A stretch of 63,794 bases of DNA from Ruminococcus sp. (GTDB lineage: Bacteria; Bacillota; Clostridia; Lachnospirales; Lachnospiraceae): positions 1 through 63,794 of the forward strand of contig JAMPIB010000011.1 of NCBI GenBank assembly GCA_023663085.1, read 5' to 3'. The notes beneath the pieces were generated by a model, which saw only the letters and a program-made list of their open reading frames with translations, was not told where the DNA came from and did no database searches. Numbering within the stretch: the first letter of the stretch is position 1; each line of letters opens with the position of its first letter. Positions 1-63,794 of the stretch are shown here, piece after piece. A program made the position numbers and the translations under genes.

Positions 1-53
1 GCGGACAAACGGTTTTCAAGACCGCCTCGTTATGACCACTTCGATACCTCTCC
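1..53 (-). tRNA. tRNA-Ser (anticodon UGA), partial
   Basis: Read on the minus strand, the segment starts GGAGAGGTATCGAAGTGG, a normal serine tRNA acceptor and D-arm start, and continues to GGCGGTCTTGAAAACCG, an anticodon arm with TGA in a seven-base loop. The variable arm, T arm and 3' end lie beyond the window edge, so only the 5' part is seen. It decodes UCA and other UCN codons. A consensus promoter lies just upstream at 93-121. Confidence 0.9.
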
Positions 54-92
54 AGGTTCGCGTTGCGCTGTTTCTCGGTCAGCGCGAATATT

Positions 93-121
93 ATTCTAGC
101 AAAAAAGAATATTAGTGTCAA
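93..121 (-). promoter_or_regulatory. Promoter of tRNA-Ser
   Basis: On the minus strand a perfect -35 box TTGACA (121-116) is followed after exactly 17 bases by TAGAAT (98-93). This points at the tRNA-Ser gene about 40 bases downstream. A GC-rich inverted repeat lies between promoter and tRNA (about 57-87). Confidence 0.8.
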
Positions 122-160
122 CAGCTTTTTTTAGAAAATTTATAGAAAATATTAAAAATG

Positions 161-2476
161 TTAAAAAAATCCATCCAGTTCCTTCCATTCAATCTTAACC
201 CTTGCATAATGCCGGAGCAGTTCCTCATATTCCGCCTCTGAAATCGGCTCCTCGTTACTATCATAATAGTCGTATTGCATCTCTTGATCAACCATATGCC
301 CATTGTATCCGAATGTTTCCGTCATCTTGGCCCATGCGGCATAAGGCGCCAGAGTGTAATACCCATAGTCTCCATATCCGTATACCGCTCGGGATATTTC
401 CAACACATTTCCCCGGCACAATGCCCAATCCTGACCTCCCAAATACTCCCCTCCATACCAATATATAATAGTCGTAATTTCTCCGCTCTGACATGTAAAA
501 GCTGTAAACAGCCATCCATCACTGTCAGGATTTTCGGTATTTCTCATACCAATCAACAGTTCACAGATTCCCTCACCTGACAAATCCACCAGACTATAGC
601 ATAACTGCCGATTCTCCTTATATTCGTTCTCCTTCTCGCATAATACATTTTCAAAATATAGTCCCGCGTATTTACCTGATGTGTGCCAGTTTCCATCATC
701 CTTTTCTTTTTCCGTTTCTTCCTCTTCTAACGTTCCATTTTCCCACAGCCGCTCATACTCTTCCAACACATCTAAGTAGCAGACTGCCGGCGGCGCATCC
801 TCCGCTGTTCCCTGCCAAATAACCCGTTTTCCTTCTTCCTCCGCACCGACATAGAAAACTTTCTCATAAAACACGATATCTCCCCGCACATATTCCGCGG
901 CGTAATCATCCGATTCATAATAATAATCCGCTGCCGGACAGCGGAGAATCTCTGTGACGTTTTTCTTTGTTTCCGCCGTCCATGGATAGGCTTTTTTCTC
1001 CATGATAAGACCGGACTGCTCCACAGCCTTTCTAAGCAGTTCATCCGGGCGGTCGTCCGCCGCTTTTTCCACCCAATCCGCATAATTATCCGCATTCCCA
1101 TCCTCTACGTCTTCAGCATATAAACCGCCATCCTGCCACCACCCCTCTGGAAAGGGACTCCATTCCGAATACAGAGCCGGATATTCACTGTCAAAGTAGT
1201 TATAATCAGTAAAGGAAACCTGTTTCGGCTGGAAATACTCTTCGTCTATTTTTAAACTGTCCTCTATATCAATATACGCTCCATATCTTTCAGCTTCTCC
1301 CTGCTCCGGATTTCTTGCCACATATACGCTGTATCTCCCGTTTTGAAAATCGTTTACTTTGTTTACAAGCGGAAAGTCCCAATGAAAATTATAAGATTCC
1401 TTTTTCTCCACCGTCACCTGTCCTGCCCGATATCCCAAATGGATTCTGACGCCGCCTTTCCATGAGGAAGAACCTTGGTAAATGGAGTCCGAAAGTAAGA
1501 CGGTTCCATCCGGCGCCAGAAGTTCGCTGTAAATATTCTTGGTATTTTTCGCTAAAATTGTATAAATCCCGCTATTTGTAGGGGTAAGAATGTAAGTGGC
1601 TCCGGAATCATTATCCGGATGATGAGGCAGCATTGATACATAAGCAAAAATTTCCTCTTTCCCGTCACCCGTAAGGTCGTAAAACGCCACCTGCTCCAAC
1701 TCATAGGGCAGATCGATTTCCTCCAGCTCTACCTCCCGCCCCTCTGCCAAATCTTTTGCAATCCCTATCAGTCTTTTTTCCAATTTAATGCAAAATTCTC
1801 CTTCATCCGGAAATACCGCCATAGTGTTATATTCTTCCTCTATTTCACATTCATCGCTTTCACGCAGTAAAATTTCTCCATAATTATCAAAGTCCGAGAC
1901 ATGATAGGATACCCATTCCCCCTCTTTCTCCATTCTGGCGGTAAAATACCGTTCCTCATAGCGCGTGCTGCGGCTTAACGAAGTGCGGCTTAATAAAGTT
2001 TTGTCCTCATTAAACCGGTAAGTAACACTGTACTCGTCTATCGGGTATTCCTCACCTCCGATTCCCTTGTAAATACACTGGTCAAAATCGGCGATTACGG
2101 TATTCTCGTCTATCCGCCTCCAGCTGCCCCTGTCCACATTCCGGTGCCCGTAATGAACCACCTGACCATCGGGAGAAAAACATGTGGTATAAGTTTGCAG
2201 CCACATTTCCAATGCAGAGTCACTCGTATCCGTTCTCGTTTTCCATGTTCCTACAATCCAATCCTGCTGCGACTCTTCTTGTTCTGTTTCCGCTTTTTCC
2301 TCCAAAGCCGCAGTTTCCTCCGGCGTCTCCGGTTTCTCCTCTGAATCTACTGAATCTACGATTATTTCCTCATTTTCCGTTATATCCGCCGAAGCTGCTC
2401 CTGTTTCTTTGCATCCACTCAAAAGCAGAGCCGCAATCCCTGCCGCCAGCCAGCCTGCCAGTCTTTTCTTTCTCAT
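161..2476 (-). CDS. Large acidic lipoprotein of unknown function
   Basis: The ATG at 2476 is preferred over the upstream TTG at 2503 because GGGTGA precedes it at good spacing and it yields a clean lipoprotein signal: basic start MRKKR, hydrophobic stretch and lipobox LLSGC. An acidic Glu/Thr-rich linker follows the lipidated cysteine, then a possible lipocalin-like segment beginning WIVGTWKTRTD. Two stretches resemble calcium-binding FG-GAP or VCBS-type blades (DLTGDGKEEIFAYV and DLSGEGICELLIGM). The mature protein (about 770 residues) should be anchored outside the membrane. A minus-strand TATAAT at about 2540 may be its -10 box. No enzyme motif is recognised; a substrate-binding or surface-sensing role is only a guess. 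It is transcribed in the same direction as ispD but separated from it by about 95 bases. Confidence 0.8.
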   Translation of the reverse strand: MRKKRLAGWLAAGIAALLLSGCKETGAASADITENEEIIVDSVDSEEKPETPEETAALEEKAETEQEESQQDWIVGTWKTRTDTSDSALEMWLQTYTTCFSPDGQVVHYGHRNVDRGSWRRIDENTVIADFDQCIYKGIGGEEYPIDEYSVTYRFNEDKTLLSRTSLSRSTRYEERYFTARMEKEGEWVSYHVSDFDNYGEILLRESDECEIEEEYNTMAVFPDEGEFCIKLEKRLIGIAKDLAEGREVELEEIDLPYELEQVAFYDLTGDGKEEIFAYVSMLPHHPDNDSGATYILTPTNSGIYTILAKNTKNIYSELLAPDGTVLLSDSIYQGSSSWKGGVRIHLGYRAGQVTVEKKESYNFHWDFPLVNKVNDFQNGRYSVYVARNPEQGEAERYGAYIDIEDSLKIDEEYFQPKQVSFTDYNYFDSEYPALYSEWSPFPEGWWQDGGLYAEDVEDGNADNYADWVEKAADDRPDELLRKAVEQSGLIMEKKAYPWTAETKKNVTEILRCPAADYYYESDDYAAEYVRGDIVFYEKVFYVGAEEEGKRVIWQGTAEDAPPAVCYLDVLEEYERLWENGTLEEEETEKEKDDGNWHTSGKYAGLYFENVLCEKENEYKENRQLCYSLVDLSGEGICELLIGMRNTENPDSDGWLFTAFTCQSGEITTIIYWYGGEYLGGQDWALCRGNVLEISRAVYGYGDYGYYTLAPYAAWAKMTETFGYNGHMVDQEMQYDYYDSNEEPISEAEYEELLRHYARVKIEWKELDGFF

Positions 2477-2570
2477 ATGCACATTCACCCATTTTTCCGG
2501 CAAATACTATTTCTTTGTCGGACTTTCTGTGTTTTTACATATTATAAAACATGAATGCGTCATTCTTGCA

Positions 2571-3308
2571 TCATTTTTGCATCTTTTTTGCATCATTTCG
2601 TATCAAAAAAGAGTCCGCAATGATGAAATCCTCCGGCGTCGTTATCTTGATATTCTCATAAGAACCCTCCACCAGTTTCACGGGATGGTGCAGAAGCGTT
2701 TCCACTACCATGGCGTCATCCGTGATCCGGATACCCTGTCTTTTTAATTCCTCCTCTTTTATAAGTAATTCGCTGTAGGCCCTTTTCGCAAGTTCTGCTG
2801 TAAAGACCTGCGGCGTCTGCACCTGCCAGATACGCTCTCTGTCAGGCGTTACCTGTATAAAGCCATTTTCATCCGCAATCTTAATGGTATCTTTTACCGG
2901 CATCCCGACTACGCAGGCATGATGTTCTAACGCCGCCTCATATGCACGCTCTAAAATTTCCTGCGTGATAAACGGCCGCGCGCCGTCATGAATGAAAACA
3001 TAGCCCTCTCCTTCCATTTCACGCAGGCCGTTGGCTACGGAGTGGTAACGCTCCCTGCCGCCCTCGACAATTTTTGTCACCTTTGTAAAATGAAACTTCT
3101 CTACGATCTCACGACGGCAGTATTCTTCTTCGTTCCGGCCTGCGACCAGAATGACCTCATCGATAAAACTCTCTTCAAAAACCTGTAAAGGATAATATAA
3201 AAGCGGCCGGCCGCGCAGTAAAAGATATTGCTTTTGTACATCACTGTGCATTCTTTTACCCCGGCCCGCCGCCAGAACGATGGCTGTCGTTTTATTATTT
3301 CCTTCCAT
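2571..3308 (-). CDS. ispD: 2-C-methyl-D-erythritol 4-phosphate cytidylyltransferase
   Basis: IspD couples CTP to methylerythritol phosphate in the MEP isoprenoid pathway. The nucleotide-binding signature LAAGRGKRM near the N-terminus, the Lys in VQKQYL, the FIHDGARPF motif and IWQVQTPQVF are all present, and the length (about 245 residues) is normal. I prefer the ATG at 3308 because TGGAG lies 6 bases upstream; an in-frame ATG at 3320 is the alternative. The gene lies 35 bases downstream of tsaD in the same direction and is probably cotranscribed. The C-terminus ends NDAKKMQK, encoded by a short repeated GATGCAAAA motif that also occurs beside the coiled-coil cassettes near 31-33 kb. Confidence 0.93.
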   Translation of the reverse strand: MEGNNKTTAIVLAAGRGKRMHSDVQKQYLLLRGRPLLYYPLQVFEESFIDEVILVAGRNEEEYCRREIVEKFHFTKVTKIVEGGRERYHSVANGLREMEGEGYVFIHDGARPFITQEILERAYEAALEHHACVVGMPVKDTIKIADENGFIQVTPDRERIWQVQTPQVFTAELAKRAYSELLIKEEELKRQGIRITDDAMVVETLLHHPVKLVEGSYENIKITTPEDFIIADSFLIRNDAKKMQK

Positions 3309-3355
3309 GATGCTCTCCATTCCGGAGCGTTTTCGCTCACACCTTCCCTCAGAAT

Positions 3356-4396
3356 CTATATCCGTTCCCCCAGCCGCAGATTCGGCACCGCATTCAGATC
3401 GTATCCGTGCCGCACGCCTTTAACATATTCATAATACCCTGCCGCGCCGATCATGGCCGCATTGTCCGTACAGAAAACCGGTGAGGGATAATAAAATGCT
3501 ATCTTTCTGGCCTCGCACTCTCTGACAAAAGCCGCACGCAAAGAAGAATTAGAAGCCACACCACCCGCTATCGCAAACTTGCGCAGTCCGTATTCTTCCA
3601 CAGCCTGCATGGAATGTTCCACCAATACGTCTACGACCGCTTTCTGGAAAGAAGCGGCCACATCCGCCTGTGAGACCGGAATCCCTTTCATTTCGCATTG
3701 ATTCAGATAATTTAAGACCGCCGATTTTAAGCCGCTGAAACTGAAATCATATACGGCGTCTGCGACTTTAGCTCTGGGAAAAGCGATGGCCTCCGCATTT
3801 CCTTTCTTTGCAACCTTATCAATCTTGGGGCCGCCGGGATATCCCAGACCGATCGCCCTGGCCACTTTGTCAAAAGCCTCTCCAGCCGCGTCATCTCTTG
3901 TCCGGCCAAGGATTTCATACTCACCGTAATCTTTGACGACGACAAGGTGCGAATGCCCGCCGGACACGACCAGACAGATAAAAGGCGGTTCCAGTTCTTT
4001 ATTTTCTATATAATTGGCGCAGATATGCCCTTCTATATGATGCACGCCTACTAGGGGAATGTCCGAAGCGAGCGCTATCGCCTTCGCTGTGGAAACGCCC
4101 ACCAGTAACGCTCCTACCAGTCCGGGGCCATATGTTACAGCGATCGCCGTGATATCCTGTAAAGACATCTTTGCTTCACACAGCGCCTCTTCTACGACCT
4201 GATTGATATTTTCAATGTGTTTTCTGGAGGCGATCTCCGGTACAACGCCGCCGTAAACTGTATGCAGGGCAATCTGTGAAGATATGATATTAGAAAGAAC
4301 CTCTCTGCCGTTTCTTACGACCGACGCCGCGGTTTCGTCACATGAACTTTCTATTGCCAGGATCAGTACATCTTCTTTTTCCACCTCAATAACCAT
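3356..4396 (-). CDS. tsaD: tRNA N6-adenosine threonylcarbamoyltransferase TsaD
   Basis: TsaD transfers threonylcarbamoyl from TC-AMP to A37 of ANN-decoding tRNAs together with TsaB and TsaE, both encoded further upstream (6407-7986). The ASKHA signature [11 protein letters not shown] lies near residue 16, the metal-binding HIEGH motif at about residues 120-124, and [10 protein letters not shown] and [13 protein letters not shown] near the C-terminus. Length 346 is typical. The start is uncertain: the ATG at 4396 is only one base from AAAGG, and a GTG four codons in is possible. The start region is partly duplicated at about 4469-4482, flanking an inverted repeat. Confidence 0.95.
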
Positions 4397-4442
4397 GCCT
4401 TTCTCTCAGCCTGCGATATTTGGGCCATAGGCACAAATTCGC

Positions 4443-4466
4443 GTGTGAAAAATTTATTTTTCACAC
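4443..4466. repeat. Perfect 10-bp inverted repeat
   Basis: GTGTGAAAAA (4443-4452) and TTTTTCACAC (4457-4466) form a perfect stem with a TTTA loop. It lies between two copies of ACCATGCCTTTCT (4392-4404 and 4469-4481), in the gap between the 4499 gene and tsaD. There is no downstream U-tract, so it is not a standard terminator. Confidence 0.6.
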
Positions 4467-4498
4467 TATGACCATGCCTTTCTTATGCCACGGAAAAT

Positions 4499-5065
4499 TT
4501 AATCAGCCAGATCCCAGCCGAGTATCTTCCAGTGTTTATCCTCATCCTGCCGCAGGATAAAGACCATCGTGCTCTGCAGCATTCCCGTTCCCTGCCTGAT
4601 GCTGTAAGTACAGTATAATCTGGCACAGGAATCTCCGGCTTCTGTAAAAAATTCCACATCCGTGCTGGCAGTCATCTGATAAGAAGAAATGGAACGGTCA
4701 TTTTGTTTCATTTCCGCAATATCCGCTTTCAGATCCTTGATATATTCTTCCTGCGTTTTATTGGCAACCAGTTCGTCGTCATAAATCCCCTGAATCTTTA
4801 CCGCCAGCGCATTCAGTTCGTTTTCTGTGTATTCTTCATTATAGAAGCATTTGGATATTTCATTGAAATACTTGACGACCTCTTTGGGCGAGGGCGGATA
4901 ATTTTTCTCCAGATCACGCAATAGCACCGTCTGAACCTGTGTGGACTTCACTTCCTCTTCCTGCATTTCATCCACTTTATTCGCCGAATAATAAAAAAAG
5001 AAAATAACAATTACCGCCAGAACGGCCCCTATAATGACTATTTTGACCCCGTTTGATTTCTTCAT
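4499..5065 (-). CDS. Small single-pass membrane protein (DUF6715-like)
   Basis: This 188-residue protein has a short basic N-terminus (MKKSNGVK), one membrane helix (about residues 9-26, VIIGAVLAVIVIFFFYY) and an extracytoplasmic domain of about 160 residues. It recalls a conserved Lachnospiraceae family that I remember as DUF6715, with the characteristic PPSPKEVVKYFNEISKCFYN block. GGAGGAGG about 8 bases upstream supports the start. The domain may adopt a nuclear-transport-factor-like fold, but no catalytic residues are evident. It sits between rnz and tsaD in a run of minus-strand genes; function unknown. Confidence 0.8.
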   Translation of the reverse strand: MKKSNGVKIVIIGAVLAVIVIFFFYYSANKVDEMQEEEVKSTQVQTVLLRDLEKNYPPSPKEVVKYFNEISKCFYNEEYTENELNALAVKIQGIYDDELVANKTQEEYIKDLKADIAEMKQNDRSISSYQMTASTDVEFFTEAGDSCARLYCTYSIRQGTGMLQSTMVFILRQDEDKHWKILGWDLAD

Positions 5066-5095
5066 TGCGATCCCTCCTCCCGCTGTTATCCTTCG

Positions 5096-6004
5096 TTATT
5101 CTTCATATAATAAGTCTACACTCTTTCCGTCCTTCCCTGCAATAGCATTTGGAAAAATTTTCCTGACTGCGGGCATATATTCTTCCGCTCTGACAAGCGA
5201 AGGGCTGTAATGTGTCAGCCACAACTCCTTTACCTGCGCCGCTTTGGCAAGTTCCGCCGCCTCGTAAAAAGTCATATGCTTGTACTCTTTGGCTTTCTGT
5301 TTCTTCTCCGGCTCGCCGTACATTCCTTCACATATGAACAGATCGGCGCCCTGAGCATTTTTAACGATGCTCTCTGTCGGTCTTGTATCGGTACAATAGG
5401 TCAGTTTGATGCCTTTTCGGGGGGCCCCCAGAACCATCTCCGGCCTCCAGACCCCCTGCCCCGTCTCTATGGTTTCCCCTTTTTGCAGGCGGTTCCAGTA
5501 TTTCCTCTCGATACCGCAGACCTGCGCTTTTTCCACATCAAATTTACCGGTCCGCTCCACCACGATATTGTATCCGTAGCAGATCACATTGTGATGGACT
5601 TTAAACGCTTCTATTTTAAAGCCGTCAAACGGCAACGTCTGCTCCGCCTCCGTCAGTTCCAGACATTCGATAGGAAAAGGCAGTTCCGGCGCAATGATCC
5701 GCAGCGCCGACACCACTTTGGTCAGTCCTTTCGGCCCTATCAAAAGAAGCGGCTCTGTCCGTTCCGCATTCCCCATAGTAAGGAGCATGCCCGGCAGTCC
5801 GCTGATATGGTCTGCATGAAAATGCGTAAAGCAGATAATGTCAATCGGTTTGGGGCTCCACCCCTTCTCCTTCATGGCAATCTGCGTGCCTTCTCCGCAG
5901 TCTATTAAGATACTTTTCCCGTTATATCTCGCCATCAGGGAGGTGAGCCACCGATAGGGCAGCGGCATCATCCCCCCTGTTCCAAGCAAACAAACGTCTA
6001 ACAT
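5096..6004 (-). CDS. rnz: Ribonuclease Z (tRNA 3' endonuclease)
   Basis: RNase Z removes 3' trailers from tRNA precursors that lack an encoded CCA. The metallo-beta-lactamase zinc motif FTHFHADH (His61, His63, Asp65, His66) is intact, as are the N-terminal LGTGGMMP, the downstream TDTRPTESIV and the C-terminal LTHYSPSL metal ligand region. Length 302 matches short-form bacterial RNase Z. It lies 23 bases downstream of the zinc-finger gene in the same direction and is likely part of the same transcript. Confidence 0.93.
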   Translation of the reverse strand: MLDVCLLGTGGMMPLPYRWLTSLMARYNGKSILIDCGEGTQIAMKEKGWSPKPIDIICFTHFHADHISGLPGMLLTMGNAERTEPLLLIGPKGLTKVVSALRIIAPELPFPIECLELTEAEQTLPFDGFKIEAFKVHHNVICYGYNIVVERTGKFDVEKAQVCGIERKYWNRLQKGETIETGQGVWRPEMVLGAPRKGIKLTYCTDTRPTESIVKNAQGADLFICEGMYGEPEKKQKAKEYKHMTFYEAAELAKAAQVKELWLTHYSPSLVRAEEYMPAVRKIFPNAIAGKDGKSVDLLYEE

Positions 6005-6027
6005 AACAATGACCCGGCCTTTCCCGG

Positions 6028-6288
6028 TTACACCAATTCATTGCGCTGTTCTTTCTCCACCGGGAGCTGAAAATTGGCGATAAGTTTATCGTAGCACTGT
6101 TCACACAGATCAAAACGGTGCTTTTCGCCGTCTTTATCGCTGAAATACCCGAAAAGGTGGGTAAACGAAATACACTCCTCTTTGAGTATCCCGTTTTCTA
6201 CCAGCAATTCCTTTTTACAACAATTACATGTAACCGATAGTAATTCATTTTCTTTTTTCTTTATTTTCTGATCCAGATAAATTCTCAT
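6028..6288 (-). CDS. Small zinc-finger-like protein
   Basis: An 86-residue protein with two CxxC knuckles: CNCCKK near residue 21 and CEQCYD near residue 65, a typical four-cysteine zinc-binding arrangement. The start is supported by GGGGGATT about 5 bases upstream. No family name is certain. Tight linkage upstream of rnz suggests cotranscription, but there is no functional evidence beyond probable zinc binding. Confidence 0.75.
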   Translation of the reverse strand: MRIYLDQKIKKKENELLSVTCNCCKKELLVENGILKEECISFTHLFGYFSDKDGEKHRFDLCEQCYDKLIANFQLPVEKEQRNELV

Positions 6289-6406
6289 CTTAATCCCCCA
6301 TTCTTACTCAGCCTGCGAGTCTGTACCTGCCTAACAACGTCTGCTGTCTTATCCATTATAGCAATCCCGCATAGGTAAAAACAGTGGTAAATATTCGGTC
6401 GGTTTC

Positions 6407-7543
6407 CTATCTCTTCCACATGATGAGCGCATCTTCTGTCGGCTTTTCATAAAAAGCCGGCCGTATGCCCTCGGAATGGAATCCTAATTTCTCATAAAGA
6501 TGGATCGCCGCAGCATTGCTGACTCTTACTTCCAGCGTAAAAGCGCCAAGTCCGTTCTGATGACCGTCTTCTATAAGATATTGCAGCATTCTGGTTCCAA
6601 TGCCTCGGTTTCTTTCATTTTTCTCAACGACAACGTTGGTAATATTTCCCTCTCCCGCGATCATCAGTACGCCGCAGCCGCCGACGACTTTTCCGGCGTA
6701 TTCCGCCACGTAATAGCGGGCGTCTTCTTTAGCGATCATCTCCAGAAAAGCCTCTTTTGACCATGGCATGGAAAAAGTTTCCTCTTCCAGACGGCTGATG
6801 ATGTCCACATCTTCGCGCCTCATGGCTCTGATCTGTATCTGCTCATTCCGTTCACGCTCCGCCTGCGATAAGCGCAGATATTCCGGCGCATGTTCCGCCG
6901 CGCTCTGCACTCTGCCCTGTGCATAATAAAGACTTCCCAGCACAGCGATACTGGCCGCACGCTGTCTGTTCATATGCGCAGGAGCGAGCGTATACGGCAC
7001 CTGCATGATCTCTTTCATACGTTCACAGAAAACGGGGACCCCGTCTCCCAGAAAAAGCACTTCTCTGCCAAGTTCATTCAATGCCTGCACAATCTCCTCA
7101 AAAGGAACTGCGCATTGTCGTTTTATAATATCAAGACAGTATGTATCTTCTTTTACAAGAAACTGATAGATTCCCGTATAGACCTGATTTCTTCTGGCAT
7201 CCATGAGCGGACAGACAATCTTGTCCGTACCATATACATTATAGGCCAGCCCCTCCAGTGTCGGAACCGCCACGACAGGTTTTCCTGTAGCAAAAGCCAG
7301 TCCTTTGACCGTTGCCGAACCAATGCGCAGTCCGGTAAAAGACCCCGGCCCTGCCGCAACCGCAAAGGCGTCCACACTTGCCAGATCAAGGTCTGTCATT
7401 TTTTTAATTTCATTCAACATTGGCAGCAATGTCTGGGAATGTGTTTTCTTATATTGGATCGTATATTCCGCGACCAGTACATCATCCTCCACAATCGCTG
7501 CAGAAGCGACCAGTCCGGAACTGTCCAGGGCTGCTATCTTCAT
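6407..7543 (-). CDS. Fused TsaB (t6A synthesis) and RimI (N-acetyltransferase)
   Basis: Residues 1 to about 225 are TsaB, the inactive ASKHA partner of TsaD, with [13 protein letters not shown], the [11 protein letters not shown] motif and the central [11 protein letters not shown]. Residues about 237-378 are a GNAT domain of the RimI type, which acetylates the N-terminus of ribosomal protein S18; its acetyl-CoA loop is [11 protein letters not shown] and [13 protein letters not shown] follows. In most bacteria these are two separate neighbouring genes. The fusion is continuous with no internal stop. It overlaps tsaE by 4 bases (ATGA), indicating translational coupling. Confidence 0.93.
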
Positions 7544-7986
7544 GTTTCCTCACCTTTCCGGCCTCCCACGATAATCGTCCGGTAATCAAAACCTTTCGCC
7601 AGGTCTTTGGCTATTGTAATCTGTATACAATCCTTTGGCAGTATCTCTTCTATCAGATTGGCCCATTCGATCAGACAGACCCCATCTCCGTAGAAATATT
7701 CCTCATAACCGATCTCCTCCATTTCACTGACGTCCCCGATCCGGTACACGTCAAAATGATAAAAAGGCAGTCTGCCCTCTTCATAGATCTGCATGATGGT
7801 AAACGTAGGACTGTTCACCGCCTCCGTGATACCGAGTCCCTGCGCCAGTCCCTGTGTAAAAACGGTCTTTCCTACGCCAAGGTCGCCGATCAGAGAATAA
7901 ATCTGACCCGGCCGGGCCTTTTCCCCGATCTTTCTTCCCAGGTCAAACGTCTCCTGCGCGCTGTGCGTCTCATATAATCTGCTCAT
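7540..7986 (-). CDS. tsaE: tRNA threonylcarbamoyladenosine biosynthesis ATPase TsaE
   Basis: TsaE is the P-loop ATPase that drives turnover of the TsaB-TsaD complex. Walker A GDLGVGKT is at residues 34-41, followed by [14 protein letters not shown] and FYHFDVYRI, all typical. Length 148 is normal. AAGGAG lies just before the ATG, inside the end of the upstream YcxB-like gene, whose stop directly abuts this start. With the fused tsaB-rimI and tsaD this cluster holds three of the four t6A genes; TsaC was not found here. Confidence 0.94.
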
Positions 7987-8466
7987 CTAACTCCTTATCT
8001 TCACTTTCTTCGGCGGCATATGGGTAGAGATCATCTCAATTACTTTATACCTATTTTCTCCTAAATCTTTCCTTGGGAAAATACAGGCATTGATGCGGGT
8101 CGTATAGACGATAATGCTCCTGTTCGTGGAAACGGCTTTATACATATCTTCCCATTTCTGGTTCTCTACCGCCTCATCCTGAGAAACTTCGATACCTTCT
8201 TCCGTCAATTTATAATGCAGCGGTTTCTTAAAAGCCGGACTTTTTAACATCTGCTGTTTGGAACGCAGAAAAAGCGACCACGGCTGATATACAAGTACAA
8301 CGATCCCCGCCAGTAAAAACAAGATCTGTCTGTCCGAAAAAAACGCAATGATAAGAAGCGCGCCCACGACCGCCCCCAGCAGGCCGGAAAAACTGCTGTA
8401 GGTATGGTGCAGCATATAATCATATAAAATACCGGATTCCATTTTAACGTCAAATTCAACTTCCAT
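7987..8466 (-). CDS. YcxB-like membrane protein
   Basis: A 159-residue protein with an N-terminal cytoplasmic strand region, two closely spaced membrane helices (about residues 30-65) and a C-terminal domain resembling the YcxB family (YKLTEEGIEV, WEDMYKAVSTNRSIIVYT). Function is unknown. It is the first gene of the tsaE-tsaB-rimI run, with zero spacing to tsaE. AAAGG upstream is a modest RBS. Confidence 0.78.
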   Translation of the reverse strand: MEVEFDVKMESGILYDYMLHHTYSSFSGLLGAVVGALLIIAFFSDRQILFLLAGIVVLVYQPWSLFLRSKQQMLKSPAFKKPLHYKLTEEGIEVSQDEAVENQKWEDMYKAVSTNRSIIVYTTRINACIFPRKDLGENRYKVIEMISTHMPPKKVKIRS

Positions 8467-8489
8467 ACGCGACCTGCCTTTCGTTAGAA

Positions 8490-8514
8490 GAAAAGCACCT
8501 ACTATATAGGTGCT
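8490..8514 (-). terminator. Possible terminator downstream of the MacAB-like operon
   Basis: AGCACCTA (8494-8501) and TAGGTGCT (8507-8514) form an 8-bp perfect stem with a 5-base loop. On the minus strand it is followed by TTTTCTTCT. It would end transcripts coming from the efflux operon on the right and isolate the YcxB-like/tsaE operon. Confidence 0.5.
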
Positions 8515-8531
8515 CTTTGCTTACTTATCTG

Positions 8532-8663
8532 GAAGAATGCCATGTGACGGCACGTCACATTTTTCAGGCATTCTTCGGGGCGAGAAAGATTTGCCATCGG
8601 CAAATCGTAGAACTTCTCCACGAAACAGCCTTTGCTGTGAGTGGCTAGAAGTTCTTCTCACCC
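8532..8663. ncRNA. Candidate multi-hairpin structured element
   Basis: About 130 bases fold into consecutive perfect stems. GAAGAATGCC (8532-8541) pairs with GGCATTCTTC (8567-8576) and encloses ATGTGAC/GTCACAT (8542-8548/8554-8560). GATTTGCC/GGCAAATC (8588-8595/8599-8606) follows. Next AGAACTTCT/AGAAGTTCT (8609-8617/8647-8655) encloses CCAC/GTGG and ACAGC/GCTGT. GGG-x-GAGA (8578-8585) and TCTC-x-CCC (8656-8663) can close a junction around the last two. It lies between the permease gene (ends 8706) and the YcxB-like gene. It could be a dispersed repeat, a 3' UTR element or a small RNA; the strand is undetermined. Confidence 0.55.
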
Positions 8664-8705
8664 TATTATACTCGATTTTAGCAAAAGTGCAATACCCGAC
8701 TTTAC

Positions 8706-9926
8706 CTACTCGTGTCTGAGCGCTTCGATAGGACTTAATTTCGCGGCTTTTCTGGCCGGATAAATTCCGAAAAAGAGGCCGACTGCCGAAGAGAAAAACG
8801 TTGCGCCGATAATCGTGGATGCCTGCGTCCTCGCGGTGACACCCACGATGGAACCTAACAGGTTGCCGCCCATAAGGCCAAGCACAATGCCGATCAGACC
8901 GCCTAAGAGCGTAATAATTGACGCTTCGGCCAGAAACTGTAACAATATGGAACCTGTTCTGGCGCCTAACGCCTTACGGATACCGATCTCTCTCGTCCGC
9001 TCGGTAACGGATACCAGCATGATATTCATAACGCCGATACCGCCGACCAGCAGCGATATCGCCGCCACAAGCGAGATGAACAGTGTCACGATTCCCAGAA
9101 TACTGTCGAACTGCGAAGTCATATCGGTAATGCTCTGTACAATGATCTGGCCCTCGCCGCGCACATCATATTTATTTTCCAGTACTTTGACCGCATTCTG
9201 CGCAACTTCTGTACAGTACTCGGTCGCCTCGGCAAAAATGACCATATCGCTGAATTCATCTATATAAAAATAGTAATCGTTTCCCATGACCGCCAGTGGC
9301 AGTTCGATACTGACATAAGAACTGGAACCGCTGTTGACAAAGCTCGTCGCGTTGTCTTCACGGATGCCGACGATCGTCAGTTCCTGCGAAATCCCATACA
9401 GAGTCAGTTCAAAACTTAAGCCTACGACATCTGTCGTGCCAAACATATTGACCGCGCTGCTTTCAGGTATAACGCATACGCGGTTGCCGCCTTCAGATTC
9501 CGCCCTTGTAAAATAGCGTCCTTTGATGATACCGCCGCCATTGGAAGAATAATACTGCAATCCTTCGTTTCCGGCCATAGCCTGCGCTTCAAAATTGCCT
9601 TTGGGTCCCTCCGCCGTCCCCCAGCCGCCCATAACGGGCGTAACGCCTTTGACATGCTCTACTTTTTCCATGATCAGATCAAAATCATCCAGCGTAAACC
9701 GCATCGTCGTACTCTCTAACGTCGTATCCAGATACAGTTCTATCAGGCCGCTGCCTATACTTTCCAGTTCATCATTGATCTGTCCCCGTACACCGTTTCC
9801 TATCGCCATGATCATGATAACGGAGGCGATACCGATGATGATACCCAGCATTGTCAAAACAGAACGGCCTTTACTGCTTTTGATATTCATCAGGGCAATC
9901 TTAATATATTCCCATATCTGTGCCAT
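8706..9926 (-). CDS. MacB-like ABC transporter permease
   Basis: A 406-residue permease with the FtsX/MacB topology: one N-terminal membrane helix (LTMLGIIIGIASVIMIMAIG), a large extracytoplasmic domain of about 220 residues and three C-terminal helices. The conserved block ERTREIGIRKALGA precedes helix 3 and the protein ends KLSPIEALRHE. It lacks an ATPase domain; that is encoded separately at 11415-12149. With the adaptor and ATPase it forms a tripartite-like MacAB or YknXYZ-type pump, a family that exports peptides, macrolides or toxins. The substrate cannot be told from sequence. Confidence 0.9.
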   Translation of the reverse strand: MAQIWEYIKIALMNIKSSKGRSVLTMLGIIIGIASVIMIMAIGNGVRGQINDELESIGSGLIELYLDTTLESTTMRFTLDDFDLIMEKVEHVKGVTPVMGGWGTAEGPKGNFEAQAMAGNEGLQYYSSNGGGIIKGRYFTRAESEGGNRVCVIPESSAVNMFGTTDVVGLSFELTLYGISQELTIVGIREDNATSFVNSGSSSYVSIELPLAVMGNDYYFYIDEFSDMVIFAEATEYCTEVAQNAVKVLENKYDVRGEGQIIVQSITDMTSQFDSILGIVTLFISLVAAISLLVGGIGVMNIMLVSVTERTREIGIRKALGARTGSILLQFLAEASIITLLGGLIGIVLGLMGGNLLGSIVGVTARTQASTIIGATFFSSAVGLFFGIYPARKAAKLSPIEALRHE

Positions 9927-9991
9927 CTTACCTGCCTATCTCCTTCCCCGTCTGTAAGCTGTGTCCGCAGACTATCTGTCTACATGCCTCT

Positions 9992-11431
9992 TTACTGCAT
10001 AGGGATGGCTGTTACCGCCATACCTTCTTCAAGACTCATGCCGACGCTGCTCACCACCTGATCGCCTTCTGCAAGGCCCTCTTTGACCTCACAGTACATG
10101 TCGGAAGAAATACCGGTCACAACATTTTTTCTGGCCAGAATGCCATTTTCCACCACATAAACAAATTCGCCGTCCTTATCGCTGTTGATCACTTCGACCG
10201 GTACAACCAGAGCCTGCTCGGCCAGTGCTGTATGTACTTTTACCTTGGCTTCTACCCCTAAAAAGATATCGGAATCCGGGTTATCTATCTGGATATCGAC
10301 GCCGACCACTGCCGCCCCGCTGGCATTCATCGTGGCCATACCATTTATTTTGGCCACTTTTCCCTGATAGGTATTACCGGCGATCGTCACTTCCGTTTCC
10401 TGTCCCACCGCTATTTTTTCCAGATCGTATTTGGAAACGGATATTTCTACTTTCACTTTCTCGGTACTCTCAAGCGTGACCATCTGTGTTCCCACTACAG
10501 GCGTACTGCCCTCTACTGCGGAAAGGGATGTGATAACGCCGTCAAAGTCCGCTGTTACGCCGCCTTCTACGTTTTCTATGGCCGTCAGCGTTTCTGTGGC
10601 ATTCATATTCTCTATCTGCGTGTTGGCAATTAACTGACTCTTACTGCCGCTGTCTAAAGACGCGCTTTCCGAGGCGCTCTTCTGGGATTTCATTTCCGCC
10701 TGATACTCTTTATAAGCGGCGATCTTATCCTGATATTCACTGATCTCATTCTGCCAGGCCTCGATCTGCTCGTTATGCTGCTGTTCGTATTGATTTAACT
10801 GGATCAGCTTCTGCAGATTCATATATTCTTCAGAATACGGCTGATCCGACCAGTCTAAGAGCGATATCTGTAAAAGCGCGCCTTCGTAGGCCAGCGCATC
10901 CTGTTTATCCGTGATCTTCTGCTGTAATTCCTGTACATAATTCTCGGAATCGGCGATCTGCTGTTCCAACACATCCAGATTGATATTGGCTTCTCCCAGC
11001 TCGCTGATATATTTATTTTCTTTTATCATGGAACTTTCATAGCCGCCCTCACTGGACTGTATCCTCAGTTCCGCCAGCGTTTTTTCATCAGCAAGCGCCG
11101 TCTCGTCATATGTATAGAGCAGCTGCCCCTTCTTAACGGTATCGCCCGCCGCCACGCTTACCTGTCCGATCTTGACCGCCACTTCTGAAAAGTAAGTCTT
11201 GACTTCCTCCGTCTTCACCGTACCGCTTGTACTGAGAAGCTGTTCCACATCATCCCGTACAACAGAAACGGTTTCTACCATAGGGGTCACATTCTGGGAT
11301 GCCAGGGAATTGAGTACGATGAATCCGACGATCACTACCGCCGCGACTCCCAGAATGGCCCTTTTTATAATCTTTTTCTTTTTTGCCTTATCCATGGGCG
11401 TCTTCTCTTTTTTTTCAGTCTTTTCTTTCAT
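9992..11431 (-). CDS. Efflux adaptor (MacA/HlyD family membrane-fusion protein)
   Basis: A 479-residue adaptor with a cytoplasmic basic start, one membrane helix (AILGVAAVVIVGFIVL), a biotinyl-lipoyl half-motif (VSVAAGDTVKKGQLLYTYD), a long coiled-coil hairpin of about 150 residues rich in Glu/Gln, the second lipoyl half (ADFDGVITSLSAVEG) and a beta-barrel region. In Gram-positive relatives such adaptors stand on the outer face of the membrane beside a MacB permease. Its 5' end overlaps the ATPase gene by 17 bases and the permease follows 65 bases downstream. Confidence 0.9.
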   Translation of the reverse strand: MKEKTEKKEKTPMDKAKKKKIIKRAILGVAAVVIVGFIVLNSLASQNVTPMVETVSVVRDDVEQLLSTSGTVKTEEVKTYFSEVAVKIGQVSVAAGDTVKKGQLLYTYDETALADEKTLAELRIQSSEGGYESSMIKENKYISELGEANINLDVLEQQIADSENYVQELQQKITDKQDALAYEGALLQISLLDWSDQPYSEEYMNLQKLIQLNQYEQQHNEQIEAWQNEISEYQDKIAAYKEYQAEMKSQKSASESASLDSGSKSQLIANTQIENMNATETLTAIENVEGGVTADFDGVITSLSAVEGSTPVVGTQMVTLESTEKVKVEISVSKYDLEKIAVGQETEVTIAGNTYQGKVAKINGMATMNASGAAVVGVDIQIDNPDSDIFLGVEAKVKVHTALAEQALVVPVEVINSDKDGEFVYVVENGILARKNVVTGISSDMYCEVKEGLAEGDQVVSSVGMSLEEGMAVTAIPMQ

Positions 11432-12149
11432 TTTCTTCTCCCCTCTCCGTTTCCGGCGCCATATTTATATTGCCCGAATCCTGCACGATCTTACCGTCGA
11501 TGATCTTAATGACCCGCTTCGCCTGAGAAGCGATCTCATTGTCATGAGTTATTAAAATGACAGTTCTTCCCTCTTCGTGAAGTTTTCGCAGTATTTCCAT
11601 GATTTCTTTACTTGACCCGGAATCCAGATTCCCGGTAGGTTCGTCGGCCAGAATCACAGGAGGAGCCTGCGCGATTGCTCTGGCGATCGCTACACGCTGC
11701 TGCTGCCCGCCGGACATCTCCGCAGGTTTATGTGTCTTTCTCTGGGAAAGTCCCACCTTATCGAGAGCGGCGTCCGCAAGCCGGAGCCGTTCTCTTTTGC
11801 CGACGCCTCTGTATATGAGCGGCAGTTCCACGTTTTCGAGCGCCGTCAGACCTGCGATCAGATTAAATCCCTGAAAAATAAAACCAATCTCCTTATTTCT
11901 GACATCCGATAATTCATTGTCACTCATGTGCGACACATCCTGTCCATGCAGATAATAGTCCCCACTGGTCGGCACATCCAGACAGCCCAACATATTCATT
12001 AACGTAGACTTGCCGGAACCCGACTGCCCGATAATGGCCACAAACTCGTTTTCATCAATCGTCAGACTGACATGGTCTAAGGCTTTTACCTCATTCTCGC
12101 CGGGATTATAAATCTTACAGATGTCGTGAATTTCGACTAATGCACTCAT
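11415..12149 (-). CDS. ABC transporter ATP-binding protein of the MacAB-like pump
   Basis: A 244-residue ATPase with Walker [11 protein letters not shown]-loop IFQGFNLI, signature [16 protein letters not shown], Walker [10 protein letters not shown] and H-loop ITHD, closest in style to LolD/MacB ATPases. The ATG at 12149 fits the family start MSALVEI better than the TTG at 12173; AAAGGA lies about 11 bases upstream. It is the first gene of a three-gene operon with the adaptor and permease. Direct-repeat boxes upstream (12296-12338) may be its control site. Confidence 0.92.
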
Positions 12150-12295
12150 AAAGGGGCGTTTCCTTTCTTCCAAATGTTTTTTTATTATACCATCTATAAC
12201 GTTCCAGACCCATTAAATATCTTCAAATAATTTCTTAAATTTTCCATAAATTTTTCAGAAAACTTTCGGACACAGGAAAAATATAGCATCCAAAT

Positions 12296-12338
12296 CTTAA
12301 TCTCAATCTGTCCAAACCTTAATTTAATCTTAATTCTG
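12296..12338. promoter_or_regulatory. Direct-repeat region resembling OmpR-family regulator sites
   Basis: The 229-base gap between the BceB-like gene and the MacAB-like operon holds repeated TTAAG/TTAAT boxes: CTTAATCT at 12296-12303 and CCTTAATTTAATCTTAATT at 12317-12335. Direct repeats with about one helical turn spacing are the usual target of OmpR-type response regulators. The adjacent BceR-like regulator is a natural candidate, but this is inference. Confidence 0.35.
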
Positions 12339-12378
12339 AACCCAGTCTAACCTTTCCCGGATTTTATCTCCGGCATTT

Positions 12379-14373
12379 CTACCGGTCAACGATCCTGTAG
12401 TATGTCCTGGCGGTCATCAGATAGGCTATGGCGTAAACAACGGTAAAAACAGCGGTCGTACCGACGGTACATTTTATCATGAGGTCTTTATTAAGAAAAT
12501 AAAACGTGCCCATAAGTTTGTTGAGCATGACCATCCCGACTGCGGTATGCGCCATTGCGCCAACGAGCGGGAGTCCGAAAACGCAGAGTATCTGCCTGTG
12601 TATGGTGTTTTTAATTTCGTCCTCACCCATGCCGACTTTTTTCATAATGGAAAAGCCGCCCTGATCTTCATAGCCTTCCGAAATCTGCTTATAATACATG
12701 ATGATGATCAGACACAGGAAAAAGACAAGGCCAAATATCACGCCGATAAATAAAAGACTGCCATACATGGAATACTCGTCTCTTCTGGCATATAAGCTGT
12801 CATGGCCGGCCGCAAAACCCGGCTGCGTCTCACACCATTTGACAAAATCTGCAATAAAAGCCTCGCGCTCATCCTCATCGCCAGCCAGCGAAACGCTCAC
12901 TCTCTGTCTGCCGCTCCTTAAAAAGGATGCCATATCCTCCACGCCGTTTCGCTCCGCCCAGGCGCCGACAAATTCATCTCTGCACGCTATATCGCGCACG
13001 ACGATCACATAAGTGGAAGGATCCTTGTCCTGTTCAAACTTTGGATAAGGATACAATTTCTGTACTTCCTTTTTAATATCAGCCTTAACGCCCATAAAGT
13101 CAAGCGATTTATAATTAAAATCCACACCGTTCGTATATAATAATATTTCTTCTCTATCCAGCGTTTCCTGACTGTCGGTCAGTTTTTCATATTCTGCCAG
13201 TGTCATCAAAATAACTGTATAATTTTGCGCGTCATACCCGGTCTGTGCCAGTCCGAAGCAGTTTTCCTCTTTTGAACATTTAAGAGAAAGAGAATCATAG
13301 ACATCAACTCTCCGCACATTTACATCATGATTTTTTTCCAATGTAAGCAGTTTCTCCTGCGCATATTCGGCGTAGAGACTGTCCTCGTTAAACTCTGCTA
13401 TCACATCATACGGATGCAGATAGTCCGAAACCTCCTCCATTCCGAACCCCACAACAAACGTACAGATCAACGTGATCAGGGTCATCGTGGAAAAAATACA
13501 GATATTGGACAGGCCCGCCGCATTTTTCTTCATCCGGTAAAACATACCGGAAATTGTAATGAAATTGTCAGCTTTATAATACAATTTTTTATTCTGCCGC
13601 AGCAGTTTAAAAAACAATACGGTTCCCGAAGTAAAAATAAAATAAGTCCCGATGACGACCAGAAACACCGCTTTAAAAAAGTTGATAAAAAGCATGGAAT
13701 CCGCTCTGGCTCTGATGGCCGCTGCATAGCCCGCCGCCAGGATCACACAGCCGGCAAGCGCCCATATGGGCAGAAGACGCGGTTCTTTCTCCCCTTTTTG
13801 GCCTGCGGCAAGCAGTTGTGTCCCTCTCGCTTTGCCGATCTCCCAAAGCTGACATATGCAATTAATTAAAAAAATGACGCCAAAGCAGGCCAATGTATCT
13901 ACAAAAGGCTGTAAGGAAAATGTAAACTCTACATCCAGAGGCAGCGAACTTATTTTCAAAAGAATCATAAATAATAACCTGGCCAGTACGGTTCCGAAAA
14001 GGATGCCGCCCGCCGTTATCACCACATACAGCATGATATTTTCCAAAAAGAGCATTATGCCGATATGCACCTTTTCCAGACCGAGCAGGTTATAGAGCCC
14101 AAGTTCTTTCTTGCGCCTCTTATTGATAAAACTGCCCGCATAAAATAAGAAGAGCCAGAGGATGATAAAAAGCAGCACTTTTCCTATCGCCATAAAGACT
14201 ATGGCATACGGCGCATAAGGCAGTTCATGGGCCAGATCGTTATATTGGATCGAAGAAAAAACAAAGAAAACAAACACAGAAAAAACCCCGGCCACGATAT
14301 ACGGATAGTAGACCATACCGTTGGCGGTGATCCCTTTAAAGGCCATTTGGGGCAGAATCTTCCACTTTTTCAT
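12379..14373 (-). CDS. BceB-like antimicrobial-peptide ABC transporter permease
   Basis: A 664-residue FtsX-type permease with about ten membrane helices and a large extracytoplasmic domain (roughly residues 310-530) between helices 7 and 8, the layout of BceB/VraG proteins. KKELGLYNLLGLEK after helix 2 is the family-typical coupling segment. BceAB transporters free the lipid II cycle from bacitracin, lantibiotics or similar peptides and pass a flux signal to their histidine kinase. It overlaps the ATPase gene by 4 bases (ATGA). Confidence 0.92.
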   Translation of the reverse strand: MKKWKILPQMAFKGITANGMVYYPYIVAGVFSVFVFFVFSSIQYNDLAHELPYAPYAIVFMAIGKVLLFIILWLFLFYAGSFINKRRKKELGLYNLLGLEKVHIGIMLFLENIMLYVVITAGGILFGTVLARLLFMILLKISSLPLDVEFTFSLQPFVDTLACFGVIFLINCICQLWEIGKARGTQLLAAGQKGEKEPRLLPIWALAGCVILAAGYAAAIRARADSMLFINFFKAVFLVVIGTYFIFTSGTVLFFKLLRQNKKLYYKADNFITISGMFYRMKKNAAGLSNICIFSTMTLITLICTFVVGFGMEEVSDYLHPYDVIAEFNEDSLYAEYAQEKLLTLEKNHDVNVRRVDVYDSLSLKCSKEENCFGLAQTGYDAQNYTVILMTLAEYEKLTDSQETLDREEILLYTNGVDFNYKSLDFMGVKADIKKEVQKLYPYPKFEQDKDPSTYVIVVRDIACRDEFVGAWAERNGVEDMASFLRSGRQRVSVSLAGDEDEREAFIADFVKWCETQPGFAAGHDSLYARRDEYSMYGSLLFIGVIFGLVFFLCLIIIMYYKQISEGYEDQGGFSIMKKVGMGEDEIKNTIHRQILCVFGLPLVGAMAHTAVGMVMLNKLMGTFYFLNKDLMIKCTVGTTAVFTVVYAIAYLMTARTYYRIVDR

Positions 14374-15140
14374 GACTGATGCTCTCCTTTCTCCGTCTGC
14401 AGAACAGTAAGCGCGTCAGAGATCATCCTGTACATGGCCTCTTTGCTCTGGTCGCCGCGATAAATCTGGTGAAATACACAGCCATCTTTGATAAAAAGGA
14501 CACGTCCCGCATGACTGGCGGCCTGAATGCTGTGCGTCACCATAAGGATTGTCTGTCCCTCGGTATTGACCTCTTCAAAGAGTTTTAACAGCCTGCCCGA
14601 AGCTCTGGAATCCAGTGCGCCCGTCGGCTCGTCAGCCAGTATCATATCCGGCCCGGTTATTAACGCCCGGCAGACCGCCGCCCGCTGTTTCTGGCCGCCG
14701 GAAACTTCATAGGGGTATTTTTCCAGAATATCCGTGATAGAAAGCCTCGCAGCCAACGGTCTGATGCGATTCTCCATCTCCGCATAATCCTTCCCCGAAA
14801 GCACTAACGGCAGAAATATATTATCTTTTATGGAAAGCGTATCCAGCAGATTAAAATCCTGAAATACGAAGCCAAGATGCTCTCTTCTGAAAGCGCACAG
14901 AGCCTTCTGCCTGACTTCCACGAGATTTTGTCCCCGTAAAAAGACCTGTCCGCTCGTGGCCTTATCCAGAGAGGCCAGAATGTTTAATAACGTCGTCTTT
15001 CCGGAGCCGGACTCTCCCATGATCGCTACGAACTCGCCTTCCTCCACCGAAAAATTGACGTCATTTAATGCCTGCACCTTCACGGTGCCAAAATGTGTCG
15101 TATAGACTTTTTTGATATTTTTTACTTCCAAAATCGCCAT
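14370..15140 (-). CDS. BceA-like ABC transporter ATP-binding protein
   Basis: A 256-residue ATPase with Walker A GESGSGKTT, Q-loop VFQDFNLLD, signature VSGGQKQRAAVCRALI and Walker [10 protein letters not shown]. The ATG at 15140 is chosen since GGAG sits 9 bases upstream; the ATG at 15149 directly abuts the same GGAG. It is translationally coupled to the BceB-like permease. A hairpin with a U-rich tail separates it from the kinase gene upstream, so regulator-kinase and transporter transcripts may be partly uncoupled. Confidence 0.93.
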   Translation of the reverse strand: MAILEVKNIKKVYTTHFGTVKVQALNDVNFSVEEGEFVAIMGESGSGKTTLLNILASLDKATSGQVFLRGQNLVEVRQKALCAFRREHLGFVFQDFNLLDTLSIKDNIFLPLVLSGKDYAEMENRIRPLAARLSITDILEKYPYEVSGGQKQRAAVCRALITGPDMILADEPTGALDSRASGRLLKLFEEVNTEGQTILMVTHSIQAASHAGRVLFIKDGCVFHQIYRGDQSKEAMYRMISDALTVLQTEKGEHQS

Positions 15141-15190
15141 AACTCTCATCTCCTGTTCTTTTTTCAGATAAGTCTCTGGAAAAAGAATAA

Positions 15191-15233
15191 AACAAAGGGA
15201 AATGCCCTGCCATCGATTCGGCTTACATTTCCC
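15191..15233 (-). terminator. Terminator or attenuator between kinase and BceA-like genes
   Basis: GGGAAATG (15197-15204) and CATTTCCC (15226-15233) form an 8-bp perfect stem. On the minus strand it is followed by TTTGTTTTATTC, and on the plus strand by GTTTTTTTC, so it could work in both directions. No plus-strand gene ends here. Confidence 0.55.
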
Positions 15234-15248
15234 GTTTTTTTCTTACAT

Positions 15249-16301
15249 TTATGTCACATTGGCCCGCGCAAAGCCGAGTATCACTTTTGTGCCCTGCCCG
15301 ACCTGTGATTCCACGCGGATCGTATGCGAAAGTCTGTCCATGATCTGTTTACACAGATACAGGCCGATACCCGTGGATTTTTTGTCAACGCGTCCGTTAT
15401 AGCCGGTATAACCCTTCTCAAAAATACGCGGCAGGTCCTCGCTGCGGATACCGATCCCGCTGTCTTCTATCACCACAAAGGAGGCTTCTTTATCCGACCC
15501 GTCCTGTATCTTTTCGCCGTTTTCGTCAAGTCCGTAGATCATTATCTGCCCCTCGGACGTATATTTGAGCGCGTTAGAAAGTATCTGTTCCATTACAAAA
15601 GTAAGCCACTTCTCATCCGTCACCGCATGGGCTGAAAATTTTTCCAGTGTGAAGCCAAGACCGCTGCCGATAAACAAAATGGCATACTTTTTCACCGCTT
15701 TGCGGATAATTTCTGAAATATCCTCTTCCTTAAAAAGATAATCCGATGACAGGCTCTCCAGTCTCGCGTATTGAAGCGCCATTTCCGCATACTGTTCTAT
15801 CTTAAACAGTTCTTCCAACGGCTGTTTTTCATCCTGTAACAACAATCGCAGCGCCGCAATGGGCGTTTTGATCTGATGCGTCCACATCGTGTAATAGTCT
15901 TCCATATCGCGCCTTGCGGCATCATATTCGGAAATCATCTTCCGTGTTTCCGTCTCGGTCTTTTCCAGCAGTTCCTGATACAGTTTCCCGGTATATGCGC
16001 CGCCGGAAACACCAGCATAAGAAAGATTATCCGCTAAAAAAACAGCCCTCTCGCCGTTTTTATACAGTGCCTCCAAAAGCAGTTTACATTTCCTGCGGTA
16101 AGCGGCATAATCCCAGGCGCCGTATACCGCGCCCAGAAAAGCAATGATGATCGCCGCATATGAGATATCAATCAATACTTCATAACCGTAAAGACCCGCA
16201 AGCCCCAGAAAAACAGCGACAATAGCGCCGTAAATGACGACCGCTTTCAGATGTTCTTTCAGATATGCTGCTAAAATAGTACCTTCCTGCTTTTTCAACA
16301 T
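15249..16301 (-). CDS. BceS-like intramembrane-sensing histidine kinase
   Basis: A 350-residue kinase with two N-terminal membrane helices (about residues 19-56) and almost no extracellular loop, as in kinases that sense through a BceAB transporter. The phosphoacceptor H-box is YTMWTHQIKTPIAALRL. N-box QILSNALKYT, G1 IEDSGIGI and G2 STGIGLYLCK are intact. It overlaps the response regulator gene by 7 bases. Confidence 0.93.
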   Translation of the reverse strand: MLKKQEGTILAAYLKEHLKAVVIYGAIVAVFLGLAGLYGYEVLIDISYAAIIIAFLGAVYGAWDYAAYRRKCKLLLEALYKNGERAVFLADNLSYAGVSGGAYTGKLYQELLEKTETETRKMISEYDAARRDMEDYYTMWTHQIKTPIAALRLLLQDEKQPLEELFKIEQYAEMALQYARLESLSSDYLFKEEDISEIIRKAVKKYAILFIGSGLGFTLEKFSAHAVTDEKWLTFVMEQILSNALKYTSEGQIMIYGLDENGEKIQDGSDKEASFVVIEDSGIGIRSEDLPRIFEKGYTGYNGRVDKKSTGIGLYLCKQIMDRLSHTIRVESQVGQGTKVILGFARANVT

Positions 16302-16999
16302 AATCCCATACCTTCTTGGCCGGATCGCCGGTTCAGTTGATAGCCTACGCCTTTTTTTGTCATGATAAAGTCCTTTAAACCGCCCTCCTCCAATACTTTC
16401 CGCAGGCGGTTGACATTGACTGTCAGCGTATTGTCATCCACAAAGCATTCATTATCCCACAGACGTTTCATGATATTGTCTCTGGAAACGATATTCCCGG
16501 CCTGCTCGAAAAGAATCTGCAGGATACGGAACTCATTTTTGGACAGTTCTATTCTTTTTCCCTCAAAAACAAGCGACATATCCGCCATATTCAAGATCAC
16601 GCCCTCGTACTCCAGCACGGAAGAGGCGCCCGTAAAAGCGTATGTCCTGCGCAAAATGGCCTGCACCTTGGCCGACAGGACTTCCAGGTCAAAGGGTTTG
16701 GAGATAAAATCATCCCCGCCCATATTGACCGCCATCACGATATTCATGTTATCAGAAGCCGAAGAGATAAAGACAATGGGCACCTGAGATATTTTTCTGA
16801 TCTCTGCGCACCAGTAATAGCCGTTATAAAAAGGCAGACCGATATCCATGAGTACCAGATGCGGTTCAAATCCGGTAAAATCGGATAAAACCGCCGAAAA
16901 ATCTGCGACGGTCTTTATCACATATCCCCATTTTGTTAAATGTTCGCCGGCCAGAGACGCGATGACCGGGTCATCTTCCACCAACAGTATTCGGTACAC
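16295..16999 (-). CDS. BceR-like OmpR-family response regulator
   Basis: A 234-residue regulator starting YRILLVEDDP with the receiver acidic pair, phosphoacceptor Asp in HLVLMDIGLP, conserved Lys in DDFISKPFD, and a winged-helix effector domain (ELSKNEFRILQILFEQAGNIVSRD, TLTVNVNRLRKVL). I choose the GTG at 16999 because GGGAGG lies 8 bases upstream; the ATG at 17023 would add eight unusual residues. Its start lies inside the 3' end of ribU (29-base overlap), so some expression may come from the FMN-riboswitch transcript. Confidence 0.9.
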   Translation of the reverse strand: MYRILLVEDDPVIASLAGEHLTKWGYVIKTVADFSAVLSDFTGFEPHLVLMDIGLPFYNGYYWCAEIRKISQVPIVFISSASDNMNIVMAVNMGGDDFISKPFDLEVLSAKVQAILRRTYAFTGASSVLEYEGVILNMADMSLVFEGKRIELSKNEFRILQILFEQAGNIVSRDNIMKRLWDNECFVDDNTLTVNVNRLRKVLEEGGLKDFIMTKKGVGYQLNRRSGQEGMGLC

Positions 17000-17741
17000 G
17001 ACGTCTGCCTCCCACTTTACCATCGTCTTTTAATATTGGACTGAGTGATTTATAAATTAATAAAGTGACAATCGACACGCTGGCTCCTTTAATGAGATTG
17101 AGCGGCGCTACCGCAAAACATACGAAACTGGTGATATCCGTAATCGCTCCATTGATCTCGGTTCCCATACCGATCAGCGCCTCTATGGGCATCCCGTATA
17201 ACTGCGCGAATTTCGGGAGCAGATAGACAGCGTTAAAGGCTGTTCCAAAGATCGTCAGACATATCGTGCCAACAATACAGCTTATAATAGCGGTCTTTTT
17301 ACTCTTACGAAGCAGATAGATACAGGAGGCCGGCAGGATAAAGCTGCATCCTACGGCAAAGTTCGCCAGTTCGCCTACAAAAGCGGTAGACGTCGATTTG
17401 AATAACAGTTTGAGAACTATTTTACAAAATTCGATCATCACACCCGCCACAGGCCCGAAGGCGAAAGCTGCGATCAGCGCCGGCAGTTCGCTGAAATCCA
17501 GTTTATAAAAGCCGGGCGCAAAAGGCATCGGTATCTCAAAGAGCATCAAAACAGCCGAGATAGCGGAAAACATACCGATCATGGCAATTTTTCTCGTACT
17601 TAAGATACGCTCCGTCTGTTCCTTTTTCTTAGCCGCCAGTTTCTCCGCAGCATAGGCAAGTAGAAACAACGCTATGACCACCGCCAGAAACTCCAATACA
17701 AACACGACATTTTCCTGAATGTTCTCCCACAATCCACTCAT
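16971..17741 (-). CDS. ribU: Riboflavin ECF transporter S component RibU
   Basis: A 256-residue membrane protein of the RibU family: KIAMIGMFSAISAVLMLFEIPMPFAPGFYKLDFSELPALIAAF is the conserved substrate-binding core, read here at about residues 50-95. It carries an extra N-terminal helix of about 30 residues before the usual start. An FMN riboswitch precedes it, which supports the substrate. The C-terminal tail (GGRRRVPNTVGGR) is unusual and is encoded in the overlap with the response regulator gene. RibU works with a shared EcfAAT energising module, which is not in this window. Confidence 0.93.
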   Translation of the reverse strand: MSGLWENIQENVVFVLEFLAVVIALFLLAYAAEKLAAKKKEQTERILSTRKIAMIGMFSAISAVLMLFEIPMPFAPGFYKLDFSELPALIAAFAFGPVAGVMIEFCKIVLKLLFKSTSTAFVGELANFAVGCSFILPASCIYLLRKSKKTAIISCIVGTICLTIFGTAFNAVYLLPKFAQLYGMPIEALIGMGTEINGAITDITSFVCFAVAPLNLIKGASVSIVTLLIYKSLSPILKDDGKVGGRRRVPNTVGGR

Positions 17742-17828
17742 TTTTCTTTTCCTCCATTTTCATCAAATTTGTCATATTATTAATATGTTGATAAAAGGAA
17801 GATCTTCTTCGCGCATTTCCTGCTCATT

Positions 17829-17863
17829 AAGAAATCCCCAGATATAAAGTATCCGGGGATTTT
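17829..17863 (-). terminator. Terminator hairpin of the FMN riboswitch
   Basis: AATCCCCAGATA (17833-17844) pairs with TATCCGGGGATT (17850-17861) over about 12 bp with one wobble. On the minus strand the stem is followed by TTTCTTAATG. It lies between the aptamer and ribU and would form when FMN is bound, ending transcription. Confidence 0.65.
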
Positions 17864-17884
17864 GTAACGACATACAAAATGCAG

Positions 17885-18040
17885 TTCCTTCTTTCATCCA
17901 GACTTTACTGTTGGTTACGGATTCACACCGTATCAGCCGATCATAAATTATGACACCACTGTCACAACTGCCTATGACCGGGTCGTGGACTCGCCCGTTC
18001 GGACATCACCACCAGTAGGGAATTTCACCCAACCCCGAAG
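17885..18040 (-). promoter_or_regulatory. FMN riboswitch (RFN element)
   Basis: The minus strand shows the conserved RFN blocks in order: GGGGTTGGGTGAAATTCCC, CTACTGGTGGTGATGTC, GAGTCCACGACCCGGT, GGTGTGAATCCGTAACC and AAGTCTGGATGAAAGAAGG. It sits directly upstream of the terminator and ribU. High FMN should switch off uptake of riboflavin. Confidence 0.95.
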
Positions 18041-18099
18041 AACTTACTTTTATTATATCTGCTATTGTAATACGATGTTTGATAAAACGCAAGCCCTTT

Positions 18100-20529
18100 T
18101 TACTTCGACCGGGCCGCCGCCTCTTTCGCCCCTCCAGGCACATCCTTACCAATCTTCATGGTAAGACCTATGCGTTTTTTGGCGATATCCACGGAAAGCA
18201 CCTGTACGTCAACGATATCTCCGACGCTGACCGCCTCCAGCGGATGTTTGATGAATTTATCGGTCATCTGGGAGACATGTACGAGGCCGTCCTGATGCAC
18301 ACCGATATCCACAAATGCGCCAAAATCAATGACGTTACGTACCGTTCCTTTCAAGATCATGCCGGGTTTTAAGTCTTTCATATCGAGCACGTCGCTTCGT
18401 AAGATCGGTGCGGGCATATCGTCACGCGGGTCTCTGGCCGGTTTCTCAAGTTCCGTCAGGATATCAGTCAGCGTGATCTCACCGATACCGAGTTCCTGCG
18501 CCAGTTTCTTTTTATCTTTAATTTTTTTCTCTAAGCTGCTTACTTTGCCGCCCATCTGCTCTGCGCCCTGCGTGTCGTTTCCGCTGTTTTGCGCTTTCTT
18601 TCCTGTCTTTCCGGCATCCTCGTCTTCCAGCACGACGCCTCCCATAGCGGCGGCCAGCGCTTTGCCCATTGCCGTGTTGGTGTTGCGGATCACAATGCCT
18701 TTCGGCTTTTTAGCCGGTTTTTCTTTGACGGCGGCTTTTTTGCCTGCCGCCTTCTCGGCCGCAGCCTTTTTCTGCGCCTCTTTGACATCCGCCATCGTCA
18801 GACCCATTTTATCAAGGAGTTTCTCCGCCGCCTCGTAGGACTCCGGATGTACGCTCGTAGCGTCAAGCGGGTTATCGCCGTCGGTGATGCGCATAAATCC
18901 TGCGCACTGTTCAAAGGCTTTGGGGCCTAATTTGGCTACTTTCAGAAGCTGTTTCCTGTTCGTAAAACGACCGTTCGTCTCCCGGTAATCTACGATATTT
19001 CTGGCAATGACTTTCGTTACGCCGGAAACATATTCGAGTAAAGAAGCAGAGGCTGTGTTTAAATCCACGCCTACTTTATTAACGCTGTCTTCTACCACAC
19101 CGTTCAGGGCGTCGCTTAATTTTTTCTGGTTCATGTCATGCTGGTACTGGCCGACGCCAATCGACTTGGGATCGATCTTCACCAGTTCAGCCAACGGATC
19201 CTGCAATCTTCTGGCGATGGAGGCCGCGCTTCGCTGTCCCACATCAAAATTCGGAAATTCTTCCGTCGCCAGCTTGCTCGCCGAATATACGGATGCGCCC
19301 GCTTCGTTTACGATAACATACTGCACCGGCGTATCAAGTTCTTTTAACAATTCCACGATAACCTGCTCCGATTCACGGGAGGCCGTACCGTTGCCGACGG
19401 AGATCAGGGAAACATTATATTTTTTAATCAGTTTTTTCAGTTCCGCTTTGGCTTCCGCCACTTTATTCTGCGGCGCGGTTGGATAAATGACTTTCGTATC
19501 CAGAACCTTACCCGTAGCGTCCACGACCGCCAGTTTGCACCCCGTCCTGAACGCCGGATCCCAGCCGAGCACGACTTTACCCGCGATCGGCGGCTGTAAT
19601 AAAAGCTGCTCTAAGTTCTTTCCGAATACGGCGATTGCGCCATCCTCCGCTTTTTCCGTCAGGTCATTACGGATTTCTCTTTCGATCGCCGGCGCAATTA
19701 ATCTGACATAACTGTCGGAAATAACCTCTTCCAGGATCGGTGTCGTCACGGGATTCTCGGCTGTAACGACTTTTTTACGCAGATATTGTAAAATCCGCTC
19801 TTCCGGCGCGGCGATCTTCACGTTCAAAAACTTCTCATCCTCGCCGCGGTTTAAGGCCAGAATACGATGTCCCGCCGCCTTTTTGACAGGTTCTTCATAA
19901 TCATAATACATTTCGTAAACGCTCTCGGCCTTTTCGTCTTTGGCCGTGCTGACAATTTTCCCCTCTTCCATCGTGATATCGCGTATATAAATCCGGTAAT
20001 CGGCTTCATCAGAGATTGTCTCCGCAATGATATCCTTTGCGCCCTGAATGGCGTCTTCCACGGTCTTTACAGATTTGGCCTCGTCTTCGTCCTCGTGCAG
20101 ATACTTCGCCGCTTCTTCTTCGATCGGCGCATCGGCGCTCTGTGCCATGATATAGTCAGCCAGAGCGTCTAAACCTTTCTCTTTGGCCACACTGGCTCTC
20201 GTCTTTCTCTTCGGACGGTACGGACGGTATAAATCGTCTACGACCACCATCGTCTCGGCCTGTACGATACGTATCTTTAATTCTTCCGTGAGTTTGCCCT
20301 GTTCTTCAATGCTCTTTAATACCTGTTCTTTCTTCTCTTCCAGATTCCTCAGATAAGTGAGCCTTTCGTACAGATCACGCAGCACTTCATCGTTCAATGA
20401 GCCGGTAGCTTCTTTTCTGTATCTGGAGATAAAAGGAATGGTATTTCCTTCATCTATCAATTTCACGGCCGCCTCTACCTGCCATTTTTCCACCTTGAGT
20501 TCTTCTTTGAGTTTTAGAATAATGTCCAT
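18100..20529 (-). CDS. tex: Tex-family RNA-binding transcription accessory protein
   Basis: An 809-residue Tex protein: N-terminal helical Tex region, YqgF-like nuclease fold (VVLGWDPAFRTGCKLAVVD), helix-hairpin-helix pair (NTASASLLEYVSGV and TNRKQLLKVAKLGPKAFEQCAGF) and C-terminal S1 domain (GMILKGTVRNVIDFGAFVDIG). The ATG at 20529 (MDIILKLKEEL) fits family length; the longer frame to 20628 has no good RBS. Between the HhH and S1 domains is a low-complexity Lys/Ala-rich insert of roughly 90 residues, longer than in typical Tex. Tex proteins bind nucleic acid and affect RNA polymerase and RNA turnover. Confidence 0.93.
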   Translation of the reverse strand: MDIILKLKEELKVEKWQVEAAVKLIDEGNTIPFISRYRKEATGSLNDEVLRDLYERLTYLRNLEEKKEQVLKSIEEQGKLTEELKIRIVQAETMVVVDDLYRPYRPKRKTRASVAKEKGLDALADYIMAQSADAPIEEEAAKYLHEDEDEAKSVKTVEDAIQGAKDIIAETISDEADYRIYIRDITMEEGKIVSTAKDEKAESVYEMYYDYEEPVKKAAGHRILALNRGEDEKFLNVKIAAPEERILQYLRKKVVTAENPVTTPILEEVISDSYVRLIAPAIEREIRNDLTEKAEDGAIAVFGKNLEQLLLQPPIAGKVVLGWDPAFRTGCKLAVVDATGKVLDTKVIYPTAPQNKVAEAKAELKKLIKKYNVSLISVGNGTASRESEQVIVELLKELDTPVQYVIVNEAGASVYSASKLATEEFPNFDVGQRSAASIARRLQDPLAELVKIDPKSIGVGQYQHDMNQKKLSDALNGVVEDSVNKVGVDLNTASASLLEYVSGVTKVIARNIVDYRETNGRFTNRKQLLKVAKLGPKAFEQCAGFMRITDGDNPLDATSVHPESYEAAEKLLDKMGLTMADVKEAQKKAAAEKAAGKKAAVKEKPAKKPKGIVIRNTNTAMGKALAAAMGGVVLEDEDAGKTGKKAQNSGNDTQGAEQMGGKVSSLEKKIKDKKKLAQELGIGEITLTDILTELEKPARDPRDDMPAPILRSDVLDMKDLKPGMILKGTVRNVIDFGAFVDIGVHQDGLVHVSQMTDKFIKHPLEAVSVGDIVDVQVLSVDIAKKRIGLTMKIGKDVPGGAKEAAARSK

Positions 20530-20686
20530 CTTCGTTTCCTGTTCCCTTCTTACGCTTTCCTGTCTGGTGTTTCGTGATATTTCTATCCTAACTATTTCAT
20601 TATACTTGATTTTTAACAGGCGTGCCACTCTAAATTATCAGAAAATCATCTGAAAAAAATATGAGAAAATTTTCCCGATTGCTTGG

Positions 20687-20715
20687 TTGTTTTTCCGCAT
20701 CTTTCGGTGTATACT
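20687..20715 (+). promoter_or_regulatory. Promoter of the DUF4190-like operon
   Basis: TTGTTT (20687-20692), 17-base spacer, TATACT (20710-20715). It lies about 55 bases before the RBS of the gene at 20773. The remaining divergent gap to tex holds a minus-strand TATAAT at about 20604-20599 that may serve tex. Confidence 0.6.
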
Positions 20716-20772
20716 ATAAATTAACTTATTATGATTGATTGTGATAACCTGTTATGCACAGGAGGAAAACTT

Positions 20773-21573
20773 ATGGACTTTCAGAACAATATACAACCGG
20801 ATAACGGTCAGAATCCTGCACCTGCTGCGCCTGTAACGCCTGAACCGCAAACAGCGCAAGCGCAGAACCAGCCGATACCGGAACAGCCAATATCACAGAC
20901 GCAGGAAACGCCGATACAGGCGCAGCAGGCAATGCAGATGCCAATGCCGCAGGCCGCGCAGGAACAGTCAGCAGCCGGATTACAGAATCAGCAGCCGAAT
21001 GCCAATCCTTACGGATACGGAAATCAGAATCCTTACCCGAACGGACAGCCTTATCAAGGCAGCCGCCCGTATCAGAATAATATGTCTTATGGCGGCGGAT
21101 ATCCGAACAACGGTTATCCGAATAACGGTTATCCGAACAATAACTATCCGAATAATAACCACCCGAATGGCGGCAATAACAGCTATCCTTATTATAACCG
21201 CAGCGCATATCAGGTGCCTTATGCGGAACCGGGCAGCAGTCTGGCGAACACGGCCATGATCTTAGGTATCATTTCCATTATCGTCAGCTTTACCTTTACG
21301 GTCTATCCGGCCTTTGTCCTTGGGAGCATTGCCATTATTCTGGCCCTGCTTTCCAAAGGGAGCCGCAGCAGTCATTTTCAGAAAGCAAAAACCGGTATTA
21401 TATGCGGCACCATCGGTCTGGTGACCAACACAATCATTGTCATATTCAGTTTAATATTCGTTTACACGAATCCAGAGGCAAATGAAATGTTCAATGATGT
21501 TTTTGAGCAACAGTACGGCATGACATTTGAAGAAATGATGGAAGAAATGGAAAATGGCATGTACAATGAATGA
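20773..21573 (+). CDS. Membrane protein with Pro/Gln/Asn-rich N-terminus and DUF4190-like domain
   Basis: A 266-residue protein starting at the ATG after GGAGG (20761-20765). Residues 1-150 are low complexity: Pro/Gln/Ala-rich, then tyrosine-asparagine-glycine repeats of the NNGYP type. The C-terminal part has two membrane helices (NTAMILGIISIIVSFTFTVYP and GIICGTIGLVTNTIIVIFSLI) in the DUF4190 arrangement and a short acidic tail. The disordered N-terminus should face the cytoplasm. Function unknown. The next gene starts within 20 bases. Confidence 0.8.
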   Translation: MDFQNNIQPDNGQNPAPAAPVTPEPQTAQAQNQPIPEQPISQTQETPIQAQQAMQMPMPQAAQEQSAAGLQNQQPNANPYGYGNQNPYPNGQPYQGSRPYQNNMSYGGGYPNNGYPNNGYPNNNYPNNNHPNGGNNSYPYYNRSAYQVPYAEPGSSLANTAMILGIISIIVSFTFTVYPAFVLGSIAIILALLSKGSRSSHFQKAKTGIICGTIGLVTNTIIVIFSLIFVYTNPEANEMFNDVFEQQYGMTFEEMMEEMENGMYNE

Positions 21574-21593
21574 TCAGAGAGGAGCCTCTTATT

Positions 21594-22091
21594 ATGATGA
21601 TAAATGGAATAACGGATATCGGCTATGGTTCTCCTATGCCGTTTACACCGACAGATCATGCAGATAATAGCAGACAGATCATCCGTAATCCGGGTGAATC
21701 GACCGAGAAGCAGGCAGGACGTAAATCTTCTCCTGCAGAATGCGAGACATGTAAGAACCGCAAATACCAGGACGGTTCCGATGAAATGGTTTCCTTTAAG
21801 GCCGCTTCTCATATTTCTCCGAATGCGGCGGCCTCCAGAGTCCGGGGCCACGAGCAGGAACATGTGGCCAACGCTTATAAAGACGCGGCTCAAAATAACG
21901 GCAAAGTGTTATCCTGCAATGTTTCTATCAAAAGCGCTGTCTGCCCGGAATGCGGACGTACTTATGTCGCGGGCGGCACTACATCAACACAGATCCGCTA
22001 TTTTAATGAAGAAAACCCTTACCAGAAAGAAATGAAATCTTCCGACGCCGCTAATAAGTATCGCGGAATGAATGTTGACCTTGCCTGTTAA
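21594..22091 (+). CDS. Putative zinc metalloprotein with HEXXH motif and zinc knuckle
   Basis: A 165-residue protein starting after AGAGGAG (about 21577). It contains VRGHEQEHVANAY, an HEXXH zinc-protease motif resembling the SprA-related family in which HEQAH occurs. Cysteine pairs CETCKNRKY before it and CPECGRTYVAGG after it could form a zinc ribbon. No signal peptide is seen. Proteolysis is inferred only from the motif; the distal third zinc ligand cannot be assigned by eye. It is likely cotranscribed with the flanking plus-strand genes. Confidence 0.7.
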   Translation: MMINGITDIGYGSPMPFTPTDHADNSRQIIRNPGESTEKQAGRKSSPAECETCKNRKYQDGSDEMVSFKAASHISPNAAASRVRGHEQEHVANAYKDAAQNNGKVLSCNVSIKSAVCPECGRTYVAGGTTSTQIRYFNEENPYQKEMKSSDAANKYRGMNVDLAC

Positions 22092-22111
22092 GGAATGATT
22101 GGAGCATACCT

Positions 22112-22834
22112 ATGAATAAAAAATATAAATCTTCAGCTGAATTAAAGGCTCTTGCCAAAGAGCGCTTACTCGGTAAATACGGGACAGTGATCGGCGCAAG
22201 CGTCATTGTCGCAATAACAGTCGGATTACTCAATCTGCTCTGTACCGTTTTCATCAACACGACAACATTACCCGGACTGATTTTACAATTTATCATGTCT
22301 TTTGTAATATCTGTGCTGGCCGGGCTGTTTTCTTCCGGAACGAGTTACCTGTATCTGAAAATCTCCTGCGGCAGACCTGTTACGGTAAGCGATGTTTTCT
22401 ATGGATTTAAGATGGCGCCTGATAAAGCGTTGTTGATCCAGTTGTACTTATCTGCATTAGAATATATCTTTATGCTGCCGATGACGATTTTCTCTTTTCT
22501 GGTACTGCTTTATCCGCACAGTCCCATAATCATGCTGGTATATTCTCTGGCCAATATTTTATATCTGGTAGCGATAGTGATGGTTTCTTTGATTTATGCA
22601 CAGGCTTTTTATCTGCTGCATGATTTTCCGGATTACTCCGTGAAACAACTCCTGACTATGAGCAGACAGCTTATGAAAGGTAATAAAGGCAGATTCTTTT
22701 ATCTGAACGTCAGTTTCCTGCCGATCATGCTTCTCGGTCTGTTATCCTGCGGAATTGCCTTTTTATGGCTCGTTCCCTATATGAATGCCGCCTGTACGGA
22801 GTTTTTCCTGGACTTGATAAAAAATAATCACTAG
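22112..22834 (+). CDS. DUF975-family integral membrane protein
   Basis: A 240-residue protein with the DUF975 opening (KSSAELKALAKERLLGKYG) and about six membrane helices. Helix pairs flank a cytoplasmic segment (CGRPVTVSDVFYGFK) conserved in the family. DUF975 proteins are common in Firmicutes; function unknown. GGAGC 9 bases before the ATG supports the start. Transcription ends at the shared terminator with prfB. Confidence 0.88.
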   Translation: MNKKYKSSAELKALAKERLLGKYGTVIGASVIVAITVGLLNLLCTVFINTTTLPGLILQFIMSFVISVLAGLFSSGTSYLYLKISCGRPVTVSDVFYGFKMAPDKALLIQLYLSALEYIFMLPMTIFSFLVLLYPHSPIIMLVYSLANILYLVAIVMVSLIYAQAFYLLHDFPDYSVKQLLTMSRQLMKGNKGRFFYLNVSFLPIMLLGLLSCGIAFLWLVPYMNAACTEFFLDLIKNNH

Positions 22835-22884
22835 GATAATGAGAAATTTCCTAATACATGTAAAAATATATAAGAGCAAAAAGC

Positions 22885-22917
22885 AAAAGCGTCGGTATAT
22901 TAATTCCCGACGCTTTT
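22885..22917. terminator. Bidirectional terminator overlapping the prfB stop
   Basis: AAAAGCGTCGG (22885-22895) and CCGACGCTTTT (22907-22917) form an 11-bp perfect stem with T runs on both sides. It serves the convergent DUF975 gene (+) and prfB (-). The last prfB codons and its TAA lie inside the hairpin. Confidence 0.85.
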
Positions 22918-24010
22918 CCATTTCAGATAAGCATTGATGAACGGATCCAGCGCTCCATCCATGACTGCATCCACATTTCCCGATTCTTCGTTGGTTCTAT
23001 GATCCTTCACCATAGTGTACGGCTGCATGACATAGGAACGAATCTGATTGCCCCAGCCGATTTCTTTGACATCCCCGCGGATATCAGATAATTTCTCCGC
23101 ATTTTCTTCCTGTTTGAGCATATATAATTTGGCTTTCAGCATCTGCATGGCCTTATCTTTATTCATATGCTGACTTCTCTCGTTCTGGCAGGTCACTACG
23201 ATACCTGTCGGGAAATGCGTGATCCTGATGGCCGACGATGTTTTATTGATATGCTGACCTCCGGCGCCGCTGCTCCTGTAGGTATCAATCCGGATATCCT
23301 CGTCCTTGACCTCTACATCCAGATCTTCTTCGATATCCGGCATCACATCCAACGATACGAAGGAAGTCTGCCGTTTCCCCTGCGCGTTAAACGGGGAAAT
23401 CCGCACAAGCCTGTGCACACCCTTCTCTGATTTCAAGTACCCATAGGCGTTCTCGCCGTTGATCTGGAAGGTAACGGATTTGATACCCGCTTCATCACCG
23501 TCCAGATAATCGAGCACTTCCAGAGCAAATCCTTTCCGCTCCGCCCAGCGCGTATACATACGATAGAGCATACTGCACCAGTCACAGCTCTCCGTACCCC
23601 CGGCACCCGCATTTAAACGCAGGATTGCATTATTTCTGTCATACTCTCCCGAAAGCAGCGTACTGACTCTGATATCTTCAAAAGTCGTCTTAAAAGTCTC
23701 CAATTCCTCGCTGATATCCGGGATAATGGCCGGGTCGTTATCCTCATATCCCATTTCGATCAACGTCAGGATATCTTCATATTGATTCTCAAGTCCTTTC
23801 ATGGTCTCTACGACATCCTTGAGGTTCTTGACTTCTCTCATTTTCTGGTTGGAACGCTCCGGGTCATCCCAGAATCCCGGCGCCTGCATCTCCATTTCCA
23901 GTTCTTCGATCCGCTTTTCCTTATTTGCTAAGTCAAAGTGAATCCCTCACTTCCGCTAATGGAGTTTCGTAAGCCTGCAGTTCAGACTTCATATTATCTA
24001 ACTCTACCAA
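22900..24010 (-). CDS. prfB: Peptide chain release factor 2, programmed +1 frameshift
   Basis: RF2 ends translation at UGA and UAA. The GGQ motif (SGAGGQHINK) and the RF2-specific SPF tripeptide (RISPFNAQ) are intact. A short first frame opens at a TTG (24010; VELDNMKSELQAY) behind GAGGGTGA and ends CTT TGA C at about 23938-23932; shifting +1 on CTT gives DLANKEKRIEEL and the rest of the protein. A purine-rich GTGAGGG upstream of the shift site acts as the usual stimulatory SD-like element. This is autoregulation: low RF2 lets the UGA be bypassed. It is not a broken gene. It lies directly downstream of secA, as in many Firmicutes. Confidence 0.95.
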
Positions 24011-24048
24011 AAACGTCACCCTCTTTCTTAACTCTCTTATTATTTCAT

Positions 24049-26613
24049 TTATGCCTTTCCATGGCACTGTTTATATTTCTTCCCCGATCCGCATGGACAC
24101 GGATCGTTCGGATATACTTTTGCCTCCATACGTTTCACAGGGCCTTTGGGTGCGGAATCGTCTTTGTTGGTCCCTGTTACTTTCGCAACCTGCTCACGCT
24201 CTACCTTCTGTTCAATACGGACATGGAACAGCAGACGGACTGTTTCTTCTTTGATATTCTGCGTCATTTCGTCGAACATCTCATAGCCGTTCATCTTATA
24301 TTCCACGAGCGGATCCCGCTGGCCATAAGCCTGTAAGCCTACGCCCTGTCTGAGCTGATCCATATCGTCGATATGATCCATCCATTTTCTATCGATCACT
24401 TTTAATAAAATGACACGTTCTATCTCACGGATAGCCTCTGGTTCAGGAAATTCCGCTTCTTTACTCTCATAGAGTTTGACCGCCTCTTCTTTTAACTGCT
24501 GCTTCAAGCTGTTCTTCTTTGGTTTCAGCACGCGCTCCGGCGTAACCGGCTGCAGGGGCACGGTCGGCAGAAGCAGGGTATTTAACTCATTGAAATCCCA
24601 CTCTTCAAAATCACTATCCTCACCAATACAGATATCAATGCAATTCTCCACGATATCGGTGATCATCTTATAAATGGCATCGCGCATACTCTCACCGTTT
24701 AATACGCGCCGTCTCTCTTCATAAATAATCTCTCTCTGCTCGTTCATGACCTGATCATATTCCAGCAGGTTCTTTCTGATACCAAAGTTATTGCTCTCTA
24801 TCTTCTTCTGTGCCTTCTCAATCGCCTTGGTCAGGGAACCATGCTCGATCTCCTGTCCTTCCGGAATGCCCAGCGCGTTAAACATGGCGATCATCCGCTC
24901 AGAACCGAACAGACGCATCAAGTCGTCTTCCAGTGAAATATAGAACTTAGATTCGCCGGTATCACCCTGCCTGCCGGAACGTCCGCGAAGCTGATTGTCG
25001 ATACGTCTGGACTCATGCCGCTCTGTACCGATAATTTTCAGACCACCCGCCGCTTTGGCCTCTTCGTCCAGTTTGATATCCGTACCACGGCCCGCCATAT
25101 TGGTGGCGATGGTAACCGCGCCGTGGATACCCGCATCGGCAACGATTTCCGCCTCCAGTTCATGGAACTTTGCGTTCAACACTTTATGTTCGATGCCTCT
25201 TTTTTTCAAAAGCGCGCTCAACTCTTCCGAGGCTTCGATGGTGATCGTGCCGACCAGTACCGGCTGTTTTCTGGCATGTGCTTCTACAATAGCATCTATG
25301 ATGGCATTCAGTTTTTCTTTTCTGGTCTTATAGACCGCGTCCTGTCTGTCAATTCTGGCTATCGGCCTGTTGGTGGGAATCTCCACAACATCCATGCCAT
25401 AGATATCGCGGAATTCTTTTTCCTCGGTCAGAGCTGTACCGGTCATGCCGGCTTTTTTCTCGAATTTATTAAAAAAGTTCTGGAACGTGATCGTCGCCAG
25501 GGTCTTGCTCTCTCTCTTGACTTTTACATGTTCCTTAGCTTCAATCGCCTGATGCAGTCCATCCGAATAACGGCGGCCGGGCATGATACGTCCGGTAAAC
25601 TCATCAACAATTAACACCTGCTCGTCTTTTACCACATAATCCTGGTCGCGGAACATTAAGTTGTGCGCCCGCAGCGCCAGAATGATATTGTGCTGGATCT
25701 CCAGATTCTCCGGATCAGCCAGATTCTCTATCTGGAAAAAGCGCTCTACCTTGGCCACGCCCTGTTCTGTCAGATTGACCACTTTATCCTTCTCATTAAC
25801 GATAAAGTCTCCCGTCTCTTCCCGTTCAACACCCATAATGGCATCCATCTTGGATAGTGCCTCCATATCTTCGCCGCGGGTAAGCTGTCTGGCTAAAATA
25901 TCGCATGCCTCATATAATTTGGTAGATTTTCCGCTCTGTCCGGAAATGATAAGCGGCGTCCTCGCTTCATCAATCAGAACGGAGTCCACTTCGTCGATGA
26001 TCGCATAGTGCAGATCCCTTAGTACAAGCTGTTCTTTATAAATGACCATATTATCGCGCAGATAGTCGAAACCAAGTTCATTATTCGTCACATAGGTGAT
26101 ATCGCACTTATAGGCTTCTCTGCGTTCATCAGATTTCATGCTGTTTAACACCACGCCGACCGAAAGCCCTAAAAATTCATGAACCTGTCCCATCCATTCC
26201 GCATCACGCTTTGCCAGATAGTCATTGACCGTAACGACATGCACGCCTTTCCCATCCAGCGCATTTAAATAAGCCGGCAAAAGACAGGTCTGCGTCTTCC
26301 CTTCACCAGTCTTCATCTCCGCGATACGTCCCTGATGAAGGATGATACCGCCGATCAACTGTACACGGTAATGTTCTGTTTTCAGGATACGTCTGGCCGC
26401 CTCTCTGACTACCGCATAGGCTTCCGGCAGCAGGTCGTCAAGCGTCTCACCATCCTGTAATCTCTTTTTAAACTCTCTGGTCTTGTCCTTTAAGCTCTCA
26501 TCATCAAGCGCCATCATGGAATCTCTGAGGGATTCAATTTTATTGACCAGACCTTCTATCCTTTTGATCTCTCTTTCGCTGTGCGTTCCAAAAACTTTTT
26601 GTACTACGTTCAT
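24049..26613 (-). CDS. secA: Protein translocase ATPase SecA
   Basis: SecA pushes preproteins through SecYEG. The motor domains carry Walker [23 protein letters not shown], and the helicase motifs NMAGRGTDI and [11 protein letters not shown]. The C-terminus has the zinc-binding SEC-C sequence ([14 protein letters not shown]). I start at 26613 ([13 protein letters not shown]) because AGGAGC lies 7 bases upstream; the longer frame to 26643 is unlike the family. Length about 854 residues is normal. prfB follows 38 bases downstream. Confidence 0.96.
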
Positions 26614-26795
26614 TTCTGCTCCTATCCGTGCATTGATACACATACCGGGCGCTGTCGCCCGAAAGTACCGGAATGCAGCTTCATTTCCATTTTACAGAAA
26701 ATACCAAGCTATATTGTAGCAGATTTACTATATAAATTCAATAATGGATAAATGAAAAAAGCATGAAGAAAACAAAAAAGGACCGTGAATTTTCA

Positions 26796-26824
26796 TTGCA
26801 ATTCCCCATCTGTTATTTTATAAT
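26796..26824 (+). promoter_or_regulatory. Promoter of the DUF6056-like gene
   Basis: TTGCAA (26796-26801), 17-base spacer, TATAAT (26819-26824), placed about 20 bases before the RBS AAAGGAG of the gene at 26858. Confidence 0.65.
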
Positions 26825-26857
26825 TTAAACGACATTCTAAATAAAGGAGCGCCGCTT

Positions 26858-28384
26858 ATGTCAGAAAAGAAACAGAAGATTGCTGCCATAGCCTCCATAT
26901 TGTTTTTCCTTCTGCTGCTCATGCCGATACTCTATCTTTCTTTTGTCAACAGGGCTACCGGCGATGATTACGGCTACGGGGTCTATACAAGAGCCGCCTG
27001 GATACATACACACTCTCTGATAGAGGTATTTAAGGCAGCATGCCGGACGATCCGCGAATTTTATTACAGCCTTCAGGGGACATGGTTCAGCATCTTTTTA
27101 TTTTCCTTACAGCCGGAGGTGTTTCATGACCGGGCCTATGTCATTGTAGCATTTATCATGCTGTTTGTCTGGATTGGAAGTACATTTTATTTATTCAGGC
27201 AGGTTTTATGCAATCTCATCGGTATGGATAAATATAACTGCTGTCTGGCCTCGGTACTCATCCTGCTGGCCGGCATAGAATTTATACCCAGCACCAGATC
27301 TTCCATTTACTGGTTCAATGGATGCGCACATTACATGATCCCATTTTCCATGTGCCTTATGGTCACAGCATGGCTCTTTCAGTATGGAAAAAGCTACCAC
27401 GGAAAATATCTTGCGGGGATCACTCTCTTTATGGCCTTGTTGGGAGGTTCTAACTACCAGCCGGCACTGTTTGCACTTATTGTGACCTGCTATACACTGT
27501 TTTATATTCTGGTTCTGAAAAGGGATAAACGTATCCTCACACTGTTACTGCCTGTCTTTCTGGAAATGGCCGGTCTTATCGTAAGTATGACGGCTCCGGG
27601 AAACAATGTCAGAGTTGCCATATATGCCTATGAAGAAGGCGCCGAGTTCGGATTCTCTCTTACAAAGGTATTTAAAACGATAGGAAGTTCATTTATATAC
27701 GCTCTAAAGGATATATTAGTCTACCTGCAGGAAAAACCACTGATATTCCCAGGACTTTTCCTGCTGCTGCTTATTTTTATCGCCGCCTTTTGCCTGCAAA
27801 AAGAAATATATCATTTTGAGCATCCGCTATGGATCGCCGCCATGCTTTTCTGCCTTTACGCCGCTATGCAGGCACCGGCCATATATGCGGGAGTTCCGGT
27901 TTCCGGAGGCGTCCCGAATACCAATTTTCTGGTATTTTTGCTGACTGCTGCCGGGTTCTTATTATTGATAGCTGAAAAAGCGGCGCGTCTGTTAAAAAAA
28001 CTGTGGGCGGATGAAACAGCCGCAAAAGTCTTCCGTCTGCTGATCGTTCCCGGAATACTGGTCTGCCTGCTGCTGACCTTTTTCCTGCGGAGTAATATAA
28101 AAAGCAGCACCTCCTATGTTGCCCTGCGCTATATCACAAGCGGAGAAGCAACAGATTATAAACAACAGATGGACTTACAGACACGGCTTCTGACCGATCC
28201 TGACGCAGAAGATGTCGTCGTTCCCGGTATCAATGATGTCCAGGGGCCGCTGATGCACATGCCGATAACTGACGATCCACGCTCTTTTACAAGCTGGGCT
28301 GCCGCCGGATTTTATGAAAAAAACAGCGTATATGCCATAGATCGAAACGAATGGCTCAGACTGTATGGAGACGAAACAGACTGA
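26858..28384 (+). CDS. DUF6056-like polytopic membrane protein
   Basis: A 508-residue protein with about ten to eleven membrane helices. The first extracytoplasmic loop has the conserved NRATGDDYGYG block with paired aspartates, as in GT-C-fold glycosyltransferases and the DUF6056 family; GTWFSIFLFSLQPEVF and FIPSTRSSIYWFNGCAHY are further family-like blocks. A C-terminal soluble region follows the last helix. A sugar-transfer role in the cell envelope is inferred from the fold only. It is monocistronic, with its own promoter and a long gap to ptb. Confidence 0.78.
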   Translation: MSEKKQKIAAIASILFFLLLLMPILYLSFVNRATGDDYGYGVYTRAAWIHTHSLIEVFKAACRTIREFYYSLQGTWFSIFLFSLQPEVFHDRAYVIVAFIMLFVWIGSTFYLFRQVLCNLIGMDKYNCCLASVLILLAGIEFIPSTRSSIYWFNGCAHYMIPFSMCLMVTAWLFQYGKSYHGKYLAGITLFMALLGGSNYQPALFALIVTCYTLFYILVLKRDKRILTLLLPVFLEMAGLIVSMTAPGNNVRVAIYAYEEGAEFGFSLTKVFKTIGSSFIYALKDILVYLQEKPLIFPGLFLLLLIFIAAFCLQKEIYHFEHPLWIAAMLFCLYAAMQAPAIYAGVPVSGGVPNTNFLVFLLTAAGFLLLIAEKAARLLKKLWADETAAKVFRLLIVPGILVCLLLTFFLRSNIKSSTSYVALRYITSGEATDYKQQMDLQTRLLTDPDAEDVVVPGINDVQGPLMHMPITDDPRSFTSWAAAGFYEKNSVYAIDRNEWLRLYGDETD

Positions 28385-28437
28385 CCGGAAAAATATGAAA
28401 AATTTCCTAAATTTAATGAAAAAATTCCATTCTGAAT

Positions 28438-28466
28438 TTGATTTTTGTATACAGAAGTGATACTAT
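28438..28466 (+). promoter_or_regulatory. Promoter of ptb-buk
   Basis: TTGATT (28438-28443), 17-base spacer, TACTAT (28461-28466). It gives a leader of roughly 115 bases before ptb, which contains the potential pseudoknot described separately. Confidence 0.6.
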
Positions 28467-28516
28467 TTTTTATATACTATATCTACCATATAGGAAAATA
28501 TATTTTCACTCCGCAA

Positions 28517-28582
28517 GTTTGTGACTGTGCGCTGCCTGCACAAACATTGCGTTATGCGTAGAAAGCAGCGCAGAAACGAGGT
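28517..28582 (+). promoter_or_regulatory. Possible pseudoknot in the ptb leader
   Basis: GTTTGTG (28517-28523) can pair with CACAAAC (28539-28545). Inside that loop TGCGCTGC (28528-28535) can pair with GCAGCGCA (28565-28572), giving an H-type pseudoknot or two alternative folds. The second stem ends 5 bases before the RBS GAGGT (28578-28582), so it could affect ribosome access. No known riboswitch consensus was recognised. Confidence 0.4.
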
Positions 28583-28588
28583 TAAAAA

Positions 28589-29506
28589 ATGAGCAAGAGT
28601 TTTGAAGACTTATTATCTAAAGTATCCGAATGCAGCCTGAAAAAAGTAGCCGTAGCCGTAGCGCAGGACGATGCGGTGTTAGAAGCGGTACAGGCCGCAA
28701 AAGAACGCAACATCGCAGAAGCGATCCTGGTCGGTGACGAAAGCAAGATCAAGGAGATCGCGGCATCCATGCACATGTCTCTCGATGGATTTGAGATCAT
28801 TGACGAGAAAGATAATTACACCGCCGCTTTAAAAGCTGTCGAACTCGTACATACAGGCAAGGCCGACATGTACATGAAAGGTCTGATCGATACCAAATCC
28901 TTCTTAAAAAGCGTACTGGACAAAGAAGTCGGCCTGCGTACCGGCAAGACTTTATCTCATGTATGCGTTTTTGAAGTAGAAGGCATTGACCATCTTTTAT
29001 TCTTATCCGACGTTGCCTTTTTAACCTATCCGAGTCTGGAGGAAAAAATGCACATCATCGAAAACACGGTTGATGTCTGCCATGCCTGCGGAATCCCGAA
29101 TCCCAAAGTCGCTCCGCTTGCCGCAGTCGAAGTTGTCAATCCAAAGATGCCGGCTACCTTGGATGCCGATGAACTGACCAAAATGTGTAACGAAGGCAAG
29201 ATCACCGGTTGTATCGTAGATGGCCCGCTCTCTTTAGACCTTGCTATCGATCCCGCCGCAGCCAAACATAAAGGCGCTGAGGACAGAAAGATCGTAGGCG
29301 ATGCGGATGTTCTTCTTTTCCCGGATATCCACGCCGGCAATCTGGTATATAAATGTCTCGTACATACAGCTAAAGTAAAGAACGGCAATATACTGACCGG
29401 AACCAAGGCTCCCGTTATCTTGACCTCTCGTTCCGATGATTTCGAGACAAAAGTTAATTCCATCGCACTTGGTGCAGTTGTAGCGGAAACCTTAAAAAAC
29501 GCATAG
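28589..29506 (+). CDS. ptb: Phosphate butyryltransferase
   Basis: Ptb converts butyryl-CoA and phosphate to butyryl phosphate, the first of two steps to butyrate with ATP gain. The 305-residue length and the motifs VAVAVAQDDAVLEAV, DMYMKGLIDTKSFLKSVL and LLFPDIHAGNLVYK fit the phosphotransbutyrylase branch of the Pta/Ptb family rather than Pta. buk follows 26 bases downstream. It could act on other short acyl-CoAs too. Confidence 0.93.
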   Translation: MSKSFEDLLSKVSECSLKKVAVAVAQDDAVLEAVQAAKERNIAEAILVGDESKIKEIAASMHMSLDGFEIIDEKDNYTAALKAVELVHTGKADMYMKGLIDTKSFLKSVLDKEVGLRTGKTLSHVCVFEVEGIDHLLFLSDVAFLTYPSLEEKMHIIENTVDVCHACGIPNPKVAPLAAVEVVNPKMPATLDADELTKMCNEGKITGCIVDGPLSLDLAIDPAAAKHKGAEDRKIVGDADVLLFPDIHAGNLVYKCLVHTAKVKNGNILTGTKAPVILTSRSDDFETKVNSIALGAVVAETLKNA

Positions 29507-29532
29507 CAAACAAAACGAAAGGCGGGTAAATC

Positions 29533-30600
29533 ATGGCAGTAAAAAGTTTGATAATCAATCCGGGCTCCACCTCTACCAAAATCGGTGTTTTTGAAGACGA
29601 AACGCTTTTGTTTGAAGAAACGCTGAGACACTCTACGGAAGAAATCGCGCAGTATGCTTCTATCGTAGACCAGAAAGATTTTCGTAAGGACATTATTGTT
29701 AATCTTTTAAAAGAAAAAAATTTCGATATCCATTCCCTGAATATGATCGTAGGACGCGGCGGCATGTTAAAACCGATCCCCGGCGGCACCTATGCGGTCA
29801 GCGATGATCTGCTTGAAGATTTAAAGATCGGTAAGCAGGGACAGCACGCCTCTAATTTAGGCGGTATTCTGGCAAGAGAGATCGCTGATTCTATTGGCGT
29901 ACCCTCTTACATCGTAGACCCTGTCGTTGTAGATGAATTAGAACCCGCTTCCAGATATTCAGGCGTACCTGAACTTCCGAGGACAAGCGTATTCCATGCA
30001 CTGAACCAGAAAGCGGTAGCCAAACGTTATGCCAAAGAAACCGGTAAGGCTTACGACTCCCTGAATCTGGTCGTTGTACATATGGGCGGCGGCGTTTCCG
30101 TCGGCGCACACAAACAGGGGAAAGTAATAGACGTATTCAACGCTTTAGACGGCGATGGCGCTTTCTCTCCTGAAAGAGCCGGTGCAGTTCCAAGCGGCGC
30201 GCTTATTAAGATGTGCTTCTCCGGCCAGTATACCGAGAAAGAAGTTTATAAAAAGATCGTAGGCGGCGGCGGATTCAACGCATACTGCAACACCAACGAC
30301 ATGAGAGACGTTGAGAAAATGGTACAGGGCGGCGATACCAAAGCGGCGGAAGTCCGTGAGGCTTTCATCACACAGGTTGCCAAAGATATCGGCTCCATGG
30401 CCTGTGTCTTGAAGGGCAAAGTAGACCAGATCATCGTAACAGGCGGTATCGCATACGATAAGGTCGTTGTTGCAGGATTAAAGGAACGGACAGAATGGAT
30501 CGCTCCCATAACGGTCTACCCCGGTGAAGATGAACTGCTCGCACTCGTACAGGGTGGCCTCCGTGTACTGAATGGGGAAGAAAAGGCTATGACATATTAA
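29533..30600 (+). CDS. buk: Butyrate kinase
   Basis: Buk transfers the phosphate of butyryl phosphate to ADP, releasing butyrate. It has the acetokinase-family opening [14 protein letters not shown], the [11 protein letters not shown] phosphate loop and VTGGIAYDK adenosine motif; length 355 is typical. RBS AAAGGCGGG precedes the ATG. It is cotranscribed with ptb and ends at a clear terminator. Branched-chain fatty acid kinases are close relatives, but with ptb the butyrate role is the natural reading. Confidence 0.94.
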
Positions 30601-30628
30601 ATTGAAATTATAAAAGACTTCACATCAG

Positions 30629-30660
30629 GAGGGTTTGGCAGGCCAAGCCCTCTTTTATTT
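30629..30660 (+). terminator. Terminator of ptb-buk
   Basis: GAGGGTTTGG (30629-30638) pairs with CCAAGCCCTC (30643-30652) with one wobble and a CAGG loop, followed by TTTTATTT. It abuts the stop of the convergent small gene at 30660. Confidence 0.85.
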
Positions 30661-30788
30661 CATATTGATTGTACCGTCAAAAACATAACAAGTGCGATCA
30701 TAATTACCCATAAAATGATCCCTATTGTCTTTAACACCTTTTTTCCATTGCCTTTTTCATCTCTGTCCATATACAAATCCGTATACAT
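30660..30788 (-). CDS. Small single-helix membrane protein (42 aa)
   Basis: From the ATG at 30788 a 42-residue protein is read: a charged segment (DRDEKGNGKKVLK) followed by one membrane helix (TIGIILWVIMIALVMFLTV). AAAGGA lies about 10 bases upstream. A longer frame to 30857 has no RBS. No family is recognised. Being short, with a plausible RBS and a clean membrane helix, it is likely but not certain to be real. Confidence 0.5.
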   Translation of the reverse strand: MYTDLYMDRDEKGNGKKVLKTIGIILWVIMIALVMFLTVQSI

Positions 30789-31001
30789 AACGCATTTATC
30801 CTTTCTGCTGATTTGAAGAATACCTTCAGATAATATCATACCCCTTTCTTGCATCAAAGTTTCATCATTTTTGCATCATTTTTGCATCATTTTATTTTTT
30901 AGATTTTAAATAAGAAAATACCGGGAAGAACCGTTTTCCCAAAAGTAGTCTATCATTACCGATGACTTTAAAGATTTACAGATATTCTGAATAATTAGAA
31001 A

Positions 31002-31400
31002 TTATGCCAGTTTCTGGAGTTGTTGGCTATGTTCCGCGATCACTTTTTTCATGATATCGACATCCGCATAAACAGCCTCCATCCTGTCAGCATTATCCTG
31101 ATAGCGGCGATAAGTGTCTGTGTAGCAGGACTCGATCGTCTCCAGACGCGGAAGTATGATGTTTTCCTGGAACAGCTTTATTTGATGGATCTCGCCCTGC
31201 ATGTTCTGCATTTCGCCTTTCATATTCTGCATTTCACCTTTCATGCTCTGCATTTCGCCTTTCATATTCTGCATTTCACCTTTCATGCTCTGCATTTCAC
31301 CTTTCATGCTCTGCATTTCATTTTTCAGCGGCTGTAATTCTGCGCGCAGTTTCCTGTCCATCATATCAGACATCGCCAATAACAGTTCATTGTTTGTCAT
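31002..31400 (-). CDS. Heptad-repeat coiled-coil protein, copy 1 (132 aa)
   Basis: The protein opens MTNNELLLAMSDMMDRKLR, then has seven heptads of the form KGEMQxM (positions about 24-72), and ends with a conserved region (ENIILPRLETIESCYTDTYRRY and KKVIAEHSQQLQKLA). Regular Met/Ile spacing predicts a long parallel coiled coil. Similar small proteins of unknown function are common in Lachnospiraceae. RBS AAGGAGGTG (31416-31408) is near perfect. It is the longest of three paralogs (132, 97 and 111 residues), which differ by exact multiples of seven residues. No signal peptide or membrane helix is seen. Confidence 0.85.
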   Translation of the reverse strand: MTNNELLLAMSDMMDRKLRAELQPLKNEMQSMKGEMQSMKGEMQNMKGEMQSMKGEMQNMKGEMQNMQGEIHQIKLFQENIILPRLETIESCYTDTYRRYQDNADRMEAVYADVDIMKKVIAEHSQQLQKLA

Positions 31401-31434
31401 ATCGTTTCACCTCCTTCTGAAATTTGATAAAAAA

Positions 31435-31463
31435 ATTGTATCACAGATAAGATATGTTGTCAC
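31435..31463 (-). promoter_or_regulatory. Promoter of coiled-coil copy 1
   Basis: On the minus strand GTGACA (31463-31458), 17-base spacer, TACAAT (31440-31435). The same boxes occur in copies 2 and 3. Confidence 0.65.
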
Positions 31464-31665
31464 TATGCAATCTTGCTAAAAATTTAATTTTCGGATACAC
31501 AACATTTAGCCGCCGCCATGCCTGCCGCTGGCACCTGCATATTTGCATCATTTTGTTTTTATAGATTTAGTAAATAAGAAAATACCGGGAAGAACCGTTT
31601 TCCCAAAAGTAGTCTATCATTTCCGATGACTTTAAAGATTTACAGATATTCTGAATAATTAGGAA

Positions 31666-31959
31666 TTATGCCAGTTTCTGGAGTTGTTGGCTATGTTCCG
31701 CGATCACTTTTTTCATGATATCGACATCCGCATAAACAGCCTCCATCCTGTCAGCATTATCCTGATAGCGGCGATAAGTGTCTGTGTAGCAGGACTCGAT
31801 CGTCTCCAGACGCGGAAGTATGATGTTTTCCTGGAACAGCTTTATTTGATGGATCTCACCTCGCATGTTCTGCATTTCATTTTTCAGCGGCTGCAATTCT
31901 GCGCGCAGTTTACTGTCCATCATATCGGACATCGCCAATAACAGCTCATTGTTTGTCAT
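31666..31959 (-). CDS. Heptad-repeat coiled-coil protein, copy 2 (97 aa)
   Basis: Same N-terminal (MTNNELLLAMSDMMDSKLR) and C-terminal domains as copy 1, but only two heptads (KNEMQNM, RGEIHQI) between them. The C-terminal 60 residues are identical to copy 1 as far as can be read. RBS AAGGAGGTG is conserved. Loss or gain of whole 21-bp units keeps the frame and the heptad register. Confidence 0.85.
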   Translation of the reverse strand: MTNNELLLAMSDMMDSKLRAELQPLKNEMQNMRGEIHQIKLFQENIILPRLETIESCYTDTYRRYQDNADRMEAVYADVDIMKKVIAEHSQQLQKLA

Positions 31960-31993
31960 ATCGTTTCACCTCCTTCTAAAATTTGATAAAAAG

Positions 31994-32022
31994 ATTGTAT
32001 CACAGATAAGATATGTTGTCAC
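31994..32022 (-). promoter_or_regulatory. Promoter of coiled-coil copy 2
   Basis: On the minus strand GTGACA (32022-32017), 17-base spacer, TACAAT (31999-31994), identical to copy 1. Confidence 0.65.
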
Positions 32023-32054
32023 TATGCAATCTTGCTAAAATTTAGAAAATGCCT

Positions 32055-32083
32055 TTGACAATCTGCCATTTTCATGCTACACT
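32055..32083 (+). promoter_or_regulatory. Promoter of the erm leader transcript
   Basis: Perfect TTGACA (32055-32060), 17-base spacer, TACACT (32078-32083). It points at the leader peptide (32115) and the erm-like gene (32411), giving a 5' leader of about 320 bases. Confidence 0.75.
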
Positions 32084-32114
32084 TAGTAAAATATAAAGTA
32101 AAGGTGGTTTACGT

Positions 32115-32162
32115 ATGGCAACATTTATCCGCTGCACACGTACCCGTATTCAAGGGCGATAA
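32115..32162 (+). CDS. Candidate erm leader peptide MATFIRCTRTRIQGR
   Basis: A 15-codon open frame starts at ATG 32115, nine bases after AGGTGG, and ends TAA at 32162. Residues 9-11 are Arg-Thr-Arg, matching the +X+ (Arg/Lys-X-Arg/Lys) motif at which macrolide-bound ribosomes are known to stall. It lies between a consensus promoter and the erm-like gene. Codons 5-8 (32127-32139) can pair with GTGTGCGGAT at 32202-32211, so a stalled ribosome would change downstream folding. The stalling role is inferred. Confidence 0.65.
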   Translation: MATFIRCTRTRIQGR

Positions 32163-32176
32163 AAAAGCAGTTTCAT

Positions 32177-32201
32177 AATCTCAATCAAATGGGATTTTTT
32201 T
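32177..32201 (+). terminator. Candidate attenuator terminator 1 before erm
   Basis: AATCTC (32177-32182) and GGGATT (32191-32196) form a 6-bp stem with one wobble and an 8-base loop, followed by a run of T to 32201. It begins 15 bases after the leader peptide stop. Confidence 0.5.
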
Positions 32202-32245
32202 GTGTGCGGATAAAAATGTCAGATAAATGCCAGAGATTGTTTAAC

Positions 32246-32268
32246 GGAATTTTACAGAGTGAAATTTC
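32246..32268 (+). promoter_or_regulatory. Hairpin in the erm leader
   Basis: GGAATTTTAC (32246-32255) and GTGAAATTTC (32259-32268) form a 10-bp stem with two wobble pairs and an AGA loop. It lies between the two candidate terminators and may be part of the alternative folding. Confidence 0.4.
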
Positions 32269-32318
32269 ATTAAGCATGTATTAAACGGCAATTTTTATAC
32301 TTATCCTATAGCATGGGT

Positions 32319-32358
32319 AACAGGAAAATTCTCATTTAATGAGTGTGTCCTGTTTTTT
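32319..32358 (+). terminator. Candidate attenuator terminator 2 before erm
   Basis: AACAGGA (32319-32325) pairs with TCCTGTT (32348-32354) and encloses CTCAT/ATGAG (32331-32335/32339-32343); a T run follows. It is well placed to stop transcription before the gene at 32411 unless antitermination occurs. Confidence 0.6.
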
Positions 32359-32410
32359 ATTGCCCTTTTTCAAACTAATCATTGGAAAAAGACAGTAAAG
32401 GAGGCACATC

Positions 32411-33205
32411 ATGCAAAGAGACAGGTTACAAAACTATGACTACCGGAAACACATTTCTGACTCCCAGAATTTTATAACAAACAAAAAGCTGCTCAACCGA
32501 ATTGTAAATCTGAGCAATATTGAAAGGAATGATTCTGTCCTCGAAATCGGTACCGGAAAAGGACACCTGACGGAAATATTATGTCAAAAAGGCTGTTATG
32601 TCTATTCGATTGAAATTGACAGAAAACTATTTGAACAGACTGCGTTAAAGTTCTCCCAAACGGCCAACCTGCAACTGATCTGCGGGGATTTTCTAAAATA
32701 TTCCCTGCCCGCCAGGGGAAATTACAAAGTGTTTGCTAATATCCCCTTTTTCCTTACTACTAAAATCATTGAAAAGCTGACAGATGCACCAAACCCGCCT
32801 TCAGACATCTACCTGATCATGGAAAAGGGAGCTGCCAAAAGATTTTCCGGCCTTCCGAGAGAAACCGGAAAATCTCTGCTTCTTAAGGCCAAATGGGACA
32901 TGAAGATACTATATCATTTCCGCAGATCAGATTTCCACCCCATGCCCCATACAGATGTAGTTTTATTACATTTTTCTCAAAAGAAAATACCTGATGTAGA
33001 AAAGGAACACTATCCGGCTTATCGCAGATTTATTGAGCATTCCCTGAAATACGGCTTTTATGGAAAACAGGGACTGCTCACCAAAAAGCAGGTATCTACA
33101 GCCTTAAAACAAGCGGGCATTCCTCTCGCATACGAAGATGGAGTCATGCTGTACGTCCAATGGCTTTGCTTATTTCGATACTATCAGCGTATTCATAAAT
33201 CATAG
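32411..33205 (+). CDS. Erm-like 23S rRNA adenine N6-methyltransferase
   Basis: A 264-residue SAM-dependent methyltransferase of the Erm/KsgA superfamily. HISDSQNFITNKKLL at residues 14-28, motif I VLEIGTGKGHLTEIL (43-57), the acidic SIEID (66-70) and catalytic NIPFFLTTKII (110-120) are present. NIPF rather than NLPY, the leader peptide, and the C-terminal LYVQWLCLFRYYQRIH favour Erm (A2058 methylation, macrolide-lincosamide-streptogramin B resistance) over housekeeping RsmA. The exact erm class is not recognised. RBS AAAGGAGG precedes the ATG. The gene looks more AT-rich than its surroundings and sits between coiled-coil copies 2 and 3, suggesting acquisition. Confidence 0.88.
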   Translation: MQRDRLQNYDYRKHISDSQNFITNKKLLNRIVNLSNIERNDSVLEIGTGKGHLTEILCQKGCYVYSIEIDRKLFEQTALKFSQTANLQLICGDFLKYSLPARGNYKVFANIPFFLTTKIIEKLTDAPNPPSDIYLIMEKGAAKRFSGLPRETGKSLLLKAKWDMKILYHFRRSDFHPMPHTDVVLLHFSQKKIPDVEKEHYPAYRRFIEHSLKYGFYGKQGLLTKKQVSTALKQAGIPLAYEDGVMLYVQWLCLFRYYQRIHKS

Positions 33206-33431
33206 CCGACTGCCGGTCTGATCTTCTTACCGGCTGTCAGAAACCGGACACTGACCAAAAGTAATAAAACTCCTTGTTTCCCTTTTACTGCATTAAAGTT
33301 TCATATATTTGCATCATTTTGTTTTTATAGATTTAATAAATAAGAAAATACCGGGAAGAACCGTTTTCCCAAAAGTGGTCTATCATTTCCGATGACTCTA
33401 AAGATTTACAGATATTCTGAATAATTAAGAA

Positions 33432-33767
33432 TTATGCCAGTTTCTGGAGTTGTTGACTGTGTTCTGTGATTACTTTTTTCATGATATCGACATCGGCATA
33501 AACAGCCTCCATCCTGTCAGCGTTATCCTGATAGCGACGATAGGTGTCTGTGTAGCAGGACTCGATCGTCTCCAGACGTGGAAGTATTATATTTTCCTGA
33601 AACAGCTTTATTTGATGGATCTCACCCCGCATGTTCTGCATTTCACCTTTCATGTTCTGCATTTCACCTTTCATGTTCTGCATTTCATTTTTCAGCGGCT
33701 GCAATTCTGCGCGCAGTTTCCTGTCCATCATATCAGACATCGCCAATAGCAGTTCATTGTTTGTCAT
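33432..33767 (-). CDS. Heptad-repeat coiled-coil protein, copy 3 (111 aa)
   Basis: Same family as 31002-31400 and 31666-31959, here with four heptads (three xxEMQNM units and RGEIHQI). N- and C-terminal domains are almost unchanged, with Thr for Ala in KKVITEHSQQ. RBS AAGGAGGTG and promoter boxes are conserved, so all three copies look expressible. Confidence 0.85.
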   Translation of the reverse strand: MTNNELLLAMSDMMDRKLRAELQPLKNEMQNMKGEMQNMKGEMQNMRGEIHQIKLFQENIILPRLETIESCYTDTYRRYQDNADRMEAVYADVDIMKKVITEHSQQLQKLA

Positions 33768-33801
33768 ATCGTTTCACCTCCTTCTGAAATTTGATAAAAA
33801 A

Positions 33802-33830
33802 ATTGTATCACAGATAAGATATGTTGTCAC
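33802..33830 (-). promoter_or_regulatory. Promoter of coiled-coil copy 3
   Basis: On the minus strand GTGACA (33830-33825), 17-base spacer, TACAAT (33807-33802), as in copies 1 and 2. Confidence 0.65.
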
Positions 33831-33894
33831 TATGCAATCTTGCTAAAATATATATCATATTTAAATATGATTGTTCCGACAATTTCCTATACAT

Positions 33895-33923
33895 AAGAAA
33901 AGCGCAAGCTCCGCAGCCTGCGC
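33895..33923 (-). terminator. Probable terminator downstream of the AICAR formyltransferase gene
   Basis: GCGCA (33902-33906) and TGCGC (33919-33923) close a GC-rich hairpin. On the minus strand it is followed by TTTTCTTATG. It lies 70 bases after the stop at 33993. Confidence 0.5.
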
Positions 33924-33992
33924 CTGAACTCCACTACGATTATCCATTCTCCCACTATTGAGGAGCTTTTTCCGGCTATTAAAATTTTCTTC

Positions 33993-35174
33993 TTAATGAT
34001 GGAACAATCTAATCCCTGTAAAACACATCGCCATATCGTATTTATCACATGTCTCGATCACATTGTCGTCTCTGACAGAACCTCCCGGCTGTGCCACATA
34101 TTTCACACCGCTCTTATGTGCGCGCTCAATGTTATCGCCAAAAGGAAAGAACGCATCGGAACCGAGCGCCACATCGCTCATCTGATCTAGCCAGGCACGT
34201 TTTTCCTCTCTGGTGAATCTCTCAGGTTTTACTTTGAAAATATTCTGCCATGCGCCATCGGCAAGGACATCCATATCGTCCTCTCCGATATATAAATCTA
34301 TGGAATTATCTCTGTCGGCCCGGCCGATACCATCTACAAACTGCAGATCAAGCACTTTCGGCGACTGGCGCAAAAACCAGTTATCAGCCTTAGAACCCGC
34401 CAGTCTCGTACAATGGATTCTGGACTGCTGTCCCGCACCGATACCGATCGCCTGGCCTCCTTTTACATAGCAGACGGAGTTAGACTGTGTATATTTTAAA
34501 GTAATCATGGCAATCGCCAGGTCGATTCTGGCCGCTTTGGGAATGTCGCGGTTTTTCGTAACGATATTGTCAAAAAACGCCTCGTCAATATTTAATTCAT
34601 TTCTGCCCTGTTCAAAACTGATACCGTACACCTGCTTTACCTCAATCGGCGCAGGAACATAACCGGGATTGATTTCAATAATATTGTAAGCGCCTTTTTT
34701 CTTGGCTTTGAGGATCTCCAGCGCCTCCGGCTCGTATCCGGGAGCGATCACACCATCGGAAACTTCTCTTTTGATGATCTTAGCCGTCGCCACGTCGCAG
34801 ACATCGGAAAGGGAAATGAAATCCCCAAAAGAAGACATCCTGTCCGCCCCGCGCGCCCTCGCGTAAGCGTTGGCCAGCGGCGTAAATTCCATATCCAGAT
34901 CGTCCACCCAGTAAATCTTTTTTTCCACTTCTGTAAGCGGCAGACCTACCGCCGCACCCGCGGGCGATACGTGTTTAAAAGAAGTCGCAGCCGCAAGCCC
35001 TGTCGCCTTTTTCAGTTCTTTCACGAGCTGCCAGCCGTTAAAAGCATCCAGAAAATTAATATATCCCGGTTTCCCATTCAATACTTTGATGGGCAGATCA
35101 CTTCCATCTTCCATAAAAATCCTGGACGGTTTCTGATTGGGGTTACATCCATATTTTAATTCTAATTCATACAT
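33993..35174 (-). CDS. Stand-alone AICAR formyltransferase (PurH C-terminal domain type)
   Basis: This 393-residue protein matches only the AICAR transformylase part of PurH: it opens YELELKYGCNPNQKPS, carries the catalytic block SFKHVSPAGAA, and NSVCYVKGGQAIGIGAGQQSR and SDAFFPFGDNIERA. The IMP cyclohydrolase domain is absent and a PurO-type enzyme is encoded just upstream at 35276-35986. It uses 10-formyl-THF to make FAICAR. I prefer the ATG at 35174 over the one at 35186, which directly abuts AAAGG. Confidence 0.93.
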   Translation of the reverse strand: MYELELKYGCNPNQKPSRIFMEDGSDLPIKVLNGKPGYINFLDAFNGWQLVKELKKATGLAAATSFKHVSPAGAAVGLPLTEVEKKIYWVDDLDMEFTPLANAYARARGADRMSSFGDFISLSDVCDVATAKIIKREVSDGVIAPGYEPEALEILKAKKKGAYNIIEINPGYVPAPIEVKQVYGISFEQGRNELNIDEAFFDNIVTKNRDIPKAARIDLAIAMITLKYTQSNSVCYVKGGQAIGIGAGQQSRIHCTRLAGSKADNWFLRQSPKVLDLQFVDGIGRADRDNSIDLYIGEDDMDVLADGAWQNIFKVKPERFTREEKRAWLDQMSDVALGSDAFFPFGDNIERAHKSGVKYVAQPGGSVRDDNVIETCDKYDMAMCFTGIRLFHH

Positions 35175-35275
35175 TATGTCAACCATGCCTTTCTTCTATC
35201 ATATGTCAATTGTCCTCATTACTCCGGCAGCTATCCCGACCATTCCCTGCCTTATATGATCTTCTCATGCACATA

Positions 35276-35986
35276 TCAATTTTTATTGATAATACGCGTC
35301 TCATATTCTCCGGTCTCGATATCAATATACCGCACGAAAAGGGAAACCTTATTTTCTTCATTGAGGTTGTCCCATACCATCAGCGCAAAACTGTCAATAT
35401 CGCCGTCTATGCCGATCCATGTCGGTTCACCTTCAAAACTCGGCAATGGGTCGCCGTCTCCCTGATAGGTATGGATAAAATGGCCCTCTCCCGCAACCGG
35501 ATTTTCATAAGCAAAGGTATAGCGGTTACATGCCGCAGGATTACCGTTATTGCTTTTTAAGATGGACATGGCGTAGTTGAAACTTCCGTTTCCTACGTGC
35601 ATAATACCGGAAATACGGGGCGTATAGTTAGGCGCATCAGGCTCGAATGTTCTGGTTCTGAGCGCCTGTTCAAAAGTCTGCTGTTTATCCATCAACTCAT
35701 AGATCGTATCCGTCTGGTCTCCGTTGGTAACTATCGTCTTATTGCCCAGCACTCTGACCGGAGCATAGATAACAAGGCTGGGATCTTCCAGTTTGGCCGG
35801 ATCAAATGCCTGCGTCCTGATACCTTCTTTTTCCGTTACAAAAATACGGTTTCTGCTGTTTACGCTTCTGCCCATGATAAAATAAGCCGTAACCGCATAT
35901 TTTCCATCCGCAGACTTGCCGATGACAATTCCTCTGCCGGGATAAGCGTTTCCGGCAAGTTCCTGCGCCAGTGATTTCTTTATCAT
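35276..35986 (-). CDS. purO: IMP cyclohydrolase, PurO type
   Basis: A 236-residue protein with the archaeal-type PurO features: NAYPGRGIVIGKS, VTAYFIMGRSVNSRNRIF, RISGIMHVGNGSFNYAMSIL and HFIHTYQGDGDPLPSFEGEP. PurO closes FAICAR to IMP, replacing the N-terminal domain of PurH. AAAGGAG lies 11 bases before the ATG at 35986. With the formyltransferase downstream and guaB upstream it forms a purine cluster: last two steps to IMP, then to XMP. Confidence 0.9.
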   Translation of the reverse strand: MIKKSLAQELAGNAYPGRGIVIGKSADGKYAVTAYFIMGRSVNSRNRIFVTEKEGIRTQAFDPAKLEDPSLVIYAPVRVLGNKTIVTNGDQTDTIYELMDKQQTFEQALRTRTFEPDAPNYTPRISGIMHVGNGSFNYAMSILKSNNGNPAACNRYTFAYENPVAGEGHFIHTYQGDGDPLPSFEGEPTWIGIDGDIDSFALMVWDNLNEENKVSLFVRYIDIETGEYETRIINKN

Positions 35987-36055
35987 AGTAATTATTACTC
36001 CTTTCTCAGCCTGTAATGTCTGTATAAGATGCCGCAAACATTAACGTAAACCCGT

Positions 36056-37609
<1,554 letters not shown>

Positions 37610-38110
37610 TTAATCGGTAAATACTTTACGCGGCGCTATCGTCTGGATGGCTTTTACCATCTCCGGAGACGGCTCTAACATAATTTTCAGATTACCTTCA
37701 TAAACCATCATATATTTTTTATCATCCTCTGCTGTGCCGGAACTGTAGTCTATCGTCTTCATTGTACGGTTTCTGTATTCATCCAGATGATAGGATTTAA
37801 CAGGCGCCAGAATCTCCATACGCTCCATATCGTAAGAGGCTACTTTTTTTCTTCTGCTCTTGGCCATGACTTTGTCGATGCTGATCTCTTTATCCACATA
37901 TAAATACTCGTATTCGAGATCGGTATTCATATAGGCAAAATAAGAAGCGATACCGACCGCCACCGCAAGTATCAGAGCGATCGTATTCATGAATAAAATT
38001 CCTACCAATGCAAAACATACCGTAAGCATGATAAGCAGAGTTTTCAGAAAACGCATGATAAAGGGCGCTTTCCTCGCAACAAGATGTTCTACATAAGTTT
38101 CACTTACCAT
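37610..38110 (-). CDS. DUF6106-like membrane protein
   Basis: A 166-residue protein with two adjacent membrane helices (about residues 22-65) and a C-terminal soluble domain (EYEYLYVDKEISIDKVMAKSRRKKVASYDMERMEIL) that resembles PH-like or YcxB-like folds. I recall this as DUF6106, a Lachnospiraceae family; the name is tentative. The ATG at 38110 has AAAGGA 7 bases upstream; the frame to 38191 lacks an RBS. Function unknown. It is divergent from the gene at 38292. Confidence 0.78.
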   Translation of the reverse strand: MVSETYVEHLVARKAPFIMRFLKTLLIMLTVCFALVGILFMNTIALILAVAVGIASYFAYMNTDLEYEYLYVDKEISIDKVMAKSRRKKVASYDMERMEILAPVKSYHLDEYRNRTMKTIDYSSGTAEDDKKYMMVYEGNLKIMLEPSPEMVKAIQTIAPRKVFTD

Positions 38111-38291
38111 ATTTCTATCCTTTCCATAAGCTGAAAGTTCCAATGTGTATATGAACATATCATATAACAATTTAGACAAAGTTGCAAGCAAATGTCAAAG
38201 AAGTTGAAAAAAATTAGAAAATGTGGTATTTTTTTATATTATATTATAGCAAGCGATCGTTAAGCGCAGGGACAGGAAAGGAGCATGTACT

Positions 38292-39098
38292 ATGTCATCG
38301 CAAAATTCCATGTACGGAGAAATTCGGGAACAACACCAGAAAACAAAGGATATGTCTCTAAAAGGGAAATTATCTTATTTCTGGTATTATTATAAAATAC
38401 ACACACTCGTAGTCATCACCATCACCGCTTTTATCATTATGTTTGTCCACCAGTATGTGACCAACAAAGACTATGCCTTTTATGCGGCCGTTGTCAATGC
38501 GGATGTTTCCTATGCGGAAGACGATAAGTGGGATGATGAATTCGCACAGTATGCCAACATTGACTTGGATGAATATGAATGTTATATTGATACCTCTTTC
38601 ATGATCGCCAAAAATGACACCAGCCAGTATTCCGTTTCCAGTACGGAAAAACTGCTCGTTATGATCCAGAGCGGCGTCATTGATGTGATCGTCGCCGATA
38701 CGGCCGTATTTGAAGGATATGCGCGCAATGAAATGTTCGCCGATCTGAGTACGCTCCTACCTGCAGATCTGCTGGAAAAATACAAAGACTGCCTCTATTA
38801 TACAGACGCGGCAGCCTTTGATACCAGTGATGATGATACTTTTTATTCCATGGATGAACTTCCCGATCCCGATACTTTCATCATAGACCATCATGATCCT
38901 GCTTCTATGGAACAGCCGGTCGTAGTCGGTATCTGTCTTCCGCAGGACTCTAAGATCATGAACAGCGGCTGTTATGATTACCTGAGTGCCAGTGACACAA
39001 CTTATCAGGGGTACCCTTCCGAAGCGGTTCTCGGCATTCCGCTTTCGGCAACGAGATTCGAGACAATTTTCCAATTTCTGACATTCCTGTCAGAATAA
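38292..39098 (+). CDS. Single-pass membrane protein of unknown function
   Basis: A 268-residue protein with a cytoplasmic N-terminus of about 36 residues, one membrane helix (HTLVVITITAFIIMFVHQYV) and an acidic extracytoplasmic domain of about 210 residues rich in Asp and Tyr. Segments such as LLVMIQSGVIDVIVADTAVFEGYA recall periplasmic-binding-like folds, but no family is certain. GGAAAGGAG precedes the start. Upstream TTGAAA and a run of TATATTATATTATA give a probable promoter. It converges on gatB. Confidence 0.75.
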   Translation: MSSQNSMYGEIREQHQKTKDMSLKGKLSYFWYYYKIHTLVVITITAFIIMFVHQYVTNKDYAFYAAVVNADVSYAEDDKWDDEFAQYANIDLDEYECYIDTSFMIAKNDTSQYSVSSTEKLLVMIQSGVIDVIVADTAVFEGYARNEMFADLSTLLPADLLEKYKDCLYYTDAAAFDTSDDDTFYSMDELPDPDTFIIDHHDPASMEQPVVVGICLPQDSKIMNSGCYDYLSASDTTYQGYPSEAVLGIPLSATRFETIFQFLTFLSE

Positions 39099-39100
39099 TT

Positions 39101-40534
39101 TTATAATATTTCCTTTAAGATCTGATTGACCATGGCAGGGTCTGCTTTCCCTTTCATGGCTTTCATGGTCTGCCCGACCAGGAAACCTATGGCCTTTTCT
39201 TTGCCGTTATGATAATCTTCCACGGACTGCGGATTTGCGGCGATCACTTCTTCTATCGTCTTACGCAGCGCGCCCTCGTCGCTTACGGTCTTTAAACCTT
39301 TTTCCTCCACATAGCTCTCCGGGTCGATATCCTTTTCAAACATCACTTCAAAAACTTCTTTGGCCACCGAGCCGTTAATGGCCTTACTGTCTACGAGCGC
39401 GATCAGTTTCGCCAGATTCTGCGGAGAAAAACATAAACCATCCGCGTCGATTTCTTTTTCCTTCATCAGGCGCATCGTCTCTCCCATCAGCCAGTTGGAC
39501 ACTTTCTTCGGCTGGCCGCAGAGTGCGACCGTTTCTTCAAACAGATCCGCCATATGTTTAGAACCTGTAATGATATCAATATCATAATCGGGTATCTGGT
39601 ACTCTTCCTTATAGCGGGCCATTTTCTCAGTACGAAACTCCGGCTGGCCGGCACGTATCTCTTCCAACATCTCGTCGCTTATGACAATGGGCACCAGATC
39701 CGGGTCCGGAAAATATCGGTAATCCTGTGCGTCTTCCTTGCTCCGCATCGCATAGGATTCTCCTTTGGTATCGTCCCATCTTCTCGTCTCCTGCACGACT
39801 TCTTTACCTGCTTCTATTAAATCTATCTGCCGCTCTCTTTCACCCTCGATGGCTCTGGCGATGGCCTTAAAAGAATTAAGGTTCTTCATCTCCGTTCTCG
39901 TACCAAAGGTTTCCGCTCCTGTTTCCCGGACAGAAAGATTGACGTCGGCGCGCATCGAGCCCTCCTGCAATTTGCAGTCGGATGCGCCGAGATACTGGAT
40001 GAGCAGGCGCAGTTTCTCCAGATAAGCGATGACTTCCTGCGCACTTCGCATATCCGGCTCGGAGACAATTTCGATAAGCGGTACGCCGGAACGGTTATAG
40101 TCTACCAGCGAGCAGTCTTCCCACTCGTCATGGATGAGTTTCCCGGCATCTTCTTCCATATGGATTTCATGGATGCCGACTCTTTTCTCACCGCCATCTT
40201 CCGTCTCGATCATCACGCCGCCGTTTCTGCAGATTGGCAAATAAAGCTGCGATATCTGGTAGTTTTGCGGATTGTCGGGATAAAAATAATTTTTTCTGTC
40301 AAATTTACCATAGCGGGTAATCTCACAGTCGGTCGCCAGACCTACCGCAACGGCATACTTTAATACCTGTTTATTAAGAACCGGCAAAGACCCTGGCATA
40401 CCGGTACAGACCGGGCAGGTATGGGTATTCGGTTCTCCGCCGAAAGCGGTCGAACAGCCGCAGAATATCTTTGTTTTTGTAGCCAGTTCCACATGGACTT
40501 CCAGTCCGATGACGGTTTCATATTCTTTTGCCAT
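39101..40534 (-). CDS. gatB: Asp/Glu-tRNA amidotransferase subunit B
   Basis: GatB binds and activates the misacylated tRNA for amidation. The 477-residue protein starts at ATG 40534 (EYETVIGLEVHVELAT) with AGGAGG upstream; longer frames to 40657 run into gatA. Motifs TKIFCGCST, HTCPVCTGMPGSLPVLN, KNYFYPDNPQNYQISQ and the C-terminal YqeY/tail domain (VEDYHNGKEKAIGFLVGQ) are present. It follows gatA with one base spacing. Confidence 0.96.
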   Translation of the reverse strand: MAKEYETVIGLEVHVELATKTKIFCGCSTAFGGEPNTHTCPVCTGMPGSLPVLNKQVLKYAVAVGLATDCEITRYGKFDRKNYFYPDNPQNYQISQLYLPICRNGGVMIETEDGGEKRVGIHEIHMEEDAGKLIHDEWEDCSLVDYNRSGVPLIEIVSEPDMRSAQEVIAYLEKLRLLIQYLGASDCKLQEGSMRADVNLSVRETGAETFGTRTEMKNLNSFKAIARAIEGERERQIDLIEAGKEVVQETRRWDDTKGESYAMRSKEDAQDYRYFPDPDLVPIVISDEMLEEIRAGQPEFRTEKMARYKEEYQIPDYDIDIITGSKHMADLFEETVALCGQPKKVSNWLMGETMRLMKEKEIDADGLCFSPQNLAKLIALVDSKAINGSVAKEVFEVMFEKDIDPESYVEEKGLKTVSDEGALRKTIEEVIAANPQSVEDYHNGKEKAIGFLVGQTMKAMKGKADPAMVNQILKEIL

Positions 40535-40535
40535 A

Positions 40536-41984
40536 TCACCTGCCCTCCTTTCCGGCTGCCTTTTCATAGGTATAGGCTGCGCGCAGCAGTTTCTTTTCCT
40601 GAAAACAATCCCCGATAAGCTGCATCCCGACCGGCAGGCCCGCACTGTCCTTCCCACAGGGGATGCTGATAGCCGGCAGACCCGCCAGATTCACGGCGAT
40701 CGTATAAATATCTCCCAGATACATCTGGATCGGGTCCGCCAGACTCATACCTAACTTCGGCGCCGTCGTCGGCGCCACGGGGCCGAGGATAACGTCATAT
40801 CTGGCAAAAGCCTCGTCAAAAGCCTTTTTTATCAAGGCTTTTACCTTTAATGCCTTCAAATAATAGGCATCATAATAACCGGAACTTAATACAAAAGAAC
40901 CTAACATGATACGGCGTTTGACTTCATCTCCAAAGCCTTCGGAGCGCGATCTTTTATACATATCATGCAGTCCGCTGCTTTCAGGGGTGCGGTAACCGTA
41001 TTTGATGCCGTCAAAACGCTCTAAATTAGAACTTGCCTCGGCCGCCGCGATCGTATAATAAGCGGGAATCGCATAGTCTACGAGACTTAAATCAAACCAT
41101 TCGATAAGAGCGCCTTTTTCTTCCAGTACTTTAACCGCCTTTAAAATGGCCTCTTTTACTTCTGCATCCAACCCCTCCGAAAAATAATCTCCAGGAATAC
41201 CGATCTTCATACCTTTTACGTCTTCTACAAGGGCTGACGCAAAGTCTGTATCCTGTCTTTTTATGGAAGTGGAATCCTTTTTATCATGGGAGGCAATGGC
41301 CTCTAAGATAAGCGCGCAGTCCGTTACATCCCTGGCTAACGGCCCGATCTGATCCAACGAAGAACCATAAGCGATCAGTCCGTAACGCGAGACCGTGCCG
41401 TAAGTCGGTTTCATACCGACAACCCCGCAAAAAGATGCCGGCTGTCTGATCGAACCGCCGGTATCGGAACCGAGCGCATAAAAGCATTCACCTGCCGCCA
41501 CAGCCGCCGCCGAACCACCGGAAGAACCGCCCGGTACATGTTCGGGGTTATGCGGATTTTTCGTCACGCCATAGGCCGACGTTTCAGTCGTGGAACCCAT
41601 GGCAAATTCATCCATATTCGTTTTTCCTAAAATAACGGCACCGGCCTTTTGCAGATTGATGACGGCCTCGGCCGAATAAGTCGGCACAAAATTGCCGAGT
41701 ATTTTAGAAGCGCAGGTGGTAAGCGTTCCTTCCGTACACAGATTATCTTTTACGGCCATCGGTACGCCGGCCAAAGGACCTGTCAGTTCTCCGCTTTCTA
41801 TCTTCGCCTGCACGGAGGCGGCCTGCGCGAGCGCCTTGTCCTTTTCCACCGTGATATAAGCATGATAAAGGCCATCTTTTGCTTCTATCTGTGCAAGCGC
41901 TTCTTTCGCGGCCTCCACCGCCGTTGTCCGGCCCTCTTTAATCGCCGCGGCAAGCTCCACCGCAGTCATCGTCAATAAACTCAT
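40536..41984 (-). CDS. gatA: Asp/Glu-tRNA amidotransferase subunit A
   Basis: GatA is the amidase that releases ammonia from glutamine or asparagine. The Ser-cisSer-Lys triad is seen in AVKDNLCTEG, PGGSSGGSAAAVA and GSDTGGSIRQPA. Length 482 is typical. It lies between gatC and gatB in the operon with aspS. Confidence 0.97.
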   Translation of the reverse strand: MSLLTMTAVELAAAIKEGRTTAVEAAKEALAQIEAKDGLYHAYITVEKDKALAQAASVQAKIESGELTGPLAGVPMAVKDNLCTEGTLTTCASKILGNFVPTYSAEAVINLQKAGAVILGKTNMDEFAMGSTTETSAYGVTKNPHNPEHVPGGSSGGSAAAVAAGECFYALGSDTGGSIRQPASFCGVVGMKPTYGTVSRYGLIAYGSSLDQIGPLARDVTDCALILEAIASHDKKDSTSIKRQDTDFASALVEDVKGMKIGIPGDYFSEGLDAEVKEAILKAVKVLEEKGALIEWFDLSLVDYAIPAYYTIAAAEASSNLERFDGIKYGYRTPESSGLHDMYKRSRSEGFGDEVKRRIMLGSFVLSSGYYDAYYLKALKVKALIKKAFDEAFARYDVILGPVAPTTAPKLGMSLADPIQMYLGDIYTIAVNLAGLPAISIPCGKDSAGLPVGMQLIGDCFQEKKLLRAAYTYEKAAGKEGR

Positions 41985-42009
41985 CTTCTCTCATACTCCT
42001 TATCTACTG

Positions 42010-42300
42010 CTAAAACGTCCGCGGCACTACGAACATTCCATCCTTTTGTTCCGGTGCATTGGACAACAACAATTCTCTTGTGTCAGAGTTTGTCACTTCA
42101 TCTTCCCGGAAGACATTCTCTACCGGAAAGACATGCGACATCGGCTCCACGCCTTCCGTATCCAGTTCCGCCAGTTTATCAATATAATCAAGCATCCTGC
42201 CCATATCCTTCCGCGCCTGTTCTTTCTCTTCCTCCGAAAGTTCCAGTTTGGCCAGAATCCCTACATACTCTATGGTTTCATCACTGATCACATTCGCCAT
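42010..42300 (-). CDS. gatC: Asp/Glu-tRNA amidotransferase subunit C
   Basis: GatC stabilises the GatA-GatB interface. The 96-residue protein shows the usual [20 protein letters not shown] start, the [10 protein letters not shown] block and the C-terminal hydrophobic FVVPRTF tail. It is 61 bases downstream of aspS. Confidence 0.94.
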
Positions 42301-42361
42301 AATGCTTTTCCACCCTCCAATTCTTTTTCTGCATTTTTAATCCTGTGTTTTTAATCTCATT

Positions 42362-44110
42362 TTATCTGATCTTGATATGCACTTCCCGCAGTTGCTGCTC
42401 CGTCACGTCGTTAGGCGCTCCGCACATAAGATCCTGCGCTGTGCCGCTCATCGGGAAGGCGATGACCTCTCTGATATTTTCCTCGTTGCGAAGCAGCATA
42501 ATTATACGGTCAATGCCCGGCGCCATGCCGGCATGAGGCGGCGCGCCGAATTGAAAGGCGTTATAGAGCGCACCGAACTTATTTTTCAGAGTCTCCTCGT
42601 CATATCCCGCGATTTCAAAAGCCTTGACCATAATGTCCATATCGTGGTTGCGGACGGCGCCGGAAGAAAGTTCCACACCGTTGCAGACGATATCATACTG
42701 ATATGCCAGGATATCGAGCGGTTCTTTTGTGTTCAAGGCTTCAAGCCCGCCCTGCGGCATGGAGAACGGGTTGTGGGTAAAGCCGATCTGCTTCGTGTCC
42801 GCATCCAGTTCAAACATCGGAAAATCATTGACATAACAGAAACGGTAAGCCTTTTTTTCCAGTAAGTCCAATTTCACGCCGAGTTCCGTGCGAAGCTGTC
42901 CTGCATAATAAGCCGCCCGTTCTTCTTTATCTGCAATAAAGAATATTGTATCTCCTGCTGACAGTCCTGCAAGTTCGGCCAGTTCTTTCTTTTTCTCCTG
43001 CGGGATAAATTTGTCGATCGGCCCTTTATACGACATATCCTCAGCCACTTCCAGATATCCAAGGCCGCCCATACCCATATCCGTCGCAAATTTAAGCAGC
43101 TTTTCATGGAAACCTTTGGACATTTCGGCATGTACCTTAATGGCCCTGACTGTCCTGTTATGGAAGGGTTTAAAATCACACTCCGCAAAAAATCCACTCA
43201 GATCAATAATGCGCAGCGGGTTTCTCAAATCCGGTTTATCGCTGCCAAACTCTAACATGGCCTGCTTATAACTAAAGACCGGATAAGGCGCTTTTGTCAC
43301 CTCATACCCTTCCGGGGCAAATTTCTCAAAAGCAGCGGACAATACTTCCTCACCCACCTTAAAAACATCTTCCTGCGTCGCAAAACTCATCTCAAAGTCC
43401 AACTGATAGAACTCGCCCGGCGAACGATCGGCTCTGGCATCCTCGTCACGAAAGCAGGGCGCGATCTGGAAATATTTATCAAACCCCGATACCATAAGAA
43501 GCTGTTTATACTGCTGCGGAGCCTGCGGCAGCGCATAAAATTTACCCTTATATTTCCGGGAGGGCACGATATAATCTCTTGCGCCTTCCGGGGAAGAAGC
43601 ACACAGGATCGGCGTCTGTATCTCCAAAAAACCCATTTCACTCATTTTTTCCCGCAGAAAACTGATCACTTTGGAGCGGAAGATGATGTTGTCTTTGACT
43701 TTTTTGTTGCGCAGATCCAGATAACGGTATTTTAATCGTACATCCTCACGCGTCTCTTTGGATGTCATGACCTCGAACGGCAGCTGTTTATAGACTTTAC
43801 CAAGCACCTCTACTTTATGAGCCTCTAATTCTATTGTTCCAGTCGGAATTTTCGGGTTATAAGTCTCCTCGTCTCTTTTTTCTATCATGCCTTCCAGGGA
43901 AATGCACATCTCTCTGGATAAACCGTTCAAAAGAGAAGTATCGCGCATAACGACCTGTAATACGCCGTACATATCCCGCAAATCGACAAAGGAAACGCCG
44001 CCGTGGTCTCTGATATTTTCCACCCATCCGGCTACCCTGATTTCTCTGCCGATATCCGCTTCACTGATCTGCTCCAATGTTATTTCTCTGTAAATATTTG
44101 CTGTCTGCAT
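42362..44110 (-). CDS. aspS: Aspartyl-tRNA synthetase (probably non-discriminating)
   Basis: A bacterial-type AspRS of 582 residues: OB-fold anticodon domain (AGWVENIRDHGGVSFVDLRD), class II motif 2 (FRDEDARADRSPGEFYQLDFEMSF), GAD insertion and motif 3 (GIDRIIMLL). ATG 44110 is chosen because AAAGGAG lies 7 bases upstream; the frame to 44155 runs into hairpins. With gatCAB in the same operon and a T-box that seems to read AAC, this enzyme probably also charges tRNA-Asn with Asp for amidation. Confidence 0.95.
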   Translation of the reverse strand: MQTANIYREITLEQISEADIGREIRVAGWVENIRDHGGVSFVDLRDMYGVLQVVMRDTSLLNGLSREMCISLEGMIEKRDEETYNPKIPTGTIELEAHKVEVLGKVYKQLPFEVMTSKETREDVRLKYRYLDLRNKKVKDNIIFRSKVISFLREKMSEMGFLEIQTPILCASSPEGARDYIVPSRKYKGKFYALPQAPQQYKQLLMVSGFDKYFQIAPCFRDEDARADRSPGEFYQLDFEMSFATQEDVFKVGEEVLSAAFEKFAPEGYEVTKAPYPVFSYKQAMLEFGSDKPDLRNPLRIIDLSGFFAECDFKPFHNRTVRAIKVHAEMSKGFHEKLLKFATDMGMGGLGYLEVAEDMSYKGPIDKFIPQEKKKELAELAGLSAGDTIFFIADKEERAAYYAGQLRTELGVKLDLLEKKAYRFCYVNDFPMFELDADTKQIGFTHNPFSMPQGGLEALNTKEPLDILAYQYDIVCNGVELSSGAVRNHDMDIMVKAFEIAGYDEETLKNKFGALYNAFQFGAPPHAGMAPGIDRIIMLLRNEENIREVIAFPMSGTAQDLMCGAPNDVTEQQLREVHIKIR

Positions 44111-44156
44111 ATTTTTGCTCCTTTCCGTCTCAATTCTCTGCGTCGGCGTGTGCAAT

Positions 44157-44234
44157 CGAGTAGGGAAGACGAGTCTTCCCTACTCGCCGCGCGGGGCGCA
44201 CGCTGCCTTGGCAGCATATTCTGCTGTGCGCCCC
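44157..44234. repeat. Two very stable hairpins in the aspS leader
   Basis: CGAGTAGGGAAGAC (44157-44170) pairs perfectly with GTCTTCCCTACTCG (44173-44186). GGGGCGCAC (44193-44201) pairs with GTGCGCCCC (44226-44234) and encloses GCTGCC/GGCAGC (44202-44207/44210-44215). They lie after the T-box terminator and before the aspS RBS, so they are in the mRNA only on readthrough. Confidence 0.65.
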
Positions 44235-44241
44235 TGTGCAT

Positions 44242-44277
44242 AAAAAAATCCCGGAATACATTTTTCGTATTCCGGGA
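44242..44277 (-). terminator. T-box terminator of aspS-gatCAB
   Basis: TCCCGGAATAC (44249-44259) and GTATTCCGGGA (44267-44277) form an 11-bp perfect stem. On the minus strand seven T follow (44248-44242). Uncharged tRNA bound by the T-box should prevent it. Confidence 0.88.
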
Positions 44278-44532
44278 CGGATAATCATTTTACCCGCGGT
44301 ACCACCCGCCTTGACAAGCCGCCATCTCCAACAAGATGTTTTACCGCCCTGCCCACTCAGACACTTAACGCGTGCGACGTATTACCCTAGCATGGCTATG
44401 CTGTATGATAAAATAGCAGTTTCACATGGTTCGGATAATCTGCTCCGGAGTGTTCCCGATCCTTACTTTCCACAAACAGCGCTCTCAGTCGGTGACGCCG
44501 TATTCCTGTCGTTTCCGGTAGGGTGAGTCTCC
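44278..44532 (-). promoter_or_regulatory. T-box leader of aspS-gatCAB, specifier probably AAC (Asn)
   Basis: The T-box signature GGGTGGTACCGCG is at 44307-44295 (minus strand). The stem I base can form from GGAG (44532-44529) and CTCC (44450-44447), followed inside by CCC (44523-44521) with GGG (44457-44455). The internal loop between them has ACTCA on one side and AACA (44454-44451) on the other, placing AAC in the specifier position. That would make tRNA-Asn the effector. Confidence 0.85.
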
Positions 44533-44555
44533 TTCATTGCATTTTGCATAATTAT

Positions 44556-44584
44556 TGTATACCATAATACAATCAAAAATGCAA
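44556..44584 (-). promoter_or_regulatory. Promoter of the aspS T-box transcript
   Basis: On the minus strand TTGCAT (44584-44579), 17-base spacer, TATACA (44561-44556), about 25 bases before stem I. An inverted repeat ATTGTATT/AATACAAT at about 44596-44619 lies further upstream. Confidence 0.6.
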
Positions 44585-44669
44585 CCATCCTGTGGATTGT
44601 ATTAAAAAAAATACAATATCACAACGTAACGGCTGCATTTTTTGTACGGATGACAGCTGTGACTGTCGA

Positions 44670-45059
44670 TCAATCATTAATTCCGCCTTCGACACCAAGG
44701 TACTGCGCGCTGCCGAAACCAAGGATCAAGGTAAAGATAAAAGGGAAAAACAGCATACCGATTCCAAAAATCGGACTCTTTCCAAAAGCGACTGCCAGCT
44801 TCACATAGCATATCACCATGATCACAAAGTTAGCGCAGGGCACGAACATTAACAGAAACAGCCAGCCGTTGCCAATCGCTATCTCGCAAAGGCAGTAGAA
44901 ATTGTAAAACGGTATGATAGACGCCCAACCCGGTTTCCCGGCTTTTTCAAAAATCTTCCACATACCTATCAGCTCAATGATAAGAACCGCCAAAGCAACA
45001 ATCACATATCCTGCGCCAAAGGCTGCTCCTACAGCTGAATACATTAATTCATCGTTCAT
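44670..45059 (-). CDS. DUF5684-like integral membrane protein
   Basis: A 129-residue protein with four membrane helices and the family-typical cytoplasmic block WKIFEKAGKPGWASIIPFYNFYCLCEIAI, then VKLAVAFGKSPIFGIGMLFFPFIF. DUF5684 proteins are small membrane proteins of unknown function, often near signal peptidases or secreted proteins. Start ATG follows GGAAGGAAG. It lies downstream of the lipoprotein gene (38-base gap) and may be cotranscribed with it. Confidence 0.82.
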   Translation of the reverse strand: MNDELMYSAVGAAFGAGYVIVALAVLIIELIGMWKIFEKAGKPGWASIIPFYNFYCLCEIAIGNGWLFLLMFVPCANFVIMVICYVKLAVAFGKSPIFGIGMLFFPFIFTLILGFGSAQYLGVEGGIND

Positions 45060-45097
45060 TTTTTCTTTCTTCCTTCCTCATAAGAATTTATTTATTA

Positions 45098-45916
45098 TCA
45101 ATATGGCGCAAAACCATCCACCATCGTATCTCTGACCGATTTATCTGCATAAGATACTAATACCTGGATCATCCTGCCGTTTCTCGGTGCCATATAATAA
45201 TCCTGATATACTGTTACACCATTGTAATTCATTTCATAACAGTATCTGTAAAAATCCACGCCGCCAAGCTGCGCATCCGTATCCTCATCGACTTTCTCTA
45301 TGCTCACGCCATCGACCAACGCCATCTGCGCCTCCAGCGCCCCGGCATATTCCTCCGGTTTCAAAGAAGTACGCTCCACGAGAACGGTAACTGAATTATT
45401 GGTACTGTCCATCGCCATCATTTCATAAACTAAGACCATCTTGGAATAGTCCACGATCATATCCGCGTTATCTTCATAGATCATCTCGCTGCCAAGCTGC
45501 AGAACCGCATCCATCTCTTCCTCGGTCGCCATTGTAAATCCATCCGGTAAGTCATAACGCAGTCCTATCCATTCGCTCTCATAAGAGGTATCCGTAACAT
45601 TTCCTCTCTCATATCTGCCCGAAGAGGCTGTTGCTTCCTGTTCCTCATCTTCCTCATTTGCAACTTCTTCTTCATCTGCCGCAGTCTCCGCATCCGCATC
45701 GTCAGCTTCGCCCTCTGCAGTATCCGCTTCATCCGCTGCCTCTTCCGGCTCTGTCTCGTCCGCGGCATCCTCCGGCTCCGCTTCGGCCTCTTCTGTTTCC
45801 GTTTCCTCTGTCCGCGCTGCATTTTCCGTTGATGCGCTTCTGGCTGTCACACCACAGGCAGTCATGGATAGCATCATAGCAGCTGCCAGAGCAATGACCA
45901 GACTTTTTCTTTTCAT
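45098..45916 (-). CDS. Lipoprotein with acidic Glu/Asp/Ala-rich linker
   Basis: ATG 45916 gives KRKSLVIALAAAMMLSMTACG, a lipoprotein signal with lipobox MTAC; GGAGG lies 9 bases upstream. A linker of about 75 residues made almost only of Glu, Asp, Ala and Thr follows. The C-terminal domain (about 150 residues; WIGLRYDLPDGFTMATEEEMD, FYRYCYEMNYNGVTVYQDYYMAPRNGRMIQVLVSY) looks like a compact alpha/beta domain. No function is recognised. Confidence 0.8.
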   Translation of the reverse strand: MKRKSLVIALAAAMMLSMTACGVTARSASTENAARTEETETEEAEAEPEDAADETEPEEAADEADTAEGEADDADAETAADEEEVANEEDEEQEATASSGRYERGNVTDTSYESEWIGLRYDLPDGFTMATEEEMDAVLQLGSEMIYEDNADMIVDYSKMVLVYEMMAMDSTNNSVTVLVERTSLKPEEYAGALEAQMALVDGVSIEKVDEDTDAQLGGVDFYRYCYEMNYNGVTVYQDYYMAPRNGRMIQVLVSYADKSVRDTMVDGFAPY

Positions 45917-45930
45917 CTCTTTTTCCTCCC

Positions 45931-45971
45931 CAAAAAATGTGAGGTTTCCTGTTTCTGCTGGAAACCTCACA
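45931..45971 (-). terminator. Terminator of dapF-dapL
   Basis: TGTGAGGTTTCC (45938-45949) and GGAAACCTCACA (45960-45971) form a 12-bp perfect stem with a 10-base loop; on the minus strand TTTTTTG follows. Confidence 0.9.
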
Positions 45972-45986
45972 CATCTTATCATTCCC

Positions 45987-47198
45987 TTATAACTTTGTCA
46001 AGCGCTCCACCGCCTCTACCGTATTCTCATAACTGCCAAATGCTGTCAGCCTGAAATAAGTCTCCCCGCTCGGCCCGAATCCGGACCCCGGCGTTCCCAC
46101 CACATTGGCGTTTTCCAGCAGATAATCAAAGAACTCCCAGCTTGTCATGCCTCTCGGCGCCTTTAACCAGATATACGGTGCGTTGACGCCGCCTGAAACA
46201 GTGTAACCCGCTGATTTGAGTCCGTTCAAAATATAAGCCGCATTCTTCATATAATAAGCGACCAGTTCTTTCGTCTCTTTTTTACCCGCTTCGCTGTACA
46301 CCGCTTCTCCCGCTCTCTGGATGATATACGGTGCACCGTTATATTTTGTCCCGTGGCGTCTCGCCCACAGAGAATGCAGAGACACATCCTGCACTTTTAA
46401 CTCCTTGGGGATCACCGTAAATCCTAAGCGCACCCCTGTAAAGCCTGCATTTTTGGAAAAAGAGCGAAGCTCGATCGCACAGGTTCTGGCTCCCTCGCAC
46501 TCATAAATGGTATGCGGCACATCCGCTTCAGATATATAGGCTTCATAAGCCGCATCATAGATGATGACCGAACCGTTTTTATTGGCATAATCCACCCATT
46601 CCTGAAGCTGCGCTTTCGTAACTGTCGAGCCGGTTGGATTATTGGGAAAACATAAGTAGATCAGATCCGGCACTTTCTTCGGCAGTTCCGGTGCAAAATC
46701 ATTCTCCGCCGTACAGGGCATATAAATGACGTCGCTCCAGTTCCCGGACTCCTCGTATACGCCTGTTCTGCCCGCCATAACGTTCGTATCCACATAAACG
46801 GGATATACCGGGTCGCAGACCGCAATCTTATTATCTACGCTGAAAATCTCCTGAATATTGCCGGAATCACATTTCGCTCCGTCAGAAACAAAAATCTCAT
46901 CCGCCTCAATCTGACAGCCTCTCGCCTTATAGTCATTCTCCGCGATCGCCGTTCTTAAAAATTCATATCCAAGATCCGGCGCATATCCACGAAATGTCTT
47001 AGCATCCGCCATCTCATCTACCGCCTTATGCAGCGCACTGATGACCGCCGGAGAAAGCGGCTGTGTCACATCACCGATTCCCAGTCTGATGATCTTTTTA
47101 TCCGGGTTGGCCTCCGTGTAGGCGCTTACTTTTTTGGCAATCGTTGAAAAAAGGTAACTGCCTGGCAGTTTCAAATAATTGTCGTTTACTTTAACCAT
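45987..47198 (-). CDS. dapL: LL-diaminopimelate aminotransferase
   Basis: DapL makes LL-DAP from tetrahydrodipicolinate in one PLP-dependent step, bypassing succinylated or acetylated intermediates. The 403-residue protein shows [49 protein letters not shown] and the PLP lysine in [23 protein letters not shown] precedes the ATG at 47198. It lies just downstream of dapF, the next pathway step. Confidence 0.96.
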
Positions 47199-47232
47199 CA
47201 CTTATCCTCCCATTTTCCAGTCTGTGAAAACT

Positions 47233-48081
47233 CTATTCCACACAATAGTTTCCTTCAAAAACAGTTTCCGCCGGGCCTGTCATATAGACCAGATTCTCTG
47301 TTCTATCCCAGGTAATTTCCAGCTCACCACCTAATAGTTTAACAGTAACCGTCTCATCCGTCAAACCATTTAAAATACAGGCGACGACTGTTGCGCAGCA
47401 TCCCGTCCCGCAGGCCAGCGTCTCGCCCGTCCCGCGCTCCCAGACACGCATCTGCACATTCCTTCTGTCAATGACTTTCACAAACTCCGTATTCGTTCTT
47501 TTGGGAAAAAGTTCGTGCGTCTCAAAATGCGGCCCTATTTTTTCAATAGCCAGATTTTCCACATCATCCATAAAAACGACCGCATGGGGATTTCCCATTG
47601 ACACACATGTCATTTTATATTCAATATCTTTAACTGTAATCGGTTCCGCTACCATCTTTTCTTTGCCCGCATCTGCAAGCACTGGAATCTTCTGCGGTTC
47701 AAGTACAGGAGAACCCATATTGACTCTGACGATATCCACTTTATCATTTTTTAAAAAAAGTTCCAGATATTTGATCTGACCACAGCTTATGATGCTGATC
47801 TTCGTTTTATCTGTCAGTTTGTTATCATATACGTATTTCGCCACGCAGCGGATGCCGTTCCCGCACATCTCCGCCCTGCTGCCGTCCGCATTGTACATTT
47901 CCATCTCGAAGTCCGCTTCGCTTGTTGGATTGATAAAAATAGCGCCATCGCCGCCGATACCGAAATGCCTGTCACTGATCTTTCTTACCAGTTCAGGTTT
48001 GTCAGCGGAAGGGATGTGCTCGGTGAAACCGTTGATATAGATGTAGTCGTTGCCGCAGCCGTGCATTTTAGTGAATTTCAT
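47233..48081 (-). CDS. dapF: Diaminopimelate epimerase
   Basis: DapF converts LL-DAP to meso-DAP for lysine and peptidoglycan. The two catalytic cysteines are in AEMCGNGIRC and ACGTGCCATVV. ATG 48081 (KFTKMHGCGNDYIY) has a perfect GGAGGT upstream. Length 282 is normal. Forms an operon with dapL. Confidence 0.96.
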   Translation of the reverse strand: MKFTKMHGCGNDYIYINGFTEHIPSADKPELVRKISDRHFGIGGDGAIFINPTSEADFEMEMYNADGSRAEMCGNGIRCVAKYVYDNKLTDKTKISIISCGQIKYLELFLKNDKVDIVRVNMGSPVLEPQKIPVLADAGKEKMVAEPITVKDIEYKMTCVSMGNPHAVVFMDDVENLAIEKIGPHFETHELFPKRTNTEFVKVIDRRNVQMRVWERGTGETLACGTGCCATVVACILNGLTDETVTVKLLGGELEITWDRTENLVYMTGPAETVFEGNYCVE

Positions 48082-48236
48082 ACGTGGATACCTCCTTTGG
48101 GGATGTTGGTCTTGTCTTGCTATCAATCATATCTGATATGGAAAGACATGAAAAGTACAGTCAGTGTGTATAACTATGCAAAAAGTGCTTTTATGTCTAC
48201 AGCTTTTATTATGGAATAAACTGCTTGTTTTTTCAA

Positions 48237-48250
48237 GGTAAACGGTATAC
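48237..48250. promoter_or_regulatory. Operator-like palindrome upstream of the LacI-family regulator
   Basis: GGTAAACGGTATAC shares GGTAAACGGT with the site at 54386-54399 and has the imperfect palindrome GTAAAC-G-GTATAC typical of LacI-family sites. It lies 36 bases before the regulator start, suggesting autoregulation. Confidence 0.5.
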
Positions 48251-48285
48251 TATGAAGAAAATAAGCAGGATCAGGAGGGATCGTC

Positions 48286-49368
48286 ATGTCCATTACCATC
48301 AAGGATGTCGCCAGAGAAGCCGGCGTTTCTACCGCCACAGTATCCAAAGTGATCAACGGAAAACCTTCCATATCAGACGCTACGAGACAGCATGTATGCC
48401 AGGTGATGGAACGTCTCAATTATCATCCCAACGCGCAGGCCAGTAATTTCGCCCGAAAAAAAACAAACATCATCGTATTTCTCACCGTTACGGAGTCACA
48501 CACCGCTTTTGATAATCCGCATATGTTCGAAATCCTCTGCGGTGCGCAGAGTAAGATCCGGGAAAAAAATTATCATTTCAGCTTCATTGCTTTTCCAAAT
48601 AAAGAAGCGGTCTGCCGGGAGGCTATGAATATCATCAGCAGGAAAGCCGCCGATGGTCTGATCGTACACGGCTCGGCTACTTCGCGTCCTCTCGTTGATT
48701 TTCTGACGGAATCTGCCTTTCCTCACATTATCATCGGACGTCCGCCGTTTTCCAACACCGCCTGCTGGATTGACATCAACAATCACGTCTCCGGCGAGAT
48801 GGCGGCCAAATATCTAAATAGCTGCGGCTACTCCAAAATCGCCTTTATCGGCGGCCCTGCCACGGACGAGATTTCCCGCCACAGACTGAAAGGCTTTACA
48901 TCTTCCATGCAGTTAAAAAAAATGCCTGTACCCGATTCTTTTATCAAGTACGGCAGTTATAGCAAAGCCAGCGGTTTTCAGATGATGGAGGAACTGCTTC
49001 GCGGAAGTTGTCTGCCGGACGCCGTCATTTGCGAAAATAACCAGATCGCTATGGGCGCAGTCAGTGCGATTGAAAAACACGGCATGTCCATTCCGGATGA
49101 CATTGGTGTCATAACTTTTGACGACTATCCGTTATCCCAGCTTATCGACCCGCCGCTTACCGTTGTGGATATTGACGTACACGAAATGGGACGGCAGGCC
49201 GCTTCGATTTTGCTGAAAAAAATCAAAAATCCGCAGCTGCATGTACAATCGTTTGCCACCCTGCCATCCCTGATCGTGCGCTCTTCCTTAAAAAGTCCGC
49301 TATCCGCGCCGATTTTGCCTGTGTCTGTTTCCGCGCCCGCCAAAGATAGTTCCGATATTGTCAGATAG
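48286..49368 (+). CDS. LacI-family transcriptional regulator (maltodextrin locus)
   Basis: A 360-residue regulator with the LacI HTH (ITIKDVAREAGVSTATVSKVINGKPSISDATR), hinge and a sugar-binding core ending IDVHEMGRQAASILLKKI. RBS GGAGG precedes the ATG. It is divergent from dapF and convergent with the GH13 gene; the 3' ends overlap by 8 bases. Location and shared operator motifs suggest it controls the GH13-malEFG operon. Confidence 0.93.
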   Translation: MSITIKDVAREAGVSTATVSKVINGKPSISDATRQHVCQVMERLNYHPNAQASNFARKKTNIIVFLTVTESHTAFDNPHMFEILCGAQSKIREKNYHFSFIAFPNKEAVCREAMNIISRKAADGLIVHGSATSRPLVDFLTESAFPHIIIGRPPFSNTACWIDINNHVSGEMAAKYLNSCGYSKIAFIGGPATDEISRHRLKGFTSSMQLKKMPVPDSFIKYGSYSKASGFQMMEELLRGSCLPDAVICENNQIAMGAVSAIEKHGMSIPDDIGVITFDDYPLSQLIDPPLTVVDIDVHEMGRQAASILLKKIKNPQLHVQSFATLPSLIVRSSLKSPLSAPILPVSVSAPAKDSSDIVR

Positions 49369-51121
49369 CGCTGATAATATAACCGTTTTGTTGAAGAATC
49401 TGCTGCTCATGACCGGATTCCAGAAGAGACACAGCATTCTTTGGAAACTCTATCTTTTGGCTGCGGCCTGCGTTGACCGCTACTAACAGTTTTCCGTTTT
49501 GATTCTCTCTCTCAAAGGCAAACATCCCGCCTCTTATAAACTGCCAGAGCGGACGATACGCCGAATCAGCGCTGATGTATTTTTTTCTGATCTCTATCAA
49601 ATTCCGCACGAAACCGCATTGCGCGCCCTGTATATTCCAGTTCATCCCTTCTCTGTATTCATGCTCGGCGATACCGGTAATCTCCTGTTCATCTCCATAA
49701 AACAGACTGGCCGCTCCGGGCATCATCATCAAAAGGATACAACCAAGCCGCCACCGTGCCGTATCGCCTCCGCACAGAGACAGAAAACGGGGAACATCAT
49801 GGCTGTCCAACAGATTGAGCTGTCCATAGACGATATTGTCCGGATATCTGAGGCGCATCTGCTCAAAACCATAAGCTGCGCCTTCTCCATCGGGTTCTGT
49901 GGCCGTAAGATATTCCTTACATATCCTGCGGAAATCATAATTCATCACCGAATCAAAGGCGTCTCCCCTTAACCACGTTTCCGCATTTTCCCAGACTTCG
50001 CCGATCAGTACCGCCTCAGCGTTTTCTTTTTTTACGGCAGACCGGAACGTCCGCCAGAAGTTACGGTCAATTTCATTGGCCACGTCCAGACGCCAGCCGT
50101 CCACATGGTATTCTCTGACCCAATACGCGCCCACATCCGCAAAATACATCTGCACCTCTCTATCTGAGGTATTGAGTTTGGGCATCTTTCTTTCATATGC
50201 AAAGCAGGTATAACCCGGTATTTCCTCCGCACTCTGCGGCTTTTGTATGGGAAACTCCAGATGATAGAACCACTTGCAATAACGGGAGCCGCTGCCTTTT
50301 TCCAGCACATCCTGAAAAGCAAAAAATTCCCAGCTGCAATGATTGAAGACGCCGTCAATCACAATCTTCATCCCCCGCGCGTGCAATGTGTCCACAAGTT
50401 CGCGAAAATCTCCTTCTGTGCCCATACCGGGATCGATATGGTAATAATCCAGCACGTCATATTTATGGTATTCACCAGCCGTGAAAACAGGATTCAGATA
50501 CAGACAGGTAAAGCCCATCTCCTGTATATAATCCAGATTTTCGGTAATCCCCTTAATCGTGCCCCCGCGTTTTTGACGGCATAACCGTCCATCCGGCAGA
50601 CTCACCTCTTTTCCCTTCCCCTGCAGCATACGCTTTCCGCTGGCAAAGCTGTCCGGGAAAATATTATACACGACCGCCGTCTTAAACCACGCCGGCACGT
50701 CCGCTATCTCTTCTTTTAAAATAAACGGATACTGGTAATATTCGCTCCTGCCATCCACGATATGCTCTCCGATATACTGATCGGCCAGCTGTTTCGTGAA
50801 ACGGTCTGCATAATAATATGTCCATTCGTCATCTTTCATCAGTTTAAAATAATAACAGATGCGGTTATACGGCGACTCCACTCTGGCCTCATAATAATCA
50901 AAATACGCATCTTTCGCACAGATATCCATCGTTATTTTCGTAAATTCTATGGGCGTTTTTTTACATACTCTGTCCGCATAGAAAAGATCGCATTTCGTCA
51001 AGTCGCCCTTTTTCACACGCAGACGGATGGTCAGACTGTATTCCGATCCGGCAAAGGCATACTGCGAAAGCGGGATATGTAAAACCGCGCTGCGCTCTAT
51101 GGTTTTTGTATCGTTTATCAT
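49361..51121 (-). CDS. GH13 alpha-amylase-family enzyme (cyclomaltodextrinase/neopullulanase type)
   Basis: A 586-residue cytoplasmic enzyme. Residues 1-120 form a CBM34-like N-terminal domain, as in maltogenic amylases and neopullulanases. The barrel holds DGVFNHCSW, GWRLDVANE (nucleophile Asp346), LIGEVWE (acid/base Glu375) and LDSHD (Asp442). No signal peptide is seen, so it should split imported maltodextrins or cyclodextrins inside the cell. It overlaps the malG-like gene by 4 bases and is the last gene of the operon. Confidence 0.92.
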   Translation of the reverse strand: MINDTKTIERSAVLHIPLSQYAFAGSEYSLTIRLRVKKGDLTKCDLFYADRVCKKTPIEFTKITMDICAKDAYFDYYEARVESPYNRICYYFKLMKDDEWTYYYADRFTKQLADQYIGEHIVDGRSEYYQYPFILKEEIADVPAWFKTAVVYNIFPDSFASGKRMLQGKGKEVSLPDGRLCRQKRGGTIKGITENLDYIQEMGFTCLYLNPVFTAGEYHKYDVLDYYHIDPGMGTEGDFRELVDTLHARGMKIVIDGVFNHCSWEFFAFQDVLEKGSGSRYCKWFYHLEFPIQKPQSAEEIPGYTCFAYERKMPKLNTSDREVQMYFADVGAYWVREYHVDGWRLDVANEIDRNFWRTFRSAVKKENAEAVLIGEVWENAETWLRGDAFDSVMNYDFRRICKEYLTATEPDGEGAAYGFEQMRLRYPDNIVYGQLNLLDSHDVPRFLSLCGGDTARWRLGCILLMMMPGAASLFYGDEQEITGIAEHEYREGMNWNIQGAQCGFVRNLIEIRKKYISADSAYRPLWQFIRGGMFAFERENQNGKLLVAVNAGRSQKIEFPKNAVSLLESGHEQQILQQNGYIISAI

Positions 51122-51963
51122 CCTTTTACACCCCCTGCCGTAAGTCCCGATACCATATATTTCTGGATGCAGAAAAAGACAATCAGGATGGGAACGGAAA
51201 CAAGAATGGCCGCGGTGGAAAATAACGGCCAGCTCCTGCTGTAATCGTTAGACTGTAGTTGATACAATCCGGCCGCCAGCGTATAGCTGTCCTGACTCAT
51301 CATAAAAGTCGTAGAAAACAAATATTCATTCCAGACAAAAATAAGCACCATCACCGCCGTGACAATAATTGCCGGTCTGGCCAGCGGCAGCACTATTTTA
51401 TAAAGAATCTGTCCGCTCCCTGCGCCATCGATCCTCGCCGCCTCTTCGATTTCCACAGGAATCGTATCAAAATACCCTTTCATGTTCCAGATACTGAAAA
51501 TACACATACTGCCCGCATAGATAATGATCAGACCGATATAGGAATTGAGCAGATGGAAGGTCTTAAAAAGCCGGAACAGCGCAAACATCGACAAAATCTG
51601 CGGGAAAGCGTTTAAGATCAACAATAGTTTCAGCACTTCTTTTCTTCCTTTGAACTGATATCTGGAATAAGCATAGGCCGCGGTTACCGCCGTTCCCATA
51701 GCTAAAACCATAGTGCCGACACTTAAGATAGCCGAATTTTTCAGCCATAATAAGAATGGCTCATCAAAAAGTACCGCCCGGTAATTTTCCAGTGTAATGT
51801 TCTTTGGCAAAAGCGACATCCCCGAACCAAGCGCTGCGCTCCCGCTGCTTAACGACAAAGAGACCGCATACAGGATCGGTATCAGCGTAATAAAACAGAT
51901 CAGGATAAAAAACAGTTCCAGACAGATCAGTCCCAGCCTGTCCGCCATCTTTTTCTTACTCAT
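51118..51963 (-). CDS. MalG-type sugar ABC transporter permease
   Basis: A 281-residue permease with six membrane helices and the EAA loop EIEEAARIDGAGSGQILYKIVLPLARP. The C-terminal FFCIQKYMVSGLTAGGVKG is typical of MalG. It pairs with the MalF-type permease just upstream (10-base gap) and is coupled to the GH13 gene. No ATPase is encoded here; a shared MsmK-type ATPase elsewhere is likely. Confidence 0.93.
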   Translation of the reverse strand: MSKKKMADRLGLICLELFFILICFITLIPILYAVSLSLSSGSAALGSGMSLLPKNITLENYRAVLFDEPFLLWLKNSAILSVGTMVLAMGTAVTAAYAYSRYQFKGRKEVLKLLLILNAFPQILSMFALFRLFKTFHLLNSYIGLIIIYAGSMCIFSIWNMKGYFDTIPVEIEEAARIDGAGSGQILYKIVLPLARPAIIVTAVMVLIFVWNEYLFSTTFMMSQDSYTLAAGLYQLQSNDYSRSWPLFSTAAILVSVPILIVFFCIQKYMVSGLTAGGVKG

Positions 51964-51973
51964 AGGCTCTCCT

Positions 51974-52846
51974 TTACTCCTCGGAAGTTGTCAATGAAAA
52001 AACAATGATAATGCCGAAAATAACAATGGAGACTGCCGAGGAAAGACCATAGTTATTCGATACGAAGGCATTCTGGTGCGCGTAGGTGATGACGGTCTGC
52101 AGCGTCGCTCCCGACAGCGAACCTTTCTGCATCGTTAAAAGGTAGATGATATCAAACTGCTTAAATGTAGTAAATGTCGTCATAATCACAGAAGGCAGCA
52201 GGATCGGGCGGATCGCCGGAACCGTTATGTACAGGTTTTGTTTCCAGAATCCGGCCCCATCCAGTTTGGCGCTTTCATAATAACTCCGATCGACACTCTG
52301 CAGCGCTCCGTCCATCATCATGATCATGAACGGCAGCGCCATCCAGAGATTTAAGACCATGCAGGAAATAAAGGCAGGTACGTTCTGCGAAAGAAAGTTC
52401 CTCTTTTCCAGTCCCAAAGACGACAACACCTGATTCAGAAATCCAAATTCCGTATTGAACATCCCCACCCGCCACAATAAGATTGACACATAGGCCGGCA
52501 TTGCCCAGGGAAACATTAACAACGTCTTATACAGCCTCGCCCGCTTCATCCCCTTTGCATTCAATCCGAGTGCCAGAAAAAAGGCAGCGACAATCTGTAT
52601 CACCATATTGAGAAACGTCCATACGATAGTCGTTAAGAGTGCACTGATAAATCCTGAATCCACCTTTAACAGCGCACGCTTGAAATTCCCCAGTCCGATG
52701 ATCTGATAATCGTCCCAATGATACATATTCATATTCGTCAGCGAGATATATCCTGTATATAAAATGGGAAATACAACAATGACTCCTACCAGAAAAAGGG
52801 CGGGAGTGCTGTATATCCACGGAAGAAATCTGCGTTTATCATTCAT
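51974..52846 (-). CDS. MalF-type sugar ABC transporter permease
   Basis: A 290-residue permease with six membrane helices and EAA-type loop YYESAKLDGAGFWKQNLYITVPAIRP. Short N-terminus and absence of the large periplasmic P2 loop are normal for Gram-positive MalF proteins. AAAAAGGAG lies before the ATG. A hairpin between malE and this gene probably lowers its expression relative to the binding protein. Confidence 0.93.
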   Translation of the reverse strand: MNDKRRFLPWIYSTPALFLVGVIVVFPILYTGYISLTNMNMYHWDDYQIIGLGNFKRALLKVDSGFISALLTTIVWTFLNMVIQIVAAFFLALGLNAKGMKRARLYKTLLMFPWAMPAYVSILLWRVGMFNTEFGFLNQVLSSLGLEKRNFLSQNVPAFISCMVLNLWMALPFMIMMMDGALQSVDRSYYESAKLDGAGFWKQNLYITVPAIRPILLPSVIMTTFTTFKQFDIIYLLTMQKGSLSGATLQTVITYAHQNAFVSNNYGLSSAVSIVIFGIIIVFSLTTSEE

Positions 52847-52863
52847 ATCCTCTGCTCCTTTTT

Positions 52864-52901
52864 GAAAAAGAACTGCGGCGCATATTCATGCCGCCCGCAG
52901 T
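52864..52901 (-). terminator. Intercistronic attenuator between malE-like and malF-like genes
   Basis: ACTGCGGCG (52872-52880) pairs with CGCCCGCAGT (52892-52901) with one bulge; on the minus strand TCTTTTTC follows. Such a partial terminator after a binding-protein gene is common in ABC sugar operons. Confidence 0.65.
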
Positions 52902-52915
52902 CCTTCCTGCATCCG

Positions 52916-54256
52916 CTACTGCATATCCGCAATGGCTGTTTCCGCTTCTTTCTGATATTTGTCAGCCGCCGCATCCAGATCCTCGCCGGATTTGTTCACC
53001 GCCGCCAGAAGAGATTCCGCAGGCCCCCACATAACGCTCATCTCCGGGATATTCGGCATCGGTTCCGCCGTCTCCGCCGTCCGCTTCATAGCCACGATCA
53101 TCTCGTCTCCCGCAACCGCCTCATCATCATATGACTTCTGATTCGCCGGTGCACAGCTTGCTTCTTTGGCCAAAGCTATGCCGACCTCCGGACGTGCCAG
53201 AGCGCTTAAGACTTTTCCGACTGCATCCTCTTTGTTCTCAGCCGCGTGTTTCATAACGCCAACAGCCTGCACGCCGGAATAAGGCGCCAATGCACCGCCG
53301 TCAGGCAGAGTGAAATCTGACAGGGACTTGATCCCTAAGTCTATCCCTGCATCCCTGATACCTGCTACCAGCCACGGGCCGCCGATAATGGCCGCCGCTT
53401 TCTGTTCATTAAATAAAGTCGTTACCGTATTATAATCGCCATCCGCCTGAAGCTGTGCAAACTGCTGATTATAGGCAATGGCCTTTTTTGTGTTTTCATC
53501 ATTTAAGCCGGGAACAGCATCTTTACTAATGATATAACCGCCGAATCCATTGATAAAAGGCGCTACGTTATAAGCCGTAGAATGCTGGTTCACAACTGCA
53601 TAAGTACCTGCCGCCGTATCGGTATGTTCCTGCATATAGGCATACAGTTCGTCTGTTGTATCAGGAACTTCTCCCTCCCACATGTCTTTGTTATACATAA
53701 AGAGCAGCGTTTCAAAATAGATGGGCAGCAGATACTGTTCCTCTTTGTACTGTCCTGCCTGCTTCGTCATATCCAGCATATCCGCATAGACGCTTTCCTC
53801 AACAACATCTGTGATCGGCGCCAGCACACCCATTTCCACAAAAGTACCCAGTGAGTCGTGAGCATACATATAAAGGTCGGGGCCGTTCTCAGCGTCATTG
53901 CCATAAAGCTTGATCTGGTCTGTCAGGCCGCTTCTTTTCTCAAACTTTACCGTGATGCCGTCCGCCGCAAGCGTCTCATTCACCTGCTCTTCAATGACCT
54001 GCATAATGGACTCGTCTCCATCATGCCAGATACTGATCTCCATTGCTTCTGACGGCTCTGTCTCCGCGGCATTATCAGCGGTATTGGCAACTTCTTCTGC
54101 TGCGGCGGTTTCTGTCTCTGCCGTTTCCTGCTGTGCCGTCTCTTCCACCGTCTCGCTTGTTTCTACTGTCGCCGCGCTATCCGGCTGATTCCCGCATCCA
54201 ACAAACAATCCGGAAAGCAGCGCCGCGCAAAGAGTGACTGCTAATTTTCTTTTCAT
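52916..54256 (-). CDS. Maltose/maltodextrin-binding lipoprotein (MalE-like)
   Basis: ATG 54256 follows AAGGAGG and gives KRKLAVTLCAALLSGLFVGCG, a lipoprotein signal with lipobox FVGC. A Thr/Glu/Ala-rich linker of about 45 residues leads to a type I-like solute-binding fold (MEISIWHDGDESIMQVIEEQV, LYMYAHDSLGTFVEMGVLAPI, AAIIGGPWLVAGI). The length is 446 residues. It delivers maltodextrins to the permeases encoded downstream. Confidence 0.92.
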   Translation of the reverse strand: MKRKLAVTLCAALLSGLFVGCGNQPDSAATVETSETVEETAQQETAETETAAAEEVANTADNAAETEPSEAMEISIWHDGDESIMQVIEEQVNETLAADGITVKFEKRSGLTDQIKLYGNDAENGPDLYMYAHDSLGTFVEMGVLAPITDVVEESVYADMLDMTKQAGQYKEEQYLLPIYFETLLFMYNKDMWEGEVPDTTDELYAYMQEHTDTAAGTYAVVNQHSTAYNVAPFINGFGGYIISKDAVPGLNDENTKKAIAYNQQFAQLQADGDYNTVTTLFNEQKAAAIIGGPWLVAGIRDAGIDLGIKSLSDFTLPDGGALAPYSGVQAVGVMKHAAENKEDAVGKVLSALARPEVGIALAKEASCAPANQKSYDDEAVAGDEMIVAMKRTAETAEPMPNIPEMSVMWGPAESLLAAVNKSGEDLDAAADKYQKEAETAIADMQ

Positions 54257-54385
54257 GATATCCTCCTTTTCAAACGATCCTTTAGCGTTTTCTGTTTCGT
54301 AGAGTACGTTGGCTCTGTAAAACCTTTTTATCATAACGATTATCGGAATACAATGAAACGGCGCTTTTTTGACCACGAAAAATTA

Positions 54386-54399
54386 GGTAAACGGTTTCC
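54386..54399. promoter_or_regulatory. Operator-like palindrome upstream of the malE-like gene
   Basis: GGTAAACGGTTTCC contains the palindrome AAAC-G-GTTT and shares GGTAAACGGT with 48237-48250. It lies 130 bases before malE on one side and just before the -35 of the ComB-like gene on the other, so it may influence both. Confidence 0.5.
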
Positions 54400-54410
54400 T
54401 TGAGTGTCTA

Positions 54411-54438
54411 TTGATTTTTCTCCTCATTTCGCTATACT
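54411..54438 (+). promoter_or_regulatory. Promoter of the ComB-like gene
   Basis: TTGATT (54411-54416), 16-base spacer, TATACT (54433-54438), about 70 bases before the ATG at 54509. Confidence 0.65.
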
Positions 54439-54508
54439 TAAGATAACGATACTGCTTGATGGAATAATATTGAAAAATGATATTGAAATCTGAGAAAAGG
54501 AAAAACAT

Positions 54509-55210
54509 ATGTGCAATGTAAATATTCTACACTATATAGAAGGCGCTAAACAGGCAAAGGGACTGACCGTCATTATAGACGTTTTCAGGGCTTTTTCACT
54601 GGAATGTTATTTGTATGATATGGGAGTAAAACAGATACGGCCTGTCGGCACGATAGAAGAAGCATTTTCTCTTAAGACACGCATTGCGGACAGTGTTCTC
54701 GTAGGAGAGCGGCAGGGTAAAAAATGCGAGGGATTTGACTACGGCAATTCACCGTCTTCTATTTTGAAAACGGACGTGGCCGGAAAGACTATCATCCACA
54801 CTACCAGCGCCGGTACGCAGGGAATCGTCAATGCGGTCTGTGCAGAGGAGATCATCACCGGAAGTCTGGTCAACGCAAGGGCTGTGGCCGAATATATTAT
54901 TTCCAGGCAGCCGCAGACTGTCTCTCTTGTGTGCATGGGTAACGGCGGCGTCAGATTTGCACCGGAGGATGCGCTGTGCGCGGAATATATCAAAAGTATT
55001 CTGGAAGGCCGGGAACTTTCGGACATGGAACAGAGAGTAAACGATCTGAAAAATAATGGCGGTGAGCATTTCTTTGATAAATCCAGACAAAGCATCTTTC
55101 CGGAGGCTGACTTTTATATGTGCATAGAATATGACAAGTTTCCGTTTGTGATCACGATCGACAGGGACGAAACGGGATTTGTGGCGAATTTGCGGAGGGA
55201 AGGTATATGA
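54509..55210 (+). CDS. ComB-like 2-phosphosulfolactate phosphatase family protein
   Basis: A 233-residue protein with the ComB family blocks VIIDVFRAFSLECYLYDMG, VLVGERQGKKCEGFDYGNSP, HTTSAGTQGIVNA and VSLVCMGNGG. Archaeal ComB works in coenzyme M synthesis; in Firmicutes the role of family members is unclear. The active-site acidic residues appear kept. RBS AAAAGGAAA is moderate. It converges with the YoeB-like toxin gene (14-base gap). Confidence 0.85.
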   Translation: MCNVNILHYIEGAKQAKGLTVIIDVFRAFSLECYLYDMGVKQIRPVGTIEEAFSLKTRIADSVLVGERQGKKCEGFDYGNSPSSILKTDVAGKTIIHTTSAGTQGIVNAVCAEEIITGSLVNARAVAEYIISRQPQTVSLVCMGNGGVRFAPEDALCAEYIKSILEGRELSDMEQRVNDLKNNGGEHFFDKSRQSIFPEADFYMCIEYDKFPFVITIDRDETGFVANLRREGI

Positions 55211-55223
55211 TTCCCCAATACTT

Positions 55224-55484
55224 TTAATTCTCATAATGCCCCCTACAGGAAACAATCTCTACCACATCATCACGAATCCTATACACCAGCCTATTCACAT
55301 CATCAATTCTACGGCTCCAAAATCCACTCATATCTCCTTTCAATGGTTCTGGTTTTCCAATACCGTCAAAGTTTCCCCGCTCAATATCTTTCAGCAACAT
55401 ATTAATACGCTTTAACGTCTTTTTATCCTGCACCTGCCAGTAAGTGTAATCCTCCCAAGCCTCGTCAAACCAAATTTTTTTCAT
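55224..55484 (-). CDS. Txe/YoeB-family toxin (mRNA interferase)
   Basis: An 86-residue toxin starting KKIWFDEAWEDYTYWQVQDKK and ending SCRGHYEN, with the conserved Arg in SRRIDDVNRLVYRI and the C-terminal His-Tyr pair typical of YoeB. YoeB enzymes cut mRNA in the ribosomal A site. The start overlaps the antitoxin stop by one base (TAATG). Confidence 0.93.
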   Translation of the reverse strand: MKKIWFDEAWEDYTYWQVQDKKTLKRINMLLKDIERGNFDGIGKPEPLKGDMSGFWSRRIDDVNRLVYRIRDDVVEIVSCRGHYEN

Positions 55485-55741
55485 TAGTCTACCTCAATAA
55501 TATCGTGTTCTACACCCTTTCCGTCATTAAGGGCTTTCACACCTCTACGCAAGTGCTCCATATTACTTTCAGAATAAAACGGATCAATAGATACTTCAAA
55601 CGGAATTCGCTTTTCTCTTGTCATTTTTTTTGCAAATATAGTAATTGCCGTAGTCATATTCATTCCAAGTTCCTGGCAAGTCTGTTCCATACTCTTTTTT
55701 AATTCTTCATCCATACGGATATTTACCAATGTTTGTGCCAT
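55484..55741 (-). CDS. RelB/DinJ-family antitoxin
   Basis: An 85-residue antitoxin starting AQTLVNIRMDEELKKSMEQTCQELGMNMTTAITIFAKKM, a ribbon-helix-helix of the RelB/DinJ type, followed by an acidic C-terminal arm. ATG 55741 has AAGGAGC 9 bases upstream. It normally binds and silences the toxin and represses its own promoter. A DinJ-type antitoxin with a YoeB-type toxin is a mixed pairing compared with E. coli YefM-YoeB. Confidence 0.9.
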   Translation of the reverse strand: MAQTLVNIRMDEELKKSMEQTCQELGMNMTTAITIFAKKMTREKRIPFEVSIDPFYSESNMEHLRRGVKALNDGKGVEHDIIEVD

Positions 55742-55826
55742 AATAATGCTCCTTTTTTTAATTTCTAACTCCATATTACCATGTGATAAAGACAAGTGCA
55801 ATGCGTTGTCTTTATATTTTGCATTC

Positions 55827-56287
55827 CTACGCCAAACTCATAACATATATCTGACAAGGGTTCCATTCATCCCACAATGTGGGAAATACTTCAAATTCCT
55901 GAAAACCAAGCGAAAGATAAAACCTGTTCGTCCTGTCATATTCCTCGTATTTTCCCATTTGCACTGTTTTTACCTGCATAAAAGAATAGCCGCTTTCATA
56001 TGCCGTCTGCTTCGCTCTACGAAATAATTCCCGTCCGATACCATGTCGGTGAAATTCCTGTAAAACGCCCATGACATACAATTCTACCGTAGCATTTCCG
56101 GTCTCTTCAAATACAGGAATCCTACCGGCCTATCCTGCTCGTATGCACAAAAGAAAATCTTATCGCGGCTCTCTGCAATATACTCTTCCCTTGCCTCCGG
56201 TATACCGAACCAATCGGAAAGGCTTTCAAGGATATGCCGTGTTACCGCCTGTTTTTCCAAATTATCTGTCAGTTGTCTTATTTCCAT
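55827..56287 (-). pseudogene. GNAT acetyltransferase broken by a single-base frameshift
   Basis: The first half (ATG 56287, GGGAGG upstream; EIRQLTDNLEKQAVTRHILESL to GFLYLK) ends early at 56084. In the next frame the fold continues as ETGNATVELYVMGVLQEFHRHGIGRELF to position 55827. The acetyl-CoA loop HRHGIGRELF is intact. Loss of one base near 56105-56107 after TTGAA explains the break. It could be a real pseudogene or a sequencing error. Confidence 0.8.
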
Positions 56288-56391
56288 ATTTACCTCCCAT
56301 AAATTCCACTTTGCGAAATCCCGAAATCCCACAACAAGCAAGCTTGCCAAGAAGAATGCCCATATCTGGGCATTCTCCATCTGCAAGTCTT

Positions 56392-57213
56392 TTAACCGAT
56401 CTGCTTCATGATCTCGTCTTCCAGTTCCGCAACAGAAATCTTTTCCTGCCAGGTTAAAATGCTATCCATAATTTCGATGATCTTTGGAAGATGAACAATA
56501 GAACCTCCCCTGCGCAGAATGCGCTTTACCATATCTGTCAGCAGATGATAGGATATCTTTTCCGGGACAACACCCTCGATTAAAATCGGATATTTTATTT
56601 TCAAATTATCGACCAGTCCCCATATTAAGTCCGGATTAATGATTTCGTAATACTTTTCCCGGACGCACCCGCCAAACTTTTCAATGATATCATGCAGGGT
56701 TTCTTGACCAATACAGTCAATCTTCTCTGAATAAAGTATTTTATGGTAAGCCATAACCCTCAATTCCCGCTCCCCCAGTTTCACATCATCCCTGATTCGG
56801 AAGACAGGTAACAGAAATCCTTCATGAGAAAGTTTCAGCCGAAGCTCTCTGATCTCGTCCACATATTGGTTATCCATAAAAAGCGGTGTTATCTCTATTC
56901 CGAATATCAGTTCCAACGGCTCTAAGGAATTTCTCAAATTCTCTCCTATCACATTCTGTATTTCACTGTCATCTTTGCCAGCCATATGATACCCGTTTAC
57001 TCCCAGCAGATAATCCGTGCTGACTTCCAGCATACGCGCAATATCGGGCAACATCGCTGTATCGGGAAGACTCACACCCCGCTCCCATTTACTTAAAGCC
57101 TGCGGCGTTATGCCAAGTCTGTTAGCCAGTTCCTCCTGCGTCATGTTCTTATTCTGGCGGCATATGGATAACCTGCTGCCAATCTGCTGTAGTTCATTGA
57201 CTTTACCTATCAT
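56392..57213 (-). CDS. XRE-type HTH protein fused to an FlhA-cytoplasmic-domain-like region
   Basis: Residues 11-70 are a Cro/CI-type helix-turn-helix (RLSICRQNKNMTQEELANRL, GITPQALSKWERG, STDYLLGVNG). Residues about 96-165 (EPLELIFGIEITPLF, IRELRLKLSHEGFLLP, VFRIRDD) resemble subdomain D1 of FlhA, and 172-250 (ETLHDIIEKFGGCVREKY, LVDNLKIKYPILIEGVVP, ILRRGGSIVHLPKIIEIM) resemble the region of FlhA that contains the conserved VVP-type turn. The middle D2 subdomain and all membrane helices are missing. No flagellar gene is nearby. DNA binding is likely; what the FlhA-like part senses is unknown. RBS GAGAGG precedes the ATG. Confidence 0.8.
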   Translation of the reverse strand: MIGKVNELQQIGSRLSICRQNKNMTQEELANRLGITPQALSKWERGVSLPDTAMLPDIARMLEVSTDYLLGVNGYHMAGKDDSEIQNVIGENLRNSLEPLELIFGIEITPLFMDNQYVDEIRELRLKLSHEGFLLPVFRIRDDVKLGERELRVMAYHKILYSEKIDCIGQETLHDIIEKFGGCVREKYYEIINPDLIWGLVDNLKIKYPILIEGVVPEKISYHLLTDMVKRILRRGGSIVHLPKIIEIMDSILTWQEKISVAELEDEIMKQIG

Positions 57214-57363
57214 TTGCTATTCCTCTCTTTCCATTTCATTTTGGTTACGGCCGTTCCGGTAAGGATATGATAACATGAAAGAAACGGAGGGAAAAACAAC
57301 TGGTGGTTCAGTAGCAGGTAAACAGGGGAAAAATAATTATATCAGGACAACACCATGTAATTC

Positions 57364-57891
57364 TCAATTCCCGTTTACAACATTCCACTCTTCTTTGAAA
57401 AGGCCATAAAAATAGATGTCCGCCCAATTCCCATCATTGTCTTTTGTCTGGCTTCGTTGGATTCCTTCCAACCGCATACCAAGTTTTTTCATCATGCTAA
57501 CTGACTTTACACTATCAATGGTTTCAGCGAATATTTTGTGTGCATCCAGTTCATTGAAAGCATAATCAATCACAGCTTTACAGGATTCATATGCATAACC
57601 CTGCCGCCAGAAATCTTTATTGAAAATCCAACCCATTTCGTATACGCTTTTATCATACATATTAGAGTTGAACAGAATATATCCAATCATCTTGCCGCTG
57701 TCTTTATGAACTGCGGCGACAGCACCTCTTTTTCCAATACAAAACTCCGACAGGAATTGTGATGTTTTTTCACGGTCATATGCCGGTTCGCAATTCTTCA
57801 TCACCTCAGCATCGCCAAAAATATCATGTAAATCTTTAACATCATCTATTGTATAGTCCCGGATGAGCATTCTTTGCGTTTCAATATGCAT
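57364..57891 (-). CDS. GNAT acetyltransferase, RimJ/RimL type
   Basis: A 175-residue protein starting HIETQRMLIRDYTIDDVKDL, with GWIFNKDFWRQGYAYESCKAVIDYAF and HKIFAETIDSVKSVSMMKKLGMRLEGIQR, the pattern of RimJ/RimL-like N-acetyltransferases. ATG 57891 has GGAGG upstream and gives normal length. The substrate could be ribosomal or another protein N-terminus, or a small amine. Confidence 0.85.
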   Translation of the reverse strand: MHIETQRMLIRDYTIDDVKDLHDIFGDAEVMKNCEPAYDREKTSQFLSEFCIGKRGAVAAVHKDSGKMIGYILFNSNMYDKSVYEMGWIFNKDFWRQGYAYESCKAVIDYAFNELDAHKIFAETIDSVKSVSMMKKLGMRLEGIQRSQTKDNDGNWADIYFYGLFKEEWNVVNGN

Positions 57892-57941
57892 CTGTATTAT
57901 TCCTCCAAATTCCCGATTGCCAATACAAGTACAACCTGTTC

Positions 57942-58394
57942 CTATGAACAATGTTTCCGATAAACTCTGGAAGGCTCGCCCTCCATATCGTCCATCATCT
58001 GATAAAATTCGTATCCATACTTTTCATATAACCCGATATGACCGGTGGATATAAAGATATCATGCACGCCCTCGGTTTTAGCCAGTTTCTCAATCTCCGC
58101 CAACAGCCTTCCGGCATAGTGATGCCCCCTGTATTGCGGAAATGTATACACAAATCCTATCCACGGAGTCAGTTCTGTCGGCTGTATATCGTCTTTTTCC
58201 GCATAAGTACAGAAGGAAACAAGTTCGTCTCCGTTTACCAGCATCATTACTCTGGAAGTTTCACCCACAGCCTTTTTAAACTGCTTTTCACTTAACAATT
58301 CATACAAAAACTGTCCGGCGCTCCAGTCGCTCTTCTTGATCTGTTCCAGCCAATACTCCGGACGCCCGCAATTCTCATAATCTATCACCTGCAT
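57942..58394 (-). CDS. GNAT acetyltransferase
   Basis: A 150-residue GNAT with IGFVYTFPQYRGHHYAGRLLAEIEKLA as the acetyl-CoA binding loop and HIGLYEKYGYEFYQMMDD as the C-terminal motif. Function is not predictable. It lies 3 bases downstream of tag and is probably cotranscribed with it. Confidence 0.85.
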   Translation of the reverse strand: MQVIDYENCGRPEYWLEQIKKSDWSAGQFLYELLSEKQFKKAVGETSRVMMLVNGDELVSFCTYAEKDDIQPTELTPWIGFVYTFPQYRGHHYAGRLLAEIEKLAKTEGVHDIFISTGHIGLYEKYGYEFYQMMDDMEGEPSRVYRKHCS

Positions 58395-58397
58395 CTG

Positions 58398-58973
58398 TCA
58401 ATCCTCCTGAATTCTTTTATAGCAGTCGCACCCTTTTTCATGTGCATTCAAGACCCCGATTGCCTGCAAATAGGAATATATGATGGTAGAACCTACGAAT
58501 TTCATGCCCCGTTTTTTTAAATCCTTGGAAATCTGATCGGACAGCGGCGAGGTTGTCCGCAGGTCAAAACTCTCGCAGACCACTTTTCTGTCCGTAAATC
58601 CCCAGATATAATGATCGAAAGAGCCAAATTCTTTCTGAATCTGCATAAAAATACGGCTGTTCGTCACGCTGGCATTTATTTTCAGCCTGTTGCGGATGAT
58701 GTTCGGGTCATTCAGTAACTGCCTGCATTTCTCTTCATCATATCTGCTTACTTTTTCCACATCAAAATCATCAAAAGCCTGTCGGAAACTTTCCCGTTTA
58801 TTCAAGACACACTCCCAGGACAAGCCTGCCTGAAAGCCTTCAAGGATCAGCAGTTCAAACAATTCCTTATCTTTGTGCTGCGGAACGCCCCATTCTTCAT
58901 CATGATACCGGATATAGCGCGGATTTTTCATATTCACCCATGAACAGCGGTTATGTATGGTCTGTTTGTTCAT
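58398..58973 (-). CDS. tag: DNA-3-methyladenine glycosylase I
   Basis: Tag removes 3-methyladenine from alkylated DNA. The 191-residue protein has CSWVNMKNPRYIRYHDEEWGVP, FELLILEGFQAGLSWECVLNKRESFR with the catalytic Glu, and zinc ligands at both ends (CSW and HEKGCDCYK). GGGAGG sits 9 bases before ATG 58973. Confidence 0.93.
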   Translation of the reverse strand: MNKQTIHNRCSWVNMKNPRYIRYHDEEWGVPQHKDKELFELLILEGFQAGLSWECVLNKRESFRQAFDDFDVEKVSRYDEEKCRQLLNDPNIIRNRLKINASVTNSRIFMQIQKEFGSFDHYIWGFTDRKVVCESFDLRTTSPLSDQISKDLKKRGMKFVGSTIIYSYLQAIGVLNAHEKGCDCYKRIQED

Positions 58974-59011
58974 AACATGCAACCTCCCGAATCTCTGTCT
59001 CCAATAAGGGA

Positions 59012-59050
59012 GAAAAATCTTTAAATTTCTTTTGAATTTAAAGATTTTTC
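59012..59050. terminator. Perfect 16-bp AT-rich hairpin, probable bidirectional terminator
   Basis: GAAAAATCTTTAAATT (59012-59027) and AATTTAAAGATTTTTC (59035-59050) pair perfectly with a 7-base loop. It lies 18 bases after the RelE/ParE-type toxin stop, in the gap before tag. Confidence 0.6.
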
Positions 59051-59067
59051 TTCAGCGGTTTATATTC

Positions 59068-59382
59068 TTATGTTTTCAAAATATTTCGCCAATCAGCCTT
59101 ATTATATAAAATCCTGATTATATACACTATATCTTGTTTTATATTATAATAATAAAAAATATTATAGTTATCAAAGTATGTCATGCGTAAGCCTATACTC
59201 TTTAGCAATTCATCATTTACAAGTGGACGCTCCAGTGGATACTCTGCAAGCTTATTTGCTATATTCAAAATACCATCTGAAATTCTCTGGGCCGCCTGTG
59301 GATTACAAAGTTTAACAAAAATATAGTATTCTATATCCAGCAAATCATACTCCGCCGGTTCAGTAAATACTACCTTCGCCAC
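59068..59382 (-). CDS. RelE/ParE-superfamily toxin
   Basis: A 104-residue protein with the ParE/RelE start AKVVFTEPAEYDLLDIEYYIF, central LAEYPLERPLVNDELLKSIGLRM and C-terminal FYYYNIKQDIVYIIRILYNKADW. The start codon is GTG (59382) within the end of the antitoxin gene. Whether it acts on mRNA (RelE-like) or gyrase (ParE-like) cannot be told; the conserved ILYNKADW end leans to ParE. Confidence 0.88.
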   Translation of the reverse strand: MAKVVFTEPAEYDLLDIEYYIFVKLCNPQAAQRISDGILNIANKLAEYPLERPLVNDELLKSIGLRMTYFDNYNIFYYYNIKQDIVYIIRILYNKADWRNILKT

Positions 59383-59539
59383 GCTCTTTTCTCCTGTTTT
59401 CCATTTTTTCTCTTACTTCTTCAATCGTACTGGTCCGGCCATCCTGCATTGCCTTATAGCCTTCCCCAATCAATCTGTACAATTCCAACTTTGCGATATC
59501 TGATTTTTCCGCCATCATCTCCGACTTAGCCGCTATCAT
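59360..59539 (-). CDS. Small antitoxin of the RelE/ParE-type pair (59 aa)
   Basis: An open frame from ATG 59539 reads MIAAKSEMMAEKSDIAKLEL, continues YRLIGEGYKAMQDGRTSTIE and ends with a charged EVREKMENRRKERGEGSIY. AAGGA lies 10 bases upstream. Its 3' end overlaps the toxin start by 23 bases, the usual antitoxin-first order. The sequence ...AMQDGR...EEVREKM matches the short antitoxins commonly found before such toxins in Clostridia. Confidence 0.75.
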   Translation of the reverse strand: MIAAKSEMMAEKSDIAKLELYRLIGEGYKAMQDGRTSTIEEVREKMENRRKERGEGSIY

Positions 59540-59742
59540 ACACCCACATCCTTCCTTATATGTTCAAAGTATAACATATATATCAACTTTCAACAACAGA
59601 TTCTCTATTTGATTTTCATATACGTATATTATGTGCAATGGATAATAAATCATTTATCAGTTGTTTTTCTCCTCTCCATATGCTATTCTACAATAGAAAA
59701 CTGCATCTGGTTGCAAAAATCTATTCCAGGAGAACTCACAAT

Positions 59743-59847
59743 ATGGAAATTAAGCGGAATAAAGTCAAAAATCCAGGTAAATTGGAAGACCTGCTCAATA
59801 TTCTCTCCTCCGCTGTCGGATCACTGACTAACCCCGGCAAAACTTGA
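59743..59847 (+). pseudogene. Fragment of an AAA-DUF4143 ATPase
   Basis: A 34-codon piece reads EIKRNKVKNPGKLEDLLNI then LSSAVGSLTNPGKT and stops. This matches the internal region of DUF4143-containing ATPases (the KLEDLLNILSSAVGSLTNP block), with nothing of the rest of the protein on this strand. The remaining 59540-59742 stretch is AT-rich and holds no other recognisable gene; upstream AGGAG could be chance. Confidence 0.6.
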
Positions 59848-59882
59848 ATATTTTGAACTATTGCAAATCAGAAACAGAGATT

Positions 59883-60842
59883 TCAATCCTTCAGACAGCC
59901 AATTGGAACAATATAAACCCCGTCCTGTCTCCGGTAGGCGTAATCGCCGATACCTATAAGCACCATCAAAAAAGCCGGTGCCTTCATTTTGGTTGTATCA
60001 ATTTTATTGGCCAGCTTTTTCAGGTTTTCCGCACCTTCTTCAATTAATTTATCTCCGCCCAGTTTGATTTCGGCCAATCCATATACACCATTCCGCAAGT
60101 GAATGACAGCGTCACATTCAAGGTCTGTTTTATCCCGAAAATGATACACGCTGCCATGCAGTACATCTGCAAAAACTCTTAAGTCCCGGATACACATTGT
60201 TTCAAAAAGCAGTCCAAAAGTGTTCAAATCTGCAATTAAATCCTGCGGTCCAAGACCCAGGGCCGCAGCCGCAATAGATGGATCAATAAAGTAGCGGGTA
60301 TTGGAAGTCCGAATAGCGGTTTTTGAACGCAGGTTGGGGTTCCACGCCTCCATTTCCTCAATCACAAATATCTTTTTTAAAGCATTGATATAAGAATAAA
60401 CCGTATCCGGGTCAAAAGTTTCCGCCTCATTTGTGGCAATATCCGCACAAATCAACGCATTTGCCGCCTGTGTTCCCTGATTACGTGCATAAGAGCGCAT
60501 CAGCCGTTTTACACGTTCATGATTTCTGGAAACACCATCTACGCGGGAAATATCCGATTTTACAACAGCATCATAATAATCAAATGCCTGTTCCAGTGCA
60601 ATTTCACCTTCCAAATCTGTGGCTCTGGGCCAGCCGCCGCGGCACACCAGAAATGCCAGACGATTCAGATTAAGGGGATTTTCACCTTCAATTTGTTCAG
60701 GTGCGCCAAAAAGTTCTTTCAGACTTACTTCTCCAGTTGAATCCAATGATTCATATAAACTCATCGGCCGCATTAACAGCCACGAAAACCGGCCTGTTCC
60801 CGTATGATGGATATGCTCATAAGAGGCGGGAACTGCTGACCC
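59883..60842 (-). pseudogene. N-terminally truncated AAA-DUF4143 ATPase
   Basis: The frame is recognisable from GSAVPASYEHIHHTGTGRFSW (60842 downward) through MRPMSLYESLDSTGEVSLKELF, FLVCRGGWPRA, YFIDPSIAAAALGL and the DUF4143 nuclease-like end (YHFRDKTDLECDAVIHL, YGLAEIKLGG). The N-terminal AAA domain with Walker A and B is missing; upstream the frame is open to a TAG at 60935 but the residues no longer match. Such ATPases are about 430 residues. An internal ATG at 60773 could still give 296 residues, but without ATPase function. Confidence 0.8.
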
Positions 60843-60893
60843 CTGTCTGTGGTTATACTTATAGTATATCCACCTTTTCAGGAAACTACAACA

Positions 60894-60957
60894 TTTTTCG
60901 GTGATTTGGCTGCAAACTTTTCGGTGATTTGGCTAAAAATTTTTCGGCAGTTTGGCA
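60894..60957. repeat. Three tandem 23-bp repeats
   Basis: TTTTTCGGTGATTTGGCT at 60894-60911, CTTTTCGGTGATTTGGCT at 60917-60934 and TTTTTCGGCAGTTTGGCA at 60940-60957 recur with a strict 23-base period. The third is diverged. They lie between the MFS gene stop and the truncated ATPase. Confidence 0.75.
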
Positions 60958-60959
60958 TT

Positions 60960-62258
60960 TTATTCGTCGTACCGATATTTTTTCAACTTTCTACCCGTAA
61001 TAATGCAGATCAGGCTCCCGAACACACCGAGCAAAAACATCATAAGCGCCGCCCCGGAGCCTTTACCAGTCCCGAAAAGCGTTGTCAAAACCGGCTGCTC
61101 CCTATATACATCCATAAACGGCTCGCATACATTATCTACCAGAAAACCGCCCAGAAACAACCCGATTGGTATGGTAAAAAACTGCAGGGTATTACGGCAG
61201 GCATAAACACGTCCCTGCAATTCCACCGGAATGACTGTCCTCAAGATCACGTCCAGATTAGCGTTCATGATCGGCACCACGACCCAGCCCATGATCTGCC
61301 CCAGACACCATAGCGCCGGTTCTCTGGAAAAAGCCAGCAGAAAGTGTTCGCTGCTTAATGAAAACAGCATCGTAAGGTAAATGACCTTTACCCTGTCTTT
61401 CGGTTTGGGCAGGACGGAAACCAACAGGCTGCCGGCGATCATCGCCACTCCCGCGCAGGAGGTAACGATTCCCAGAACGGACGAGCCGCCCCGCGGATTA
61501 GGAATCACATAACCGGGCAGGGCAGCATCAAAAGCCGATGCCGTCAGATTAACGCCGGACATAAACAAAATCAGCGTCATGATAAGCGGAGTCTCTTTTA
61601 GAAATACCAGTCCTTCTTTGGCCAGACTGAGCACGCTCTCTTCTTTTTCACACGGATTCTGCGGAATCCTGATAAAAAAAAGCAGGGCCGTGAAAGCAAC
61701 CGCAAAACTTCCGAGATCGACCGCTATGACAAGATTCAGTCCCGCCAGCGAATACAGGGCAGTTGCAATTAAAGGATTCAATACCGTGATCAATGACCCG
61801 GATAAAGACCGCAGTCCGCTTGTTCTCTGGAAATCCTTCTTTGGAATGATAAGCGTCATCGCCACTTCGGAGGCCGGCTGCTGTACGGTATTCATTAAAC
61901 CGGAAACCGCATTTAGAACGTACAGATGCCATACTGCCAACTGTTTCGTCCGAAACAGCACAAAGACAATAACGGTGCACACCGCCGCAAATAAATCACA
62001 GCCGAGCATGGTCTTCTTTTTATCAAAACGGTCTGTCAACGCCCCCGCGAAAATGCTCATCAGCACATAGGGCGCATAGGAACATATGGCCAGCGCCGCC
62101 GTACTTAAAGATGAACCTGTCTTTTCATAAAGCCATAATGTCAGGGCAAATGCCGTAATACTGCTGCCCAATTGAGAAACACTCTGGGTACTCCAGAGAA
62201 TCAAAAAATCCTTTAATTCCGATATTTCCGCCGTTTTATTTTTCTTTATTTTTTTCAT
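60960..62258 (-). CDS. MFS exporter of the DHA3 (Mef-like) type
   Basis: A 432-residue protein with twelve predicted helices. FLILWSTQSVSQLGSSITAFAL, the motif A-like GALTDRFDKKKTML, and PVELQGRVYACRNTLQFFTIPIG are typical of the MFS_3/DHA3 group that includes macrolide efflux proteins. The substrate is not known. A candidate leader peptide and alternative hairpins lie upstream (62317-62403), which fits drug-dependent control. RBS AAAAAGGAG precedes the start. Confidence 0.88.
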   Translation of the reverse strand: MKKIKKNKTAEISELKDFLILWSTQSVSQLGSSITAFALTLWLYEKTGSSLSTAALAICSYAPYVLMSIFAGALTDRFDKKKTMLGCDLFAAVCTVIVFVLFRTKQLAVWHLYVLNAVSGLMNTVQQPASEVAMTLIIPKKDFQRTSGLRSLSGSLITVLNPLIATALYSLAGLNLVIAVDLGSFAVAFTALLFFIRIPQNPCEKEESVLSLAKEGLVFLKETPLIMTLILFMSGVNLTASAFDAALPGYVIPNPRGGSSVLGIVTSCAGVAMIAGSLLVSVLPKPKDRVKVIYLTMLFSLSSEHFLLAFSREPALWCLGQIMGWVVVPIMNANLDVILRTVIPVELQGRVYACRNTLQFFTIPIGLFLGGFLVDNVCEPFMDVYREQPVLTTLFGTGKGSGAALMMFLLGVFGSLICIITGRKLKKYRYDE

Positions 62259-62316
62259 TTCTTTGCTCCTTTTTATTCGTAAAATTTATGGAAAATTTAT
62301 AAAACAGAAGCAAAGC

Positions 62317-62372
62317 CTGAGGATATCAGCATGTCGCTGTCCCTCCATACAGTCCTCAGACCCTGCATGGAG
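62317..62372 (-). promoter_or_regulatory. Candidate attenuator upstream of the MFS exporter
   Basis: On the minus strand CTCCAT (62372-62367) can pair with ATGGAG (62348-62343), while CTGAGGA (62359-62353) in its loop can pair with TCCTCAG (62323-62317), enclosing CAGC/GCTG. The second stem is followed by GCTTTGCTTCTGTTTT. The two stems exclude each other or form a pseudoknot, as in attenuators. Confidence 0.45.
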
Positions 62373-62394
62373 TTTTTGCAATGCAAAGTATCAT
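62356..62394 (-). CDS. Candidate leader peptide MILCIAKTPCRV
   Basis: A 12-codon frame from ATG 62394 to TGA 62356, with AAAGGAG (62410-62404) nine bases upstream. A second ATG at 62403 would add MNN but abuts the RBS. The stop lies inside the hairpin that would control the MFS gene. Coding is inferred from RBS spacing and position only. Confidence 0.45.
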   Translation of the reverse strand: MILCIAKTPCRV

Positions 62395-62419
62395 GTTGTT
62401 CATCTCCTTTTTTCCAGAC

Positions 62420-62752
62420 TTATTCTTTGATAAATGCGCTATCCGACGCCGGAATCCCCGCTTCATCCGACAGATACCGCTCCACCTTCATATGCAGGTC
62501 ATATTTCTCCCGCAGTTTCGCGATCTGCTCCATCATAGGGGACGCATGGTGCACATCAAGAGAATGCTGGTCCTGCCAGCTGTCGATCAAGAGTACGGTT
62601 TCCTTATCTTCCATGGGGAAAAAATATTCATAACGGATATTCCCTTCTTCCGCGCGGATAGCATCCACCACTCCGCTTGCTGTCATTTCTTTGACAAATT
62701 TTACGGCATTTCCGTTTTCGCCGCTGTAATAGATATTGACTGTAATGGTCAT
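62420..62752 (-). CDS. ABM-domain (YgiN-like) quinol monooxygenase
   Basis: A 110-residue protein of the antibiotic-biosynthesis-monooxygenase fold: TITVNIYYSGENGNAVKFVKEM, EEGNIRYEYFFPMEDKETVLLIDSWQDQHSLDVHHASPMM. The His-containing HHASP block is typical of YgiN-like quinol monooxygenases, though many members are of unknown substrate. GGGAGG is 8 bases before the ATG. Located between the methyltransferase and the MFS exporter, all minus strand. Confidence 0.85.
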   Translation of the reverse strand: MTITVNIYYSGENGNAVKFVKEMTASGVVDAIRAEEGNIRYEYFFPMEDKETVLLIDSWQDQHSLDVHHASPMMEQIAKLREKYDLHMKVERYLSDEAGIPASDSAFIKE

Positions 62753-62777
62753 TTATTTTGCCTCCCATAATGTAATC

Positions 62778-63443
62778 TCATTCCTTTGTAGAATTGTTCC
62801 ACAAAATCATTCCATCATCGAGAAGGTTTCCTTCTATCGCTTTTACGCCCCATTCCTTAATCTGTTCAGGCGTCATAAACGGATTTAATTTTACCAAAAG
62901 CCTGCCGCCCGGTTTCAGTATCCTTCTCATCTCACGTAAAACATGATGCGCGTCTTCCGGATAGAGATTATCAATAATATTAGACAAAATAGCCGCATCT
63001 GCAAAAGAAGATTCCACCGACTCTAAAGCGTCCACTCCGCCGCAGATAAATGAAAAAATCCGCTCAGGTATCTGTTTTCCTTTCTCCTGTGCGTTTACAA
63101 TCGCCTGCGGAGAAAGGTCGATGCCGATATGTCTGGTTGTTCCGTAGTGACTGCATAAAAAAAGCAATACTCCGGCGGCACAACCAAAATCAATAACTGA
63201 ATCGGCTGCTTCTGTCAGCCACAAAAGGCTTTTGTCAAAATCCCTGTTTCCGCTCTCTTTTTGCTGCGGTGGGGTCATACCTTCCTGCCGGAATATTTCG
63301 TCCCACTTATGTATCACCTTTTTATATTTATCCATGCCGCTGTCCCTTAAAATGTCGGTATCCCGCTGAAAACAATAAGACTGTACTTCTTCCCCATCCG
63401 GGGTAATGATATTTTTTCTTATTTTATCTGTTGTTTGGAACAT
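62778..63443 (-). CDS. Class I SAM-dependent methyltransferase
   Basis: A 221-residue methyltransferase with motif I VIDFGCAAGVLLFLCSHYG (near residue 75), HIGIDLSPQAI, and motif IV AAILSNIIDNLYPEDAHHVL, with RRILKPGGRLLVKLNPF after it. The substrate is not predictable. GGAGG lies 6 bases before the ATG, inside a hydrolase remnant that overlaps by 25 bases. Confidence 0.88.
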   Translation of the reverse strand: MFQTTDKIRKNIITPDGEEVQSYCFQRDTDILRDSGMDKYKKVIHKWDEIFRQEGMTPPQQKESGNRDFDKSLLWLTEAADSVIDFGCAAGVLLFLCSHYGTTRHIGIDLSPQAIVNAQEKGKQIPERIFSFICGGVDALESVESSFADAAILSNIIDNLYPEDAHHVLREMRRILKPGGRLLVKLNPFMTPEQIKEWGVKAIEGNLLDDGMILWNNSTKE

Positions 63444-63595
63444 GGTTGTCCTCCTGCAAAAAACGGTCGCAGTACTTTTGCCAGTTTTTCCGGTGTCTCC
63501 AAATTAATCTCATGTCCGGCCTCGCTGATAATATGAAGCTGCGCATTATCAAGCATATCAGCCATCCTCTGTCCGCGCCATGTCAATCCCTCTCC
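63419..63595 (-). pseudogene. C-terminal remnant of an alpha/beta hydrolase
   Basis: An open frame of 59 codons without an upstream start reads MADMLDNAQLHIISEAGHEI then NLETPEKLAKVLRPFF. The HIISEAGHEINLETPE block is the catalytic-His end of alpha/beta hydrolases. The nucleophile and acid parts are absent; a TGA lies at 63598-63596. It directly precedes the methyltransferase, whose start it overlaps. Confidence 0.7.
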
Positions 63596-63794
63596 TCATA
63601 TATCCTAATCTTATCATATGGCACATCGCTGGACAATCTCTTTATCCCAAAAAACAGCATATGCTTGACATGTTCTAAAAAACTACAATAAACCCAGATA
63701 CCAAGAAACAAAGAATGCCATTTCTTTGTTTTGCATATACAGCTTATCAGGAACAAGCGGCTGATTGGGAAAAACTCTATGGAACAGACAGCCA
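63596..63794. other. Right-end stretch with no recognised gene
   Basis: About 200 AT-rich bases to the window edge. I see no convincing reading frame, RNA gene or terminator. A short inverted pair AAGAAACAAAG/CTTTGTTTT near 63703-63734 could be part of a terminator for something beyond the edge. Confidence 0.4.

Follow-up and report, generated by a model that had tools for sequence, protein, structure and literature searches.

A predicted XRE-type regulator of Lachnospiraceae with an FlhA-derived C-terminal half and a conserved putative operator over its own promoter

The window analysed here, a 63,794-nt stretch of a Ruminococcus sp. contig, encodes on its minus strand a 273-residue protein in which a Cro/C1-type helix-turn-helix is joined to a piece of the flagellar export-gate protein FlhA. 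The reading we favor, to which we give about even chances, is that the gene product acts as an XRE-type transcription factor, soluble and autoregulated, with a C-terminal half that comes from the FlhA cytosolic part, is cut down to linker, D1 and D3 and senses the flagellar export system. The open reading frame starts with ATG, and the gene, its parts and its upstream elements are the following:

56392..57213, minus strand: XRE-FlhA regulator gene, 273 aa (open reading frame, profile matches, predicted structure)
57001..57186, minus strand: Cro/C1-type helix-turn-helix domain, residues 10-71
56923..56976, minus strand: helical segment matching the FlhA linker ahead of D1, about residues 80-97 (alignment, predicted structure)
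56719..56922, minus strand: FlhA D1-like domain, residues 98-165, borders approximate (profile, structure, alignment)
56395..56700, minus strand: FlhA D3-like domain, residues 172-273, following D1 with no D2 between them (profile, structure, alignment)
57290..57323, minus strand: predicted conserved operator, window form GTTTACCTGCTACTGAACCACCAGTTGTTTTTCC, overlapping the -35 position (PWM and sequence model)
57267..57272, minus strand: putative -10 element TATCAT, 17 bases past the operator (sequence match only)
57222..57228, minus strand: possible ribosome-binding site AGAGAGG (sequence match only)

The regulator matches Pfam HTH_3 (E 8.4e-16), its helix-turn-helix being 42% identical to the DNA-binding domain of ImmR, and Pfam FHIPEP in two stretches (E 6.8e-11, 41.8 bits against a curated cut-off of 29.1). 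Against the NCBIfam FlhA model TIGR01398 it reaches E 2.2e-11 and 42.7 bits, far under the model cut-off of 772, as expected for a protein that carries only part of FlhA, and its C-terminal part alone (197 aa) matches B. subtilis FlhA (3mix) in a PDB search with E 5.7e-8. The N-terminal transmembrane domain is missing: across the family, regulator matches begin at profile position 310 or later, of 657, and no membrane helix was found in the window regulator, where the highest 19-residue Kyte-Doolittle mean is 0.92. A sequence-only reading of the same DNA had described an XRE-type domain and FlhA-like D1 and D3 blocks in one frame, without membrane helices and without D2, and had proposed a profile search, a structure prediction and a genome-wide search for the same domain pair; the HTH_3, FHIPEP and FlhA matches (3mix among them) and a predicted fold that resembles FlhA over linker, D1 and D3 agree with it. 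Its further suggestion, that the FlhA fold was reused as a sensor or protein-binding module, appears to be a fair inference, strengthened by the link with flagellar genes described below. That reading is refined in two respects: the FlhA linker is also retained, and the gene has a conserved operator of its own.

The predicted structure, a single model, matches FlhA across linker, D1 and D3. Superposition on Salmonella FlhA (3a5i_B) spans residues 348..583, that is 236 FlhA residues with 187 aligned, and ends at residue 583, at the D3/D4 border. The linker of the FlhA encoded in the same genome, ENVTSLLQVDPIELEFG, aligns beside ENLRNSLEPLELIFG of the regulator, and structure and alignment together show that D1 and D3 are present and D2 and D4 absent, the D2 stretch of the own-genome FlhA finding no partner in the sequence alignment. 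One relative, L045, still has some of D2, and its FHIPEP match (E 7.4e-29) is unbroken. The G of the GYXLI region and the RDN and IRD-type blocks of FlhA are recognizable in the regulator, together with conserved residues specific to the regulators, such as a PEKISY block. By eye, the D3 arginines equivalent to the D3-D1 ring salt-bridge residues are missing, and in 16 of 21 aligned family members the chain stops short of the last D3 helix or lacks it; given these two losses, it is doubtful that the protein forms a ring of the canonical FlhA type or inserts cleanly into one. The FlhA linker can contact D1 and D3 of the neighboring subunit, which matters for forming stable rings in solution, and the D1/D2 dimple is the chaperone site (PMC10965912); the D4 cleft is the site used by a FliJ homologue (PMC9431611); and in SsaV, D3-D3 and D3-D1 salt bridges, together with a linker peptide lodged in a D1/D3 pocket, hold the ring together (PMC8635156). 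The regulator thus keeps the parts with which subunits touch each other and lacks those on which cargo docks.

Relatives were sought in 250 genomes of the family with the C-terminal part, in 392 genomes of the order with a profile and in 397 genomes of the family with a full-length profile (six best candidates scored per genome). An 84,980-species collection was in addition searched with two conserved stretches of one family branch, which gave 24 loci and, the patterns coming from that one branch, would mostly miss members of the window type. Intact genes were found in 30 genomes in all: 16 from the genome searches (G000, G016, G096, G164, G166, G173, G184, G206, G512, G552, G630, G631, G637, G651, G682, G713) and 14 further ones from the large collection (L078-L088, L092, L093, L096), where L076, L077, L089, L090, L091 and L095 were judged to lie in genomes already counted. 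Damaged, cut-down or contig-edge copies are G045 (identical to L094, with an in-frame deletion in D1), G174, G407, G695, L097, L098 and L099, and G605 holds a split copy alongside an intact regulator. In the order-wide search, regulators or remnants occurred in at least 5 of 392 genomes, all Lachnospiraceae (family f1) among the matches listed, a count that leaves aside two shorter frames outside f1 (334 aa in G468, 366 aa in G350). Most named carriers are Lachnospiraceae (Butyrivibrio, Roseburia, Parablautia, Anaerosporobacter faecicola and others), and a few records are labeled more vaguely as Clostridia, Clostridiales or Eubacteriaceae. The distribution is patchy, as seen within the window's own genus, where the G713 member groups with L037 rather than with the window gene and G060 has no member.

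In an unrooted tree built from 177 columns filled in both groups, 30 regulators and 42 FlhA proteins fall on opposite sides of a single branch (100/100), which fits one origin; this branch is long, at 1.94 changes per column, and inner placements are unsure, with a long-branch warning for sequences that include L043 with L045 and L095 with FlhA. Of five pairs compared, three have a dN/dS of 0.12-0.16 and two, including window/L096, are saturated; from these codon comparisons the family is under purifying selection. A phage or virus origin was considered and set aside, as a pattern search with one family branch gave no relative in viral contigs and none of 102 phage records covers 80% of the query, the five matches listed falling within residues 3-134 on the helix-turn-helix side; a plasmid origin was likewise set aside, the C-terminal part having no match in plasmids.

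The regulator occurs in the same genomes as flagellar genes and is encoded away from them. The window's genome encodes a 686-aa FlhA on contig 44 and has eight flagellin matches, all on contigs other than that of the regulator. No flagellar or type III genes lie nearby, as the earlier reading had also noted: none is found among the 11 flanking open reading frames (54509-62258), and a genome search gave no other FHIPEP or flagellin match on this contig, nor was the regulator found in a flagellar cluster at any of the loci examined. Taking FlhA as present at E 1e-40 or better, and with P values that ignore shared ancestry, FlhA is found in 15 of 17 carriers of the regulator or a remnant vs 209 of 397 sample genomes (P 0.0019), in 13 of 14 carriers when intact regulators only are counted (P 0.0015, same sample), and in 12 of 13 carriers vs 164 of 320 genomes among near-complete assemblies (P 0.0019); the first sample had given a weaker link (9 of 10 vs 128 of 250, P 0.012). 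The two FlhA-less carriers, G637 (intact regulator) and G174 (broken), hold flagellins, which brings flagellar genes to 17 of 17 carriers in the 397-genome sample, 15 by FlhA and 2 by flagellin, the flagellin search having covered the FlhA-less carriers and a few controls; three FlhA-less control genomes showed no flagellin. Among the genomes of the 84,980-species search, 23 of 24 have FlhA, in pieces in G602, G604 and G620, as it also is in G016; the exception, G618, lacks FlhA in its assembly and has flagellins. That broken copies might be a sign of genomes lacking flagella was considered and rejected, because G174, G618 and G637 hold flagellins though FlhA-less in assembly.

Upstream of the gene, the family has a common consensus, GTTGAG-N7-TAAAC-N5-GTTGTTTTACA, followed at 17 bases by TATAAT. 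The predicted operator is an inverted repeat with an AAC-N5-GTT core and a further GTTG half-site, placed over the -35 position of the gene's own promoter. In the window it scores 24.0 bits with a leave-one-out PWM, on a scale where true sites reach 9.4-34.7 bits and shuffles up to 13.6; the upstream regions scored are also the ones that yielded the consensus, and the shuffles were single-base (300 for the upstream test, 5 for genome stretches). The PWM leaves out L043, L085, L076, L124, L042 and L081, and the 24-row model alignment L045 and L078 as well; the count of 29 excludes L042 (a duplicate of L095) and L081 (a near copy of L080), and the count of 25 excludes L078. The 30 regulator genomes contain 15 copies of the exact core AACN5GTTGTTTTAC, compared with 7 of the reversed pattern; of the 15, 11 lie at intact regulators, one at the helix-turn-helix remnant of G605, two inside longer open reading frames and one in a ribosomal-protein cluster.

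A model built from 24 sites, the window site among them, matches the window at 57266-57323 (E 4.4e-6). Run on 40 genomes, of which 30 have a regulator and 10 do not, it yields 26 strong sites (E 2.1e-4 or better), in a search that scored 136 candidates per genome and covered strong sites of the self-promoter type. Twenty-four of the strong sites lie at intact regulators, one at the G605 remnant and one in the control G127; the remaining matches among those listed are at 0.002 or weaker, the best of the other nine controls at 0.004, and six of the 30 regulator genomes (G016, G173, G512, G599, G606, G713) have no strong match. Since the model was built from these sites, the matches at own promoters are partly true by construction, and the informative part is that no second strong operator appears in the 30 regulator genomes, save at the split copy in G605. 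In the window's own genome, nothing else exceeds 14.3 bits in 192.8 kb including the window, where the 14.3-bit site itself lies, and the best score in 129 kb around flhA and the eight flagellin matches is 10.5 bits. A flagellar regulon, looked for by operator search, was therefore not found and is not supported. With strong sites almost only at the regulator's own gene, self-control is the best-supported predicted function at the DNA level, and no wider regulon was seen.

We propose that the regulator would bind its own operator as a dimer or small oligomer and repress itself, the FlhA-derived half supplying both oligomerization and sensing. With a ring doubtful, a dimer or small oligomer built on the linker, D1 and D3 surfaces is favored. 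What is sensed would belong to the flagellar export system, either FlhA subunits, pairing through the linker/D1/D3 surfaces used between subunits in the FlhA ring, or another protein that touches these surfaces; descent from FlhA and co-occurrence with flagellar genes make an export-gate protein the probable partner. Binding of the partner would release the DNA and reset the level of the regulator, possibly also acting on targets with weaker sites. Presence with flagellar genes and apparent self-control together suggest that the cell may read the state of its flagellar exporter. A sharper version, which we put forward only tentatively and consider rather unlikely, is that the regulator reads export-gate assembly directly, its linker-D1-D3 unit pairing with FlhA subunits so that free FlhA would pull it off DNA and assembled rings would not.

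Strong operators almost only at the gene itself, no recurrent neighbor and occurrence with flagellar genes are also what would be seen if the FlhA-like domain acted as a decoy or brake, binding FlhA or an FlhA client and lowering or tuning export while the helix-turn-helix only holds its own amount constant; however, D2 and D4, the docking places of chaperones and of the FliJ homologue, are gone, weak target sites may exist, and we judge this alternative improbable. Somewhat less probable still is that D1-D3 is a dimer maker without any remaining flagellar link, in a regulator that senses something else or nothing. The ring-type residues partly lost by eye, the long branch to FlhA and the regulator-specific conserved residues would fit such a protein, but the presence of FlhA or flagellin in every carrier of the 397-genome sample, vs FlhA in little more than half of the sample, argues against it. 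That the resemblance is by chance or the gene dead is highly implausible: copies in some relatives are damaged or shortened (G045, G174, G407, G695, L097, L098), but profile and fold matches stand far above noise, dN/dS is low and the promoter is conserved, and chance similarity in particular is ruled out by the profile matches, the PDB match and the predicted fold.

On the favored reading of a sensing transcription factor, the protein combines features of three known kinds of system. It is like the FlhA cytosolic domain (FHIPEP, PF00771) in the fold and order of linker, D1 and D3, and differs from FlhA in lacking the membrane domain, D2 and D4, in having a helix-turn-helix and in lying outside flagellar loci. 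Foreign sensing domains on XRE regulators are nothing new, and like the XRE regulators with a C-terminal sensing domain (ImmR, SinR type) the regulator has an N-terminal helix-turn-helix and an inverted-repeat site over its own promoter, whereas its C-terminal half consists of a secretion-gate fragment; we know of no other case of an export-gate domain as the sensing part of an XRE regulator. If the proposed partner is right, it would resemble the flagellar checkpoint factors FlgM, FliT and FliW in reporting export state to gene expression at the protein level, although to our knowledge none of these is a DNA-binding protein made from the gate itself. None of the four family libraries searched gave a match to a model of an XRE-FlhA fusion, and no description of an HTH-FHIPEP fusion appeared among the titles and opening lines of abstracts listed from a full-text library that leaves out most subscription journals. 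Judging from this family, the FlhA cytosolic fold is able to leave the membrane, lose two docking domains and still stay under selection in cells with flagellar genes, which raises the testable question of whether a bacterium can sense its export gate through a DNA-binding copy of the gate, for which the conserved operator is a ready reporter. Such a gate-reading regulator would, if true, amount to a checkpoint made by copying the part that it inspects.

The 11 open reading frames around the gene encode a 2-phosphosulfolactate phosphatase, YoeB, RelB, GNATs, a methyladenine glycosylase, ParE, DUF4143 and MFS proteins and one unmatched product. Here the YoeB/RelB pair lies at 55224-55801 and a ParE-like gene at 59068-59382 (both minus strand), and L044 too has a YoeB-type gene, 51% identical to that of the window, immediately upstream of its shortened regulator; two loci are too few for a partner. 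A toxin-antitoxin or operon partner was rejected more generally, as no gene family occurs in more than 7 of 33 loci (flanks unequal in length), the two commonest being ABC ATPase-like (seven loci, by eye) and MATE transporters (six loci, L037 by Pfam). The distant relatives L039 and L042 flank a mutS-like/mutS/mutL cluster on opposite sides, a shared neighborhood of housekeeping genes that was not taken as a partner.

Several single loci stand out. The strong site in the control genome, L176 (G127:C3:1582661-1582719, minus strand, E 8.9e-6), has operator and promoter with no regulator behind, and an open reading frame resembling lgt by eye begins about 200 bases beyond; the site is either left over from a gene since lost or a genuine second target. 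The split G605 copy is closely related to the window gene. Its helix-turn-helix half ends after ERGVS (L140:1593-1745, contig C18), and the remainder resumes at nearly the same point on another contig (L154:3699-6089, C70), immediately after the gene for a large serine recombinase (Pfam Recombinase and Resolvase). A mobile element probably inserted into the helix-turn-helix codons. The L079 regulator (JAMPHU010000084.1), labeled Gastranaerophilales, groups among those of Lachnospiraceae, and its bin is probably misnamed. Directly behind the window regulator, an apparent GNAT acetyltransferase is encoded in two frames (55827-56386, minus strand; 56084-56386 without a Pfam match, 55827-56081 Acetyltransf_7), which looks like a frameshift or an assembly error.
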